A stretch of 64,000 nt of DNA from positions 1 to 64,000 of the forward strand of contig NZ_WODC01000008.1 of assembly GCF_009729555.1 (NCBI RefSeq). Direction: 5' to 3'. Positions 1-64,000 of the stretch are shown one piece after another (positions within the stretch are counted from its first letter, which is position 1; each line of letters opens with the position of its first letter). The DNA is from Pseudodesulfovibrio alkaliphilus. GTDB lineage: Bacteria; Desulfobacterota; Desulfovibrionia; Desulfovibrionales; Desulfovibrionaceae. The position numbers and the translations under genes are program-made. A model generated the notes under the pieces. The model saw only the letters and a program-made list of their open reading frames with translations, had not been told where the DNA came from and did not search any database.

Positions 1-60
1 TACATCCGCAAACAAGAGCAGGAAGACAAGCGAATCGAACAATTGAAATTCCGCCTTTAG
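1..60 (+). mobile_element. C-terminal end of a probable IS200/IS605-family TnpA transposase (partial)
   Basis: The window opens inside a reading frame that ends at a TAG at 58-60; only 19 residues are visible. The polar tail, reading YIRKQEQEDKRIEQLKF, resembles the C-terminus of small Y1 (HUH) transposases of the IS200/IS605 family as I remember them. The call is supported by the hairpins that follow at once (48-120), which are what the right end of such an element looks like, and by the truncated gene beyond them. The catalytic residues lie outside the window, so the family call is an inference. Confidence 0.45.
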
Positions 61-120
61 GCGGTTCTTAAAGCCGCTTTGAGCGGCTCACAAACTCAAG
101 CCCCCGGCTTTGCCGGGGGT
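48..120 (+). repeat. Cluster of hairpins forming the probable right end of the IS element
   Basis: Three inverted repeats follow one another: ccgcctttaggcgg, gccgctttgagcggc, and cccccggctttgccggggg at about 101-119. IS200/IS605 elements carry subterminal hairpins that the transposase recognises, rather than terminal inverted repeats. The last hairpin could also stop transcription of tnpA. The exact right boundary of the element cannot be set from this sequence; it probably lies within a few bases of position 125. Confidence 0.45.
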
Positions 121-125
121 CATGA

Positions 126-467
126 CTGGGTCAGTTTTTCAAGCGATATGTGCGGGCCATTTTGCGTCGGCCACATACCCTGGAGATATTGGCCTGGGAG
201 GGCGTTGAACGCAATGAGCTGACCAGGCCATTGGAGGATGTGCGGGCCAGGAGTGCACTTGAATTCTTTGAGTGGATGGGGGCGGATCCGCCTGAAGATG
301 TGGATCTCGTGGCTCTGGTCATTGTCATGGCCGGAGCTATGAACTTTCTTGCTGTAAGGTCCAGGTTTTACAGTACCCTTGGCGGTGTTGATTTGCATTC
401 TGATCAAGGGTGGGAACGTATTGACCGGGTAGTGGACCAGATTATGGAAGGTGTGCTCATGCGGTGA
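126..467 (+). pseudogene. 3' remnant of a TetR-family transcriptional regulator gene
   Basis: An open frame starts right after an in-frame TGA at 123-125 and runs to the stop at 465-467. It encodes about 113 residues (LGQFFKRYVRAILRRPHTL...) that look like the C-terminal ligand-binding half of a TetR regulator: a run of helices with an RARSALEFFEWMG stretch and a hydrophobic VALVIVMAGAMNFLAV helix. The N-terminal helix-turn-helix is missing. The frame begins immediately downstream of the IS-like hairpins, so the gene was probably cut by that insertion. A GTG at 150 could allow a short product, but it has no DNA-binding domain and no convincing ribosome-binding site. Confidence 0.55.
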
Positions 468-498
468 AAAAGGAGAAGCCCGGCTTGGGCCGGGCTTC
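467..498 (-). terminator. Rho-independent terminator of the MucR-like gene
   Basis: The arms at 475-484 (gaagcccggc) and 489-498 (gccgggcttc) form a perfect 10-bp stem with a TTGG loop. Read on the minus strand it is followed within a few bases by a run of five T. It lies just past the stop of the leftward gene. Confidence 0.75.
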
Positions 499-515
499 AG
501 CGGATGCGGCGGTGG

Positions 516-902
516 TTACTTGCCCCGTTTGGTCCAGAGCTTCATTTCTTTCATCTTTTTGCGTCGTTCCCGTTGCAGGGATTTGCAAACCAAAGGGAGC
601 TTTTTCTTGTAGCCGAACTTTTCTCGATACTCCTCGGGAGTGAGGTCGTGGCTTGCGAGATGCTTTTTTGTGAGAATTTTGAATGGCTTTCCGCAAACAC
701 AACAGAGGATCGTTTTTTCGCGGATTGCCTTCTTGGGGTCCAGGGATGCATCCTGTTCGATCTCGATGCTCCCGTCCTCGGCAATGGCCTTGATGCCTGC
801 CGCAAGCTTTTGAACCATGGACGTGATCTCTTCCTCGGTCATGGTCCTGACGCTTGCCTGTGCCTTGACGATCTCCAGTGCTTCTTTCAAATGGTCGTCC
901 AT
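516..902 (-). CDS. MucR/Ros-family zinc-finger transcriptional regulator
   Basis: A 128-residue DNA-binding regulator. The C-terminal half has the MucR/Ros pattern: Cys-X2-Cys (CCVCG), then KHLASH supplying the two zinc-binding histidines, then LTPEEYREKFGY, a family hallmark. The first 60 residues are a predicted helical oligomerisation segment, and the C-terminus is very basic. The ATG at 902 was chosen because AAAGGAG sits 8 bases upstream on the minus strand; an in-frame ATG 48 bases further out has none. MucR-type proteins are global regulators of surface and motility genes in other proteobacteria; its targets here are unknown. It is monocistronic and ends in its own terminator. Confidence 0.88.
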   Translation of the reverse strand: MDDHLKEALEIVKAQASVRTMTEEEITSMVQKLAAGIKAIAEDGSIEIEQDASLDPKKAIREKTILCCVCGKPFKILTKKHLASHDLTPEEYREKFGYKKKLPLVCKSLQRERRKKMKEMKLWTKRGK

Positions 903-1345
903 CGTTTCGACTCCTTTACTGTGGTTCATTTGCGAGTGCCGGCATACCATTTTAGTCGCTTCAATGGCAGCGAAGGCAACAACATGTGCCGTGCATGCTT
1001 TACTTAAAGATGACCAACTCCGAGCGCTGGATCATCAACCGCCTTTTAACCTATAGCACGATTCGCATTGTGTTTGTCAACATTGATTTCAAAAAGGAAT
1101 GGTGTAATCCTGTTCGTCACTGCATTCCATATGGCCAGTGGCGTTTCCTGTTTCGTCTTATAACCGCATCGCTTGCCATGGTGGCGCACCTGACGTATGT
1201 AGCCGTGAGCGAGGAACCTCCTTTCCGACGCGCCCGGACCGTTGCGAAGCGACGCCTGTCGTGGGCTTCAGTTGCTTTGGTTTGGGGCTTTCAAACTGCT
1301 GCGTAGGCTTGAGCAGCTTGACATCATATTCCAATGGAGAAGCTC
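903..1345. other. 443-bp intergenic region with no convincing protein gene
   Basis: It separates the divergent MucR gene from the rightward membrane protein. The open frames inside lack ribosome-binding sites and show no recognisable family. A loose promoter-like pair, TTGATT at about 1083 and TAATCC 16 bases later, precedes a stretch (1118-1320) holding several small stem-loops, such as the GU-containing CGTTGC-gaa-GCGACG and GCTGC...GCAGC. This could be the long leader of the next gene or a small structured RNA; I could not match it to a known class. Confidence 0.4.
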
Positions 1346-1786
1346 ATGGGACTAGAGAACGGCAAGGTACACAAGTTGGAAAGAGTGAATGCAGATGAGA
1401 CGCCCGTCGTTGACGAGGAGGTCTGCGCCGGTTCGGTTGAGGCGCATAATGACATGAGCAAGGTGGCGATGATAGTGTCGCTTTTGGCCGTATTGTTGCT
1501 TGTGATCTTTTTTTTCGGCATGAACCGGAACATTGCCGGACTCTCTGATGAGGTGAAAAATCTTGGCTCGCTTCGCGATGAGGTTTCCAGCCTTGATCAG
1601 CGCATGATCCAGATGCAGGCGGATGTCCCCGTGCACATCAAGCGCATGATAGCTCACGATATGGTCAACGAGATGGCTATGAAAGCCGCCTATCTGGGGG
1701 AGACCCTTGATTCCGAATCCCAGCGTGCGGCCATGCAGTTGATTCTCAAGGAACTGCAGGGCGTCAGGGCCGGGCTGGAAAAATAG
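1346..1786 (+). CDS. Single-span membrane protein with periplasmic coiled coil, unknown function
   Basis: The protein has 146 residues. An acidic N-terminus of about 35 residues precedes one strongly hydrophobic segment (VAMIVSLLAVLLLVIFFFG) near residues 40-58. Next comes a predicted coiled coil rich in L, E and D, then a helical tail. The layout suggests a bitopic protein with its C-terminus outside the inner membrane. The ATG at 1346 is preferred over an in-frame ATG at 1334 because GGAG at 1336-1339 lies six bases before it. A strong terminator follows at once, so it is transcribed alone. I do not recognise the family. Confidence 0.6.
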   Translation: MGLENGKVHKLERVNADETPVVDEEVCAGSVEAHNDMSKVAMIVSLLAVLLLVIFFFGMNRNIAGLSDEVKNLGSLRDEVSSLDQRMIQMQADVPVHIKRMIAHDMVNEMAMKAAYLGETLDSESQRAAMQLILKELQGVRAGLEK

Positions 1787-1808
1787 CACTGATCAGCTAT
1801 CGTTTTGG

Positions 1809-1839
1809 GCGCACCGACCAGGTCGGTGCGCTTTTTTTT
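1809..1839 (+). terminator. Strong Rho-independent terminator
   Basis: The arms gcgcaccgacc and ggtcggtgcgc are perfectly complementary and are followed by eight T. It closes the membrane-protein gene and insulates it from the MerR-like gene downstream. Confidence 0.9.
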
Positions 1840-1840
1840 G

Positions 1841-1906
1841 TTGTTTATTGGTCAGTGTTGATCAAAATGGCATTGACAGGCGGGAGTTTCTTGTTTATTG
1901 ATCAGT
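1841..1906 (+). promoter_or_regulatory. Promoter with a 16-bp direct repeat that looks like a paired operator
   Basis: TTGACA at 1873-1878 and TATTGA at 1896-1901 are separated by 17 bp. The -35 is consensus but the -10 is weak. A 16-bp repeat, ttgtttattGgtcagt at 1841-1856 and ttgtttattGatcagt at 1891-1906, differs at one base, and its copies start exactly 50 bp apart. One copy lies upstream of the -35 and the other covers the -10. Such an arrangement fits repression by a looping or oligomeric regulator, probably the MerR-like protein encoded just downstream. TGATCA also occurs at 1790, 1859 and 1899. Confidence 0.45.
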
Positions 1907-1938
1907 TGACTATCAGTAAACAGCAGTGTGTGTCAAAA

Positions 1939-2868
1939 ATGAGTAAGCCGTATGTCAGTCTGCGCGAAGTGGGGCGCTTGCTGGATGTTCCTCCATCCAC
2001 TATTGTTTATTATAAGGATAAGTTTCAACGCTTTATTCCGTCTGTGGGAGGCGAGGGGCGGCGTCGTCGGTATCCGGCGGCTGTTGTGGAAGTATTCAGG
2101 AGGATACGTGAAATGTTTGCGGACAATTGTTCAGTTGATCAAATTGAGCGGGAGTTGGTTTTAAGGTTTGGTGATTTGCTTGGAGATTCTTGTTTTGATC
2201 AATGTTCTGATCAGTATGTTGATCAGCGCGTTGGCCGTTCTGCCGTCTCGGGATGTGGTGTTCATGGTTCCTGTCGCCCGGAGGCAGGAGGCGTTCTTGA
2301 CAAGATCGCTGATGCGCTGGAGAACCAGTCTCTGTTTCGTAGCGAGATTCGCTCTTTGCGGGACGAGGTGGATACTTTGCGCAGGGAGCGTCGCGAGGTG
2401 GAGCGGGAGTATTCCACCAAGGTGTCGGCTCTCGAGAAGGAGATCGCCGAGCTGCGCCGTCGCATGGCGTCCCGTGCCTCCGGTGGTGGGATTGATTTCC
2501 CCCCGGCGGAATTTTTGTCCGGTCCGTTGGTCATATGCTCCGAAGGCGAATATCTGGGGGTTCAGGGGAAGGGTGGAAGGCCTTTTTCTCTTCAGGATTT
2601 TGTTCGGCTCATTGAGCGGAAGATGTCCGAATCCATGGATGTCGAGATTTCCTGGCGTCGTCAGGACGGTCATTGGGTTCTGGTTGTTCGTACCGAGGAC
2701 AGGCCCCGTAGGCGAGAGCAGAACATCGTGTTGGTCTCTCGCAGGACCGTGACCCCCAGTGGCAACATTGTCACTGAGGTCACGCGGTTGAATATCGACG
2801 GCAATGACGCTCCCGATGCGCTCCTGTTGACGCTTTTTCGCCAGCTCAGGGCAGTGTTCAACGGCTGA
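1939..2868 (+). CDS. MerR-like helix-turn-helix protein with coiled coil
   Basis: The protein has 309 residues. The first 70 fit a MerR-type winged helix: YVSLREVGRLLDVPPSTIVYYKDKF, then a basic wing (GGEGRRRRYPAAVVEVFRRIREM). Residues of about 120-190 form a likely coiled coil rich in R, E and L, followed by a C-terminal domain of about 120 residues that I do not recognise. The ATG at 1939 has no clear ribosome-binding site; a GTG at 1930 is an alternative. The upstream repeated operator-like sites suggest autoregulation. Unusually, TGATCA recurs inside the coding sequence at 2136, 2196, 2208 and 2220, where it encodes Asp-Gln pairs. It is probably a transcription regulator; its regulon is unknown. 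Confidence 0.65.
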   Translation: MSKPYVSLREVGRLLDVPPSTIVYYKDKFQRFIPSVGGEGRRRRYPAAVVEVFRRIREMFADNCSVDQIERELVLRFGDLLGDSCFDQCSDQYVDQRVGRSAVSGCGVHGSCRPEAGGVLDKIADALENQSLFRSEIRSLRDEVDTLRRERREVEREYSTKVSALEKEIAELRRRMASRASGGGIDFPPAEFLSGPLVICSEGEYLGVQGKGGRPFSLQDFVRLIERKMSESMDVEISWRRQDGHWVLVVRTEDRPRRREQNIVLVSRRTVTPSGNIVTEVTRLNIDGNDAPDALLLTLFRQLRAVFNG

Positions 2869-2901
2869 TTTTTTTCCCTCGTGACAACTCTAGAAAAAAT
2901 C

Positions 2902-2930
2902 TTGATTCCTTTGCTTGTTTCGCATATATA
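2902..2930 (+). promoter_or_regulatory. Likely sigma70-type promoter
   Basis: TTGATT at 2902-2907 and TATATA at 2925-2930 are separated by 17 bp, in an AT-rich stretch about 55 bases before the next start codon. The preceding gene ends 33 bases upstream, so this probably drives the gene at 2986. Confidence 0.5.
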
Positions 2931-2985
2931 GCAACTGCTAAAGGTGCCACAGGTGGAAGGTTCGCCGGATCGATGGAGGAGAGGT

Positions 2986-3414
2986 ATGCCCCAGGTCGCT
3001 GCTAGAATTACTCATGATCAGGAAAAATGGCTCAAGGATTATTTCAAGACCAAGAGCGCCGGGGCCGAGTTCATCCTGCCGTGGGCGGTGGATGTGTTCT
3101 TCAAGTCCATCAGGAATGTTTCAAGCGATTTTTCCGTCGCAGAGCTCAAGACCATACTCGAATCCCACCGCGAGGTGAAGCTTTTACCTAACCAGTCCAA
3201 GCAGGCTTATCTGCTCCTGCGGGTGGAGGAAGCGTGCGAGGAGCACAAGGTCCACATTCAGCATGGTTCGAGCAAGAGCAACCTTGAGGTCAAGTTGAGG
3301 CGTCTTACGGATCTCCAGGCCACGGCGCTCATGATCTGGGCCACCGCCTTCTGGGTCAGCAAAGCCTGGAACGGTGTCTCTCTTGAGGATTACGTCAAGC
3401 TTTCCTGTGGGTAA
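2986..3414 (+). CDS. Conserved-looking small protein of unknown function
   Basis: The protein has 142 residues. The ATG at 2986 follows a strong GGAGGAG. It is predicted to be soluble and mostly helical, with no membrane segment or signal peptide. An early QEKWLKDYFKTKSAGAEFILPWAVDVFFKSI stretch and a later LRRLTDLQATALMIWATAFWV helix are its most distinctive parts. The sequence has the codon use of its neighbours and its own promoter, so it looks real. I do not recognise the family. Confidence 0.6.
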   Translation: MPQVAARITHDQEKWLKDYFKTKSAGAEFILPWAVDVFFKSIRNVSSDFSVAELKTILESHREVKLLPNQSKQAYLLLRVEEACEEHKVHIQHGSSKSNLEVKLRRLTDLQATALMIWATAFWVSKAWNGVSLEDYVKLSCG

Positions 3415-3489
3415 ACCCCGCCGCTCTCCGGGAGCGCTCCCGCGTCGATACCCCTTTTCGCATCGTTTCGGCATTTTATTCGGGGCGCT

Positions 3490-4887
3490 ATGTCCTTGTG
3501 GATGGGCACGATGACCAGACCTCCTTCCATCCTGACCATAGCCGGGTCCGATTCCGGAGGTGGGGCCGGAATCCAGGCCGACCTCAAGACCATCGCCATG
3601 CTCGGCGGATACGGTGCCAGCGTTATCACTGCGCTAACGGCCCAGAACACTCGGGCCGTGACAGGAATCCAGGCTCCATCGGCCAAGTTTGTGGCCCTAC
3701 AGCTGACGACGGTGCTTGACGATATCCGTATTGACGCGGCCAAGACCGGCATGCTTTTTTCCGGCCCCATCATCAAGGCCATCGCGCCCATTCTGGCTGA
3801 GCGGAGGTTCCCGCTGGTGGTTGACCCTGTCTGCGTCTCCACCTCCGGGGCCAAGCTGCTCAAGGACGAGGGCGTGGAGGCGTTGATGGATCTGATCTTT
3901 CCCCTGGCCGATCTGGTCACGCCCAACAGGCCCGAAGCCGAGTTGTTAACCGGAATGACCATTCGCAGCCGCGACGACGTGTTCCGGGCGGCGCGACTCC
4001 TGCTGGGGATGGGGCCGAAGGCAGTGCTGATCAAGGGAGGGCATGCCGACTCCCTGGCCGTGACAGACTGGTATGTGGCCGCCGGGGCCGAGCCAATGCC
4101 CTTCATGCAGCAGCGTGTGGACACTGGCTGCACTCACGGCACCGGCTGCACCCTGTCTGCCGCCATCGCCACCGGGGTGGGGCAGGGCCTAGCCATGGAT
4201 ACGGCCATTTTGCGGGCGCAGAAGTATCTCAATCTGGCTCTGCGCTCTGGATACCCTCTTGGCCAGGGTGGGGGGCCCCCCAACCATCTGGCTCCCTGGC
4301 TCAAGGAGTGCGCCCGGGCTGAGATACTGGGCGGGCTCGAAAGGTTGGGGCGTCGGCTTGTGCTCATGCCGGGCCTTGCGCCCCTGGTGCCCCGGACTGG
4401 AGCCAATGTGGCCGTGGCGCTGCCTCATGCCGACGACGATTCCGAAGTGGCCGCTTTTTCCTGCGGCATTGTCCGCTCGCGGCGGGGCGATCTGGTGGTG
4501 GCGGGTTGCCCCGCCTTCGGCGCTTCGGCGCGAACCGCAGCCACGTTGCTCGCCTGTAGCCGACTGCGACCCGAAACGGGTTGCGTCATGACTCTGGCCT
4601 TGCCTCCCCGGCTCCGGGCGACGCTGGAGCGTTTTGACGTTCCGGTGGCATGGATGAACAGGGAGCACAAACCCGGGTATGTGGGCGAGGATGACGGCCG
4701 CTTCGAGAGCTGGGCGGCTTTTGAAGCGATGCGTGCCCACGCTGACCCGGCTTCGGTGCAGGCGGTGGCCGACCCGGGGGGCTTTGCCGGTGAGCCGGTT
4801 GTCCGGCTGCTGGCCAAGGACATTCCTTCCCTTGAGGCCGCGTTGTGCAGGATTATCGAGCGTATGGGGACGGATGAGGACGATTGA
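3490..4887 (+). CDS. thiD: Bifunctional HMP/HMP-P kinase fused to a ThiN-type thiamine-phosphate synthase domain
   Basis: The protein has 465 residues in two parts. Residues of about 10-270 are ThiD, phosphorylating hydroxymethylpyrimidine twice: ILTIAGSDSGGGAGIQAD at the N-terminus, then GCTHGTGCTLSAAIA, the family's anion-hole/ATP signature. Residues of about 285-460 match the ThiN domain, which in archaea and some bacteria replaces ThiE in joining the pyrimidine and thiazole halves of thiamine. The start is uncertain: ATG codons at 3490, 3502 and 3511 are all possible, none with a good Shine-Dalgarno. No TPP riboswitch is visible upstream. A 14-bp palindrome (cgggagcgctcccg, 3429-3442) lies in the gap before it. 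Confidence 0.88.
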   Translation: MSLWMGTMTRPPSILTIAGSDSGGGAGIQADLKTIAMLGGYGASVITALTAQNTRAVTGIQAPSAKFVALQLTTVLDDIRIDAAKTGMLFSGPIIKAIAPILAERRFPLVVDPVCVSTSGAKLLKDEGVEALMDLIFPLADLVTPNRPEAELLTGMTIRSRDDVFRAARLLLGMGPKAVLIKGGHADSLAVTDWYVAAGAEPMPFMQQRVDTGCTHGTGCTLSAAIATGVGQGLAMDTAILRAQKYLNLALRSGYPLGQGGGPPNHLAPWLKECARAEILGGLERLGRRLVLMPGLAPLVPRTGANVAVALPHADDDSEVAAFSCGIVRSRRGDLVVAGCPAFGASARTAATLLACSRLRPETGCVMTLALPPRLRATLERFDVPVAWMNREHKPGYVGEDDGRFESWAAFEAMRAHADPASVQAVADPGGFAGEPVVRLLAKDIPSLEAALCRIIERMGTDEDD

Positions 4888-4922
4888 ACCGCCTTTCGCT
4901 CCGCCGCGCAAGGTGACGATGG

Positions 4923-4951
4923 TTGACATATTCCGCAATGCTTGCTTAATA
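4923..4951 (+). promoter_or_regulatory. Sigma70 promoter for tRNA-Leu and probably tig
   Basis: A consensus TTGACA at 4923-4928, a 17-bp spacer, and TTAATA at 4946-4951. The predicted start is a few bases before the tRNA at 4966. No separate promoter is obvious between the tRNA and tig. Confidence 0.7.
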
Positions 4952-4965
4952 AGCACGTTCTTTTC

Positions 4966-5050
4966 GCGGGCGTGGCGGAACTGGTAAACGCGCCAGATTT
5001 AGGATCTGGTACCTTACGGTTTGGGGGTTCGAGTCCCTCCGCCCGCACCA
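4966..5050 (+). tRNA. tRNA-Leu(UAG)
   Basis: An 85-nt type II tRNA. Acceptor strands GCGGGCG (4966-4972) and CGCCCGC (5040-5046) pair perfectly and are followed by A and an encoded CCA. The anticodon stem CCAGA/TCTGG encloses the loop TTTAGGA with anticodon TAG, which reads CUA and, by wobble, CUN leucine codons. A long variable arm and a GGTTCGAGTCC T-arm agree with leucine identity. Confidence 0.95.
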
Positions 5051-5100
5051 CGTCATGCAATACAATGCGCCCGTCGGGCGCTCCAGGAGGATACGTCGCG

Positions 5101-6546
5101 ATGGAATACAAGGTGGAAGAAATCTCCCCGGTCAAACGGAAGATCATGGTCGAAGTGCCCGTCGAAGAGGTCAACGCCGCCCTGACGGCCACGATCGCCA
5201 TGTACCGCATGCAGGCGGATGTCAAGGGCTTCCGCAAGGGAAAGGTGCCGTCCTCGGTGGTGGAGGCCAAATACCGCAAGCAAGTGTACGGCGAGGCCAC
5301 CACCGACCTGATCAACTATCAGATCAATGAAATCCTGAGCGGTTTGTCCATGCAGCCCATGTCGCGTATCGATGTGGATGCAAAGGAATTGGTCCGCGAC
5401 GAGGCTTTTAGCTATACCATTGCCTTTGAGGTCGCGCCCAAGCTTGATCTGCCCGAGTACAAGGGCCTCAAGGTCGACGAGGTCAGGGCCACGGTGGACG
5501 ATGCCGAGATTCTTGAGGTGGAGAAGCGCATCCTGGAGAACAACGCCGAGGTCAAGGTTATTGAGGATGTGCGTCCGCCCAAGGATGGCGAAGTCGTCTC
5601 CGTAAGCTTCGGCGCCTATCGCGACGGCGAAATCGTCGAGGGCATCAAGGCCGAGAATTTCGACATGGTCCTGGGACAGAAGCAGGCGCTGCCAGAGTTC
5701 GAGGACCTTCTCAAGACGTTGACCTCCGGCGAATCCGGCGAGACGGACATCACCTTTCCCGAGGATTTCATCAACGCGAATCTGGCCGGGCAGAGCGTGA
5801 CCATGAAGGCCAGGCTGCATGCAGTCAAGGAGCGCATCACCCCGGAGATGAGCGACGACGTGGCCAGAAAGGCCGGGTTCAAGGATGTCGAGACCATGCG
5901 TAGCGGTATCCGTGAATCCTATCTCTCCCAGCGCAAGCAGATGCACAAGTCCGCTGCCCAGAGCCAGTTGTTGGCCACCATTATTGAGGGAATCAGCGAC
6001 TTTCCGCTGCCGCCGTCCATGGTCGAGGATCGCATCGATAGGCTGGTGCAGGATCTGGAATACCGGCTCGACCGTCAGGGCAAGGGCCTGCAGTCCCTTG
6101 GCAAGACCCCGCAGCAGATCCGTGACGAGTTTAAGGACGAGGCCGAGCGGACCGTCAAGACCGAGATATTCCTGCTGGCCGTGGCCGCTGAGGAGGGCCT
6201 TGACATTTCCTCCGAGGAGATCGAGTCCACCCTGACCCAGTTGGCCATGCAGACCCGTCAACCTCTGCATGAGTTGAAGAAATATTACGAGGACAACAAT
6301 CTCATCGTCCCTCTCAAGGACCGCCTGCTGTGCGACAAGGCTTCCGAATTGATCTACGACGCGGCCGAAGTCACGGAGATCGATCCGCCTGCAGCTTCTC
6401 AGGCCGAAGAAAAGCCTGCCAAAAAAGCCCCGGCCAAGAAGGCCGCAGCCAAGAAGGACGCGGACGCCGACGAAGCCTCGGTAAAGAAGGCTCCGGCCAA
6501 AAAGGCCCCGGCCAAGAAGGCCCCGGCCAAGAAAGAAGAGAACTAG
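5101..6546 (+). CDS. tig: Trigger factor, ribosome-associated chaperone and prolyl isomerase, with an unusual Lys/Ala/Pro tail
   Basis: A 481-residue trigger factor, which binds nascent chains at the ribosome exit. The ribosome-docking signature GFRKGKVP is at residues 43-50; a FKBP-type PPIase domain follows in the middle and the helical chaperone arms after it. AGGAGG lies 10 bases before the ATG at 5101. The last 53 residues (about 429-481) are not typical of the family: a disordered tail built of AKKAP/AKKA units broken by an acidic DADADEAS stretch, similar in style to histone-H1-like tails. Tig opens a tig-clpP-clpX-lon block, linking folding to degradation, and follows the tRNA by 50 bp. 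Confidence 0.95.
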
Positions 6547-6567
6547 CCTTCAGGACTGCCGATACCT

Positions 6568-6600
6568 GCGGCGGCCCGGTCATCCGGGTCGCCGCTTTCG
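6568..6600 (+). terminator. Probable terminator after tig
   Basis: A 12-bp stem (6568-6579 with 6584-6595, one GU pair) and a TCAT loop. The T tract is short (tttcg), so termination may be partial and clpP could receive readthrough. Confidence 0.6.
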
Positions 6601-6633
6601 TGTCGGACGCCCCTTGACCCGGGCCGGTTCATG

Positions 6634-6660
6634 CCTATCTCCCTTAAGAGCTGAGATAGG
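6634..6660 (+). repeat. Perfect 8-bp inverted repeat upstream of clpP
   Basis: cctatctc at 6634-6641 and gagatagg at 6653-6660 flank an 11-base centre. It has no T tract, so it is not a terminator. It lies 160 bp before clpP and could be an operator or part of its leader. A TTGACC at 6614-6619 might act as a -35 element next to it. Confidence 0.35.
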
Positions 6661-6820
6661 CCTGGCGGGAACTTTCCCCTTGTCGTTCAAGGCGATTTGC
6701 CGCATACTAAACGAACCGGAAAAGAGTCGGAGCCCGCTTTGCCCATGCTTTCCGTGCTGGCACGTAAGGTTCCTGGCTCCGACGGCCGATAAACTACAAA
6801 ATGCTCCCAAGGAGACGGAT

Positions 6821-7429
6821 ATGGTCGCCATTCCGATGGTCATTGAAACGACCGGACGCACCGAGCGCGCTTACGACATTTATTCCCGGCTGCTCAAGGA
6901 CCGCATAATCCTGCTTGGCAGCGCCATCGACGATCATGTGGCCAGTCTGATCTGCGCCCAGTTGCTCTTTCTCGAGTCCGAGGACCCGGAGAAAGAGATA
7001 TACATGTATATCAACTCACCGGGAGGTGTGGTGTCCGCAGGCATGGCCATTTATGACACCATGCAGTATATTTCGGCTCCGGTGGCCACCCTGTGCCTGG
7101 GGCAGGCCGCAAGCATGGGGGCCCTGCTCCTGTGCGCGGGCGAGCCGGGAATGCGCTATGCGCTGCCTCACAGCCGCATCATGATCCATCAGCCCATGGG
7201 CGGCGCCCAGGGGCAGGCCTCGGACATCCACATCCACGCCAAGGAGATCCTGCGGCTGCGTGATGAACTCAACGAAATCCTGACCCAGCATACCGGGCAA
7301 AAACTTGAAAAGATTCGCGAAGACACGGAGCGAGACTACTTCATGTCGTCTGAGGATGCCGTGACGTACGGCCTCATCGACAAGGTCATGCGCTCCCGTG
7401 CGGATGCGGAAGAAAAACGCAAGGGGTAG
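6821..7429 (+). CDS. clpP: ATP-dependent Clp protease proteolytic subunit
   Basis: A 202-residue serine protease that forms the double-ring chamber degrading substrates fed by ClpX or ClpA. The catalytic triad is visible: Ser98 in GQAASMGA, His123 in RIMIHQP, Asp172 in TERDYF. Length is normal and there is little or no propeptide. AAGGAG sits seven bases before the ATG at 6821. It is followed by clpX after six bases, so the two are almost certainly co-transcribed. A matching clpS-clpA pair lies near 36.4 kb. Confidence 0.97.
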
Positions 7430-7435
7430 GTTCCC

Positions 7436-8686
7436 ATGGCCGATATCAAGAAATCATCCGATCTGAGCTGTTCGTTCTGCGGCAAGACCCAGGTTGACGT
7501 GCAGCGGCTCATAGCCGGGCCGGACGTGTACATATGCGACGAGTGCGTCAGCCTGTGCAACGACATCATGGCTCAGGAGACCATCAGCGAGGAGTTCGAG
7601 GACGGCCGTTTGCTGCCGCCTCAGGAAATCAAGGCGCTGCTCGACGAATATGTCATCGGCCAGGAGCAGGCCAAGAAGATCCTGTCCGTGGCCGTGCACA
7701 ATCACTACAAACGCGTCTTCTACGCTGCCGCCAGCGCGGGGCCGGACGAGGTGGAGATCGACAAGAGCAACATCCTGCTCATCGGCCCCACCGGCTCGGG
7801 CAAGACGCTCCTGGCCCAGACCCTGGCCCGGGTGCTCAAGGTGCCTTTTGCCATCGCCGACGCCACCACCCTGACCGAAGCGGGCTATGTGGGCGAGGAC
7901 GTGGAGAACATCCTTGTCCAGCTCCTGCAAAACGCTGACTACGACATTGATGCCGCCAGCCGGGGTATTATCTACATCGACGAGATCGACAAGGTGGCCC
8001 GTAAGGGAGACAGCCCGTCCATCACTCGCGATGTGTCGGGCGAGGGTGTGCAGCAGGCTTTGCTCAAGATCATTGAGGGTACAGAGGCCAACATTCCGCC
8101 CAAGGGCGGCCGCAAGCATCCGCAGCAGGAATTCATCCGCATGGACACCTCGAACATCCTGTTCATCCTCGGGGGCGCGTTCATCGGCCTGGACAAGATA
8201 GTCCAGCAGCGCAAGCAGGGTTCGGGCATGGGCTTCGGGGCCAAGGTGGAGGCCAAGAAGGAAATGGATCTTGGCGAGCTTATGGGGCTGGCCGAGCCCA
8301 TGGATCTGATCAAGTTTGGCCTTATCCCCGAGTTCGTGGGGCGCATTCCCATTCAGACCGCTCTGCAGGATCTGACCGAGGAAGATCTCGTGCGCATCCT
8401 CAAGGAACCTAAGAATGCTTTGATCAAGCAGTACAGCAAGCTTTTCGAGCTGGACAAGGTGGAGTTGCGCTTCACTGAAAATGCCTTGATCGCCATCGCC
8501 CGACAGGCCATCCAGCGTAAGACTGGCGCTCGCGGCCTGCGCAACGTGCTTGAGAGGACCATGCTCGACATCATGTACAAGCTGCCCTCCCTTTCGGGGG
8601 TGCGCGAGTGCGTGATCAACCAGGCCGTGATCGATAACGGCATGGAGCCGCTGCTGCTTTATCATCAGGAAGTGAAGTCCGCATGA
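7436..8686 (+). CDS. clpX: ClpX, ATP-dependent unfoldase of the ClpXP protease
   Basis: A 416-residue AAA+ unfoldase. The N-terminal C4 zinc-binding domain has Cys12, Cys15, Cys34 and Cys37. Walker A is GPTGSGKT (about residues 117-124), Walker B is IIYIDEIDK, and the sensor and pore-loop regions ([12 protein letters not shown]) are present. It recognises tagged proteins, such as ssrA-tagged products, and threads them into ClpP. It lies six bases after clpP and is closed by a strong hairpin at 8690. Confidence 0.97.
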
Positions 8687-8689
8687 TAG

Positions 8690-8730
8690 CGGAGCGGGGT
8701 TGGTTGACAACCCCGCTCCGGGCCTTATTT
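8690..8730 (+). terminator. Terminator after clpX
   Basis: A perfect 12-bp stem, cggagcggggtt (8690-8701) with aaccccgctccg (8709-8720), a 7-base loop, then ggccttattt. It separates clpPX from lon. Confidence 0.8.
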
Positions 8731-8800
8731 CCCTTTCGTCACATGCCGCTTTCCGCCATCCCGGCGGCGTCGGCTTCGATCGCAACTCTCGGAGGAATCC

Positions 8801-11260
8801 ATGCCGACTTTCGGATTCGACGGCAAGAAGTCCCCTGAATCCATGACCCTTCCCATGATGTCCCTGCGGGAGGTGGTCATGTTTCCACGGTCCATTGTGC
8901 CATTGTTCGTGGGCCGCGAGGCCTCCATCAAGGCGATAGAGACCGCGGTGTCCGACTTTGGCAAGCAGATATTCCTTGTCACGCAGAAATCGCCGGAAAA
9001 GGAACACCCCGAGCCGGACGACCTTTACGCCATCGGCACAGTCAGCAAGATATTGCAGATGCTGCGTCTGCCCGATGGCACCATCAAGGTGCTTTTCGAG
9101 GGCGTGTCGCGTGCCACCTGGGAGCCCGCGGTCAAGGCTCAGGCAGCGGAGCAGGAGGGTGAATTCCCCAGCGCACAGGTGCGCCTGCTGGCGGAGCCGG
9201 ATGCCGCAAACGCCGAGGCCAGCGCCCTGGTGCGGGCCGTTCACGAATCCTTGGACGAGTTTGGCAAGGTCAACAAGAAGGTGGCGCCTGAGGCCATTCT
9301 GGCCATGTCCACCGTCAAGGAGCCGGGACCCCTCGCCGATCAGGTGATGCCCCACCTCAAAATCGACTTTGGGCGCAAGCAGGAAGTGCTTGAGGAACTC
9401 GACCCGACCCGTCGGCTCGAGCGCGTCTACGAGATGCTGCTTGGGGAAATCGAGATCGTCTCCATCGAGAAGCGCGTCAAGGGGCGCGTCAAGGAGCAGA
9501 TGGAGAAGAACCAGCGCGAATACTACCTCAACGAGCAGGTCAAGGCCATCAACAAGGAGATGGGGCGTGAAGACGACCCCCAGGCCGAGGCGCAGGAGCT
9601 TGAAAGCCAACTCGAGGCCAAGCCCATGTCCGAAGAGAACCGCGAGCGGGTGCGCAAGGAGATCAAGAAGCTGCGCACCATGCAGCCGAGCAGCGCGGAA
9701 TACACCGTGGTCCGTAATTATGTGGACTGGGTTCTCGACCTGCCCTGGGACAATATCAAGGACGACAAGGGCGTAGACATCAAACAGGCCCGTAAAATCC
9801 TCGACGAGGACCATTTCGGCCTCGAAAAGCCCAAGGAGCGCATCCTCGAATACCTGGCAGTCCAGTCCCTGGTGGAATCCATGAAGGGTCCGATTCTCTG
9901 TTTTGTCGGCCCTCCAGGCGTGGGCAAGACCTCCATTGCCAAATCCATCGCCCGATCCATGGACCGCGAGTTCCTGCGGCTTTCCCTGGGCGGCGTTCGC
10001 GACGAGGCCGAGATTCGCGGCCATCGGCGTACCTATGTGGGTGCCATGCCGGGCAAGATCATCCAGTCCCTCAAGCGGGTCAAACACAATAATCCGGTCA
10101 TCTGCCTGGACGAAGTGGACAAGATGAGCGCCGACTTCCGGGGCGATCCCTCGGCGGCCTTGCTTGAAGTGCTCGACCCGGAGCAGAACTACGCCTTCAA
10201 CGACCACTATCTGGACCTGGACTATGATCTGTCCAAGGTGTTCTTCATCACCACTGCCAACAACCTCGACGGCATTCCGCTGCCGCTGCGCGACCGCATG
10301 GAGATTATCCGGCTGCCCGGCTACCTGGAGAACGAGAAGGTGGAGATCGCCAAGGGATTCCTGGTGCCGAAGCAGCTCAAGCAGCATGGCCTGAAGGAAG
10401 CGAACATCAAGTTCTCCGACAACGCCATCCTGGATGTGGTGCGCTACTATACCCGCGAGGCGGGCGTACGCAACCTGGAGCGCGAGATCGCGGCCATCTG
10501 CCGCAAGTCCGCCATGAAGGTTGTGGAGGAGGGAGACCGCGACAAGGCCATCCACGTTACCAAGCAGGGATTGGAAAAGTTTCTTGGCGTGACCAAGTTC
10601 ACTTACGGCGAGCGCGAAAGCGAGGCCCAGGTGGGCGTGTGCAACGGTCTGGCCTGGACCCAGCTGGGCGGCGAGATGCTGCTGGTGGAGGTGGCGCTCA
10701 TGCCCGGCAAGGGCAAGGTGGAGATCACCGGCAAGCTCGGGGATGTCATGCAGGAGTCTGCCAGGGCGGCGCTCTCCTACATTCGGGCGCGCTCCGACCT
10801 GCTCGGCCTCAAGGCGGATTTCTACAAGCGGGTGGACATCCATATCCATGTGCCAGACGGAGCCACGCCCAAGGACGGCCCCAGTGCGGGCATCACCTTG
10901 ACAACGGCCCTGATCTCCGCGCTGCTGAACATTCCGGTGCGTCACGACTTGGCCATGACCGGCGAGATCACCCTGCGCGGACGAGTGCTGCCCATCGGCG
11001 GGCTGCGCGAGAAGCTGCTGGCCGCCCATCGCGGGCTGATCCAGACCGTGCTTATCCCGTCCGAAAACGAGAAGAACCTCAAGGACGTTCCCAAGGATAT
11101 CCTCAAGGATCTCGAAGTGATTCCGGTCAAGACCATGGACGAGGTTATCGACCACGCCCTGGAGTGCGGGGGAGAGACCATCCTCTGTCCACACCACGGC
11201 GAACCGCCTGTGGCCAATGAGCTGCTCAAGGAAGACCAGCGCAAACCCGCTCATCAATAG
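8801..11260 (+). CDS. lon: ATP-dependent Lon protease
   Basis: An 819-residue LonA-type protease that degrades misfolded and regulatory proteins. The order is: N-terminal substrate-binding LON domain (about 20-215), coiled coil, AAA+ module with Walker [10 protein letters not shown] and Walker [10 protein letters not shown], and C-terminal protease domain. The catalytic dyad is Ser695 (PKDGPSAG) and Lys738 (GGLREKLLA). GGAGG precedes the ATG by five bases. It forms its own unit after the clpX terminator, closing the chaperone/protease block begun by tig. It ends in an ordinary His-rich and polar tail. Confidence 0.97.
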
Positions 11261-11300
11261 CGCATTCGGCCTTCCAGGCTGAACACTGCCTCACCAATCC

Positions 11301-11331
11301 GGGCCGGACGGTATTGCCGTCCGGCCCTTTT
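11301..11331 (+). terminator. Terminator after lon
   Basis: Perfect 11-bp stem gggccggacgg/ccgtccggccc with a TATTG loop followed by TTTTCT. Confidence 0.9.
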
Positions 11332-11350
11332 CTGTGGCAGGAGAAGGGGC

Positions 11351-11772
11351 ATGATAGCCATCGCCAGAGACACGCTGAGAATACTTGAGGACGCGGCGCG
11401 GACTGCTTCGCGCAACGCCTATGCTCCTTACAGCAATTTTCCCGTGGGAGCTGCGCTGCTGGCCGAGGACGGCGAGGTTTATGTGGGCTGCAACGTGGAG
11501 AACGCGTCTTTCGGGCTGACGGCCTGCGCCGAGCGATGTGCGGTGTATGCGGCCGTGTCCGAAGGGCGCGGCCGGGGGGATTTCGCGGCGTTGTTGATCT
11601 TTGTACCGGGAGATGTCTGCCATGCCCCCTGCGGGGCCTGCCGTCAGGTGCTCAGCGAATTCCTGCTGCCCCATACTCCGGTGTACTCGGCCTGCGGCAC
11701 GGGCGAGATAGTGGCCTGGACAATGGACGAACTGTTGCCGGACTCCTTTGAACTGCCGGTGTCCGGCGCGGA

Positions 11773-11776
<4 letters not shown>
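11351..11776 (+). CDS. cdd: Cytidine deaminase
   Basis: A 141-residue enzyme converting cytidine and deoxycytidine to uridine and deoxyuridine. The zinc site is clear: TACAERCAVYAA carries the first Cys ligand and the proton-shuttling Glu, and PCGACRQ carries the two further Cys ligands, the mark of the tetrameric class. Length is typical. AGGAGA is nearby upstream. Its TGA overlaps the GTG of deoA by four bases, so the two act as a nucleoside-salvage pair. Confidence 0.95.
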
Positions 11777-13107
<1,331 letters not shown>

Positions 13108-13158
13108 GCAGAGGGGCTTGCCCTGATCCGCCGCGTTCGAAAGGACGAGAGTTTCCGG

Positions 13159-13770
13159 TCACGCCTTGAGCGACAATCCTGTCCGCAGTTCATCGCCGGG
13201 CGACAGTCCGATGGCCGCGACGGCCTGGTAGGTCGCAGACCCGGCGCTTTGCATCATCTTGAGCCCCTGGGTCGACTGGTTTGCCGCCGAGGTCAATCCG
13301 GCCAGATTCTGGGCCGCTGTGTGCTCCAGTTCCTTGGGGTCAATGCCTCTGGCCTGTCGCTCGCGCTTGCGCCGCTCCTCTTCCTCTTCGTCTCTTCTTC
13401 GTGCCCCGGCGGTCTTGTTCGGCAGCTTCTCAGTCGCGTTGGACAGACTCGACTGCATCTTCACACCCGTGATTTTTTCCAGCTCTTTTTCGATTTCACG
13501 GATACGGGTCTTCTGTTCGTCAGAGGGCTGTCCTTCGCTCATGGTCAGAATCTGAGCCAGGAGATTCTTGAGGTAGAGAACGCGTTGTTCCTCTTCTTCC
13601 GAGAGCTGTTTCCGGGGCGCAATGTTGGATGATCCGAGCTGGAGTTCTTCCTCGGTCTTTTCCGATTCCAGGGTCATGGCTTCGTCGGTCACGGTGCGGA
13701 CGAGTCCGCGGGCCGGACGCGTCGATGTCCCCCAGGTTTGGGATGCCAAGGTGTCGGTGGATATGTGCAT
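13159..13770 (-). CDS. Soluble coiled-coil protein of unknown function
   Basis: The protein has 203 residues. There is no signal peptide or membrane segment. The middle is strongly charged and helical: LSEEEEQRVLYLKNLLAQI, then EIEKELEKITG, then a very acidic/basic DEEEEERRKRERQ run. The last 50 residues are small-residue rich (AAQNLAGLTSAANQSTQGL), which resembles the coiled ends of flagellar axial or hook-associated proteins, but that is only a resemblance. AAGGAG lies six bases before the ATG. It has normal codon use and is probably real. I do not recognise it. Confidence 0.55.
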   Translation of the reverse strand: MHISTDTLASQTWGTSTRPARGLVRTVTDEAMTLESEKTEEELQLGSSNIAPRKQLSEEEEQRVLYLKNLLAQILTMSEGQPSDEQKTRIREIEKELEKITGVKMQSSLSNATEKLPNKTAGARRRDEEEEERRKRERQARGIDPKELEHTAAQNLAGLTSAANQSTQGLKMMQSAGSATYQAVAAIGLSPGDELRTGLSLKA

Positions 13771-13860
13771 TTTTGCTCCTTGGGGAAGGGATTGCCTAGG
13801 AGCATGACAAGCAAGAATTGTTCCCGAGCATCTTTTGCCGGGGTGCGGACAAGGGCATAA

Positions 13861-13888
13861 AAAAAGCCCCTCGTGGCGAGGGGCTTTT
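13861..13888 (-). terminator. Terminator of the M23 peptidase gene
   Basis: aaaagcccctcg-tggc-gaggggctttt; read leftward it gives a GC-rich stem followed by T residues, just beyond the stop at 13893. Confidence 0.85.
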
Positions 13889-13892
13889 CCGG

Positions 13893-15215
13893 TTATTCCA
13901 GCTTTGAGGTGATGTTGTTGCGTATCCAGTTATCATCCCACCATTCGATGGGCTGGACCGGGACGCCCGAGATGTTGATCTCGTAATGCAGGTGGTCGCC
14001 CCCGGCCAGTCCGGTGATGCCGGTGTGGCCCACGATGTCGTCCTTGGACACGGTCTGACCGACCTCCACTTCCATTGAATTGAGGTGGGCGTATATCGAT
14101 TGCAGCCCAAGGCCGTGGTCGATGACCACCACATTGCCGTAGATGCCCAGGAAGTCGGCAAAGACGATGGTTCCGTGGTTGCCGGCAGGCACGGCCGCGT
14201 TCTTGAGGCTGGCAAGGTCAAGGCCCATGTGGGTCTGATGGTCCACGATCTTTCCCTGATAGTAGTAGTCGCGGGCGTCGGCGAAGCGTGCCCTGTTGGC
14301 CGCATTTGGCAGCCGGGCGAATGGGCCGCTCCAGAGCATGGTCGGTGAGGTCTGGCGCCCCAGTTCTACCAGCGTGTCGCGGTTTTGCTTGCGTAACTCC
14401 CTGTTAATGAAGAGGTACTGGTCAAGCAGGGTGCCGGAGTTGGGCACCAGCCCCTGGAACTCGGGGATGGTGGTCTCGAAGAAGGAGTCCGACAAATTGA
14501 TGCGGTCCTTGCGGAATTGACGCGGGTTGGCGTGATGGCTGAAGGTGCGCGAGGCGGTGTTTCCCGCTTTGTCCGTGGCCTCGATCATGGGTTTGAATGC
14601 CGACGGAGGGGTGTCCCAGGGCATGGTGAACATGCAGTGGTAGAGGTTGTCGCCTTCGGGCTGCTGATAGGCCGGGAAGAACCGTTCGCCCACTCGGATG
14701 CCTGCACTGACTGCAGGCTCGGACAGGGTGAAGACCATCAGGCCGCTCCCGCCCTGGTTGAGGTTGTTGGTGTGGGATTGCACAAAGATTCGCGGCGGGG
14801 TGGCATCAAAGACATAGTCCTTGTGGGCAACGGCCACTCCGGCCGCGCCAAAGGGGTAGATGGAGGCGTCTCTCGCTGTGATTTCGATGGAGAATTCTCC
14901 TTCGGCAATCTCTCCGCGGGCCAGGTCGATGGTCTCTTCGGTCTGCATGGAGCCGCCCGGGAAGGTCCGGTCCGCAAGCACGGTGCGTTTGCCTTTCTGG
15001 ACCACGGCCACCACAATGGATTTCAGGCCGCTGCCCGGATCCTCGACCGCGATGGTGATCTTTGCCTCGCGCCCCAGATAGGGGCCGTCCGGGGCGACGG
15101 AGATCGTCGGCGGAGTCGTGTCCTTGAAGAGCATGAATCCGCCCGCCGCAAGGGCGAGGACAACTATGATCGCCGTGAGGGCGACGGAAAACCCTTTGCT
15201 GCCTTCTTTTTTCAT
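13893..15215 (-). CDS. Membrane-anchored M23-family peptidoglycan endopeptidase
   Basis: The protein has 440 residues. An N-terminal membrane anchor (FSVALTAIIVVLALAAGGFMLF, residues about 9-30) is followed by an immunoglobulin-like region beginning TTPPTISVAPDGPYLG. The C-terminal lysostaphin-type domain carries HMGLDLAS (zinc-binding His and Asp), IYAHLNS, and GDHLHYEI (the HxH pair), so the metal site is complete and the enzyme is probably active, unlike EnvC or NlpD factors. It should act on peptide cross-links in the periplasm. It is transcribed leftward with its own terminator. Confidence 0.9.
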   Translation of the reverse strand: MKKEGSKGFSVALTAIIVVLALAAGGFMLFKDTTPPTISVAPDGPYLGREAKITIAVEDPGSGLKSIVVAVVQKGKRTVLADRTFPGGSMQTEETIDLARGEIAEGEFSIEITARDASIYPFGAAGVAVAHKDYVFDATPPRIFVQSHTNNLNQGGSGLMVFTLSEPAVSAGIRVGERFFPAYQQPEGDNLYHCMFTMPWDTPPSAFKPMIEATDKAGNTASRTFSHHANPRQFRKDRINLSDSFFETTIPEFQGLVPNSGTLLDQYLFINRELRKQNRDTLVELGRQTSPTMLWSGPFARLPNAANRARFADARDYYYQGKIVDHQTHMGLDLASLKNAAVPAGNHGTIVFADFLGIYGNVVVIDHGLGLQSIYAHLNSMEVEVGQTVSKDDIVGHTGITGLAGGDHLHYEINISGVPVQPIEWWDDNWIRNNITSKLE

Positions 15216-15402
15216 CTGACTGCCACTCTCTTTGCTTCTGGTGTGCGTTTGAAATATTCTAGACTAATTCTATACAAGTCGAGAACGGGAGACAAGAAGA
15301 ATGGGGAAGAAATCCGTGAACAGACGCAGACAGGGCGGCGCAGCCCGGCGGGCGGCATCGCTCCTGCGGGGGGCAGTCGCCCCGGACAAAGGCGGAGGGG
15401 GG

Positions 15403-15831
15403 CTAGTCCTTGTCCAGTGCGTCCATGAGATTGATGGTCAGGCGCAGGAAGTCCGCTTCGGTGAGAATCCCTCGGAGTTGGCCGTCGTGCACTACGGGCA
15501 GACAGCCGTACTTGTGATTGAGCAGGGTTTGGGCTGCCACCTTGAGCGAGGAGTTCTCGTCAACGGTCTTGATGTCGGTACGCATGATTTCCCGGATGGG
15601 GATGCCCGCGTCGATTTCACGCTGGGTCTCCGGGTCCATCTCGGCCAGACCGGAAACCGTGGCTGCCAAGACATCCCTGTTCGTCACCAGTCCGGTGAAG
15701 ATGTTGTCCACGGTCACGATGGGGATATGGCGGATTCGTTGGAGATCCATCAGTGCGCGGGCGCTTTGCAGGGAGTCTGTTTCGCGTAGGGAGAAGACTG
15801 GCGCGGTCATGAGATCCTTGACTCTGAGCAT
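15403..15831 (-). CDS. Two-CBS-domain protein
   Basis: A 142-residue protein made almost wholly of two CBS motifs, LRVKDLMTAPVFSLRETDSL and IPIREIMRTDIKTVDENSSL, each ending in a typical IPIVTVDNIFTGLVTNRDVL or LPVVHDGQLRGILTEADFL strand. Stand-alone CBS pairs (Bateman modules) bind adenine nucleotides and usually regulate a partner protein. No partner is evident nearby; the M23 peptidase downstream on the same strand is 187 bp away, a gap in which I see nothing firm. Confidence 0.9.
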   Translation of the reverse strand: MLRVKDLMTAPVFSLRETDSLQSARALMDLQRIRHIPIVTVDNIFTGLVTNRDVLAATVSGLAEMDPETQREIDAGIPIREIMRTDIKTVDENSSLKVAAQTLLNHKYGCLPVVHDGQLRGILTEADFLRLTINLMDALDKD

Positions 15832-16027
15832 GAAGATCCTCCATTTCGTGAATGTTTTCAGTCAACATTAAAGACGGTGCCGTGTCAAGGAGCAGACGAG
15901 GATTGATCAATCGGTCAATGCCCTCGGTTGACTTTGGCTGCGGAATCTGTTCAGCATCCCGCAGACATTTTGCAAGTGTCCGGGTGGGCCTTCCGCCGGG
16001 GGAGTAATATTTTTTTCGGGAGACGGC

Positions 16028-16669
16028 ATGGTTGATCCGGTGAGGTCCAGAGAGCGCATGGTGCGCGAGCAGATCGAGGCACGCGGCGTGGCCGACCCGG
16101 CTGTGCTCGACGCGTTGCGGTCCCTCCCCAGACATCTCTTCGTGGAAGAGGCGTTCGCCTGCAAGGCATACTCGGACGGCCCTCTGCCCATCGGCGAAGG
16201 GCAGACCATTTCTCAGCCCTATATCGTGGCTCGCATGTCCGAACTGCTTGAGGTCAAGCCGGGCATGACCGTGCTGGAAATCGGCACCGGCTCGGGCTAT
16301 CAGGCCGCCGTGTTGGCCCATATGGGAGCCGATGTCTACACCGTGGAGCGTATCCGCAAGCTTTTCTTCACCGCACGCAAGCGTTTCACGGACATGCGTC
16401 TTTTTTCCATCAAGCTCAAACTCGACGATGGGACCATGGGCTGGCCCGAACATGCGCCGTATGACCGCATCATCGTCACCGCCGGAGGTCCCGAGGTGCC
16501 AGAGCCGCTGATCGGGCAATTGGCCGATCCCGGCCGCATGGTTATTCCGGTGGGCGAGTCGCGTCGCTTGCAGCGGCTGGTCCTCGTGGAGAAGATTGAT
16601 GGGCATATCACTCATTCCGATCACGGCGGCGTGGCCTTTGTGGACCTTGTCGGCCAGTACGGGTGGTAG
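16028..16669 (+). CDS. pcm: Protein-L-isoaspartate O-methyltransferase
   Basis: A 213-residue repair enzyme that methylates isoaspartyl residues in aged proteins using S-adenosylmethionine. The SAM-binding motif [15 protein letters not shown] and the upstream [10 protein letters not shown] substrate region are typical. The ATG at 16028 has GGGAGACGGC upstream. It opens a rightward cluster of genes spaced by only a few bases, with membrane and envelope functions. Confidence 0.95.
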
Positions 16670-16674
16670 GTTTC

Positions 16675-17649
16675 ATGTCTGGCGACAAGGCAACTTTGGC
16701 CCAGGCCTTCATGGCCAGCCCTGGCCCGCGCAACAAGCGCGAGGCCGCGCTGCTCTGGGCCAAGGGCGTGTGCATGGGTACAGCCGACATTATTCCCGGC
16801 GTCTCCGGCGGTACAATTGCTTTCATCACCGGCATCTACGGTCAGCTGGTGGACGCCATCCGTTCCTTTGACGCCGTTTTCGTCCGTCGTCTATTCGATT
16901 TGGACATTGCCGGGGCGCTTGCCTCGGTCCACTTGCGTTTTCTGGCGTGTCTGCTCCTTGGCGTTCTCACTGCCGTGGTCGGCATGGCCCAGGTGGTGAA
17001 TTGGCTGCTGCACAGTCATCCCATAGAGATTTGGGCACTCTTCTTTGGCCTGATCGCGGCCTCGGTGTATGTGGTCGGCCGGGAGATACGGCCCCTGAAT
17101 GCGGTCAATCTGGCCCTGACGGCGTTGGGGGCGGCGGTCAGCTATGCTCTGGTAGGCATGATTCCCGTGACCACCCCCGAAACCTTGCCCTTTATATTCC
17201 TGTGTGGGGCCATCGCCATCTGCGCCATGATCCTCCCCGGCATCAGCGGTGCCTTTTTGCTCCTGATGCTGGGCAAGTATGAGTATATAACCGGAACCCT
17301 GAGGAACCCCCTGGCGGCGGACAACCTGTTGGTCATTGCGGTCTTCGCCTGCGGGGCCGGAGTCGGCATAATTGTCTTTTCGCGTATCCTGCACTATCTT
17401 CTTCATAGATGGCATGTGGCCGCAGTGAGTGTGCTCACCGGCTTCATGCTCGGCGCCCTCAGAAAGGTCTGGCCGTGGAAGGAAGTGCTTGAGAGTGTAG
17501 TCATCGGTGGCAGGGAGCGTGTTCTGCGCGAACACAATGTGCTGCCCGATGTGGATGGCGGCTTGTTCGTTGCCGTCGGTCTGGTTTTGGCCGGAGTGGT
17601 TGTCGTTCTGCTGCTGGACAAAGTGTCGCGCAGCGGAAATAAAGCGTGA
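16675..17649 (+). CDS. DUF368 polytopic membrane protein (PopT-type polyprenyl-phosphate transporter family)
   Basis: A 324-residue protein with about eight to nine hydrophobic segments. The motif KGVCMGTADIIPGVSGGTIAFITGIY at its start and AMILPGISGAFLLLMLGKYE later are the paired PG-SG motifs that define DUF368. Members of this family have been shown in other bacteria to return undecaprenyl phosphate across the membrane for reuse in wall and polysaccharide synthesis. The ATG at 16675 was preferred to one at 16663 for its upstream GGTAGG. It lies five bases after pcm. The transport role here is inferred from the family. Confidence 0.88.
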   Translation: MSGDKATLAQAFMASPGPRNKREAALLWAKGVCMGTADIIPGVSGGTIAFITGIYGQLVDAIRSFDAVFVRRLFDLDIAGALASVHLRFLACLLLGVLTAVVGMAQVVNWLLHSHPIEIWALFFGLIAASVYVVGREIRPLNAVNLALTALGAAVSYALVGMIPVTTPETLPFIFLCGAIAICAMILPGISGAFLLLMLGKYEYITGTLRNPLAADNLLVIAVFACGAGVGIIVFSRILHYLLHRWHVAAVSVLTGFMLGALRKVWPWKEVLESVVIGGRERVLREHNVLPDVDGGLFVAVGLVLAGVVVVLLLDKVSRSGNKA

Positions 17650-17692
17650 GCCCGCCTTGCATGGCGGCGGAAAACATAAAGCGAGTAAAGCG

Positions 17693-18580
17693 ATGAGTGG
17701 TTGCAGTTCAGGTTCTTGCAGCAGCAGTGGCGAGAAGAGCGCGGCAAGCGCCAAGATGCAGATTCAGGACGAGATGATCCGGTCCACATTGCAAAAGATC
17801 AAATACAAGCTCTTCATCATGAGCGGCAAGGGCGGGGTGGGCAAAAGCTCAGTCTCGGTCAACGTGGCCGCGGCCCTGGCCGCCAGGGGCTACAAGGTGG
17901 GCCTGCTTGATGTCGACATCCACGGCCCCAGTGTGCCGACACTGCTCGGCCTCTCTGGCGCCCTCGACATCAATCGGGGATCGTTGATCCTTCCCAAGGA
18001 ATACAACGAGAACCTGCATGTGGTTTCCATGGAATCCCTGCTCAAGGACCCGGATCAGGCTGTGCTCTGGCGAGGTCCCATGAAGACTTCGGCCATCCGG
18101 CAGTTCGTATCCGATGTGCAGTGGGGCGAGCTGGATTTTCTGGTGGTCGATTCGCCTCCCGGCACTGGCGACGAGCCCATGACTGTTCTCAAGACCGTGC
18201 CCGAGGCCCTGTGCGTGGTTGTCACCACGCCCCAGGAGGTGTCTCTGTCCGATGTGCGCAAGTCCATAAATTTCCTGCAATATGCCCGCGCCAACGTCCT
18301 TGGCGTGGTGGAGAACATGAGCGGGTTGGTCTGCCCGCATTGCCACGAGTCCATCGATCTGTTCAAAAAAGGGGGAGGCAGGGATCTGGCTGAGCGATAC
18401 GGCCTGGAATTTCTGGGAGCCATTCCCCTGGACCCGGCCACGGTTGTGGCTGGCGATATGGGCAGACCTGTGGTATTGCTTGAAGAAGAATCTTTCGCCA
18501 AACGTGCCTTCATCCAACTGGCCGACACCATCGCCGAAGCGGCCCAGAAGAGTCTCGAAGCCGCCTCGACCAACACCTAG
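17693..18580 (+). CDS. Mrp/NBP35-type P-loop ATPase, probable Fe-S cluster carrier
   Basis: A 295-residue SIMIBI ATPase. It has a deviant Walker A, MSGKGGVGKSSVSVNVA, and DVDIHGPSVPTLLG and VDSPPGTGDEP, the switch motifs of the Mrp family. The CPHC pair near VCPHCHESIDLF could bind a bridging Fe-S cluster, as in the CxxC of ApbC/Nbp35. A Cys- and Ser-rich N-terminus (SGCSSGSCSSSG) could hold a second metal site. The ATG at 17693 begins 43 bases after the DUF368 gene. It probably delivers Fe-S clusters, important in a metabolism rich in iron-sulfur proteins. Confidence 0.9.
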   Translation: MSGCSSGSCSSSGEKSAASAKMQIQDEMIRSTLQKIKYKLFIMSGKGGVGKSSVSVNVAAALAARGYKVGLLDVDIHGPSVPTLLGLSGALDINRGSLILPKEYNENLHVVSMESLLKDPDQAVLWRGPMKTSAIRQFVSDVQWGELDFLVVDSPPGTGDEPMTVLKTVPEALCVVVTTPQEVSLSDVRKSINFLQYARANVLGVVENMSGLVCPHCHESIDLFKKGGGRDLAERYGLEFLGAIPLDPATVVAGDMGRPVVLLEEESFAKRAFIQLADTIAEAAQKSLEAASTNT

Positions 18581-18588
18581 GTGGTGCG

Positions 18589-19173
18589 ATGAGAAAGGAT
18601 ATTTTCAACCTGCCCAACTGCCTGACCATGGCCAGGATTCTTGCCGCTCCGGTGGTGGTTCTGCTGCTGTATTTCGAGATGTGGTTCGGGTTTAGGCTCG
18701 GGGCTTATGGTGCCTTTGCGGTGTTTGTCGTTGCCTCGGTCACCGACTATTTTGACGGCAAGATCGCCCGGGAGCAGAATATCATCACCAACCTGGGCAA
18801 ATTTCTCGACCCTTTGGCCGACAAGCTGCTTATCTGCTCGGTGTTGATCATGCTGGTTCGTCTTGGCCCGGAGTGGCGCGTTCCCGCATGGATGGTGATC
18901 ATTATCATTGGTCGCGAGCTGGCTGTGACCGGCATGCGTGCCGTGGCTGCAGAAATGGGCGAGGTGGTCGCGGCAGACACGCTTGGCAAGGCCAAGACCC
19001 TGCTCCAGACCCTGGCCACGGGCTTTTTGATATTTCATTACCCCCTGCTTGGTTTTGATCCCCGCCCCGTGGGCCATGCGCTGCTCTGGGCGGCCCTGGC
19101 GCTCACGGTTTTTTCCGGCGGGAATTATCTGTACAATTTCTATAAAAAGTGGTTAAAAACTGCAGAGAATTGA
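18589..19173 (+). CDS. pgsA: CDP-diacylglycerol–glycerol-3-phosphate 3-phosphatidyltransferase
   Basis: A 194-residue inner-membrane enzyme making phosphatidylglycerol phosphate. It has the CDP-alcohol phosphotransferase signature, with DYFDGKIAR and, after a short spacing, GKFLDPLADK, holding the metal-binding aspartates. It has four to five hydrophobic segments. It lies eight bases after the Mrp gene. A cardiolipin synthase that uses its product is encoded at 46.9-48.4 kb. Confidence 0.93.
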   Translation: MRKDIFNLPNCLTMARILAAPVVVLLLYFEMWFGFRLGAYGAFAVFVVASVTDYFDGKIAREQNIITNLGKFLDPLADKLLICSVLIMLVRLGPEWRVPAWMVIIIIGRELAVTGMRAVAAEMGEVVAADTLGKAKTLLQTLATGFLIFHYPLLGFDPRPVGHALLWAALALTVFSGGNYLYNFYKKWLKTAEN

Positions 19174-19184
19174 ACAGCGAGACG

Positions 19185-19472
19185 ATGGCCGCAATGACCG
19201 ACCGCAATTCCGTGAATCATCTTGTTCGGATCACGAACTGCCTCCAGACCATTCTGGACCTGGAGCCCCAGCTTGAAAAGCTGGAGCACGGAAACTCCCT
19301 GCTCGACGAATTCACCGTGCTCAAGGCCTTTCTCGAAAAAATCGACAAGGTGGACTTGAGCGAGGAGGATGTGGTGCGTATCGAGAGCGCGACGGCCAAC
19401 TTTCTTAGGGAGTTGCAGGGGCCGCTGACCCGGATGGGCGCGATGTCCAAGCAGGGGCGCAGGCTTCAGTAG
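19185..19472 (+). CDS. Small helical protein of unknown function
   Basis: A 95-residue soluble protein, predicted helical, with a repeated L/E/K heptad pattern (LDLEPQLEKLEHGNSLLDEFTVLKAFLEKIDKVDLSEEDV). Spaced 11 bases after pgsA and 4 before the FtsB-like gene, so it belongs to the same unit. The start could be 19185 or 19194; neither has a strong ribosome-binding site. I do not recognise the family; its place beside a division gene may hint at an envelope role. Confidence 0.6.
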   Translation: MAAMTDRNSVNHLVRITNCLQTILDLEPQLEKLEHGNSLLDEFTVLKAFLEKIDKVDLSEEDVVRIESATANFLRELQGPLTRMGAMSKQGRRLQ

Positions 19473-19476
19473 GGCT

Positions 19477-19800
19477 ATGCACGGGCGTATTATTATTGTC
19501 GCACTGCTGCTCTTCATCAATCTGTTTCTGCTGTTCAGGCTGATCTGGAGCGATCAGGGCGTTTTCGCCTACCTGGAACTGAAGGGTCGATACGAGTTGC
19601 TCCAGGGGCGCATTGAGGCGGTGGACAGGCGGAGTCTGAACTTGAGCCAGGAGATCCGTCGGTTGAAGTCGGACCCGACATATCAGGAGAAAGTCATCCG
19701 CGAGCGTATGAACTTTGTCAAACGCGACGAAATCCTTTACATCTTTCCTGACGAAACCGCCAAACAGCCGGGAGATGCAGCCCATGAACAAGAAAATTGA
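19477..19800 (+). CDS. FtsB/DivIC-like septum formation initiator
   Basis: A 107-residue bitopic protein. One N-terminal membrane segment (IIIVALLLFINLFLLFRLIW) leads to a periplasmic coiled coil (ELLQGRIEAVDRRSLNLSQEIRRLK) and the family-typical end ...YQEKVIRERMNFVKRDEILYIFPD, matching the ERxxLxxxxPGExxxxFPE pattern of FtsB. FtsB joins FtsL and FtsQ in activating septal wall synthesis. No ftsL or ftsQ is nearby. Its end overlaps the next gene by 17 bases. Confidence 0.85.
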   Translation: MHGRIIIVALLLFINLFLLFRLIWSDQGVFAYLELKGRYELLQGRIEAVDRRSLNLSQEIRRLKSDPTYQEKVIRERMNFVKRDEILYIFPDETAKQPGDAAHEQEN

Positions 19801-20575
19801 GTGGTATCAGGAAGTTCTCTCTCTTGAGCCAGGGTCGAGAATCTTTTTCGCCCTGGCCAAGCTGTTTGTGGAAAACGGTAATCCCGAAGATGCCATCATC
19901 ACCCTCAAGCGCGGCCTGGACAGGCATCCCGACTACCTTGAGGCGCGGATGCTCCTGGTAGAGCTTTTGACCGAACTGGGGCGCGAGGAAGAGGTCCACG
20001 ATCAACTTGAGCGCGTGACCAGTTCCCTGCGCGACTATCCGGCCTTCTGGCGGGGCTGGGCCAGGAGTCTTCCTCCGGAGCAGCGGGATCTGGCCGTATT
20101 TTTGATGCTCGTTTCGTCCAATCTTACCGGGGACACCATCAAGTGGACGGATGTGGTCTTCGAAGGTATCAGCACCCTGGCCGACAGGCTGGTGGGTGCA
20201 CCGTTGCCCCCTCCCTCCGACTGCCCGCCGCCGTCCTATCTGCCCCGCGCAGCAGCCGAGCCTGGAAGGCGTGATCGAGGCGCATCGGCCCGACCCGGTA
20301 TGGGCTCGTTCCGTACAAAAACCATGGCCGACCTGCTCGCCTCGCAGGGCGATACGGCTGGTGCCCTTGAAATCTACCGCGAATTGCTGCATTCATCCGT
20401 TTCGGACGATCGGCGCAGCGAGCTTGCCGCCCGCATCACCGAATTGGAGGCGCGGCTGGCCGAGGCCCCGGAACCGGGCAGACGCGAGGATGTCTTTGGC
20501 GTCCATGCAAAAAACCGTCTCATCAGCACCCTTGAAACCCTGGCTGCGCGTTTCGAGGCCCGGGCTCAGAGCTGA
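19784..20575 (+). CDS. TPR-containing protein
   Basis: A 263-residue protein with tetratricopeptide-like helices at the start (EWYQEVLSLEPGSRIFFALAKLFVENGNPEDAIITLKRGLDRHPDY) and another TPR-type motif near residues 180-205 (MADLLASQGDTAGALEIYRELL). The ATG at 19784 has GGGAG nine bases upstream and lies inside the end of the FtsB-like gene. Residues of about 143-176 read as a proline- and arginine-rich stretch, whereas the next frame over the same DNA gives a more protein-like PSLEGVIEAHRPDPVW; a pair of compensating frameshifts is possible (see findings). Probably a scaffolding protein. Confidence 0.75.
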   Translation: MNKKIEWYQEVLSLEPGSRIFFALAKLFVENGNPEDAIITLKRGLDRHPDYLEARMLLVELLTELGREEEVHDQLERVTSSLRDYPAFWRGWARSLPPEQRDLAVFLMLVSSNLTGDTIKWTDVVFEGISTLADRLVGAPLPPPSDCPPPSYLPRAAAEPGRRDRGASARPGMGSFRTKTMADLLASQGDTAGALEIYRELLHSSVSDDRRSELAARITELEARLAEAPEPGRREDVFGVHAKNRLISTLETLAARFEARAQS

Positions 20576-20645
20576 TAACCCCTGACCGCGCCATGGGCGT
20601 TGCCGTGCGGTAGTGCGTCTCGTCGTGTGGCTCAATCGGTAATAG

Positions 20646-21440
20646 ATGAAGTATACCAGCGTAACAGTGCTTTTGGTTCTGGCTCTCGGCCTGTCCGGTT
20701 GTTCCATGTGGAGATCGACGACAAAGTATGTCAAGAAATCCTGGGAGACCACCAAGGACTATATCGACCCGCCGCCGCAGATCGACACAGACAGCTACCA
20801 GTTCAGCAATCCCAATCAGGAGAAGCTGGCCCGGCTGTTTACTCCGGTGGACGGTCCACTGACCTCCCTTGGCCGGTTCGTCAACAATACCGACACCATC
20901 CCGGACGTGGATTGGATGGACTTGCTGCTGGCCCGGTTCCCATGGGTCCACCGCGTTTTGGTCACCGATGACGAGGGGACCATCATCTTCATGCAGCCCG
21001 AGGTGCCGGTGAAGAAGATCGAGAATCCTCTCGTCTTTGAGGCGGTCTGGCGCGACATTACCCTTTTGACCGTTGTGGACTATTCCGATCTGGGACCGGA
21101 ACTGTATATCGGAAGGCCCTATTTCAAGGATGTTGAGTTCCGTGGACTGGTAGCAGTGGGATTCGACCCCCGGACCTTGCTTGGTCTCAGTCCCTCGCCC
21201 GAGGAACTGGTGATCATCCACCCCGGCGGCGGAGTGTGGTCCCGCGGTGCCATTGCGGACGAGGAGGCCCTGCTTGCTCTGCCGTGGGAGGACATCCTCA
21301 GGAAGGAGGTGGAAGGGCAGGTGGAGGTTGGTGACAAGAACTACACTTGGCTTGTCCGTTACATCGGCGACAATTGCTACGTCTACGCCACCGAAAGCGT
21401 CGATCCCAAGGCTTCGAGAAAATCCTGGTGGTTCTTCTAG
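20646..21440 (+). CDS. Putative outer-membrane or periplasmic lipoprotein, unknown function
   Basis: A 264-residue protein with a signal peptide and lipobox (VLALGLSGC, Cys at residue 19; the next residue is Ser, favouring outer-membrane sorting). The mature part contains [25 protein letters not shown], later [23 protein letters not shown], which recall the strands of Cache-like sensor folds but without a match I can name. The stretch between the TPR gene and this one (70 bp) shows nothing. Likely part of the same cluster. Confidence 0.65.
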
Positions 21441-21492
21441 CATGAGCGCCTGGGGAAGCGACTACATGAATCCGAGGTCAAAGGAAGTGACG

Positions 21493-22521
21493 ATGCCGCA
21501 GCAGGTCACGGTGACGGAGCACATTCTACTGCACCAGAAGTTGATTCCCGGGGCCACGGGGCAGTTTACCCGGCTGTTCAACGAGCTGGTCCTTTCGGCC
21601 AAGATCATCACCCGTGCGGTGACCAAGGCCGGGCTGGTGGACATCCTCGGCTTCACGGGCGATGTGAATATCCAGGGTGAGGAGGTCAAGAAGCTTGACG
21701 ATTATGCCAACCGCATCCTGATCCACCGGCTGGCCCGTTCCGGTGTGCTCTGCGCCATGGCCTCCGAGGAGAACGCGGACATCATTGAGGTACCGGAGTC
21801 CCTGCCTCGCGGCGACTATATCATCATTTTCGACCCCCTGGACGGCTCATCCAACATTGATGTCAACGTCAACATCGGCACTATTTTCTCCATCTACAAA
21901 CGAAAAAGCGACCCGCAGGGGCCGCTTATGTCCAGCGATGTGTTGCAAAAGGGCAATGAGCAGGTGGCGGCGGGGTACATCCTTTACGGTTCGTCCACCA
22001 TGCTTGTGTTCACCTCGGGCGACGGAGTCCACGGGTTTACCCTGGACCCGAGCGTGGGCGAGTTTTTGCTCTCGCATCCGAATATACGCATTCCTGAGCA
22101 GGGCAAGATATATTCTGTCAACGAGGGGTATGAGCGGTACTGGGATCGCGACACGAAGAAGGCTTTAGACTACTTCAAGTCGCCCAAGAATGCCTTGCGC
22201 AAGCCATACAGCGGCCGTTATATCGGCTCTCTGGTGGCGGACATCCACCGCAACCTGCTCTATGGCGGTATATTCATGTATCCTGCAGATCTGCGAGATC
22301 CCAAGAAGCCCAGCGGCAAACTGCGCCTGACGTGTGAATGCAACCCCATGGCCTTCATTGTTGAGCAGGCGGGCGGGTTGGCCACCAATGGTTCCACCCG
22401 TATCCTCGATATCGAACCGGACCATCTGCACCAGCGCATTCCGTTTTTTTGTGGTTCCCTCAACGATGTCAGAGTGGTGCAGGAAATCTTCAACGCCGAG
22501 CGCAGAAAGAAAAGCCGCTGA
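21493..22521 (+). CDS. fbp: Fructose-1,6-bisphosphatase, class I
   Basis: A 342-residue gluconeogenic enzyme releasing phosphate from fructose 1,6-bisphosphate. The metal-binding loop [16 protein letters not shown] and the substrate-binding [20 protein letters not shown] are unmistakable. The ATG at 21493 is set by AAAGGAAG upstream. Its TGA overlaps the ATG of tsaD. Gluconeogenesis fits an organism growing on lactate or other organic acids; gpmI at 56.7 kb belongs to the same route. Confidence 0.96.
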
Positions 22522-23618
22522 TGCGCATTCTCGGAATCGAGACTTCCTGCGACGAGACCGCCGTGGCCCTGGTCGAGGACGGGCGACTGGTCGGGGAACG
22601 CCTGGCCACGCAGATTGATGTTCATGCGCTCTTTGGCGGCGTGGTGCCCGAGATCGCCTCGCGGGAGCATTTGCGCGTGTTGCCGCGTTTGTTTGACGAG
22701 TTGATGACCGATACGGGGTTGACCCCTGCCGACCTTGACGGCGTGGCCGTTGCCCGTGGACCGGGGCTGCTCGGCAGTCTGCTGGTGGGGTTGAGTTTTT
22801 CCAAGGGGCTGTGTCTGGCCACCGGGGCGCCTCTTGTTGGCGTCAATCATCTCATGGCCCACCTGCTGGCTCCGGGGCTCGATGGGGCGTTGCGCTTCCC
22901 GGCTCTGGGTCTGCTCGTCTCGGGTGGACATACCCATATTTATCTCCTGCGTTCGGCCACCGACTTCGAGCTGCTGGGGCGCACCCTGGACGACGCTGCC
23001 GGGGAAGCCTTCGACAAGGTGGCCAAGCTCCTTAACATTGCCTATCCAGGTGGCCGTTTCATTGATATGCTTGCCAGCGAAGCCGAGCCGGACACCGCGC
23101 TTTTTCCGCGGCCCTATGTGGATAACGACAACCTGGATTTCAGCTTCAGCGGCCTGAAGACGGCTGTGGCCAATCATGTGGCTGCTCACCCTGAGGTGGT
23201 ACTTGACAAAATGGCCGGGGCAGAGGGCCTGGCCGGAATCTCCGGTGTGCGCAGGCAGGAGCTCGCCAGAATTTGCGCCTCCTTCAACTGGAGCGTGGCC
23301 CAGACATTGAAGATCAAAGTGGAACGCGCCTTGGAACGGACGCAAGGGGTGTGCAGCCTGATCGTGGCCGGGGGCGTGGCCGCCAACTCGGCGGTGCGTC
23401 GGACCATGGCCCAGGTGGCTGATTCGGCCGGGGTGGCACTGACCCTGCCCTCCCTTTCGCTGTGCACAGACAACGCGGCCATGATCGCCTATGCCGGGTG
23501 GCTTCTGTTCCGGGCCGGGTATCGTCACGGCCTTGACCTGGAGGCGGTGCCCCGGGGCAGGGCAATCCCCGAGGACTGGTCCGTCTGCGGCGACAAGCGG
23601 ACCATGGAGTGGAAATAA
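22521..23618 (+). CDS. tsaD: tRNA N6-threonylcarbamoyladenosine synthase subunit TsaD
   Basis: A 365-residue ASKHA-fold protein that, with TsaB and TsaE, makes the t6A base at position 37 of tRNAs reading ANN codons. It begins [15 protein letters not shown], and the metal-binding NHLMAHLLA matches the family's HxxxH. Phosphate-loop regions LLVSGGHTH and [14 protein letters not shown] are present. The start overlaps the fbp stop (TGATG), indicating coupling. TsaB and TsaE are not in this window. Confidence 0.95.
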
Positions 23619-23629
23619 TCTGCTGCGCC

Positions 23630-23659
23630 TTGACAGCGGGGCATCCGGAAACCTATTTT
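23630..23659 (+). promoter_or_regulatory. Sigma70 promoter of the trxA operon
   Basis: TTGACA at 23630-23635, an 18-bp spacer, then TATTTT at 23654-23659. The 130-base leader that follows contains a small hairpin, ccgggacaattcccgg, at 23718-23733. Confidence 0.6.
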
Positions 23660-23793
23660 AGAAAAATACCTTGAACCCGAGCCGTCCCCGGCCAGCATCC
23701 CCGGCCTTGAGCCCGTCACCGGGACAATTCCCGGAAATGGATCTCGAATCGTAAACGATGCAGGGGTGGGAGACGGCGCAAAAGGAGAATTCC

Positions 23794-24114
23794 ATGGCCA
23801 ATCAGATCACCGACGGTAATTTCGAGCAGGAAGTTCTGCAGAGCGATGTCCCTGTCCTCATCGACTTCTGGGCCCCTTGGTGCGGGCCCTGCCGGGCCAT
23901 GGGCCCTGTCATCGACGAGCTGGCCGAGGAATATGCGGGCCAGGTCAAGATCGCCAAGATGAACGTGGACGAGAATTCTGCCACTCCCGGCAAGTACGGC
24001 ATCCGGGCCATCCCCACCTTGATCCTTTTCAAGGACGGTGAGGTGGTGGACCAGAGCACCGGAGCGGTTTCCAAGAGCAGCATCAAGGAAATGATTGCGA
24101 AGAAGGCGTTATAG
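23794..24114 (+). CDS. trxA: Thioredoxin
   Basis: A 106-residue thioredoxin with the classic WAPWCGPCR active site (Cys-Gly-Pro-Cys) and the cis-proline in [17 protein letters not shown] lies six bases before the ATG at 23794. It is followed three bases later by its reductase, so the pair is co-transcribed. It should supply electrons for ribonucleotide reductase, peroxiredoxins and protein repair. Confidence 0.97.
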
Positions 24115-24117
24115 CAG

Positions 24118-25038
24118 ATGAAGGTATATGACGCCGTCGTCATAGGGGGCGGCCCGGCAGGGATGACGGCTGCCCTGTACCTCTTGCGCTCGGGCGTGAA
24201 GACCGCCATGGTGGAGAAGCTCTCCCCTGGGGGACAGGTACTCATGACCTCGGAGATCGAGAATTATCCAGGTTTTCCCTCGGGACTCCAAGGGTGGGAA
24301 TTGGCCGACAGGTTTGCCGCCCATCTGGAGAGCTATCCACTTGAGCGGATCAACGACGAGGTCAGGGGCATCGAGTTCGGAACCCCTGTCCATACCATCA
24401 AGGTGGGCGATGAGGACATTCAGGCCCGGGCCATCATCCTCGCCACCGGATCTCGCTACCGCAAGCTCGGCGTGCCCGGTGAGGACCGGCTGGTGGGGCG
24501 CGGAGTGTCCTATTGCGCCCTGTGCGACGGCAACTTCTTTCGCGAGCGCGATGTGGCCGTCATCGGCGGGGGCAACTCCGCCCTTGAGGAGGCCCTGTAT
24601 TTGGCCCGTTTGGTGAACAAGATCTACCTCATCCATCGGCGTGAGGATTTTCGGGGTCTGCTCTGTTATCAGGAAAAGTGCTTCAGCCATGAAAAAATCG
24701 AGGTGCTGCGCAGCACGGTGGTCGAGGAAATAGTGGGGCACAGTTCCCTTGAATCTCTTGCTCTGCATGACCTGAACACCGGAGAGCGGAAGCAGTTGGT
24801 CGTGGACGGCGCCTTCATCTTCGTCGGGTTCGAGCCGATCATGGATTTTGTGCCCGAAACGGTGACCAAAGACCGCAACGGCGTCATTACCGATGTGGAG
24901 ATGCGCACCAACATTCCCGGAGTCTTCGCGGCGGGCGACATCCGCTCCAAGATGTGCCGTCAGGTGGCCTCGGCCGTGGGCGACGGCGCCACCGCCGCCA
25001 CCGCCGCCTTCTCCTATCTCGAACAGCTGGGCCAGTAG
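24118..25038 (+). CDS. trxB: Thioredoxin-disulfide reductase
   Basis: A 306-residue flavoprotein that passes electrons from NADPH (or another donor) to thioredoxin. FAD-binding GGGPAGMTAA, redox pair CALC in SYCALCDGNFF, nucleotide-binding GGGNSALEEALYLA, and the FAD-binding AAGDIRSK near the end are all present. The length is that of low-molecular-weight TrxB. The nucleotide-binding region contains IHRREDFRG, resembling the HRRxxxR that usually binds NADPH phosphate. Confidence 0.96.
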   Translation: MKVYDAVVIGGGPAGMTAALYLLRSGVKTAMVEKLSPGGQVLMTSEIENYPGFPSGLQGWELADRFAAHLESYPLERINDEVRGIEFGTPVHTIKVGDEDIQARAIILATGSRYRKLGVPGEDRLVGRGVSYCALCDGNFFRERDVAVIGGGNSALEEALYLARLVNKIYLIHRREDFRGLLCYQEKCFSHEKIEVLRSTVVEEIVGHSSLESLALHDLNTGERKQLVVDGAFIFVGFEPIMDFVPETVTKDRNGVITDVEMRTNIPGVFAAGDIRSKMCRQVASAVGDGATAATAAFSYLEQLGQ

Positions 25039-25046
25039 GAGCCACC

Positions 25047-25775
25047 ATGCGGTCGTCCCGTTTCATTGCGTCCTTTCTTTTTCTTTGGCTGGTGTCAGGA
25101 TGCGCTCTGATCGACATGTATTTCCTGCCGCCGCCCCAGGATACTGCCCAGGAACTTTACGAGGCGGGCGTGGACGCCATGGCCGCCAAGGAGTATGATA
25201 ACGCGCAGAAATACTTCTCCCTGCTCAAGGATCGGTTCCCGTTCAGTCCCTATGCCTTGAAAGCGGAGCTTGGCCTTGGCGATGCCTACTATCTTGATGC
25301 GGAATACCTGCTTGCCCTGGACGCCTATAAGGAATTTGAGGCCCTGCATCCGAGCCACGAATCCATTCCCTATGTTCTTTTCCAGATAGGCAGTGCCAAC
25401 TTCAATCTTTTCAGGTCCATTGACACAAGGCAGGACAACATCAAGGAAGGGCTTGAGTACTTTTACCGGCTCCAGGAACGCTACCCGGATTCGGAGTACT
25501 CCCAGGTCGCAGCGGACATGATTGTTCGAGGCCGTCGCATCCTGGCGGAACATGAGGTCTATGTGGCCGATTTCTTCTGGCGTACCGGGCAGTACGGCCC
25601 GGCCTGGCATCGCTATCAGTATGTGGTTGAGAACTTTCCTGACGTGTCGGACCTGCGAGATTATTCGCGGGGCAGGGCGGAATATTCCTATTTCGAGTAT
25701 CAGAAGACCCTCTCCGAGGAGGAGCGCCAGCGTGTTCAGGGCAGTTGGCTTCGCTGGCTCAAGAAGTGGTTGTAA
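25047..25775 (+). CDS. bamD: BamD-type outer membrane assembly lipoprotein
   Basis: A 242-residue lipoprotein with signal peptide and lipobox (FLWLVSGCALI, Cys at 19). The mature part is a run of TPR helices starting TAQELYEAGVDAMAAKEYDNAQKYFSLLKDRFPFSPYA, the recognised BamD/YfiO pattern. It forms part of the BAM complex inserting beta-barrel proteins. GGAG precedes the ATG. It lies eight bases after trxB. Its presence supports a didermic cell. Confidence 0.9.
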   Translation: MRSSRFIASFLFLWLVSGCALIDMYFLPPPQDTAQELYEAGVDAMAAKEYDNAQKYFSLLKDRFPFSPYALKAELGLGDAYYLDAEYLLALDAYKEFEALHPSHESIPYVLFQIGSANFNLFRSIDTRQDNIKEGLEYFYRLQERYPDSEYSQVAADMIVRGRRILAEHEVYVADFFWRTGQYGPAWHRYQYVVENFPDVSDLRDYSRGRAEYSYFEYQKTLSEEERQRVQGSWLRWLKKWL

Positions 25776-25811
25776 CAGGTTAATCGCGAGGCCCCAGGCC
25801 GCATCCGGCGT

Positions 25812-26693
25812 ATGCGAAATCCATCCTTTTCCTTTCCCGACTGGGTTGGCGACCTTGTCCCGGACGACGAGCTGTTTGCTCGTGCCTATACCGACATTTC
25901 CAACCGTAACAGGGCGTGGATGAAGACCGGCATCGCCCGGCTGCACGATTGGTATGGCCCGCGCAAGGCCACGCGCACAACGATGGCCCTGCGCTGGCGT
26001 TCTGGATTCGATTCCCGCCAGGTGGCCGAGGCCGTGGATTTTGCCGTGGTGCTCTTTGATGGCAGCCTGTTATCCCCGTCGCGCCTGTTGGCTGCGCTGA
26101 TTCCTGCCATCGCGGTAGGGGTTGGCAATGTCCTTGCCGTCCGGGTGAGCAGCGGGACCCCGTGGCGCAAGGCTATCCTGACTGGGCTCGAGCTGGCCGG
26201 GCAGGAGCTGGTGGTGGACATGTCCGAGCTGCAGGCCAGACGGTTGTTCGGCGAGCTGCGCGAGACCAATCGCTCCGGCGCCGTGGCTGTGCTCGGCCCC
26301 CGGGCTGCGGTCATCAAAACCAACGAATTGCAGGCCGCGTCGCGCATTTCGTTTTGGCGGCCGCGTTACACCCGAGCCGCCGCCATCTGGATGGAGGAGG
26401 CCGACACCTTTGACCTTGAGGCCCTGGCGTTCATTCATCCAGATATCGTCTTCAGTGTCTTCGGGGTCGAGCCGGAGCTGCCTGCCGAGAATTTTTCCTA
26501 CGAGGGCGATGGGTTCGACAACTTTTTGGACGCCATCATGGAGGTGGCCTACGTCCCGGCCGACCGCGCTGAACAGACGCTGGGCCGGGCAAGGATCGTC
26601 TTTGGGCCGGGGCAGGAGGGGTGCTGGATCTGGCCCGACCTGCACCCGGAACATTTCCAATACCAGTCGGTCGCCTGGACCGCCGGAGAGTAA
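25812..26693 (+). CDS. Uncharacterised protein, possibly dehydrogenase-like
   Basis: A 293-residue cytosolic protein with no signal peptide. Around residues 93-135 a small-residue-rich stretch (LAALIPAIAVGVGNVLAV) followed by a helix resembles the cofactor-binding part of aldehyde or histidinol dehydrogenases, and VAVLGPRAAVIKTNELQAA follows. I see neither the catalytic Cys nor His of those families, so it may be a relative without catalysis. It sits between bamD (36 bp) and the EF-G paralogue (1-bp gap), so it is probably co-expressed with the latter. I cannot name the family. Confidence 0.6.
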   Translation: MRNPSFSFPDWVGDLVPDDELFARAYTDISNRNRAWMKTGIARLHDWYGPRKATRTTMALRWRSGFDSRQVAEAVDFAVVLFDGSLLSPSRLLAALIPAIAVGVGNVLAVRVSSGTPWRKAILTGLELAGQELVVDMSELQARRLFGELRETNRSGAVAVLGPRAAVIKTNELQAASRISFWRPRYTRAAAIWMEEADTFDLEALAFIHPDIVFSVFGVEPELPAENFSYEGDGFDNFLDAIMEVAYVPADRAEQTLGRARIVFGPGQEGCWIWPDLHPEHFQYQSVAWTAGE

Positions 26694-26694
26694 C

Positions 26695-28746
26695 GTGAGC
26701 AAGACCAATGCCCCCTCGGCAAAGATGCTTGCCGCCCTGCGCAATATAGGCATCATCGCCCACATCGACGCGGGGAAAACCACGCTGACAGAGCGTATCT
26801 TGTATTATTCAGGCAAGATACACAGGCTTGGCGAAGTCCATGAGGGAACGGCCACCATGGACTACATGCCTGAAGAACAGGAACGCGGCATCACCATCAC
26901 CTCGGCTGTGACTTCCTGCCAGTGGGGGCCGTGCATGATCAACATCATCGACACCCCGGGCCATGTGGATTTCACCATTGAGGTGGAACGCTCTCTTCGT
27001 GTGCTCGACGGCGCGGTGGGGGTGTTCTGCGGGGTCAGCGGGGTCCAGCCCCAGTCCGAGACGGTGTGGCGCCAGAGCGAGTCTTACCATGTGCCCAAGC
27101 TCGCCTTTGTCAACAAGATGGACCGGCCCGGGGCCGATTTTGCGGCCGTGGTGGAATCCATTCGGACCAAGTTGCGCACCAATCCTCTGCCCGTGCAATA
27201 TCCCGACGGCGAGGGTACTGAGTTTGCGGGAGTCTTTGATCTGGTGGGGATGCAAAAGCTGCGCTTTGATCAGGCGTCGAGCGGTCTTGAATTTACATGT
27301 ACCGACCTCACCGATGCGGAGCGTGACCGCATCGCCCCTTGGCGCGAGAGGGTCATCGAGGCCGCCGCCGAAGAGGACGAGGAAATTCTCGAACTCTATC
27401 TTTCGGGGGCGCAGCCGGACCCGGTGCGTATCCGCGCCGCCCTGCGCCGAGCCACTCTGGCTAGGTCCATCGTGCCCGTGCTGGTTGGTTCGGCGCTGCG
27501 CAATATCGGCATCCAGCCAGTGATGGACGCCATTTGCGAGTATCTGCCGAGCCCTTTGGACGTGCCTCCGGCCACCGGCGTTGACCCCGAAACCGGCAGC
27601 CGGAAATCCTATCCGGTTTCCGCCAGGGAGCCGCTATCGGCCCTGGTCTTCAAGGTGGCCATGGATTCCGGCCGCAAACTGGCCATGATGCGTCTGTATT
27701 CCGGCCAGTTGGCTGCGGGCGACACGGTCTGGAACATCACTCAGGGAGAGGATGAGCGGGTGGCGAGACTTTTTCGTCTGCATGCGGGCCGCAGGGAAAA
27801 GATCGACACCGCCTTTGCCGGCGACATGGTGGCTGCGGCGGGTATGAAGTTCGCCCGCACAGGCGATACCCTGTGTCTTCGTCAGGCCCCGATCCTCCTT
27901 GAGCAGATAGGCAACTACAAGCCGGTCATCTCTTTGGCCATTGAGCCGCGTAATTCCGAAGAGGGCGACAAGCTTGACGAGGTGTTGGAGAAATACCTGC
28001 TCGAAGACCCCACCTTGGATCTCAGGCATGACGAGGAAACGGGGCAGATCATTCTTTCGGGCATGGGCGAGCTGCATCTTGAAGTTGTTCTGGAGCGGCT
28101 GCGGCGCGAGTATCGGCTCGACCCGCGTGCGGGCAAGCCCCAGGTGGTCTATCAGGAGACCGTGGCGGCCCGGGGGCGGGGCGAAGCTCAATTTCGGCGG
28201 GAACTGGCCGAGGAGACGCATTTTGGCGAGGTCTCCCTGGCCGTCGAACCCCTGGACCGAGGGGCGGGGCGAGACATCTCCTTTGAGGTCGATCCCGACC
28301 AGTGGCCCGCTCCCTGGCTCGCGGCTGTGGAGGAGGGGGTGGCGGACTGTCTGCAAAGTGGTGTTGTCCGGGGGTACCCGGTCCAGGATGTGCGGGTGCG
28401 TGTGCTCGCCCTTGGACGCAAGGATGGCGAGTCCAGTCCCGTTGGCTACCGCATGGCCGCCATGATGGCCCTCAAGGAGGCGCTGGCTGCGGCCGCTCCC
28501 AGGTTGCTGGAACCCATCATGTGGATCGAGATATCCGTACCCGAGGAGTTTGTGGGCGACGTGGCCGGTCTGCTCGGCTCCAAGGGGGCCAAGATCGAAA
28601 ACATGTTCGACAGAACCGGGCAGAAGATTGTCCAGGGCTTGGCTCCGCTGGGTCGGCTTTTCGGTTTTTCCACGGATCTGCGCTCCGCCACGCAGGGCCG
28701 GGCTGGATTCGTCATGACCTTCTCACGGTTCGATGTGCTGGAGTAG
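26695..28746 (+). CDS. Elongation factor G-like GTPase (probable paralogue)
   Basis: A 683-residue translational GTPase with all EF-G parts: G1 AHIDAGKTT (about 22-30), G3 DTPGH, G4 NKMD, a domain II, and C-terminal domains IV and V (PVGYRMAAMMALKEAL, IEISVPEEFVGDVAGLLGSKGAKI). It starts at a GTG one base after the preceding stop. It is not within a str (rpsL-rpsG-fusA-tuf) operon, so I take it as a second EF-G, for example EF-G2, which may serve ribosome recycling or stress rather than routine elongation. The canonical copy is presumably elsewhere. Confidence 0.9.
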   Translation: MSKTNAPSAKMLAALRNIGIIAHIDAGKTTLTERILYYSGKIHRLGEVHEGTATMDYMPEEQERGITITSAVTSCQWGPCMINIIDTPGHVDFTIEVERSLRVLDGAVGVFCGVSGVQPQSETVWRQSESYHVPKLAFVNKMDRPGADFAAVVESIRTKLRTNPLPVQYPDGEGTEFAGVFDLVGMQKLRFDQASSGLEFTCTDLTDAERDRIAPWRERVIEAAAEEDEEILELYLSGAQPDPVRIRAALRRATLARSIVPVLVGSALRNIGIQPVMDAICEYLPSPLDVPPATGVDPETGSRKSYPVSAREPLSALVFKVAMDSGRKLAMMRLYSGQLAAGDTVWNITQGEDERVARLFRLHAGRREKIDTAFAGDMVAAAGMKFARTGDTLCLRQAPILLEQIGNYKPVISLAIEPRNSEEGDKLDEVLEKYLLEDPTLDLRHDEETGQIILSGMGELHLEVVLERLRREYRLDPRAGKPQVVYQETVAARGRGEAQFRRELAEETHFGEVSLAVEPLDRGAGRDISFEVDPDQWPAPWLAAVEEGVADCLQSGVVRGYPVQDVRVRVLALGRKDGESSPVGYRMAAMMALKEALAAAAPRLLEPIMWIEISVPEEFVGDVAGLLGSKGAKIENMFDRTGQKIVQGLAPLGRLFGFSTDLRSATQGRAGFVMTFSRFDVLE

Positions 28747-28749
28747 GTC

Positions 28750-29280
28750 TTGAACGCACCGCGTCGAGACAGGATACCGCTTCGACAGCGCAAGGCCGAC
28801 TGGTGGACCGGGGCCAAGCGCTGGAGCCGATTGTGGTACCTGCGCCTGATGCGTCAGAATTCCTCGCCGCGCAATCTTGCGGCGGCTATGGCCCTTGGCA
28901 TGTTCATCGGGGCCATGCCCATCATGCCCTTTCAATCGGTGGTGGTAGTGGCCCTGGCTTTTGCCTTTCGGGTCAACAAGCTGGCCGCGTGGCTGGCCAC
29001 CTGTTATTCCAACGCGGCTACCATGGTCCCGTTTTACTATTTTCTTTTCAAGGTGGGCCGGGCTGTCACCGGGGTTGAAGGCGTGACCTTCGACGCTTCC
29101 AAGCTGGAGATGGAGCAGCTCATCAGCGCAGGCTGGGACCTGTTTCTGGTCATGTTCGCCGGGGGGCTGGCGGTAGGGATTCCCGCTACTGTGGCCACCT
29201 ATTTCCTGTCCCTTTTCATCATCAGACGCTATCGCCAGCGTCGGGCCATCCGGCTGCTGCGCAAGAAGACCCTGGGTTGA
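28750..29280 (+). CDS. DUF2062 membrane protein
   Basis: A 176-residue protein with a basic N-terminus and three or four hydrophobic segments, among them NLAAAMALGMFIGAMPIMPFQSVVVVALAFAFRVNK, the conserved core of DUF2062. It begins at a TTG three bases after the EF-G stop. Function is unknown; some family members are fused to glycosyltransferases, suggesting envelope work. Confidence 0.85.
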   Translation: MNAPRRDRIPLRQRKADWWTGAKRWSRLWYLRLMRQNSSPRNLAAAMALGMFIGAMPIMPFQSVVVVALAFAFRVNKLAAWLATCYSNAATMVPFYYFLFKVGRAVTGVEGVTFDASKLEMEQLISAGWDLFLVMFAGGLAVGIPATVATYFLSLFIIRRYRQRRAIRLLRKKTLG

Positions 29281-29300
29281 TCCCCTGGTCTTCTTTGCGT
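29263..29300 (+). terminator. Terminator overlapping the end of the DUF2062 gene
   Basis: aagaagacc (29263-29271) pairs with ggtcttctt (29287-29295) across the stop codon, followed by a T-rich stretch. It separates this operon from the chemotaxis locus. Confidence 0.6.
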
Positions 29301-29428
29301 CATTTTACCGTTTTCTCATCCATACAATTGCCTTTTCTTTGGATAGAGCGTACTAATTCGCGGTAATCCATGATATTTGTGAACCTGATCCCGCGCTTTG
29401 AATGCGCCTGACAAACGGAGTGACGTTC

Positions 29429-31486
29429 ATGTCTATCGGTCCACGCAGCATCATTGTTCTTTTGGGATGTGCGGCCATCGCATGTTTTGCCGGTGCCGCC
29501 CTTGTGGGCGGCTGGGCCGCCTTTGGCGGCGCCGCGGCGTTAATCATGCTTCTCTCGGCTGTGGCTGTCTGGCTCGTGGTCAGGGACAATAATCGGCTGC
29601 AAGAGGCGGTCGAGTCTCTGACGGTGGGCGACGAGGATGGCGCGGTTCTGCCTGTGCTTGCCGGACTTGGAGAAGCCTTGGGGGCATTGCGTGGCGAGAA
29701 GGGGCTGCTTGAGACCGCTCTCAAGGCGCTGGGGAATCCGGCGTTTCTGTGCAATCGCGAGGGGCGAATCCTGCTGGTGAACAAGGCGTTGCTCGACATG
29801 CTCGGCAAGCCGTCCGCTCAGGTGGTCGGGTTTCCGGTGGGACAGGCCGTTTACGGCAAGGGCGATTCTCTGACCGAAAAGGCGCTGCGTTCTGCCAAGT
29901 CTGTGGCCGAGGATGCCGAGGTCTCTTTGTGGGATGGCCGTCGGGCGATCCTTAAGTGCTTTGTCTCGCCGCTGCACGATGAGGCCGGGAAATTGACGGG
30001 TGCGGTGACTTCCTTTGTGGACCTGGCCGAGGTGGTCGAGCAGAGGCGCGAGGTGGAGCGCCAGCGCGAACGCATGGCACAGGCGGGTCAGCAGATCAGT
30101 ACCCTGGCAGAGCATGTGGCCTCGGCCACGGAACTGCTTTCGGCCGCTGCCGATGAACAGGCCCAGGGTGCGCAAAAGCAGCGCAATCAAACTTCCTCCG
30201 TGGCCACGGCCATGGAGGAGATGACGGCAACGGTCATTGAAGTGGCCAGAAACGCCAGCGCTACCAGCGATGCGGCGGGAAAGGCCCAGGAGTCGGCCAC
30301 CGAAGGGGCGTCCATGGTCTCCAGGGCCGTGGAGGCGATCAATGAAGTGTCCGAGGCCGCCGGCCAGCTCGGTCACGAGATCGGCGAACTCGACGCCCAG
30401 GCCGGAGAGATCGGCCGCATCATCAGCGTGATCAACGATATCGCGGATCAGACCAACCTTCTGGCACTCAATGCGGCCATTGAGGCGGCGCGAGCGGGCG
30501 AGGCGGGTCGTGGATTCGCCGTGGTGGCCGACGAGGTGCGAAAGCTGGCCGAAAAAACCATGGCAGCCACCAAGGAGGTGGAGGAGGCCATCGGCACTAT
30601 CCAGTCCCGTTCCCGTCATGCCACCGAGGCCATGCGCCGGACCGAGCAACGGGTGGCCGAGAGTACCAGTCTCTCCAATCAGGCAGGCGAAGCCCTGCAA
30701 CACATCATGGGAAGCATCGGCGACATGGTCGGCCGCGTGACCCAGATTGCCACGGCCGCAGAGCAGCAGTCATCCGCAGCCGAGGACATCGGCCGCAGCA
30801 TTGAGGACATTGCCGAGATAGCGGGCGAGGCTGACGAGGCCGCCGGACAGGCCGCGAGCGCCACTCGCGAGCTGGCCGGTCTGGCCCAGGAGCTGCTTGA
30901 GGTGTCCAATGAATTTCGCGATGGAGGCGGCGGGTCCCGGTTGCGCGAGTCCCAGGGACGAATGAAAGGGGTGCTGCCCAAGCTCGCCCAGGCTTTTGTC
31001 CGCAAGAAATACGGCGACAAGGTTTATGACGCTGTGCAAAAGGAGATGGGCAATCCGGTGTTCCTGCCAACAGAGAGCTACCCCGATCAGGCGTTGCTTC
31101 AGATGGCCGAAACCGCCGCCGCCGCAGCAGCCATTACCGTGCGCGATTTCTTCATTGAGTTCGGTAAGTATTCCATCAAGCGGTTTCATGAGATGTACCC
31201 GCGCCATTTCAAGAAGGAGTCCCTCAAGGAATTCTATCTGCGCATGAATGACATCCATGCCCAATTGACCAAGGACCAGCCGGGCATCAAGCCTCCCGTG
31301 TTCACATATGAAGACAAGGGGGAGGAATTGTTTATGAACTACAAGTCGAGCCGGGGGCTGTTCGACTATTTCGAGGGCATCCTGCTTGGGGCGGCCGAGT
31401 TCAAGGGGGAGAAGGTCACAGTCAGGGTCAAACCCTTTGACGAGACTTCGGCCCGGGCCGAAATCGTCTTTCAGAGCAAGGGATAA
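29429..31486 (+). CDS. Methyl-accepting chemotaxis protein with PAS domain and C-terminal haem-binding H-NOX domain
   Basis: A 685-residue receptor. Two hydrophobic segments (about 7-27 and 33-52) anchor it. A PAS-like domain spans about 95-200 and no HAMP is obvious. The signalling hairpin runs about 225-495, with [41 protein letters not shown] in pieces at 338-378. Residues 512-685 form an H-NOX domain: [12 protein letters not shown] at its start, proximal haem ligand His610 in [10 protein letters not shown], and the haem-propionate motif Tyr638-X-Ser640-X-Arg642. Tyr647 matches the distal tyrosine that lets Thermoanaerobacter H-NOX hold oxygen. GGAG lies eight bases before the ATG. cheA and cheB follow. 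Likely a gas (O2 or NO) sensor for taxis; the ligand is inferred. Confidence 0.93.
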
Positions 31487-31629
31487 GACGCCAGAATTTC
31501 GTGGCGAACGCATTTTATAATGGGCTTTGGTCAATGCTTCCTGTGATACTGCAAGCAGGGGTGGGCGCATCGGTCCGGCGCTTTTGCCTCGGATGAGTGT
31601 ACAGCGACGATTCTTGAGGAGCGAGACGT

Positions 31630-33795
31630 ATGTCCGATGATCTCAACAGGCAGATATTCAAGGAAGAGGCCTACGACCTTTTGGGTGAACTGGAGGGAGC
31701 GCTGCTCGAACTTGAGGAGTCCCCGGACGATATGGACACGGTCAATCAGATATTCCGTGCCCTGCATACCATCAAGGGATCCGGGTCCATGTTCGGGTTC
31801 GAGGAGATCGCAGCTTTCACCCATGAGGTGGAGTCCGCCTTTGACATGGTTCGCAACAATGCCCTTGAGGTGACCCCTGAGCTGTGCGGCTTGGCCTTGC
31901 GCTCTCGCGACCACATCAAGCGCATGCTTGGCGCGGCCGAAGGGGAGGAGGTGGACCCCGCAGAGCACCGGGCCATTCTCGATGGCCTCAAGGAACTGGC
32001 TTCGGGCGAGCCCGCATCGCCGGAAGTCGGGGAGCAGACGCCTGCGGGGACCGAAGAGGCCGGGGTGACCGCTGCCGAGTCGGTTTCTTCACAGGGTCGC
32101 CGCCTGTATCGCATCGGTCTGACGCCCCGCACGGGCGAGGAGCCGGACGAGACCCGATTGGAGTCGCTCTTTCTGGAGCTTGCCGGGGTGGGGGAGTTCC
32201 GCATCCTCGGGCGGCCAGTGGAGACCGTGTTTGGCGGATGGGAGCTTGGGTTGACCACAGATATCGACGCCGACAGTGTGCGCGATATATTCTTTTTCGC
32301 GGATGCGGACCTTGATGTGGAAATTCTGGACGAGCAGGGTGCCCCTGTGCCGGTTACGGGCGCTCCCGAGGCTCCTTGCGCCGTACTGAAGCCGGTCGAC
32401 GGCATGGCGGACGACGCCGTGTGCGAGGACGAGGACGCCGGGCCGCCCAGGCTCGGGGAGATTCTTGTCAAGTGCGGCGATGTGACCGAGGCGGACATTC
32501 AGGAGGCCCTCAAGAAGCAGAAGCCCCTGGGTCAGATTCTGGCCGAGGAAGGCAAGGTGCCTCCCGAGAAGGTTGAGATGGCCGTGCGGCGGCAGGCTGA
32601 GGCCAAGGAGCTTGATGCCAGCCGCAAGCAGCAGGAAGCCCTCTCCAGCATCAGAGTGGCGGCTGACAAGCTGGACTATCTGGTGGACCTTGTGGGCGAG
32701 TTGGTTATTGTCCAGGCCCAGATCACCCAGGTGGTCAGTGAACGCAGCGACCCTGTCATGACCGCTCTGGCCGAGGAACTGGAACGTCTAAGCGACGAGT
32801 TGCGTGATTCCACCTTGGGCATCCGCATGCTGCCCATCGGCACCTCGTTCAGCAAGTTCCGCCGTCTGGTACGTGACCTCTCGGCCAATCTGGGCAAGGA
32901 AATCGTTTTGACCACCGTGGGGGCGGACACCGAACTGGACAAGACCGTCATCGAACGACTGGGCGATCCTTTGGTTCATCTGTTGAGAAACAGCATAGAC
33001 CACGGCCTGGAGCCACCCGAGGAACGCCGGATGCACGGCAAGCCGCCTCACGGGACCATCCACCTCTCGGCCGAACACTCCGGCGGCGAGGTGCTCATCC
33101 GCATCAATGACGACGGCAGGGGCATGGACCCCACGGTTCTCAGGGAAAAGGGCATTGAGCGGGGGCTCATCGCGGCCGATGCCGAACTGTCCAAGAAGGA
33201 TCTGCTCAAGCTTATCTTCGAGCCCGGGTTCTCGACGGCCAAGGCGATCACCAACGTCTCGGGACGGGGGGTGGGAATGGATGTGGTCAAACGGGCCATT
33301 GATTCCCTGCGTGGCGCCATCGACATCGACTCCACCCTGGGCAAGGGGACATCCATTACCATTCGTTTGCCCCTGACCCTGGCCATCATCGACGGACTCC
33401 AGGTGCGGGTCAGCGACGAATATTACGTCATTCCGCTTTCCCTGGTGGAGGAGTGCGTGGAGCTGTCCGCCAGCGACATGGATGAAAATTCCAGGCAGCG
33501 CATCCTGCACCTGCGCGGTGAAATAGTACCTTATATCCATCTGCGTGAGTGGTTCGCCGTGGACGGAGAGAGCCCGCCCATAGAGCAGATCGTCATCACC
33601 GGCGTGGAAGGGAGCCGAGTGGGGATCGTGGTGGACACGGTCATCGGCGAGCATCAGACAGTCATCAAGAGCTTAAGCCGCGTCTATAAGGATGTTGAGG
33701 GCATCTCGGGGGCCACCATCAAGGGGGACGGCTCCATTGCGCTCATCCTGGACATTCCGAGTCTGGTCCGGCGGATCATTGCCGAGTCCGACTGA
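31630..33795 (+). CDS. cheA: Chemotaxis histidine kinase CheA with extra central domains
   Basis: A 721-residue kinase. The HPt domain carries the phosphorylated His46 ([14 protein letters not shown]). Next comes a domain of about 157-240 ([10 protein letters not shown]...[15 protein letters not shown]) seen in some CheA proteins in place of a typical P2. Residues of about 273-325 hold a repeated [20 protein letters not shown] / [20 protein letters not shown] pattern like the N-domain of GspE ATPases. The dimerisation, ATPase ([11 protein letters not shown]-box, [17 protein letters not shown]) and CheW-like parts complete it. GAGGAGCGA precedes the ATG. Probably driven by the adjacent receptor and others. 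Confidence 0.95.
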
Positions 33796-33826
33796 GGGGC
33801 GGCAGTCATTCCTGGGGGGTGTGCGC

Positions 33827-34897
33827 ATGGCAAAGAAGATTCGTGTTCTTATCGTTGATGACTCCGCCGTGGTCCGCAAGACCCTGGAGGACATCCTTTC
33901 CTCGGATCCGGGGATCGAGGTTATAGGGACGGCCGTTGATCCCTATGTAGCGGCGCAGCGTCTCAAGAACGAGGTGCCCGATGTCATCACTCTGGATATC
34001 GAGATGCCGCGCATGGACGGGTTGACTTTCCTGCAAAAGCTCATGAAGCAGCATCCCATTCCGGTGGTCATCTGTTCCTCGGTGGCAGAGCAGGGGACGA
34101 GCAATGCGCTCAAGGCCCTGGAATACGGCGCGGTGGAGATTATTACCAAGCCAAGGGTGGGGACCAAGAAGTTCCTTGAAGAATCGAGTATTTTGCTTAT
34201 CGATAAGGTCAAGGCCGCAGCTATTGCCCGGCCAAGGAAGTTCAAGGCAGAGGCCCATCCCATCAAGATCAGCCCCAAGCTCAATGCCGATGCAGTATTG
34301 CCCATGACACGACCGCAAGCCCTGACCACCACCGAAAAAATCTGCCTTGTGGGTGCGTCCACCGGGGGCACCGAGGCGCTTCGCGTCTTTCTTGAGTCCC
34401 AGCCTCTGGGGTGTCCGCCCATCGCCATCGTCCAGCACATGCCCGAGCACTTCACTGCCGCCTTTGCCAAGCGGCTGAATGCCATCTGCCCCATCACGGT
34501 CAAGGAGGCAGCGGACGGCGATCCCATGCTGCGCGGTCAGGCTCTCATCGCGCCGGGCAACATGCACATGCTGCTCAAGCGCAGCGGGGCCAGATATTAT
34601 GTGGAGGTGAAATCCGGGCCGCTTGTCTCGCGTCACCGGCCTTCGGTGGACGTGCTGTTTCGATCCGGCGCACAATACGGCGGGGCCAATGTTGTGGCCG
34701 CCATCATGACCGGCATGGGCGACGACGGTGCCAAGGGCATGAAGGAGCTTTACGACGCCGGAGCGTTCACCATCGCCCAGAATGAGGCCACCTGCGTGGT
34801 GTTCGGTATGCCCCAGGAAGCCATCAAGCTCGGAGGGGTTCACAAGGTGCTGCCCTTGCAGGGCATTGCGGCCGAGATAGTTCGCGTCTGCGGTTAG
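33827..34897 (+). CDS. cheB: Chemotaxis response regulator methylesterase CheB
   Basis: A 356-residue enzyme with an N-terminal receiver (VLIVDDS; phospho-acceptor Asp57 in [11 protein letters not shown]) and a C-terminal methylesterase: Ser in [12 protein letters not shown], His in IVQHMPEHF, Asp in [12 protein letters not shown]. It removes methyl groups from receptors during adaptation after CheA phosphorylates it. It begins 31 bases after cheA. cheR, cheW and cheY are not present here, so this is part of a larger, split system. Its end overlaps the convergent DUF190 gene by four bases. Confidence 0.95.
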
Positions 34898-35247
34898 CCT
34901 TGCCGATCCACCTTGGCGCTGTGACGATAGGCCACCACCCGGACGGGTTCAGTGGTGATCATCCCCTCGCTCATTATGGTGTCCAGAGCGTCCATGAGCG
35001 GGGCCAGTCGATCCGGGTGATCGACGATCTCCACCACCACGGGCAGGTCCTCGGAAAGACGCAGTATCCTGGCCGTGTGGATGCGGCTGTTGGCCCCAAA
35101 ACCGCTCAAGCCGCGAAAAACCGTGGCCCCGGCCAGTCCCATGGCCCTTGCGCGTTCCACGATGACCTCGGCCAGCGACCGTCCCTGATGCGTGTCGTCC
35201 TCGCCGATGTAGATGCGGATGCGTTCGGCCTGTTCCAGCAGTTGCAT
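34894..35247 (-). CDS. DUF190 PII-like protein
   Basis: A 117-residue protein of the DUF190 family, which has a PII-like ferredoxin fold: [49 protein letters not shown] is its hallmark opening. It lies 17 bases downstream of crcB on the same strand. DUF190 genes often sit with crcB and may bind a nucleotide to regulate the fluoride channel; that role is inferred. Confidence 0.9.
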
Positions 35248-35264
35248 GGTGTTCTCCTTTGGCT

Positions 35265-35642
35265 CTAGAGCAGTCGTCCCAATGCGATGCCTGCAAGCAC
35301 CAGGGCCAGTCCGGCCACGCTCTGGCCAACCACGTTGAGCAGGGCCATGGCGTACTGGCCGATCTTGACCAGCTCGGCGGTCTCGAACATGTAGGTGGAA
35401 AAGGTGGTGAACGCGCCCATGAAGCCCGTCAGGGCGAGAATGCGTACATGGCTTCCGGGCAGCAGGCGGTTTTCAAGATAGCCCCAGACGGCTCCGAAAA
35501 ACAGGCAGCCGATCATGTTGACTGCGAAGGTGCCAAGAGGAAAGGCTGTGCCTGCCAGCCGCTGGGCGACGCCGGAGAGCCAGTAGCGCGACACGGTCCC
35601 GGCCGCGCCGCCAAGGGAGAGATACAGGAGTTTCATCAGCAT
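35265..35642 (-). CDS. crcB: CrcB/Fluc fluoride channel
   Basis: A protein of about 125 residues with four membrane segments. NMIGCLFFG and GFMGAFTTFSTYMFE are the pore motifs of the family, the latter carrying the phenylalanines and threonines that line the fluoride path. Being single, it would work as a dual-topology homodimer that lets fluoride out of the cell. The start is uncertain between 35642 and 35636. No fluoride riboswitch is visible upstream; the region is overlapped by the start of a rightward gene. Confidence 0.92.
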   Translation of the reverse strand: MLMKLLYLSLGGAAGTVSRYWLSGVAQRLAGTAFPLGTFAVNMIGCLFFGAVWGYLENRLLPGSHVRILALTGFMGAFTTFSTYMFETAELVKIGQYAMALLNVVGQSVAGLALVLAGIALGRLL

Positions 35643-35686
35643 GGTGTCACCGTGGCGGACCATAACAGGAGGGGAGGGGAAAGCCA

Positions 35687-36286
35687 ATGCCCTTGGAACG
35701 GGAACTGAAGTACGCAGACGTTGATCTGGTGGCACTGCGACGGGCTTTGTCCGCTGGCGGGGGTGATTCCGGCGGCGGACGTTACTTCGAGTCCAACCTG
35801 GTCTTTGACGGCCCGGGGAGGCCGCTGCGGTCGTCCGGTGTGCTGTTGCGTCTCCGGCTGCGCCAGGGCCAGGCCGTGCTCACGGTCAAGCGTCCGCCAG
35901 CCGTGGCAGAGGCTTCGGCGCTCAAGGTGTTCGAGGAGTTGGAGACCACGGTGGGTGATTTTTCGGTTATGCGTCAGGCTCTTGAGGCTGTCGGCTTCGA
36001 GGCGGCCTTTGCCTATGAAAAGGTGCGGGAGAAATGGCTCTTTGCGGGCTGTACCGTCTGCCTGGACCACCTTCCCTTTGGCGATTTTGTCGAGATAGAA
36101 GGCGATGAAATGTCGGTGCCCCGATGCGCCGAAGCCCTGGGGCTTGATCCGGCAACCGCGACCAGGGCCACCTATCATGCCCTGAACCTGGAGCGCCAGG
36201 GGGACGATGGCGGGGAGTCGGACGAGAATTTCGTCTTTTCGTCGGAGGAGAGGGCCAAGTTGCTGGCGGAAATCGACAGAGAATGA
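35687..36286 (+). CDS. CYTH-domain protein (class IV adenylate cyclase / triphosphate hydrolase superfamily)
   Basis: A 199-residue protein. It opens with the ERELKYA form of the ExExK signature, and shows further strands typical of the triphosphate tunnel fold: VLLRLRLRQGQAVLTVKRP, VREKWLFAGCTVCLDHLPFGDFVEIEGDE. Members make cAMP, or hydrolyse thiamine triphosphate or inorganic triphosphate; the sequence alone does not choose between them. It is divergent from crcB, with start codons 45 bases apart. Confidence 0.85.
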   Translation: MPLERELKYADVDLVALRRALSAGGGDSGGGRYFESNLVFDGPGRPLRSSGVLLRLRLRQGQAVLTVKRPPAVAEASALKVFEELETTVGDFSVMRQALEAVGFEAAFAYEKVREKWLFAGCTVCLDHLPFGDFVEIEGDEMSVPRCAEALGLDPATATRATYHALNLERQGDDGGESDENFVFSSEERAKLLAEIDRE

Positions 36287-36296
36287 GTTTCGTCCC

Positions 36297-36325
36297 TCGA
36301 CAGGCGGGGCAAAGGAATTTATATT
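36297..36325 (+). promoter_or_regulatory. Sigma70 promoter for clpS-clpA-aat
   Basis: TCGACA at 36297-36302 and TATATT at 36320-36325, 17 bp apart, each one mismatch from consensus, 40 bases upstream of clpS. Confidence 0.6.
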
Positions 36326-36364
36326 GGACCTTGAAGAAAACCGAGGAATGGCGGAGAGCGACTC

Positions 36365-36679
36365 ATGAGCGACCCCCTTGCAGGCGACCAGGCCACGCCC
36401 GGACTCCGTGACGAGCGTGAAGTCAGGGAGCCGCGGAAGTACAAGGTTCTTTTGCATAACGACGACTACACGACCATGGATTTCGTGGTGGAGGTACTGG
36501 TGCGCGTGTTTCACAAGAACGAGGCCCAGGCCACGGCCATCATGCTGGCCGTCCACAATCAGGGCTTCGGCGTTTGTGGCACATATACCGCCGAAGTGGC
36601 GGAAACCAAGGTGGACATGGTCCACAGGCTGGCCAGAAGCGCGGGTTTTCCCCTCAAGTGCAGCATGGAAGGTGAATAG
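36365..36679 (+). CDS. clpS: ClpS, N-degron adaptor for ClpA
   Basis: A 104-residue adaptor with a flexible N-terminus and the core YKVLLHNDDYTTMDFVVEVLVRVFHKN, whose HNDDYT segment shapes the pocket for N-terminal Leu, Phe, Tyr or Trp. It delivers such proteins to ClpAP. It lies two bases before clpA; aat, which adds the destabilising Leu or Phe, follows. Confidence 0.96.
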   Translation: MSDPLAGDQATPGLRDEREVREPRKYKVLLHNDDYTTMDFVVEVLVRVFHKNEAQATAIMLAVHNQGFGVCGTYTAEVAETKVDMVHRLARSAGFPLKCSMEGE

Positions 36680-36681
36680 CG

Positions 36682-39042
36682 ATGACGATGCTGAGCAAGG
36701 AACTCGAAAGCGCATTGACGGCAGCGGTCAACGAGGTCAGGCGGCGCAATCATGAATTCCTGACCCTGGAGCATCTGCTCTTTGCCATCGCCTCCGGCGA
36801 GCAGGGAGAGGAGATTCTTGAGGCCTGCGGTGCCGAGATGGACAGACTGCGCGACCAGTTGGGAAGGTTTTTCGCGGAAAACATGGAAGCCCTGCCCGCG
36901 AACACCGAGACCGAGGTTATCCAGACCCTGGGCGTCCGCCGTGTTCTTCAACGCGCCGTGTGGCAGAAAAAAGCCTCGGGAAAGAGCGTGGTCGAGGTGG
37001 GGGATGTGCTGGCCGCCATGTTCGATGAAGAGGACTCCTACGCGGTCTATTTTCTGCGCACACACGACGTGTCGCGCCTGGACATCCTTGAGTTCATTTC
37101 TCACGGTATGTCCACGGGCGAGGAGTGGGGCAACCTTGGAGGCGAGCGGCGCGAAGTCCGCCCCGAGCCCACGGACGGCAAGCGGGGCGACAAGAAGAGC
37201 CCCCTTGAGGAATACACGGTCAATCTTACCGAGCGGGCGGCCCAGGGACTCATTGATCCGCTCATCGGCCGGGCAGCCGAGCTTGAGCGTACGGTTCAGG
37301 TGCTTTCACGCAGACGCAAGAACAATCCTATCTTCGTGGGCGACCCTGGCGTCGGCAAGACGGCCATGGCCGAGGGGCTGGCTCTGATGATCGTCGAGGG
37401 CCAGGTTCCGGGGGATTTCCTTGAGTCCGAGGTCTATGCCCTGGACATGGGCTCGCTCCTGGCGGGAACCAAATATCGCGGCGATTTCGAGGCCCGGCTC
37501 AAGAGTGTCCTTGCCCAGCTCAAGGCAACCAGGGGAGCCATTCTTTTCGTGGACGAGATCCACACCATCGTGGGTGCGGGCTCGGTCAGCGGTGGGAGCA
37601 TGGATGCCTCCAATATTCTCAAGCCCTTGCTCCAGTCGGGCGAGATCCGTTGTATCGGTTCCACCACTTTCGAGGAATACAAGAACCATTTCGAGAAGGA
37701 CCGCGCCCTGTCGCGCCGGTTCCAGAAGATCGAGATCGCCGAGCCGAGCGTGGACGAGACCATCGCCATCCTCAAGGGGCTCAAGTCCCACTATGAGAAG
37801 TTTCACGGTGTCAGCTACACCCACTTCTCTCTCAAGGCCGCGGCCGAATTGTCCGACCGCTACATCACTGACAGGCATCTGCCGGACAAGGCCATTGATG
37901 TCATGGACGAGGCGGGTGCCCTCTACAAGCTCTCCGCACGCTCGCGCAAAGGCGACCGTATCAAGGTGGCGGACATCGAAAAGGTCGTGGCCCGCATGGC
38001 CAGAATTCCGGCCCGCAGGCTGACCGTGTCCGACCGCTCACGGCTCCAGCACCTTGAGGACGACCTCAAATCCGTGGTCTTCGGTCAGGATGAGGCTGTT
38101 CGTGCCCTGGCCAAATCCATCAAGCGTTCCAGGGCGGGTATGCGTCAGATGGGCCGTCCCGTGGGCAGCTTCCTGCTCACCGGCCCCACGGGAGTGGGCA
38201 AGACCGAGCTGGCCCGCCAACTGGCCAAGGTGCTCGGCATCGGGTTTCTGCGCTTCGACATGAGTGAATACATGGAAAAACATGCCGTGGCCCGGCTCAT
38301 CGGTGCGCCTCCCGGCTATGTGGGCTTCGACCAGGGCGGCCTGCTCACCGAGGGTGTGCGCAAGAAGCCCCACTGCGTGGTGCTTTTCGATGAGATCGAG
38401 AAGGCGCACCCGGATGTCTTCAACATCCTGCTCCAGGTCATGGACTACGCCACCCTGACCGACAACAACGGGCGCAAGGCCGACTTCCGCCACGTCATCC
38501 TGCTGATGACCTCAAACGCGGGCGCACGCGAACTCTCCAAGGGGGCCATCGGCTTCCAGCGCGACAAGGATTCCGACCGCAAGGGCGGGGCCATGAAGGC
38601 TCTGGAAAGACTCTTCAGCCCCGAGTTCCGCAATCGGCTCGACTCCATCGTGGCCTTTACGTCACTGGAACAACCGATCATGGAGCAGATCGTGGACAAG
38701 TTCCTCAAGGAACTCAACGACCAGTTGCAGGATAGGCGCGTGGTGATCACCCTGACGCCCGAGGCCCGCGCCCGGCTGGCCGAGATGGGACACGACCCGA
38801 ACATGGGCGCACGGCCCATGGGGCGTGTCATTCAGACAGAAATCAAGGATGTCATCGCCGACGAGCTGCTTTTTGGCGAGTTGTCCAAGGGCGGGGTGGT
38901 CACGGTGTCCCTGGCGGGCAAGGCCGTCAAGCCTGCAAAGACCGGCAAGTCCCTCAAGCCCGTGTCCGGATCGGGGCGCGATGGGACTGGTGAATTCGCC
39001 TTCGCCTATGAGCCGGTCGGGGGGGCGGCAGTAGCCCGGTGA
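36682..39042 (+). CDS. clpA: ClpA, ATP-dependent unfoldase of ClpAP
   Basis: A 786-residue AAA+ protein with an N-terminal double Clp repeat (the ClpS-binding domain), and two ATPase modules: Walker A GDPGVGKT near residue 220 and GPTGVGKT near 500, each with Walker B ([18 protein letters not shown]). It lacks the middle coiled coil of ClpB, so it is a protease partner not a disaggregase. Its C-terminal tail is Lys/Gly-rich. It lies in the clpS-clpA-aat unit and would pair with ClpP of the 6.8 kb locus. Confidence 0.96.
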
Positions 39043-39092
39043 TACGAACGCTCCGCCGAGCGGCGGATGCCGTCTGCGGCGCTTGAGAACCC

Positions 39093-39785
39093 ATGACCAT
39101 CTACAGGCTCTTCGAGGAACCCATCTTCCCCGACCCGGCGGAAGCCGAGCCGGACGGGCTGCTGGCTGTGGGCGGAGACCTCAGCCCCCAGCGGCTGCTG
39201 GCCGCCTATGCCTCCGGCATCTTTCCCTGGTATGGCGAGGATTCGCCCATCCTTTGGTGGTCGACCGATCCCAGGCTCGTGCTGCGGCCGGAGCGTCTGC
39301 ATCTATCGCGCAGTCTGCGCAGGGTTCTGGATCGCGGCGTCTTCGCCTTCACCATGGACACCGCCTTTGAGGCGGTCATCCGCGCCTGCGGGGCCGTATC
39401 CAGGCCCGGTCAGCACGGCACATGGCTTGTGCCCGAGATGGTGGATGCCTATGTGGCGATGCACGATCTTGGTTACGCCCACAGTGTGGAGACCTGGTGT
39501 GACGGAAAGTTGGTCGGCGGTCTGTACGGGGTGTCCCTTGGGTCGGCTTTTTTCGGCGAGTCCATGTTTCACGCGGCGCCCGATGCCTCCAAGGCGGCAT
39601 TTGCCGTGCTTGCGCGTCAGTTGGCCCGGTGGGATTTCACCCTCATCGATTGCCAGCAGACCACGGCCCACATGCTCCGTTTCGGGGCCGAGGAGATGCT
39701 GCGCTTTCGATTCCTGGCCCTGCTGCGCGAGGCCATGTCGAACCCTACGCGCCCTGGCCGCTGGGTGCTGGACAAGCTTTGGTGA
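39093..39785 (+). CDS. aat: Leucyl/phenylalanyl-tRNA–protein transferase
   Basis: A 230-residue GNAT-fold enzyme that adds Leu or Phe from tRNA to proteins beginning with Lys or Arg, marking them for ClpS-ClpAP. Signatures: the opening FPDPAEAEPDGLLAVGGDLS, AYASGIFPWY, and LVGGLYGVSLGSAFFGESMF. It starts 50 bases after clpA. No clear ribosome-binding site is visible; coupling to the operon is inferred from spacing. Confidence 0.96.
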   Translation: MTIYRLFEEPIFPDPAEAEPDGLLAVGGDLSPQRLLAAYASGIFPWYGEDSPILWWSTDPRLVLRPERLHLSRSLRRVLDRGVFAFTMDTAFEAVIRACGAVSRPGQHGTWLVPEMVDAYVAMHDLGYAHSVETWCDGKLVGGLYGVSLGSAFFGESMFHAAPDASKAAFAVLARQLARWDFTLIDCQQTTAHMLRFGAEEMLRFRFLALLREAMSNPTRPGRWVLDKLW

Positions 39786-39805
39786 ATCCGTCGGCTTCGT
39801 TCTGG

Positions 39806-40273
39806 CTATTCCTGAACGATGGGCGGGTGTTGGCTCAGGTCGAAGAACCCCCGAAGCGGAATGTCGAGCAGATAGCTCGGAATCTTTTCGAATTCGATGA
39901 AGCCCACGCTCTTGCCGGGCTGGGCTTCTGACAGTCCGCACAACCCGGCCGGAACCGGAAAGCTCAGGGGCGCTGAACGGATGGCCGCGAGTCTTGTGGA
40001 ATACTGCGCCTTCAGATAGTCTACAATGCGGTCGCGCTCGGCGTCGGTGAATGCCTCCATGACCACCCGCCGGGCCGCCTCGCCGGGCCGGGGGACAGTG
40101 CCGTCGAGCAGTTCGCTCCAGGGGAGGGCGGCCTCTTCCGTCTCGCTCCAGCGGCCGCGGAAGAGATGCACCGATACGTCCCGGCGGCCTTTGAAGCTCT
40201 TGACCACCATGAAAAGGGTATGGGCCTGGGCCACGGGCGGCGGCGACTGCGGGGAAATGATGTCTATATCCAT
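39806..40273 (-). CDS. Uncharacterised protein
   Basis: A 155-residue soluble protein. CCGGAGC lies seven bases before the ATG on the minus strand, which supports it. The middle (FTDAERDRIVDYLKAQYSTRLAAIRS) is helical; the first 60 residues may form strands. There is no membrane segment or known motif. It is convergent with aat and divergent from uvrB. I do not recognise it. Confidence 0.6.
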   Translation of the reverse strand: MDIDIISPQSPPPVAQAHTLFMVVKSFKGRRDVSVHLFRGRWSETEEAALPWSELLDGTVPRPGEAARRVVMEAFTDAERDRIVDYLKAQYSTRLAAIRSAPLSFPVPAGLCGLSEAQPGKSVGFIEFEKIPSYLLDIPLRGFFDLSQHPPIVQE

Positions 40274-40360
40274 GGAACTGCTCCGGTCAGGTTATTTCGG
40301 GGTATGCTCCATCAGTACGTCTTTTGACGGTTTTTCTCAAGCACACGGTGCGGGACGCGG

Positions 40361-42358
40361 ATGCCACCATTCAAGCTTGTCAGCCAATACACTCCCATGG
40401 GAGACCAGCCCCGGGCCATAGACCAGCTCGTGACAGGCCTTCGGGACGGGGTGCGCGATCAGGTGCTGCTCGGAGCCACGGGCACGGGCAAGACCTTCAC
40501 CATGGCCAACGTGGTGGCGACCCTTGACCGGCCCGCCCTGGTGCTGGCGCCCAACAAGACCCTGGCAGCCCAGCTCTACAGCGAGTTCCGGGGATTGTTC
40601 CCGGAAAACGCAGTGGAGTATTTCGTCAGCTATTACGATTACTATCAGCCGGAAGCCTACCTTCCTCATTCCGATGTCTTCATTGAGAAAGACTCGTCCA
40701 TCAACGACGACATCGACAAGCTGCGCCACGCCGCCACCCACGCCCTGTTGACGCGGCGCGACGTGCTCATCGTGGCCTCGGTCTCCTGCATTTACGGTCT
40801 GGGTTCGCCCGATTTCTATGCCAAGATGGTCATCCCGGTGGAGGAGGGGCAGGCCATGACCATGGAGTCTCTGCTTTCGCGGCTGGTGGAGATCCACTAT
40901 GAGCGCAACGACTACGACTTTCATCGCGGTACCTTCCGGGTGCGCGGCGATGTGGTGGAGATCATCCCGGCCTATAGCCGCGAGAAGGCGCTGCGCATCG
41001 AGTTCTTCGGTGACGAGATCGACTCTCTTGCCGAGACCGACCCTCTCACTGGCGAAGTTCGCGACCGGCTGCGCAAGACGGTCATCTATCCCGGCAGCCA
41101 CTTTGTTTCGGACCGAGAGAACCTGGACCGGGCCGTGAACGACATCCGCGACGAATTGCAGCAGCGGCTGGCCGAGTTCAAGGCTGCCAACCGGCTGGTA
41201 GAGGCCCAGCGCCTGGAGCAGCGGACGATGTATGATCTTGAAATAATTGAAGAGCTTGGCTTTTGCAGCGGTATAGAGAACTACTCTCGTCACCTGGACG
41301 GTCGCAGCAAGGACCAGCCGCCCGCCACATTGCTTGATTATTTCCCCGAGGATTTCATCCTTTTCGTTGACGAGTCGCACATCGCCCTGCCCCAGGTGGG
41401 GGGCATGTTCAAGGGCGACCGTTCGCGCAAGACCACCCTGGTGGACTTCGGCTTCCGTCTGCCTTCGGCCCTGGATAACCGGCCGCTTGATTACCAGGAG
41501 TTTCAGTCGCGCATTCGTCAGGCGGTTTATGTTTCGGCCACGCCCGGCCATCTGGAGCTGGATCTCGCCCAGGGCGTGGTGGTGGAGCAGATCATCCGGC
41601 CCACCGGCCTGCTTGATCCGCTGGTGGAGGTCCGGCCCGTGGCAGGGCAAATCGACGACCTGCTGGGCGAGTGCAAGCAGCGGCAGAGCCGCGACGAGCG
41701 CGTGCTTGTCACCACCCTGACCAAGCGCATGGCCGAGGACCTCAACGAATATCTCAATTCCATGGGCGTGCCCTCGCGCTACCTGCATTCGGACATCGAC
41801 ACCCTGGAACGCATGGCCATCATCCAGGCCCTGCGGGCTGGCGAGTTCTTCGTCCTGGTGGGCATCAATCTGTTGCGCGAGGGGCTGGACATCCCCGAGG
41901 TGTCGCTGGTGGCCATTCTGGATGCGGACAAGGAAGGTTTTTTGCGTTCGGCGCGTTCGCTTGTCCAGACATTTGGCCGGGCTGCTCGCAATGTGGATGG
42001 CCGGGTGGTCATGTATGCCGACGCCGTCACCGGCTCCATGGCCGAGGCCATGGACGAGACCGCCCGGCGGCGCGAGCGGCAGCAGGCCCATAATGAAGCC
42101 CACGGCATCACCCCGGTCACCATCCGCAAGAACCTGGGCAACCTCTTTGCCGACGCTGGCGAGGCCAAGGGGCGCGGCAAAAAGCTCCCGGCCATTGAGG
42201 ACGCCCCGCCCGGAGCCTCGGCCAAAGAGTTGAACACCCTGGTCAGGCAGCTTGAACGGCAGATGCGCGAGGCGGCCAAAGAGCTGGAATTCGAGCGGGC
42301 AGCCGATCTGCGCGACCGCGTGGCCCTGATTCGCGAGCGCATCCTCGAACTGGGGTAG
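40361..42358 (+). CDS. uvrB: UvrB, excinuclease ABC subunit B
   Basis: A 665-residue nucleotide-excision repair helicase. Walker A GATGTGKT (about 38-45), the beta-hairpin [12 protein letters not shown] that clamps the damaged strand, the helicase motif [17 protein letters not shown], and the C-terminal UVR motif that binds UvrC (residues about 625-660) are all present. It verifies damage handed over by UvrA. I see no clear LexA box upstream. It is followed by ligA after 48 bases. Confidence 0.97.
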
Positions 42359-42385
42359 GGGTGTTCATCGTGTTTGATTGTTTAA

Positions 42386-44446
<2,061 letters not shown>

Positions 44447-44479
44447 TTTTTCAACACGATGCAAGCAAGGAGAGACGCA

Positions 44480-45259
44480 ATGGCAACCAATGTCGTCATA
44501 TTGGGCGCAAAGGGCCGCATGGGTGATACCCTGGTCAACATGGCCCTGGCGGATGAGGAACTGAACCTCGTGGGCGCGTGCGAGCGCGAGGGCAATGCGG
44601 GGGGCATCGATCATGACGGGTGCATCGTCTCGGATTGCCTGGAGGAGCTGCTGCCCCAGGTGCCGGGCGCGGTGGTCGTGGATTTCACCATGCCGGAAGC
44701 GTCCGTGGCCATGGCCGGGATAGCGGCCCGCTTCGGCAACCCGGCGGTTATCGGCACCACCGGCCTGAGCAAGGCCCAGCAGGCCGAGCTGGCGACCATG
44801 GCCAGGGACGTGCCGCTCTTCTGGGCGCCCAACATGTCCGTTGGCGTCAATGTCCTGCTCAAGGTGCTGCCCACCCTAGTCCGGCTGCTCGGCCCGGACT
44901 ACGACATGGAGATGGTGGAGACCCACCACAAGATGAAGAAGGATTCGCCAAGCGGCACGGCCCTCAAGCTGGCCCAGTGCCTGGCCGAGGCCCGCGGCTG
45001 GGAATATGACGAGGTCAAGCGCCACTGCCGCGACGGCATCATCGGCGAGCGGCCCCGCAAGGAGATCGGCGTGCAGACCCTGCGCGGCGGCGACGTGTTC
45101 GGCGACCACACCATGTATTTCTTCGGCCCGGGCGAGCGCATAGAGATCACCCACCGCGCCCACTCCCGCGAAACCTTTGCCACCGGAGCCCTGCGCGCCG
45201 CCAAATGGCTGGCCAACCAGAAACCCGGCAGACTCTACACCATGGCCGATGTTTTGTAG
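44480..45259 (+). CDS. dapB: 4-hydroxy-tetrahydrodipicolinate reductase
   Basis: A 259-residue enzyme of the lysine/diaminopimelate pathway. Nucleotide-binding [14 protein letters not shown], substrate-binding [19 protein letters not shown], and GTTGLS are its hallmarks. The ATG at 44480 follows AAGGAGAGACGC. A terminator follows the gene. It feeds meso-DAP to peptidoglycan synthesis. Confidence 0.96.
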
Positions 45260-45283
45260 CCTGTCGGGATTTTTGGGAATTGA

Positions 45284-45316
45284 AAGGGGAGCCTTCGGAA
45301 GGGGGCTCCCTTTTTC
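45284..45316 (+). terminator. Terminator after dapB
   Basis: gggagcc (45287-45293) pairs with ggctccc (45304-45310), followed by five T. Confidence 0.85.
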
Positions 45317-45451
45317 TATACGGTCTCACGCGAGGGGGTGAAGGGTGGTCGGCGGGCAGGCGGAAGGCGAGGAGGGTATTTGGCCCAAGGGCTTGTGCGG
45401 CCGTGGCTGATTCTCTATGCTTCTTTGAAAATCGCATAATCCGGAGAAGCC

Positions 45452-46876
45452 ATGACCTGCTGCAAATGCGAAGAGCTCGGATGGAATGATCCGCAACCTG
45501 TTGTCTATACTGACCCGGAGGATGGCAACGAATATTGCCTGTTCCATGCCCCGGCAGAGCACAAGGGCATGTCTGTTGATGTATTCAATGCACAGGTGTC
45601 CGAACGAATTCAGGCCGTCATCGATCTAGAAAACGAAAAGGCTTTGTGCGACCTGAGCGGAGCCATTTTCCCTGGAGATATTTGTTTTGAATCAGGTAGT
45701 GCATTACCTAATATTTCCTTCGAGAAAGCCCGCTTCGAGGGGCACGCAGTTTTTGACAAAGCCTGTTTCGGGAAGATCGCAATGTTTGTCGAAGCCAGCT
45801 TTGGAGGGAGAGCAGCTTTCTACCAAGCCAGCTTTGGGGAGTACGCATTGTTCGACGAAGCTAGCTTCAGGGGGGGAGCGTTTTTCAGCGAAGCCAGTTT
45901 CAAGGGGAACGCATATTTCGGCAGAGCCCGCTTTTGTGGGGGAGCATATTTCGACGAAACCCATTTGGTGAGGGTCGTATTTTTCAACGGAGCTAGCTTT
46001 GAAGGGAACGCATCTTTCAGTAAAGCCAGCTTCGGGGGGAACACCTCTTTCCACGAAGCTAGCTTCATGGGGAACGCAGATTTTTCATCAGCACAGTTCA
46101 ATGGCCCCATCCGTTTTCATTCAATCATAACAGATGATTCCATCCTCAGACTCGCCTATTGCACTGTACCCCCTTCAGCCATGACCTTCGAGAATTGCGA
46201 TCCCACCTGCCTTGATCTTGTTGATCAGCGCGACCTCACGCACATTCATTTCATCAACTCTTCGTGGGAGAAGAACGGGCGCATCAAGGCGTGTACTGAA
46301 GATGATCCCGGAAGGCTGCAATCAACCCGCGATTTCTACCAGCGGATGAAGGCCAAGTACAAGGCCGAGAACAACGAGTACGAGGCCTCCAAGTGGCATG
46401 TTGCGGAGAAAGAGGCGCAGTTGAAGCTGCTCGGCCAGGCGACAAAGCCAATTCGGCAGGCATTGAAGGAGGTCGGGCAGGGGGCTGCGATAAAAGACGC
46501 CTGGAAGGCTTGCCGGTTGGAGCGAAATTGTCTTTCGGTGAAGACGTTCTTTGCGGCGCTTGTTATGTGGTTGTCGCCATTTTTCAACGCTGCTGCCGAG
46601 AGGCTGACTTTTCGGGCTCTGTGGCTCTACAAGTATTCCAGTGGATATGGCGAGAAGCCATTTCATGCGCTTTTCTGGCTTGCTGTTCTGGTATTGTTGC
46701 CAGCGCTGCCAGTCCTCTTCCCTGGCAGCATGCTGTATTACCTGCCGCTCATGCGGGAGTATCCTGGCAGCGATGTCTGCGTGGTCACCCGCTTCCTGAT
46801 AGTCATTTGGCAGCTCCTCATCACCGCCCAGGCCGCTCTTTTTGCCTTTGCGCTGCGGAATCGCTTCAGACGGTAA
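45452..46876 (+). CDS. Pentapeptide-repeat membrane protein
   Basis: A 474-residue protein. The N-terminus has a possible metal site (CCKCEELG... EYCLFH). Residues of about 88-222 hold about twelve units of an 11-residue phenylalanine-centred repeat (ASFxGxAxFxx), the Pentapeptide_3 type that folds as a right-handed quadrilateral helix. A charged helical linker follows, and the C-terminus has two hydrophobic segments (about 400-425 and 445-465). The region is richer in A and T than its neighbours and the codon use differs, which suggests transfer. GGAGAAGCC precedes the ATG. Function unknown; such proteins in other bacteria are often peripheral membrane or gyrase-binding factors. Confidence 0.8.
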   Translation: MTCCKCEELGWNDPQPVVYTDPEDGNEYCLFHAPAEHKGMSVDVFNAQVSERIQAVIDLENEKALCDLSGAIFPGDICFESGSALPNISFEKARFEGHAVFDKACFGKIAMFVEASFGGRAAFYQASFGEYALFDEASFRGGAFFSEASFKGNAYFGRARFCGGAYFDETHLVRVVFFNGASFEGNASFSKASFGGNTSFHEASFMGNADFSSAQFNGPIRFHSIITDDSILRLAYCTVPPSAMTFENCDPTCLDLVDQRDLTHIHFINSSWEKNGRIKACTEDDPGRLQSTRDFYQRMKAKYKAENNEYEASKWHVAEKEAQLKLLGQATKPIRQALKEVGQGAAIKDAWKACRLERNCLSVKTFFAALVMWLSPFFNAAAERLTFRALWLYKYSSGYGEKPFHALFWLAVLVLLPALPVLFPGSMLYYLPLMREYPGSDVCVVTRFLIVIWQLLITAQAALFAFALRNRFRR

Positions 46877-46924
46877 TTCTGATCAAGCCGTCAGTCTGGC
46901 GAGACCAGGAGCCAGCCGCCCGCC

Positions 46925-48373
46925 TCACAATATCGGCGACAGCAGCCGGGCGAACTTGACGGCGGTCTGGTAGGTCACGCTCTTGCGGGCGTATTCGTCG
47001 GTGTCTGTTTCCACGCAGCGTTTGAAGTCGGCGAGGAACATCTGCTCCACCTGGGCGCAGAAGGCGCGGTCCTCCACCAGCATGGTCATCTCGAAATTGA
47101 GGCGGAACGAGCGGTTGTCGAGGTTGGCCGTGCCCACCCCGGCCAGTTCGTCGTCGGCCAGAAAGACCTTCTCGTGCAGAAAGCCGTCCATGTAGCGGTA
47201 GACGCGGATGCCGGGCACGCTGCTCAAGTCGTGCAGGCTGGAGTATCCGGCCAAGTAGACCAGCAGGTGGTCCGCCTTTCTGGGAAGCATGATACGCACG
47301 TCCACCCCGCGCATGGAGGCCAGTTGCAGGGCCTTGGTCACCGCGCTGTCCGGCACGTAGTAGGGGCTGGCGATCCAGAAGCGCTTTTTGGAGGCGTTGA
47401 TGGCCCGGATGAACATCAGGGAGCATGCTTCCAGGTTGTCGGTGGGGCCGGTGGCCAGGGTCAGCACGTCGGCCTTGCCCACTGTCTTCGGCATGGAGAG
47501 ATCCTGGACGTAGAGCTCGCGGGTGGCCCAATACCAGTCCTTGGTGAAGCTTAAGCGCACGCCGAGCACGGCCGGGCCGCTGATGCGCAGATGGGTGTCT
47601 CGCCAATGGCCGAGCTTCTTGGAGAGGCCGAGGTATTCGTCGCCCACGTTGTGGCCGCCCACAAAGGCGGTGTGGCCGTCCACGATGACAATCTTGCGGT
47701 GGTTGCGGAAATTGAGCTGGAAGCGGTTGCCGCGTCCACGCCTGGTATGGAAGGGCCGAACCTCGATGCCCGCCGCGCTCATGGAGCGCCAGAAGTCGGC
47801 CGGGGTGTCGTGGCAGCCGATTTCGTCGTAGAGGAATTTGATTTGTACACCCTGGGCCGCCTTGCCAAGCAGCAGGTCGCGCAGGCGGGTTCCCAGGCCT
47901 TCGGCCCGGACGATGAAGAACTGGAGCAGCACATAGGACCGGGCCGATTCGATGCTTTTGAAGACGGCCTCAAAGGTGGCCTCGCCGTCCACCAGCAATT
48001 CCAGCTCGTTGCCGCCGACAAAAGGGATGCCCGCCAGATGCTCGAAGGAGCAGCGCGGCGCATCCGGCCTGTGCCGGGCCGAGAGCGCCCGGACCCGAGG
48101 CAGGTCGTGGCGGTTTCTGACCATTTCCCGAAACCGTTTTTCGCCCACGCGCATGGCCTCCACATAGCCGTGGAACTTCCTGCGGCCGAATATCCAGTAC
48201 AGCGGCAAGGTGATGAACGGAAAGGTGACCAGGGAGATGGCCCAGGCAATGGAACCCTGAGGGGTGCGGGTGTCGCGCACGGCCCGGACCGCCGTGGCGA
48301 TGGCCACCAGCTCGATGCAGGTGTAGGTGATGCTGAACAGGGTAAGCAGGAATTGAACGTCAGTGGATTCCAT
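46925..48373 (-). CDS. cls: Cardiolipin synthase
   Basis: A 482-residue membrane enzyme joining two phosphatidylglycerols. Two N-terminal membrane segments precede two phospholipase-D-type motifs, HRKIVIVDGHTAFVGGHN and HEKVFLADDELAGVGTAN, each with the HxKx4D catalytic pattern. The ATG at 48373 starts MESTDVQFLLTLF; longer in-frame extensions upstream are rich in basic residues and unlike the family. It uses the product of pgsA (18.6 kb). It diverges from the MATE gene. Confidence 0.94.
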   Translation of the reverse strand: MESTDVQFLLTLFSITYTCIELVAIATAVRAVRDTRTPQGSIAWAISLVTFPFITLPLYWIFGRRKFHGYVEAMRVGEKRFREMVRNRHDLPRVRALSARHRPDAPRCSFEHLAGIPFVGGNELELLVDGEATFEAVFKSIESARSYVLLQFFIVRAEGLGTRLRDLLLGKAAQGVQIKFLYDEIGCHDTPADFWRSMSAAGIEVRPFHTRRGRGNRFQLNFRNHRKIVIVDGHTAFVGGHNVGDEYLGLSKKLGHWRDTHLRISGPAVLGVRLSFTKDWYWATRELYVQDLSMPKTVGKADVLTLATGPTDNLEACSLMFIRAINASKKRFWIASPYYVPDSAVTKALQLASMRGVDVRIMLPRKADHLLVYLAGYSSLHDLSSVPGIRVYRYMDGFLHEKVFLADDELAGVGTANLDNRSFRLNFEMTMLVEDRAFCAQVEQMFLADFKRCVETDTDEYARKSVTYQTAVKFARLLSPIL

Positions 48374-48470
48374 GACTTCGGGGTAGCAGGTTTTTTCGGG
48401 AAGTGGAACAGCCATGCTTGCCTCGGGCCGGGTTTTGTGGTCAGCGTTTGCCTTGGGAGGAAAACAGGCC

Positions 48471-49823
48471 ATGCAGTCCGCTCGCAGTGCGCATCCCTTT
48501 GTTGCGGCCCCGGACAGGACGCTCCTGCGCCTGGCGGTGCCCGTGCTTTTTTCCCTGGTGGCCGAGCCGCTGACAGGGCTTGCCGACACCGCCTTTGTGG
48601 CCCGGCTGCCCGGCTCAGAGCCGGTGGCCGCTCTGGGTATCGGCACCGTGGCTTTCTCTTCCATCTTCTGGGCCTTCGCCTTTCTCGGCATCGGTGCCCA
48701 GACCGAAGTGGCCCAGGCCCTTGGGCGCGGCGATCGAGGCCATGCGTCCAAGGTGGCCTCACTGGCCGCCTTCATCGCTGCATGTATCGGCTTGTTTCTG
48801 GCGCTTGTTTCCATGCCCTTCCTCGACGACTTCGCTATTCTGCTCGGGGCAACGGGCGAAGTGGCGGGGCATTCCCGCGAGTACATGTTTTACCGACTGC
48901 TGGGTGCGCCCGCCGTGCTGGTGTGTCTGACATGCTTCGGCGCATTGCGCGGGGTGCAGGACATGCGTACGCCGCTGCTTGTGGCTGTGGGAATCAACGC
49001 GCTTAACGTGCTGCTCGACTGGCTGCTGGTCTTTGGCGTCGGGCCGGTGCCGTCCCTGGGCGTGGCCGGGGCGGCCATCGCCAGCACCATCAGTCAGTAT
49101 GTCGGAGCCATCTGGGTTCTGGCCGCCGTTTCGACCCGGCTGGGGCTGACGCGCCGGGTGCGGGGCGCTGGCGCGGCCAAGCTGGTGCGCATAGGCGGCG
49201 ACCTCTTTGTGCGTACCGGCGTGTTGCTGGTCTTTCTGGCCCTGTGCACCCGGGTGGCCAACAAGGCCGGGGCCGACGAGGGGGCGGCCTATCAGGCCAT
49301 CCGCCAGACCTTCATCTTCACGGCCATGTTTCTCGACGCCTTTGCCATCACCGGCCAAACCCTGGTCGGATATTTCCTCGGTGCGGGCAAGCTGAGTCAG
49401 GCCCGCCGTGTGGCCGGGCGGGTCTGCCTGTGGAGTCTTTGTACTGGCGTGGTCCTTGGTTGCGCCATGCTCGCTGCCACGTCGGGAGTGGCCTGGCTGC
49501 TGGTCCCGCCCTCTGCCATGGCCGTGTTCGGTCCGGCCTGGGTCGTGGTCGCCCTGATGCAGCCCGTGGGCGCTCTCTCCTTTGCCACAGACGGCATCCA
49601 CTGGGGAGCAGGGGATTTTCGCTACCTCAGGAACGCTATGGTGGCGTCCTCGGTTCTTTGCGGGGCGTTGATCTGGGCGCTGGAGCTGGTGCAGCCCGCC
49701 CAGGTGCTGGTGGTCATCTGGTGGATTACGATGCTGTGGGCCGCTTTGCGGGCAGGGTTCGGTCTGGTGCGGATCTGGCCCGGTGCCGGGCGGGCTCCGC
49801 TGCGGCGCGGTGCGGGATATTGA
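48471..49823 (+). CDS. MATE-family efflux transporter
   Basis: A protein of about 450 residues with twelve predicted membrane segments in two related halves, starting LLRLAVPVLFSLVAEPLTGLADTAFVARL, typical of MATE (DinF-like) exporters. ALGIGTVAFSSIFWAF and the second-half TGQTLVGYFLGAG fit the family. The ATG at 48471 is supported by GGGAGG ten bases upstream. It should expel cationic or other organic compounds using Na+ or H+; the substrate is unknown. Confidence 0.9.
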   Translation: MQSARSAHPFVAAPDRTLLRLAVPVLFSLVAEPLTGLADTAFVARLPGSEPVAALGIGTVAFSSIFWAFAFLGIGAQTEVAQALGRGDRGHASKVASLAAFIAACIGLFLALVSMPFLDDFAILLGATGEVAGHSREYMFYRLLGAPAVLVCLTCFGALRGVQDMRTPLLVAVGINALNVLLDWLLVFGVGPVPSLGVAGAAIASTISQYVGAIWVLAAVSTRLGLTRRVRGAGAAKLVRIGGDLFVRTGVLLVFLALCTRVANKAGADEGAAYQAIRQTFIFTAMFLDAFAITGQTLVGYFLGAGKLSQARRVAGRVCLWSLCTGVVLGCAMLAATSGVAWLLVPPSAMAVFGPAWVVVALMQPVGALSFATDGIHWGAGDFRYLRNAMVASSVLCGALIWALELVQPAQVLVVIWWITMLWAALRAGFGLVRIWPGAGRAPLRRGAGY

Positions 49824-49850
49824 CCCTTGCGGCTGCGGGAGGGATGTGTG

Positions 49851-50294
49851 TCAGCGTTCGGCCAAAAAATTGAACATGAAGGCGTAGGCGTTGCGCATTT
49901 CCTTTTCAAGTTCGTCCAGGTGCGCCTTGGCGCTTATCATGTCTTCGGCCTTTGAGGCCTTTTCCAGCATCAAACAACAGTCGCGGACGCGCTCCACGCC
50001 CATGGTGGCCGCGCCGCCCTTGAGGGCGTGGGCCAGATGGCGCAGCCGTTCCACATCGCTCGATTCCAGGGCGTTTCTGATCTCGGCCACCCGTTTGGGT
50101 TCCTGGGCGATGAATACCGTGAACATGCGCTTGAGAAAGGCGGTTTTGCCGGACATGGATTTGAGGAAGCCGGGGCTGATGATTTGCTCCGTCATCGTGA
50201 CAGAGGCAAAGGCGGAAGGCGACGGGGCGGCTGGGACGTTGCCCGCCCCGGCTTGACCGCCGTGTCCGTTATCCCGGCTTGCGCTTTTTGCCAC
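49851..50294 (-). CDS. Orphan HPt (histidine phosphotransfer) protein
   Basis: A protein of about 147 residues with a flexible start and a C-terminal HPt bundle: LRHLAHALKGGAATMGVERV carries the phosphorylated His89. The GTG at 50294 comes two bases after the stop of rtcB and uses the AAGGGG inside the end of rtcB as its ribosome-binding site; an ATG at 50195 is a weaker option. It should shuttle phosphate between a hybrid kinase and a response regulator encoded elsewhere. Confidence 0.85.
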   Translation of the reverse strand: MAKSASRDNGHGGQAGAGNVPAAPSPSAFASVTMTEQIISPGFLKSMSGKTAFLKRMFTVFIAQEPKRVAEIRNALESSDVERLRHLAHALKGGAATMGVERVRDCCLMLEKASKAEDMISAKAHLDELEKEMRNAYAFMFNFLAER

Positions 50295-50296
50295 GT

Positions 50297-51757
50297 TTAC
50301 CCCTTCACGCACACCAGAGGGAGTGTCCTGGCCACGGGTGCGGCCAGTCCCGCTCCGGCGGCACTGGATGTGACTTCATCTATATCCTTGTACGCTCCCG
50401 GCGCCTCTTCGGCAATACCCCGGCTCGACATTGTGCGGACAAACACACCCTGATGGCGCAGACTTTCCATCAGATCGCGGCCGACAAAGCGCCGTCGGGC
50501 CTCGGTGCGGCTCAAGACCCGGCCTGCGCCGTGGCAGGCCGAGGAAAAGCTCCTGGCCTCGCCTTCAGTCGTTCCGGCAAGGATATAGGAGGCAGTGCCC
50601 ATGGACCCGCCGACCAGCACCGGCTGACCTGCACCGCGCAGGGCGGCGGGAAGGTCGGGGTGGCCCGGGCCGAGAGCCCGGGTGGCCCCTTTGCGATGCA
50701 CGAACAGGGTTTTCTCCTTGCCGTCCACCCTGTGGCTCTCGGCCCTGCAGGTGTTGTGGGACACGTCATAGAGCAGATCAAGCCGGGCGGTTGGAAAGAT
50801 GTCGGCAAAGACCTCGCGCACGAGGTGGGTGATGACCTGCCGGTTGGCCAGGGCGCAGTTGATGCCAGAGCGCATGGCGCCGAGATAGCGGCGGCCCGGC
50901 TCCGAGTCTATGGGCGCACAGACCATCTCGCGGTCGGGCACCGGAAGATACGGGTTGGGAGCAGCGTTCTTGCCCTTGCGCCGGGCCTTGCCGCCTGGGG
51001 CCAGCTCGTCGATGAAGTCCTGGCCGATCTGATGCCCCAGCCCTCGGGAGCCGCAGTGGATGGAGACCACGACATCTCCCTCCTTCAGGGCAAAGGCAGC
51101 GCTCCGGGCCGGGTCGAGGATCTTTTCAACCCATTGCACCTCTAGATAATGGTTGCCGGAGCCCAGTGAGCCGAGTTGATCGCGTATGCGTTTCCCGGCG
51201 TGGGGCGAAACGTGACCGGGCACGGCTCCCGGCATGCGGCCGCCGTCCTCGATGCGGCCAAGGTCCGCGGGCTGGCCGTAGCCCCGGCCTACGGCCCACA
51301 CCGCGCCGCCTTCAAGCATGGCCGCGAGGTCTTCGCCTTCAAGGATGATGGTTCCGCCCCGGCCCACCCCGGAGGGTACGGCACGGAAAAGGGCGTCGGC
51401 CAGTTCCTCGCGCCGGGCCAGGATGTGGTCGCGGGTCAGGCCGGTGAGCAGGGTGCGTACCCCGCAGGAGATATCGAACCCGACGCCGCCCATGGAGACC
51501 ACGCCGCCGTGCGCCGGATCAAAGGCGGCCACCCCGCCGATGGGGAAACCGTAGCCGGAGTGGGCGTCGGGCATGGCCATGGCCGCCCGCACGATGCCCG
51601 GCAGACAGGCCACGTTACGCAGTTGGGTCAGGGTCTTGTCGTCCATGGCCCGCACCAGCTCAAGGCTGCCGAAGACAATGGCCGGGACGCGCATCCCGCT
51701 GGTCATGGGCAGATGCCACTCGAACTCGCCGTGTCGGGCCAGGCCGTGCAATGTCAT
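50297..51757 (-). CDS. rtcB: RtcB RNA-splicing ligase
   Basis: A 486-residue ligase joining RNA 2',3'-cyclic phosphate and 5'-OH ends with GTP and Mn2+. The metal-binding GGVGFDISCGVRT, LGSLGSGNHYLEVQ, VVSIHCGSRGLGHQIGQDF and YDVSHNTC match the family's conserved histidines and cysteine. Near the end VLVGGSMGTASYILAGT is typical, and the histidine of HGAGR is the likely guanylylation site. No archease (rtcA-like partner) lies beside it. It is followed two bases later by the HPt gene, so they are probably co-translated. Confidence 0.92.
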   Translation of the reverse strand: MTLHGLARHGEFEWHLPMTSGMRVPAIVFGSLELVRAMDDKTLTQLRNVACLPGIVRAAMAMPDAHSGYGFPIGGVAAFDPAHGGVVSMGGVGFDISCGVRTLLTGLTRDHILARREELADALFRAVPSGVGRGGTIILEGEDLAAMLEGGAVWAVGRGYGQPADLGRIEDGGRMPGAVPGHVSPHAGKRIRDQLGSLGSGNHYLEVQWVEKILDPARSAAFALKEGDVVVSIHCGSRGLGHQIGQDFIDELAPGGKARRKGKNAAPNPYLPVPDREMVCAPIDSEPGRRYLGAMRSGINCALANRQVITHLVREVFADIFPTARLDLLYDVSHNTCRAESHRVDGKEKTLFVHRKGATRALGPGHPDLPAALRGAGQPVLVGGSMGTASYILAGTTEGEARSFSSACHGAGRVLSRTEARRRFVGRDLMESLRHQGVFVRTMSSRGIAEEAPGAYKDIDEVTSSAAGAGLAAPVARTLPLVCVKG

Positions 51758-51995
51758 GTGGATCCCCTGTCTGCGTGGTATGAAGAGGCACCATATCCCG
51801 GCGGTCTGGCGGGGTAAAGGGACGGATGAAAAAGATCCATGTCATGGACCGAAGCGATCGTCGGCCCTCTGGCTGTTGAGAAAGGCCCGATTGCTCCGAT
51901 GTTTCAAAAAAGGCAAACTCTCGCGCATTGTCAATACGCGTCGGTTTTTAAATCGCATCGTTTCACCCGAACCTTTCTCAACGTCTGCCAGAGAG

Positions 51996-53099
51996 TTACC
52001 TGCCGCCGTGCTTTCTTCCTTTTTTGATGGTTTTAACCAGGGTGGCGACTTCCTTCCAGCGCTCCTTTTCGATACGCCCGGAGGTTTTGGTCTGGCGCTG
52101 TGCAGCATACTCCAGTTCCTGCCGCATTTTCTTCCAGCTGGCTAACCGCTCAGGATGCAGCTCTCCCCCTTCCACTGCCGATAAGACCCTGCATCCCGGC
52201 TCATGGGCGTGGGAACAGTCCGAAAAGCGGCAGTCCCGTGCCAGGCGTTCGATGTCCGGGAAGGCCGCGTCCACGCCTCCCTGATCGTCCCAGAAGGCTA
52301 TTTCGCGAATGCCGGGATTGTCGATGACCATGCCTCCCTGGGGCATGAAAAACATGTCTCGGGAAGTTGTTGTGTGTCTGCCCTTGCCGTCGCTTTGGCT
52401 TACCTCCCCGGCCGATCGTACCGCTTGGCCGGCGAGCCGGTTGACCAAGGTGGATTTGCCCGCCCCGGAAGAGCCAATCAGGGCTATGGTGTTTCCGGGA
52501 GCGATGTATGGTTCGAGTTCTACCGGGCCGGAAGGGTCCAGAGCCGAAACCAGATGGATTGGCACGCCTATGGCCACGGTCTCTGCTTCGGCCTTGCAGT
52601 CGGCCGGGGAGGGATGGATGTCGGCCTTGGTCAGAACAATGGCTGGTCTGAGTCCGCAATTGTGGACCAGGGTAAGGTAGCGTTCCATGCGCGCCGGGTT
52701 GAAGTCCTGGTCCAGGCCGCAGACAATCAGCACCGTGTCCAGGTTGGCGGCCATCACCTGCTCGCGCCTGGCTGCCCCGTTGAGTTTGCCACGAGCCCCG
52801 GCCGCCCCCCGTGCAAGGGTGTTCCTGCGCGGGAGCACCGCGCTGAGGACAGAGTTGTTGAGCACAACCCAATCCCCGGCAACGGGATATGGGCCTTGCC
52901 GATGGGCCAGAGCGCCCGATGCAGTGACAAGTATCTCCTCCATGCCTTGGCTGACAAGAAAGCACCCTCGCCTGACACTGGTTACACGCGCTATGTCCTT
53001 AAGGTCGTAGCCCAATGTTTCAAGCTGGTTATGAAAGAAAGAACTCCAGCCGATTCGGTTCATGAAATGACAATCGTTTTGTTGCGTTGCTTTGTTCAT
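51996..53099 (-). CDS. rsgA: RsgA, ribosome small-subunit-dependent GTPase
   Basis: A 367-residue circularly permuted GTPase. An OB fold begins the protein; the G4 motif (LTKAD) comes before G1 (GSSGAGKST) and G3 (DNPGI), the defining permutation. A C-terminal zinc site reads CRFSDCSHAHEPGC. It checks late 30S assembly. The start is uncertain (53099 or 53063) since neither has a clear Shine-Dalgarno. It is bordered by two long gaps: 51758-51995 on its 3' side, in which I see nothing firm, and 53100-53557. Confidence 0.92.
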   Translation of the reverse strand: MNKATQQNDCHFMNRIGWSSFFHNQLETLGYDLKDIARVTSVRRGCFLVSQGMEEILVTASGALAHRQGPYPVAGDWVVLNNSVLSAVLPRRNTLARGAAGARGKLNGAARREQVMAANLDTVLIVCGLDQDFNPARMERYLTLVHNCGLRPAIVLTKADIHPSPADCKAEAETVAIGVPIHLVSALDPSGPVELEPYIAPGNTIALIGSSGAGKSTLVNRLAGQAVRSAGEVSQSDGKGRHTTTSRDMFFMPQGGMVIDNPGIREIAFWDDQGGVDAAFPDIERLARDCRFSDCSHAHEPGCRVLSAVEGGELHPERLASWKKMRQELEYAAQRQTKTSGRIEKERWKEVATLVKTIKKGRKHGGR

Positions 53100-53557
53100 G
53101 GCTTACAGCTCGTATCTCGTAAGTGGTATAAGCAAAATGAGGAGTTGTCTCATGCACTGGGAATTGCATGGTGCTCCATGGGCATTCGTGTCGCGAGTGA
53201 AGATGTGGCTGCGGACAAAGGGCAAGACAAAAGAGCAGGGCCGAACGCACGGCTCGATAGGCAATGGACCGGCCAAATCGGGTGATCGCGGCCGGGAGGG
53301 ATGTGATGATGCAGTCGCCTAGCGGTCGGCTTTTTTGTCCGAAGCCGTCGGCGCACTCTCCAACAATGAGCGGGGCAAAAAATCTCCTAAATGAACAAGT
53401 TGAACAAGTTCCGTTTCAAGTCGCTACTTCTGCGGCGAAACAATGTCAACTGCCGCATGTCAAGGGCCTCGGGCAGGGGAGCGCATTGATCGATGGGCCG
53501 GGCGCCCAAACAAAAAAGAGGAGCCCGAAGGCTCCCCCTGGATGTGGGCGAGGGTGG
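53100..53557. other. Intergenic region between rsgA and the ACT gene
   Basis: 458 bp without a supported gene. Open frames here lack ribosome-binding sites and family resemblance. Base composition is more AT-rich than the flanks. A tandem gaacaagtt repeat lies at about 53393-53410, and a T-run at about 53331 follows gcggtcggc but the stem is poor. The terminator of the ACT gene (53512-53537) lies at its right end. Confidence 0.5.
53512..53537 (-). terminator. Terminator of the paaK-ACT transcript
   Basis: On the minus strand: ggagcc-ttcg-ggctcc followed by tcttttttg, 20 bases past the ACT gene stop. Confidence 0.85.
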
Positions 53558-53989
53558 TCAGAGGTCGTAGAGCTTGTCGCCGCCAATGACGTTGATGCCG
53601 TTCTTTTGCAGCAGCTCGATGCCCTGGTCTGTTCGGTCGAAGCGGAAGATAAGTACGGCCCTGTCGCCGTTTTGGGTGACAAAGGCGTACATGTATTCCA
53701 CGTTGATGCCGTCCTCCTGGAGCATGCTGAGGATTTCGTGCAGTCCGCCCGGTTGGTCGACGACCTCCACCGCCACCACTGAGGTGCGGCCCACGGTGAA
53801 GCCGTTTTCCTTGAGCGTGGCCTTGGCTGTCTCGAAGTCCGAGACGATGAGGCGCAGGATGCCGAAATCCGAGGTGTCGGCCAGTGACAGGGCGCGAATG
53901 TTGACGCCCGCCTCACTCAGAAGGCGGGTGACCTCGGCCAGACGGCCGGCGCGGTTTTCAAGAAATATGGAAAGTTGATCTACTTTCAT
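53558..53989 (-). CDS. ACT-domain protein
   Basis: A 143-residue protein made of two ACT domains ([36 protein letters not shown] and [33 protein letters not shown]). ACT domains bind amino acids. Located 27 bases after paaK on the same strand, it probably senses an aromatic or branched amino acid related to the ligase's pathway. The pairing paaK-ACT recurs in anaerobes that ferment or oxidise aromatic amino acids; that link is inferred. Confidence 0.92.
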
Positions 53990-54016
53990 GGTGGTATCCT
54001 CGCTTGTGCAGACGGG

Positions 54017-55321
54017 TTAGGCTTCGTTCCTCTTGTCGATGATGCGCTTGGCCTTGCCCTCGGAGCGGGCGATGGTCTTGGGTTCGACCAGCTTGACTCT
54101 GGCAGTGACGCCGAGGAATTCCTTGATGTTCTTGGTTACCTTTGATTCCACGCGTTGTAAATTCTTAATCTCATCCGAGAACATGGATTCGTTGACCTCC
54201 ACCTGAACCTCCAGGGTGTCCATGTTGCCCTGGCGTTCGATGATGAGCTGGTAGTGGGGTGTCAGCCCTTCTGTTTCGATGAGGATGGATTCGATCTGGG
54301 ACGGGAACACATTGACGCCCCGGATGATGAGCATGTCGTCGCTGCGGCCGGTGACTCGGCGCATGCGGGCCGTGGTCCGGCCACACCGGCAGGGGGTGGT
54401 GTTGAGTCGCGTCAGGTCGCGGGTGCGGTAGCGGATGAGAGGGATGCCTTCCTTGGTCAGCGTAGTGAAGACCAGCTCGCCCTCCTGGCCCGCGGGAAGC
54501 ACCTCGCCCGAGTCAGGGTCGATGGTCTCGGCCAGGAAATGGTCCTCCTGGATGTGCAGCCCGTCCTGGGCGTCCTCGCATTCGATGGCCACGCCGGGCC
54601 CCATGATCTCGGACAGGCCGTAAATATCTATGGCCTTGATGCCGAGCTTGGCCTCGATGTCTCGCCGCATCTCCTCGGTCCAGGGCTCGGCTCCGAAAAT
54701 GCCGATACGCAGGGGCAGTCTGCGGATGTCGATGCCCATTTCTGAAGCGCTTTCGGCCAGGAACAGGGCATAGGAGGGAGTACAGCAGATCACGTCGGAC
54801 TCGAAATCCTTGAGCAGCATGACCTGTCTGCGGGTGGCCCCGCCGGAGACGGGCACCACAGCCGCGCCCAGGGCCTCGCCGCCGAAGTGGGCGCCCAGAC
54901 CGCCGGTAAAGAGGCCGTAGCCGTAAGCGTTGTGGATCATGTCCTTGGGCGTGGCTCCCGCGGCCACGAAAGAGCGAGCCATAAGCTGGCCCCAAGTCTT
55001 GAGATCGCGCTTGGTGTAGCCTACCACCGTGGCCTTGCCCGTGGTGCCGGAGGAGGAGTGGATACGCACGATCTGGTCGCGGTTGACCGCGAACATGCCG
55101 AAGGGATAGTGGTTGCGCAGATCCTGCTTTTCCGTGAAAGGCAGCAGCCGGACATCCGCCAGGGTGCGGATGTCAGAAGGCTTGAGTCCTCTTTCGTCGA
55201 ATTTTTTCTTGTAGAAAGGGACGTTGGCATAGACGCGCTCGCACAATGCCTGAAGCCGTTTGAGCTGAAGCCGCTCCATATCCTCGCGGGGAAGGGTTTC
55301 ATATTTTACGTCGAAAATCAT
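54017..55321 (-). CDS. paaK: Phenylacetate-CoA ligase
   Basis: A 434-residue adenylate-forming enzyme converting phenylacetate (or an aryl acetate) to its CoA thioester. The AMP-binding [29 protein letters not shown] and [20 protein letters not shown] are family hallmarks. The ATG at 55321 has AAGGAGG seven bases upstream. The leader contains a hairpin with a T run (55366-55393). No paa ring-cleavage genes are nearby, so it probably serves anaerobic turnover of aromatic amino acids rather than aerobic phenylacetate degradation. Confidence 0.94.
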
Positions 55322-55365
55322 GCTGGTCCTCCTTGGCCTCGGATCGGCCGCAATGATCGAAATGG

Positions 55366-55393
55366 AAAAACCACGGCCCCTCAAGCCCGTGGT
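55366..55393 (-). promoter_or_regulatory. Terminator-like hairpin in the paaK leader
   Basis: On the minus strand accacgg and ccgtggt form a 7-bp stem with a 10-base loop followed by TTTTT. It lies 45-72 bases before the paaK start codon, after any promoter would act, so it could be an attenuator. The rest of this 344-bp divergent region (55322-55665) holds no gene I can support. Confidence 0.4.
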
Positions 55394-55665
55394 CGCTATC
55401 GTCGTGGTGCGCCGCCCGCATCCAGGGGCCTGCGGTGGGAAAACGCAAGCCGGAAATGGCGCGGCCGCTGGGAATATTTCATAGCCGGAACTTTGCCTCA
55501 TGTGCCCCGTCGAGTCAAGCGGTTATGGGGTTTGCGGCGGTTGCTCCGGCTGGCGGGGCTTGCATTCGGGACGCTTGCGGGGTGGACTCGCGGTGCGGCT
55601 TGGGGCAAGGTTGTGTGCAGGGATGGCGCAACGCCCTCGCGTCAGGAGGCGGAAGGAGGAAAAAC

Positions 55666-56265
55666 ATGGATTTCAAGGAACTGGTGGCCGCAAGCCGTAC
55701 CCGGCGCATTTTTGACGAGTCAAGGCCTGTGGGGTGCCGTGCCCTGGAAGGGCTGGTGGATTTGGCCCGCCTGACACCTTCGGGAAGAAACCTGCAGCCG
55801 CTGAAATATGTGGTGGTGGCGGACGGGGGGCTGTGCGACGCGATGTTTCCGCTGCTTGGTTGGGCCGGATATTTCAAGGACTGGCCCGGGCCGGGGCCGG
55901 GCGAGCGTCCCACTGGCTATATCGTCATCCTGCTTGACAGGACAATCGCCGATTCGCCCGGATGCGATCACGGCATCGCGGCTCAGACCATCATGCTCGG
56001 TGCCGCGGACATGGCTCTTGGCGGCTGCATCATCGGCACCGTCAATCGCAGCAAGCTGATGAAGCTCCTCGGTCTGGCCGAGACATTCGAGATACTTCTG
56101 GTGCTGGCCTTGGGCGTCCCTGCCGAGGAGGTGGCGGTGGAGCCCCTTCCCCCGGACGGAAAAATCGAGTATTGGCGCGGCACAGACGGCAGGCATCATG
56201 TGCCAAAACGCAGCCTCGACGAGTTGATCGTCGGCCGTCATTTCGGCGACGCCTCGGAGTCGTGA
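55666..56265 (+). CDS. Nitroreductase-family flavoprotein
   Basis: A 199-residue protein with the nitroreductase opening MDFKELVAASRTRRIFDESRPV and TPSGRNLQPLKYVVV, and GIAAQTIMLGAADMALGGCIIGTVNR in the FMN-binding core. GGAGG is six bases upstream of the ATG at 55666. These enzymes reduce nitro groups, quinones or flavins with NAD(P)H; the native substrate cannot be told. It shares a divergent region with paaK. Confidence 0.9.
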   Translation: MDFKELVAASRTRRIFDESRPVGCRALEGLVDLARLTPSGRNLQPLKYVVVADGGLCDAMFPLLGWAGYFKDWPGPGPGERPTGYIVILLDRTIADSPGCDHGIAAQTIMLGAADMALGGCIIGTVNRSKLMKLLGLAETFEILLVLALGVPAEEVAVEPLPPDGKIEYWRGTDGRHHVPKRSLDELIVGRHFGDASES

Positions 56266-56272
56266 TAACCTC

Positions 56273-56659
56273 ATGAATGTTGGGTGTATGAAAAAAGAAA
56301 GCAAATTCAGTACAATGGTCACAGTCGACAAGGCCAGACTCCTGGCCGGGTGGCTTGATGAGAAGCAGGGGACGGACATCGTCATCATGGATGTGAGCGG
56401 GCTCAGTTCGGTCACGGACGCGACCATTGTGGTCTCGGCCCGGGGAATGAAGCATGCCCAGGCCTTGGCTGACGCCCTGCTGGCCCGTGCAGCAGAGAAC
56501 TCCCTCGAGTTCCTGGGCATGGAGGGCTATCAGTCGGGTGAATGGGTTCTGGTGGACTTGAACGACGTGCTCATTCACATCTTCCAGGCCGAGTCGCGTG
56601 AGTTCTACAATATTGAGGGCATGTGGTCCGAGGCCCCCAGGATCGCCAGCAACGCCTAG
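56273..56659 (+). CDS. rsfS: Ribosomal silencing factor RsfS
   Basis: A 128-residue protein of the RsfS/Iojap family, which binds uL14 and blocks subunit joining when nutrients run low. Signatures: GTDIVIMDVSGLSSVTDATIVVSARGMKHAQALADAL and the end of the fold GEWVLVDLNDVLIHIFQAESREFYNIEGMW. The start may be 56273 or 56288. It follows the nitroreductase by seven bases and precedes gpmI by twelve. Confidence 0.94.
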   Translation: MNVGCMKKESKFSTMVTVDKARLLAGWLDEKQGTDIVIMDVSGLSSVTDATIVVSARGMKHAQALADALLARAAENSLEFLGMEGYQSGEWVLVDLNDVLIHIFQAESREFYNIEGMWSEAPRIASNA

Positions 56660-56671
56660 CCGGAGACCCCC

Positions 56672-58201
56672 ATGACCAAGCCGAAAAAGACCCTGTTGCT
56701 CATTCTCGACGGATGGGGCATCGCCCCGGACGGAGAGGGAAACTGTGTGACCCGCGCCGCCACGCCGAATCTGGATCGGCTGCTGGCCGGGCATCCGTCC
56801 ACCCGGTTGACCTGTTCGGGCCGGGCTGTGGGGCTGCCCGAGGGTTTCATGGGCAACTCCGAGGTGGGACACATGAACATCGGAGGGGGGCGTGTCATCT
56901 ATCAGGACATGACCCGCATCGACATGGCCATTGAGGACGGCTCCTTCATGGAGAATCCCGTTCTTAAGGAACTCATGGCATCGACTCGGGCCGGGAGCGG
57001 GCGGTTGCATCTCATGGGGTTGGTCTCCGACGGCGGGGTGCACAGCCACAGCAACCACGTTTACGCCCTGCTCGAAATGGCCCGGCTTCAGGGGGTTGGC
57101 GAAGTCTTTGTCCACGTCTTTCTGGATGGGCGCGACACGCCGCCTTCCAGCGGCCTCAAATATACACGCCAGTTGATGGAGAGGATGGAGGCATTGGGGG
57201 TGGGCCGGGTAGCCACGGTTTGCGGCCGTTACTGGGCCATGGATAGGGATAAGCGGTGGGATCGCAATGCGGATGCCTACCATGCCCTGGTCAGCGGCCA
57301 GGGCGTGTCCATGGCCGATCCCCTGGCAGGTATCCGGGCGGCCTACGAGGCGGGTCAGACCGACGAGTTCGTCAAGCCGGGCGTCATCGCGGGGGTGAAT
57401 GGGAGCATCGGCGACGGTGACGGCCTTTTCTTCTTCAATTTCCGCGCCGACAGGGCGCGTCAGATCAGCCGGGCCATCTTCGACCCCGACTTTGCGGAAT
57501 TCGACAGGCCCGCGGTGCCCCGGCTGGCCGGGTTTGCCACCATGACCCGTTACGAGGAGGGAACGCCGCTGCCCGCCGCATTTCCGCCTCAGAGTTTTGA
57601 TGGCACGCTGGGGGAGGTGGTTTCCGGGCTGGGCCTTCGCCAACTGCGCATCGCCGAGACCGAGAAGTACGCCCATGTCACCTATTTTCTCAATTGTGGC
57701 CGCGAGGAGCCTTTTCCGGGCGAGGACAGAGTGATGATCCCTTCGCCGCGAGAGGTGGCCACCTATGACCTCAAGCCGCAGATGAGCGCGGAGCAAGTGA
57801 CCCAAACGCTCATGGAGCGGCTGCCGGACTATGACCTGTGCGTGTGCAATCTGGCCAACCTCGACATGGTGGGGCATACCGGCGTCATTGATGCTGCCCG
57901 CACTGCCTGCGAGGTGGTGGACGACTGCGTCGGACGTATTGTCGCCGCAGTACTCGGTCTGGGCGGTCGGGTTTTGCTGACTGCCGATCACGGCAACGCA
58001 GAACAGATGCTGGCGGAAGACGGCACTCCCCACACCGCCCATTCGACGAATCCCGTTCCTTTGGCGCTCATCGAAGAGGGCGGCGAAACAACGGTACTTG
58101 ATCCGGGCATCCTCGGTGATATTGCGCCCACTCTTCTCGCCCTGTGGGGCGTGGACGCTCCCACCGCCATGACCGGCAGAAACCTTGCTAGAAAAGGATA
58201 G
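56672..58201 (+). CDS. gpmI: 2,3-bisphosphoglycerate-independent phosphoglycerate mutase
   Basis: A 509-residue alkaline-phosphatase-fold enzyme interconverting 3- and 2-phosphoglycerate with two Mn2+. The opening LLLILDGWGIAP holds the first metal-binding Asp, MGNSEVGHMNIGGGR the phosphorylated Ser, and DHGNAEQM and HTAHSTNPVP late metal ligands. It works in glycolysis and gluconeogenesis with fbp. Downstream by four bases is a zinc-ribbon protein gene. Confidence 0.97.
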   Translation: MTKPKKTLLLILDGWGIAPDGEGNCVTRAATPNLDRLLAGHPSTRLTCSGRAVGLPEGFMGNSEVGHMNIGGGRVIYQDMTRIDMAIEDGSFMENPVLKELMASTRAGSGRLHLMGLVSDGGVHSHSNHVYALLEMARLQGVGEVFVHVFLDGRDTPPSSGLKYTRQLMERMEALGVGRVATVCGRYWAMDRDKRWDRNADAYHALVSGQGVSMADPLAGIRAAYEAGQTDEFVKPGVIAGVNGSIGDGDGLFFFNFRADRARQISRAIFDPDFAEFDRPAVPRLAGFATMTRYEEGTPLPAAFPPQSFDGTLGEVVSGLGLRQLRIAETEKYAHVTYFLNCGREEPFPGEDRVMIPSPREVATYDLKPQMSAEQVTQTLMERLPDYDLCVCNLANLDMVGHTGVIDAARTACEVVDDCVGRIVAAVLGLGGRVLLTADHGNAEQMLAEDGTPHTAHSTNPVPLALIEEGGETTVLDPGILGDIAPTLLALWGVDAPTAMTGRNLARKG

Positions 58202-58205
58202 ATCC

Positions 58206-58448
58206 ATGTCCGCATCCAAGAAGCCTCTCACTCCGGTAAAGCCTGCGGGCATGGAGCTGATCTTTCTTTACCCCTGTCCCCATTGCAGCCGTGAGGTGCC
58301 GCTCATCGCGCCCTCGCGTCCGGCCATGGCCCAGTGCGACGCCTGCCGTGAAAACTTTCCCATCGTGCCCGTGGACGACAGGACCATCCGCTACTTCAAA
58401 CTCATTCTGGCTGGAGGCAAAGCCTCCATTGACCCGGATTTTCTCTAG
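58206..58448 (+). CDS. Small zinc-ribbon protein
   Basis: An 80-residue protein with two Cys pairs, CPHC near residue 25 and CDAC near 47, forming a likely zinc ribbon. There is no other recognisable domain. The ATG at 58206 begins four bases after gpmI. Function unknown. Confidence 0.7.
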   Translation: MSASKKPLTPVKPAGMELIFLYPCPHCSREVPLIAPSRPAMAQCDACRENFPIVPVDDRTIRYFKLILAGGKASIDPDFL

Positions 58449-58597
58449 TTTTCCCCTCGTTGCTGCCGGGATTCCCGGTCAGAATCGGCCGCTCAATAGT
58501 CTAGACTTTTTCTAGATAAATTGTCTTCTCACTGAATTCATTTGCTATTTCAGACAGCGTGCATAGCCGTCGATTCTTTGTGATGGCATGTGCGTTT

Positions 58598-58613
58598 TGG
58601 CCCTGCATTTGCT
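58598..58613 (+). promoter_or_regulatory. Possible sigma54 promoter of the second chemoreceptor
   Basis: TGGCCC-tgcat-TTGCT matches the -24/-12 pattern (GG and GC 12 bp apart) with one mismatch in the -24 box. It lies 47 bases before the start codon, in a region otherwise free of genes (58449-58659). Confidence 0.35.
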
Positions 58614-58659
58614 TGGGCATCGCATCGATTGCGTGAAATTCAAATGGGGAAGTGTAGAG

Positions 58660-60381
58660 ATGATGATCGAAAAGACCGTTTTTGTGGCTCGATTCCTACC
58701 TGTCGTAGCGGTGTGCGCAGGGGTGATTGCCTGGACCGAACCCGCGTTGGCCGGAACGGATGATGTGACAATTCTGTCAGCCCGCGTGGCCCTGCTGACT
58801 TGGGCTTTGATCGGTACCGGCCTGTTGGCCGTGGTCGGAACAGTGCTCGGCGCTGTGGTCTGGTCGCGTATGACAGCAAGCAAATACAGTGAGTTGGGAA
58901 TTTCTTTGCAAAGAATCGCGGCCGGAGGATCTCGGACGGCCCTGCCCAGGGCAGGTGATGACAATATTGGAAAGATGGCTGGAGCTGTGCACCAGATTGT
59001 CAGTTTCATTGGTGAGTTAGAAAAAAGGGCAACAGAGAGCGAAAATGTAGCCCGCGAGGCGTCGCTCAAGGTTAAGTCCGCCCAGGACATGGCTGCTGCG
59101 GCTCGTGAACAGGGAGAGGCGGCCCGCTGCCATGGGCTGCTCTCGGCTGCCGAGTCGCTGGATGTGTCGGTGCAGGCCATTCGCGGTCAGTCCGGGCTGC
59201 TTGACGCGGCGTCGGACACGGCCAGCCGGGGGGCGGCCGACCAGCAGCGTTTTATCGCCGAGGCTGCTTCGGCCTTGGAGGAGATGAATGCCTCGGTGGC
59301 CGAAACGGCCACGAACGCCGAAGCGGCCGCCGCGGACGCGCAGAGGGCCATGGAGTACGCGCGGGGCGGGGCCGAGGTGGTCTCGCGCACCCTTGGCTCC
59401 ATCCGCTTGGTCTCCGACAACTCGCGGTCGCTGGTCGAGCGAGTGGCCGGCCTGGGCAGTCAGGCCGAGGGAGTGGGGCGGATCATGGGCGTGATTTCGG
59501 ACATTGCGGACCAGACCAATCTTCTGGCTCTCAATGCCGCCATTGAGGCGGCCAGGGCGGGCGAGGCCGGGCGCGGATTCGCCGTGGTGGCCGACGAGGT
59601 GCGCAAGCTTGCTGAGAAAACCATGACCGCCACCCGCGATGTGGGCGTGGCCATTGAGGGCATTCAGGATCAGGTGCGCCAGACCGTGTCCGGCGTCCGG
59701 GATATGGGCGTCTTGACCGACGAGGCCGCCGCTCTGGCCCACCAGTCGGGCGAGGCCTTGGACGAGATCGTCGCCTACGCGGGGACCAGCGCTGACCGCA
59801 TCCGTGCCATCGCTTCGGCCGCGTCCCAGCAGTCGATCGCCAGCGAGGATGTGACCCGCACCATTGCAGAGGTTCATGCCATTTCGGCCGCCACTGGAGA
59901 GTCCATGGCCGAGGCGGCAAGGGCAGTTGCCGTCCTGACCGAGCGGGTGGAGGATCTGGCCACCATGACCGACATGTTCAGACTGGTGGGCCGGGGCCGG
60001 GTGCAAGAGGTGCTGGGTGCATTGACCGCCTCGGCCGATATGCGTTCCCGCGAGCGCTCAAGGATGGAGGACGCCCTGCGCCGTGTCCTTAAGGCGAATG
60101 ATTTTCTAGAACTTCTCTACGTGACGGACGAAAAGGGGCGTCAACTGGTCAGTAATATGGGCGGCAAGGTCGCGGGCTATGGCGAGGACGCAGGGGCCTT
60201 TGGCTCCCATTGGGCATCGCGGCCCTGGTTCTCCGGGGCCATGGAGAGTCGGACTTTTTTCATCTCTGATGTTTACGAGTCTTCCGCCTCGGGGGAGAGC
60301 TGTATCACCGTGTCCTGTCCCATCATGGACGGGGATGGCAGGATCATCGGCGTCATCGCCGCTGATGTGCGTGTGGGATGA
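58660..60381 (+). CDS. Methyl-accepting chemotaxis protein with a C-terminal Cache-like sensor
   Basis: A 573-residue receptor. A signal-like segment ([20 protein letters not shown]) and a membrane segment (about 42-68) begin it, with only a very short periplasmic loop. The signalling hairpin spans about 150-440, with the conserved [20 protein letters not shown] and [18 protein letters not shown] tip. Residues of about 460-573 form a Cache/PDC-like domain ([21 protein letters not shown], then [25 protein letters not shown], then [18 protein letters not shown]). The sensor follows the signalling domain and should be cytoplasmic. The ATG at 58660 was chosen for the upstream GGGGAAG. Confidence 0.92.
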
Positions 60382-60408
60382 TGGCGCCCGGAAGGATGTC
60401 TCTCTTCG

Positions 60409-60443
60409 GGCCGGAAGGGCGATGCGCCTTTCCGGTCCATTTT
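60409..60443 (+). terminator. Terminator between convergent genes
   Basis: ccggaagggcg (60411-60421) pairs with cgcctttccgg (60425-60435), one GU pair, then tccatttt. It lies between the chemoreceptor and the leftward transporter. Confidence 0.65.
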
Positions 60444-60450
60444 GCCGTTG

Positions 60451-61350
60451 TCAGCTGCGCCTTGCACCAAGGCGCATCAGCAGGTTGCCCGCAATGATGA
60501 AGCCGAGCCCGGTCAGGGTGGAAGGCAGAATGTCTTCGCCCACCAGAAAATGGATGAAGACCAGGGAGAGAAAGGGGGAGAGAAAGATGAGGTTGGCCAC
60601 CCGGGCCGTACCGCCGCCGTCGGGCATGGCCGCATATTTCATGGCCGTCAGCCATAAGGCGAAGGTCACGCCCATCTCGAAGACGCCCACATAGGCCGCG
60701 CCCAGCATTCCGGCCGGGCTTGGAGGCGGCAGTTCCGAGAATATCAGCGTGGCAGCGAGAATGATGGGCAGTCCGAAGAGGAAGTTGAGAAACAGTCCGG
60801 TGACCGGGTCGAGCGTACTGCGGGTGCTGTATATCCAGTACAAGGCCCAGATGATGGTCGACCCCAGGGCCAGGACCACGCCCAGGGGATCGGAAAAGGT
60901 CATGGATTGCAGGTTGCCGTGGGTGGAGATGACCAACACGCCAGTATAGCTGACAAGGATTGCCGCCGCATCCACAAGGCGGAGACGTTGGCCCAGCAGC
61001 GGCACGGAGAGCAGGGTCAGGGTGATGGCCCACGTGTGGTTGAGAGGTTGTGCCTCCTGGGCGGGGAGCAGATCGTAGGCCATGAACAGGATCATGTAGT
61101 ACAGGGCCGGGTTGAGTGCGCCGAGCAGGGCGCAGCGGGCCATGTCCCTGGCCGGAACACGAAGGGCCGCGCCAAGCCTGCCTCGGACCGCCAGAATGGC
61201 CGCCAGGACTGTCAGTGATGCCGTGCAGGCGCACAGGAGCAGCTGGAGCGGATCAAGATGGCGCAGGGTGAGCTTGAAGGCCGAGGCCACGGTGGACCAG
61301 ATGGCCACCGTGGCCAGGCCGAAGAGCAGGGCCTTTGTCCGGGCATTCAC
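60451..61350 (-). CDS. EamA-family (DMT) transporter
   Basis: A 299-residue protein with ten membrane segments in two EamA repeats (ALLFGLATVAIWSTVASAFKLTLRHLDPLQLLL and the second-half LGVVLALGSTIIWALYWIYS). Such carriers export amino acids or other small metabolites; the substrate is unknown. Its end is 18 bases from the next gene on the same strand (LOG-like), which is upstream of it. Confidence 0.9.
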   Translation of the reverse strand: MNARTKALLFGLATVAIWSTVASAFKLTLRHLDPLQLLLCACTASLTVLAAILAVRGRLGAALRVPARDMARCALLGALNPALYYMILFMAYDLLPAQEAQPLNHTWAITLTLLSVPLLGQRLRLVDAAAILVSYTGVLVISTHGNLQSMTFSDPLGVVLALGSTIIWALYWIYSTRSTLDPVTGLFLNFLFGLPIILAATLIFSELPPPSPAGMLGAAYVGVFEMGVTFALWLTAMKYAAMPDGGGTARVANLIFLSPFLSLVFIHFLVGEDILPSTLTGLGFIIAGNLLMRLGARRS

Positions 61351-61368
61351 GGCGCAGGGACTGACCGG

Positions 61369-62028
61369 CTAAACGATGATGTGTTTTTTGATGTAGGACA
61401 CGGCTTCCTTGGGATCGTCGGTGATCTTGAAGAGATCCAGGTCCTCTTCATTGCAGAATTCGTTGGCCACCAGTTGGTCGCGGAACCAGTCGACGAGGCC
61501 GCCCCAGAATTCGCTGCCCATGAGGACGATGGGAAAGGGCTTGATGCGGTGGGTCTGGATGAGCACCAGGGCCTCGGCCAGTTCGTCCAGGGTGCCGTAC
61601 CCGCCGGGCAGGGCCACATAGGCCATGGCGTATTTGATGAACATCAGCTTGCGGATGAAAAAGTAGCGAAAATCGCAGCGGACGTTCATGAACGGGTTGT
61701 TGTGCTGCTCCATGGGCAGGTGGATGTGCAGACCGATGGACTCGCCGCCGTTCTCAAAGGCCCCCTTGTTTCCCGCTTCCATGAGGCCGGGGCCGCCGCC
61801 GGTAATGACCGAGAACCCGGCCTGGGAAAGCATCTTGGCCAACTGCTCGGTCTGCTTGTAGAGCGGATGATCCGGCTTGACCCGGGCCGAGCCGAACATG
61901 GATACGGCCGGGCCGATGTCGGACAGGGTCTCGAACCCGTCCACTATCTCGGCCATTATCTTGAAGAGTCGCCAGGACTCCTGCATGGAAAGATCGTCGA
62001 TCATGTACTGTTTGGATCGGTGAATCAT
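61369..62028 (-). CDS. LOG-family protein (TIGR00730-type nucleotide phosphoribohydrolase)
   Basis: A 219-residue protein with the Rossmann-like LOG signatures GGGPGLMEAGN and PGGYGTLDELAEAL. Members cleave nucleoside 5'-monophosphates, such as cytokinin ribotides in plants or AMP in bacteria. The ATG at 62028 has GAGGAG seven bases upstream; a longer in-frame extension is out of character. It is transcribed leftward together with the EamA gene. Confidence 0.93.
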   Translation of the reverse strand: MIHRSKQYMIDDLSMQESWRLFKIMAEIVDGFETLSDIGPAVSMFGSARVKPDHPLYKQTEQLAKMLSQAGFSVITGGGPGLMEAGNKGAFENGGESIGLHIHLPMEQHNNPFMNVRCDFRYFFIRKLMFIKYAMAYVALPGGYGTLDELAEALVLIQTHRIKPFPIVLMGSEFWGGLVDWFRDQLVANEFCNEEDLDLFKITDDPKEAVSYIKKHIIV

Positions 62029-62211
62029 GCGTTCTCCTCGTCGTGTGTCGGGTCGGAAGGGATTTGTTGCCACCTTGCCCATTATGGGGCATGAAGACCG
62101 GGGCGGAGAACGGGTCCCGCCCCGAGCCATTGTCCAGATACACCGAATCTTTTCCTTTCGGAAGCGGATTGTTCCTGTCGGAGCCGCCCGAAAGGGCATG
62201 CGAGGATTTTG

Positions 62212-63819
62212 ATGAAGGTCACATTCATGGGAGCCGCCCGAACCGTGAGCGGCTCCTGCTACATCATCGAGTGCGCGGGCAGGCGGTTCGCCTTGGACTG
62301 CGGCCTGCACCAGGGCAACAGGGAGATCGAAAAGCGCAACTGGAACCTGGACGAGTACGGGCCCAGAAAGCTTGATTTCATCCTGCTCACCCATGCCCAC
62401 ATTGACCATAGCGGCCTGCTGCCCGCCCTGGTTTCCAAGGGGTTTCGCAGCCCGGTCTATTGCACCGGGCCGACCCGGGACCTGGTGGAGATCATGCTGC
62501 TCGACAGCGCCTACATTCAGGAGATGGAGGCCGAGTGGCTCAACCGCAAGTCCTTGCGTGTCGGATCAAAGACACACAAGCCTCTGTATGCCATCGGCGA
62601 TGCTGAAAACGCCATCCCGCTGTTGACCACGGTTGACTACGGCCAGACCTTCGAGCCCGTGCCGGGCATACGGGTGACATACAAGAACGCCGGGCACATC
62701 CTGGGGTCCGCCTTTATCGAAGTCGAGTACGATCACGAGGGCAGGCGCACCAAGGCCGTTTTTTCCGGCGATCTCGGCCGCCCTGAACAGCTCATCGTTC
62801 AGGACCCGGATGATGTGGAAGCCGCGGATTTCATCTTTCTCGAATCCACCTATGGCAACCGCAACCACCCGGACAAGGAACGCAGTCTTGATGAGTTGGC
62901 CAAGGCCATCGAGTACAGCTATGCCAACAAGGAGAAGGTGATCATCCCGGCCTTTGCCGTGGAGCGCTCCCAGCAGATCATCTATAGCCTCTTTTTGTTG
63001 CGCAAGCAGGGCCGACTGCCCCACGACATGCCCGTCTACCTGGACAGTCCCCTGGCCATCAGGGCAACGGAAATATTCAGGAAACACCCGGAATATTTTG
63101 ACGAGATAACCAGGGAATACATCAACAACGGCGAACACCCCCTGGACCTGCCCAACCTGCACTTCACCGAGAGCCGCGAGCAGTCCCAGGCCATCAACGA
63201 GTCCAAGGGTCCGGCCGTGGTCATCTCGGCCAGCGGCATGGCCAACGCGGGCCGGGTCAAACACCATCTGCGCCACAATCTCTGGCGGCCCGGAGCCAGC
63301 GTGGTCTTTGTGGGCTGGCAGGGTGTTGGCACTCCGGGCCGCAAGATCCTTGGCGGGGCAAAGAAAATCCGTCTCTTCAGCGAGGAGGTGGCCGTCGCGG
63401 CCAAAGTCTTCACCATCAACAGCTTCTCCGGTCATGCCGGTCAGGACGACCTGATGAACTGGCTGGGTTCGATGCAGGGCCGAAACGTCCAGGTCATTCT
63501 CGTGCACGGAGAGGCCGAAGTGCAGAAGGAATTCGGCGATCTGATCGGCCAGCGGTACGGATTCGAGGTCCATATTCCCGAATATATGGAGGAGCTTGAG
63601 CTGGCTCCCGGTCACGAGATGGCTGCCGTGGTGGACTTGGCTGTGGCCCGTCCCCGCGTGGATTGGGAGTTTCTGCTGCGCGATTCCGAGAACCTCTATG
63701 CGGAGCTTCGCAAGCGGGCCAAGGAGGTTCAGAACCGTCCGTGGGTGGATCAGGTCGACCTTCGCGACAGGCTGCTTGATGTCAATCGCAACCTTGTGGA
63801 ACTCATCTCGGAGATGTAG
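62212..63819 (+). CDS. Beta-CASP metallo-beta-lactamase-fold hydrolase, probable RNA nuclease
   Basis: A 535-residue protein. The metallo-beta-lactamase motif THAHIDHSG (metal ligands), a later NAGHILGSAF and GDLGR, then the beta-CASP insert (ERSQQIIYSLFLL ... ISASGMANAGRVKHHL) and the C-terminal SFSGHAGQDDLMNWL match CPSF73/RNase J-like RNA processing enzymes of the YSH1/RMMBL type. It should be an endo- or exoribonuclease; its RNA targets are unknown. It starts at 62212 with GAGG upstream, 183 bp divergent from the LOG gene. Confidence 0.93.
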   Translation: MKVTFMGAARTVSGSCYIIECAGRRFALDCGLHQGNREIEKRNWNLDEYGPRKLDFILLTHAHIDHSGLLPALVSKGFRSPVYCTGPTRDLVEIMLLDSAYIQEMEAEWLNRKSLRVGSKTHKPLYAIGDAENAIPLLTTVDYGQTFEPVPGIRVTYKNAGHILGSAFIEVEYDHEGRRTKAVFSGDLGRPEQLIVQDPDDVEAADFIFLESTYGNRNHPDKERSLDELAKAIEYSYANKEKVIIPAFAVERSQQIIYSLFLLRKQGRLPHDMPVYLDSPLAIRATEIFRKHPEYFDEITREYINNGEHPLDLPNLHFTESREQSQAINESKGPAVVISASGMANAGRVKHHLRHNLWRPGASVVFVGWQGVGTPGRKILGGAKKIRLFSEEVAVAAKVFTINSFSGHAGQDDLMNWLGSMQGRNVQVILVHGEAEVQKEFGDLIGQRYGFEVHIPEYMEELELAPGHEMAAVVDLAVARPRVDWEFLLRDSENLYAELRKRAKEVQNRPWVDQVDLRDRLLDVNRNLVELISEM

Positions 63820-63822
63820 CCG

Positions 63823-64000
63823 GTGCGGGTGGTCGGAGGTCGCTTCAAGGGGCGGTCCATCAGGACTTGTGAAGGACCGGGATACCGGCCCGCCACCATG
63901 AAGGTGCGCGAGTCCGTTTTCTCCATGCTCGCGGCCCGTGGGGTGGATTTTTCCACGGCCCGGGTGGTGGACATGTTCGCGGGCAGCGGGAGCCTGGGCA
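63823..64000 (+). CDS. rsmD: 16S rRNA (guanine966-N2)-methyltransferase RsmD, N-terminal part
   Basis: Only 59 codons fall inside the window. VRVVGGRFKGRSI, RPATMKVRESVFSML and VVDMFAGSGSLG match the RsmD opening and the SAM-binding motif. It starts at a GTG three bases after the beta-CASP stop. The 3' part lies beyond the window. Confidence 0.85.
   Translation, partial: MRVVGGRFKGRSIRTCEGPGYRPATMKVRESVFSMLAARGVDFSTARVVDMFAGSGSLG

What the first reader, a model, noticed from the sequence alone, without database searches (positions are those of the whole stretch)
29429..31486. H-NOX chemoreceptor that keeps the oxygen-binding tyrosine
Residues 512-685 form an H-NOX domain after the signalling hairpin. 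Seen directly: proximal His610 and Y638-X-S640-X-R642. Tyr647 lies nine residues after Tyr638, the same spacing as Tyr131-Tyr140 in the Thermoanaerobacter tengcongensis protein, whose Tyr140 stabilises bound O2. The supporting residues Trp9 and Asn74 of that protein are replaced by Ala (520) and Ser (582). So this may be an O2 (rather than NO-only) sensor in a probable anaerobe, with a changed pocket. The ligand is an inference.
Basis: partly seen in the sequence, partly recalled or inferred. Interest (0 to 1): 0.7.

Follow-up and report, generated by a model that had tools for sequence, protein, structure and literature searches.

The report
Oxygen-type haem sensor ending chemotaxis receptor
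A sulphate-reducing bacterium carries a chemotaxis receptor whose tail is a haem domain with the tyrosine that lets related domains hold oxygen, but in a rebuilt pocket and at the opposite end of the protein from the studied example; it probably steers these anaerobes by oxygen.

Summary
The gene at 29429-31486 encodes a 685-residue receptor: membrane hairpin, PAS, MCP signalling hairpin, C-terminal H-NOX. His610, Y638-x-S640-x-R642, Tyr647 (= Ct Tyr140), Ala520 (= Trp9) and Ser582 (= Asn74) align as stated. The domain model is a confident H-NOX fold (pLDDT 96.7).

It is not a one-off. 101 distinct domains, nearly all from Desulfovibrionales, share one layout (H-NOX after the MCP hairpin) and one pocket: Tyr140 in 98 of 100 readable, Ser/Thr at 74 in 100 of 101, never Trp9 or Asn74. 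The 51 mainly Bacillota domains, which include the species of the crystallised O2 binder, are the mirror image: H-NOX before the MCP, Trp9/Asn74/Tyr140 wherever readable. Fourteen domains without an MCP all lack the Tyr. Two same-genus relatives have lost Tyr140, one also the haem histidine.

Best reading: a cytosolic O2 sensor feeding CheA (encoded next door), with a Tyr plus Ser/Thr pocket lacking both Trp plugs, so probably weaker or faster O2 binding than Ct. The ligand is inferred; haem and O2 were not measured. The same genome has an MCP with a C-terminal hemerythrin, so the layout has precedent. Novelty: a variant of a known sensor type.

The parts
29429..31486 (+). Complete gene of the MCP/H-NOX chemoreceptor, 685 aa
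   Evidence: open frame, Pfam PAS + MCPsignal + HNOB
29417..29420 (+). GGAG, probable ribosome-binding site for the start at 29429
   Evidence: sequence read; inference
29441..29590 (+). Membrane hairpin, residues about 5-54, hardly any periplasmic loop
   Evidence: hydropathy 1-33 and 34-54; model helices 5-26 and 29-66, low confidence there
29708..30037 (+). PAS domain, residues 94-203
   Evidence: Pfam PAS_4/PAS_9/PAS; strands 105-198 in the model
30026..30919 (+). MCP antiparallel helical hairpin, residues 200-497, turn near residue 356
   Evidence: MCPsignal 280-464; two helices 200-355 and 357-497 in the model
30920..30961 (+). Linker, residues 498-511, between hairpin and H-NOX
   Evidence: no helix or strand until residue 511 and locally lower pLDDT
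30962..31483 (+). H-NOX domain, residues 512-685
30986..30988 (+). Ala520, place of Ct Trp9
31151..31153 (+). Phe575, place of Ct Trp67
31172..31174 (+). Ser582, place of Ct Asn74; Ser or Thr in 100 of 101 domains of this layout
31256..31258 (+). His610, proximal haem ligand (Ct His102)
31340..31354 (+). Y638-x-S640-x-R642, haem propionate motif (its role recalled)
   Evidence: invariant in 100 of 100 readable domains of this layout
31367..31369 (+). Tyr647, place of Ct Tyr140, distal H-bond donor
31630..33795 (+). cheA, chemotaxis histidine kinase, probable signalling partner
   Evidence: Hpt, H-kinase_dim, HATPase_c, CheW
33827..34897 (+). cheB, receptor methylesterase
   Evidence: Response_reg + CheB_methylest

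Best explanation
A membrane-anchored, cytosolic O2 chemoreceptor. Haem b held by His610 binds O2, and Tyr647 donates the stabilising hydrogen bond, aided by the hydroxyl of Ser582 in place of the Ct Trp9/Asn74 pair. O2 binding shifts the H-NOX domain, which hangs by a short linker from the membrane-side end of the MCP hairpin's second strand. This changes the output of the hairpin to CheA (encoded directly downstream), and so lets an anaerobic sulphate reducer avoid or grade oxygen. Shown here: sequence, predicted fold, conserved haem residues, Tyr647 column, domain order, cheA-cheB neighbours, purifying selection. Inferred: haem loading, O2 as the ligand, the Tyr-Ser contact, weaker or faster O2 binding than Ct, the sign of the response, and the cognate CheA.
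For: All haem-site residues are present and nearly invariant: H102 in 100 of 101, and P115, Y131, S133 and R135 in 100 of 100 readable domains of this layout. Tyr140 is in 98 of 100 readable; Ser/Thr at 74 is in all 98 Tyr-bearing ones. The H-NOX part evolves slowly: dN/dS about 0.07 against L031 (0.052/0.752), versus about 0.25 for the TM+PAS part (0.171/0.687); the more distant L006 gives the same order. Model pLDDT 96.7, the 15 best Foldseek hits are Cs/Tt H-NOX chains. cheA and cheB follow on the same strand; a CheA-like gene lies near the receptor in 21 of the 39 loci of 8 kb or more, out of 101 domains. The host has dsrA, cytochrome bd and an MCP with a C-terminal hemerythrin. [quoted passage not shown] passages).
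Against: No member of this clade was found characterised in the paper listings searched. The two residues that hydrogen-bond Tyr140 in Cs (Trp9, Asn74) are both gone. NO-type Nostoc H-NOX entries score as high as or higher than Ct ones in structural Z, so the fold does not tell the ligand. The host also encodes a hybrid cluster protein, a family linked to NO handling (recalled), so NO is a live alternative ligand. The genome has three CheA-type H-kinase_dim matches, so the cognate kinase is not settled.
Confidence: 0.65

Rival explanations
1. An NO (or dual NO/O2) chemoreceptor: without Trp9 and Asn74 the tyrosine no longer holds O2 well enough, and the physiological signal is NO made by neighbours or by nitrite chemistry.
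For: H-NOX domains generally bind NO (recalled); the genome has a hybrid cluster protein; two domains of this layout lost Tyr140 altogether; Cb H-NOX binds O2 about 1000-fold more weakly than Cs despite the same nearest residues (PMC7356049 passage).
Against: Tyr140 is kept in 98 of 100 readable domains, which NO sensing does not require: it is replaced by a hydrophobic residue in NO-sensing H-NOX (PMC12329717 passage) and is absent from the 14 readable, non-Tyr domains without an MCP in this set.
Confidence: 0.2
2. A haem redox or autoxidation sensor: O2 oxidises the ferrous haem and the ferric state is the signal, in the manner proposed for the redox change of DcrH.
For: Loss of both tunnel tryptophans could let solvent and O2 in faster (inference from PMC7356049 passage); DcrH is proposed to signal through a redox-dependent loop change (PMC9388753 passage).
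Against: A redox switch alone would not explain the retained H-bond donor Tyr with Ser/Thr at 74.
Confidence: 0.1
3. The H-NOX domain is a vestige or a purely structural tail and the PAS domain is the working sensor.
For: A PAS domain is present; two relatives lack Tyr140 and one of these also the haem His.
Against: The H-NOX part is under stronger purifying selection than the TM+PAS part in both independent pairs tested (L031, which is the same sequence as L005, and L006), and the haem-site residues are nearly invariant.
Confidence: 0.05

Closest known systems
Ct/Tt/Cs H-NOX (Caldanaerobacter subterraneus MCP-fused receptor; PDB 1u55)
   Different: Ct-type domain is at the N-terminus before the MCP and has Trp9, Trp67, Asn74; here it is C-terminal with Ala520, Phe575, Ser582; 28% identity
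Clostridium botulinum (Cb) H-NOX
   Same: Tyr-type H-NOX that binds O2, said to share the residues nearest the ligand with Cs (PMC7356049 passage)
   Different: Bacillota; not fetched or compared directly here
DcrH of Desulfovibrio vulgaris (MCP with C-terminal hemerythrin)
   Same: Sulphate reducer, cytosolic O2-binding domain at the C-terminus of an MCP, proposed negative aerotaxis (PMC9388753 and PMC13401364 passages); a DcrH-like protein lies in this genome (L190)
   Different: Di-iron hemerythrin, periplasmic domain and HAMP; no haem, no PAS in its described layout
Stand-alone NO-sensing H-NOX (Vibrio, Shewanella, Nostoc; sGC beta1)
   Same: Fold, His, YxSxR
   Different: No distal Tyr, not fused to an MCP; partner is a kinase or cyclic-di-GMP enzyme (PMC12329717 passage)

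Membership tests
H-NOX (HNOB, PF07700) | Profile match over the curated cut-off | tested here: met
   124.8 bits against 25.5
H-NOX (HNOB, PF07700) | H-NOX fold | tested here: met
H-NOX (HNOB, PF07700) | Proximal His and Y-x-S-x-R motif | tested here: met
   His610, Y638-x-S640-x-R642
H-NOX (HNOB, PF07700) | Binds haem | not testable with these tools
   no spectra
O2-binding (Tyr-type) H-NOX | Tyr at Ct position 140 | tested here: met
   Tyr647; 98 of 100 readable domains of this layout
O2-binding (Tyr-type) H-NOX | Fusion to an MCP | tested here: met
Ct-type pocket within the Tyr-type H-NOX | Trp9/Asn74/Tyr140 hydrogen-bond triad | tested here: not met
   Ala520 and Ser582; so not a Ct-type pocket, though Tyr is the accepted key residue
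O2-binding (Tyr-type) H-NOX | Stable ferrous-oxy complex | not testable with these tools
   needs purified protein
Methyl-accepting chemotaxis protein | MCP signalling hairpin with conserved tip | tested here: met
   E 5e-48; most of residues 346-377 invariant in the 30-row alignment that includes the window
DcrH family (hemerythrin MCP) | C-terminal hemerythrin domain | tested here: not met
   C-terminal domain is HNOB; layout alike, domain different

The most novel reading that the evidence does not exclude
A separate class of H-NOX oxygen receptor in Desulfovibrionales: a Tyr plus Ser/Thr gate with the tunnel open (no Trp9, no Trp67), placed at the C-terminal end of the chemoreceptor hairpin as DcrH places hemerythrin, so that O2 is read in the cytosol at the adaptation end of the bundle, with lower affinity and faster kinetics than Ct H-NOX. 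Its Tyr140 may even have been gained independently of the Bacillota class (the unrooted tree leaves this open). Two same-genus receptors that lost Tyr140 would be natural switches to another ligand or to no haem.
Probability: 0.35. Interest if true: 0.6.

Novelty: new variant of a known kind. Interest (0 to 1): 0.45.

Why it matters
Which features beyond Tyr140 set O2 affinity in H-NOX is not settled (PMC12329717 and PMC7356049 passages), and much of the structural work rests on Ct and its mutants (my impression from the PDB list). Here nature supplies a clade with Tyr140 but neither Trp9 nor Asn74, with Ala, Thr or Met at residue 9 in most members, and two members that lost the Tyr. It would also add a third O2-responsive chemoreceptor design for sulphate reducers, beside DcrA (c-type haem; PMC8396549 passage) and DcrH (hemerythrin), and a second C-terminal O2 sensor on an MCP, where the way the signal enters the hairpin is unknown.

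Tried and rejected
Rejected: that the pocket substitutions are a local mutation or sequencing slip. They are clade-wide. Rejected: that the tree shows one or two origins of Tyr140. The Desulfovibrionales-type clade is firm (100/99), but its joining to the Bacillota clade is weak (95/56), the tree is unrooted, its bootstrap had not settled, and at several columns (Ct 37, 43, 82, 117) the clade looks more like the stand-alone domains than like Bacillota. Rejected as evidence: the link between pocket type and domain order. It is a single contrast on the tree, so the two traits may simply be inherited together.

Led nowhere: measuring Tyr647-Ser582 in the model (no model file among those laid in the Python box when I listed them). 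The full-length model has pTM 0.42, so no packing of H-NOX on the hairpin is claimed. Four papers that would bear on priority or affinity (Iyer 2003, Pellicena 2004, Weinert 2010, Wu 2015) are not held. From memory, early H-NOX papers already list a Desulfovibrio H-NOX, so its bare existence is not claimed as new. The viral, phage, plasmid and E. coli collections were not searched.

Caveats on counts: the genome-contig scan uses patterns taken from the query alignment and is biased towards Tyr-type domains; the relatives, class, phylum and Bacillota surveys use the Pfam family and are not. The tallies include the window's own genome. Of the matches one, below the family's cut-off (G776), was not fetched. 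In one search, 189 domain hits in 186 loci were reduced to 171 by dropping identical or contained sequences. Of the 19 rows without a detectable MCP, three are unreadable at 140 and two short Tyr-bearing frames (L066, L071), probably cut from MCP fusions, are set aside; the other 14 are those called stand-alone, and some of them may be fragments too (L172 has a stop inside). Domain order was called with the window's own MCP segment, not with a general MCP profile. The window's PAS segment finds a PAS in 82 of the 101 proteins of this layout. One of the 101 domains (L033) is in a MAG labelled Planctomycetaceae. In one search, L005 and L031 are the same sequence, so there are two independent comparisons, not three.

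Full report
What is there. The frame 29429-31486 on the + strand encodes 685 residues. Pfam finds PAS (99-203), MCPsignal (280-464) and HNOB (513-666, 124.8 bits, cut-off 25.5). Hydropathy shows a membrane hairpin in residues 1-54, and the full-length model shows two long helices, 200-355 and 357-497, then a linker without helix or strand and the H-NOX fold from 511 (mean pLDDT 82.7, pTM 0.42, so relative domain placement is not claimed). Both PAS and H-NOX are therefore inferred to be cytosolic. The gene is followed on the same strand by cheA (31630-33795) and cheB (33827-34897). The opposite strand over the gene carries overlapping open frames, which I did not search further.

How widespread. 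The closest named relative is Pseudodesulfovibrio pelocollis, 90% identical over the domain; it is the same sequence as L005, which genome search places in the window's genus. PF07700 is found in 37 of 60 relatives (own genome included), 97 of 297 genomes of the class (22 of 53 genera), 10 of 297 of the phylum (these include the window's genome and three others of its family) and 31 of 299 of the phylum around Caldanaerobacter (30 over the family's cut-off). Of the 97 in the class, one (G205) has only a stand-alone domain. The matches fetched from these searches, together with the genome-contig scan (46 loci), were put in one alignment: 186 loci, 189 domain hits, 171 distinct domains after dropping duplicates. 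One match, below the cut-off, was not fetched.

Two mirror-image classes. Position 140 is Tyr 98, Phe 2, unreadable 1; position 74 is Thr 89, Ser 11, Ala 1; position 9 is Met 60, Ala 17, Thr 17, Val 2, Ile 2, Tyr 2, Leu 1; position 67 is Phe 85, Leu 14, Met 1, Tyr 1. In 51 domains, Bacillota apart from one record named Calditrichales, as far as named or drawn, the H-NOX lies before the MCP: Tyr140 in 51 of 51, Trp9 in 49 of 49 readable, Asn74 in 50 of 50 readable. Of 19 domains without a detectable MCP, 14 have a readable residue other than Tyr at 140 (Leu 7, Phe 2, Ile 2, Met 2, Val 1), three are unreadable there, and two are short Tyr-bearing frames. The ML tree puts all 73 sampled proteins of the first class on one side of a branch (support 100/99).

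Natural exceptions. L147 (a single-contig genome of the same genus) has Tyr for the proximal His and Phe for Tyr140; L149 (same genus) has Phe for Tyr140 together with Ala at 74. Both keep receptor frames with PAS, MCP and HNOB. H-NOX domains without the proximal His are known elsewhere (group 5 in PMC8738867, section read). Ser/Thr at 74 is present in all 98 Tyr140-bearing members of the clade, consistent with a Tyr-hydroxyl pair, though most of this is shared ancestry.

Selection. Against L031, dN/dS (Nei-Gojobori) is about 0.07 for the H-NOX part, 0.04 for the MCP part and 0.25 for the TM+PAS part; the more distant L006 gives about 0.09, 0.08 and 0.27. A third comparison, L005, is the same sequence as L031 and adds nothing. 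The H-NOX domain is the better conserved of the two sensor parts.

Setting. The genome has dsrA (593 bits), a full-length cytochrome bd subunit I, a hybrid cluster protein, five hemerythrin matches and three H-kinase_dim matches, the window's cheA among them. One hemerythrin match is the C-terminal domain of an MCP (L190), the layout of D. vulgaris DcrH, which binds O2 with Kd 0.3 micromolar and is proposed to serve negative aerotaxis (PMC9388753, passages). A CheA-like gene (phmmer E 1e-10 or better) is near the receptor in 21 of the 39 loci of 8 kb or more, and an EF-G gene related to the window's in 12 of 39; the other 62 of the 101 domains lie on shorter stretches and were not judged. The cheA link is thus common but not universal.

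How it most likely works. A review and two research papers say that Tyr-type H-NOX domains of strict anaerobes form stable ferrous-oxy complexes, that the Tyr is the main determinant, and that they are MCP fusions likely to serve O2 chemotaxis (PMC8738867 passages; PMC12329717 passages; PMC9814294 passages, which also says that the presumed function is not yet demonstrated). In Cs, Trp9 and Asn74 hydrogen-bond Tyr140, and Trp9 and Trp67 are thought to help to block a gas tunnel (PMC7356049 passages). Both Trp are absent in this clade, and Asn74 is Ser or Thr. I infer that the Tyr is held, if at all, by the Ser/Thr hydroxyl, that the tunnel is more open, and that O2 binds more weakly or exchanges faster. 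A caution: Cb and Cs share the nearest residues and yet differ about 1000-fold in Kd (same source), so the affinity cannot be predicted from these residues. The sensor sits at the membrane-side end of the second hairpin strand; how a C-terminal sensor drives the hairpin is unclear also for DcrH (PMC9388753 passages).

Novelty. In the listings of ten searches of the held library I found no description of this clade or of a C-terminal H-NOX on an MCP (with 25 of 29 papers listed, 72, 77, 78); I opened passages of only some of these papers. A 2026 aerotaxis review does not use the term H-NOX in its main text (PMC13401364). Four earlier papers are not held, and I recall a Desulfovibrio H-NOX being listed in early ones, so I rate this a variant of a known kind: known sensor type, different pocket, different place in the receptor.

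Noticed in passing
   Followed up: partly
   Followed up: partly
L190:1-1866 (+), same genome as the window: MCP with a C-terminal hemerythrin domain (DcrH-like), so this organism has two receptors with C-terminal O2-binding-type domains.
   Followed up: partly
   Followed up: no
L033 (DONH01000372.1): A MAG contig labelled Planctomycetaceae encodes a domain 71% identical to the window's H-NOX; probably a mis-binned Desulfovibrionales contig.
   Followed up: no
window 25812-26693 (+): Open frame of 293 aa before the EF-G gene with no Pfam match at E 0.001; a related frame lies near the receptor in 2 of 39 loci.
   Followed up: no
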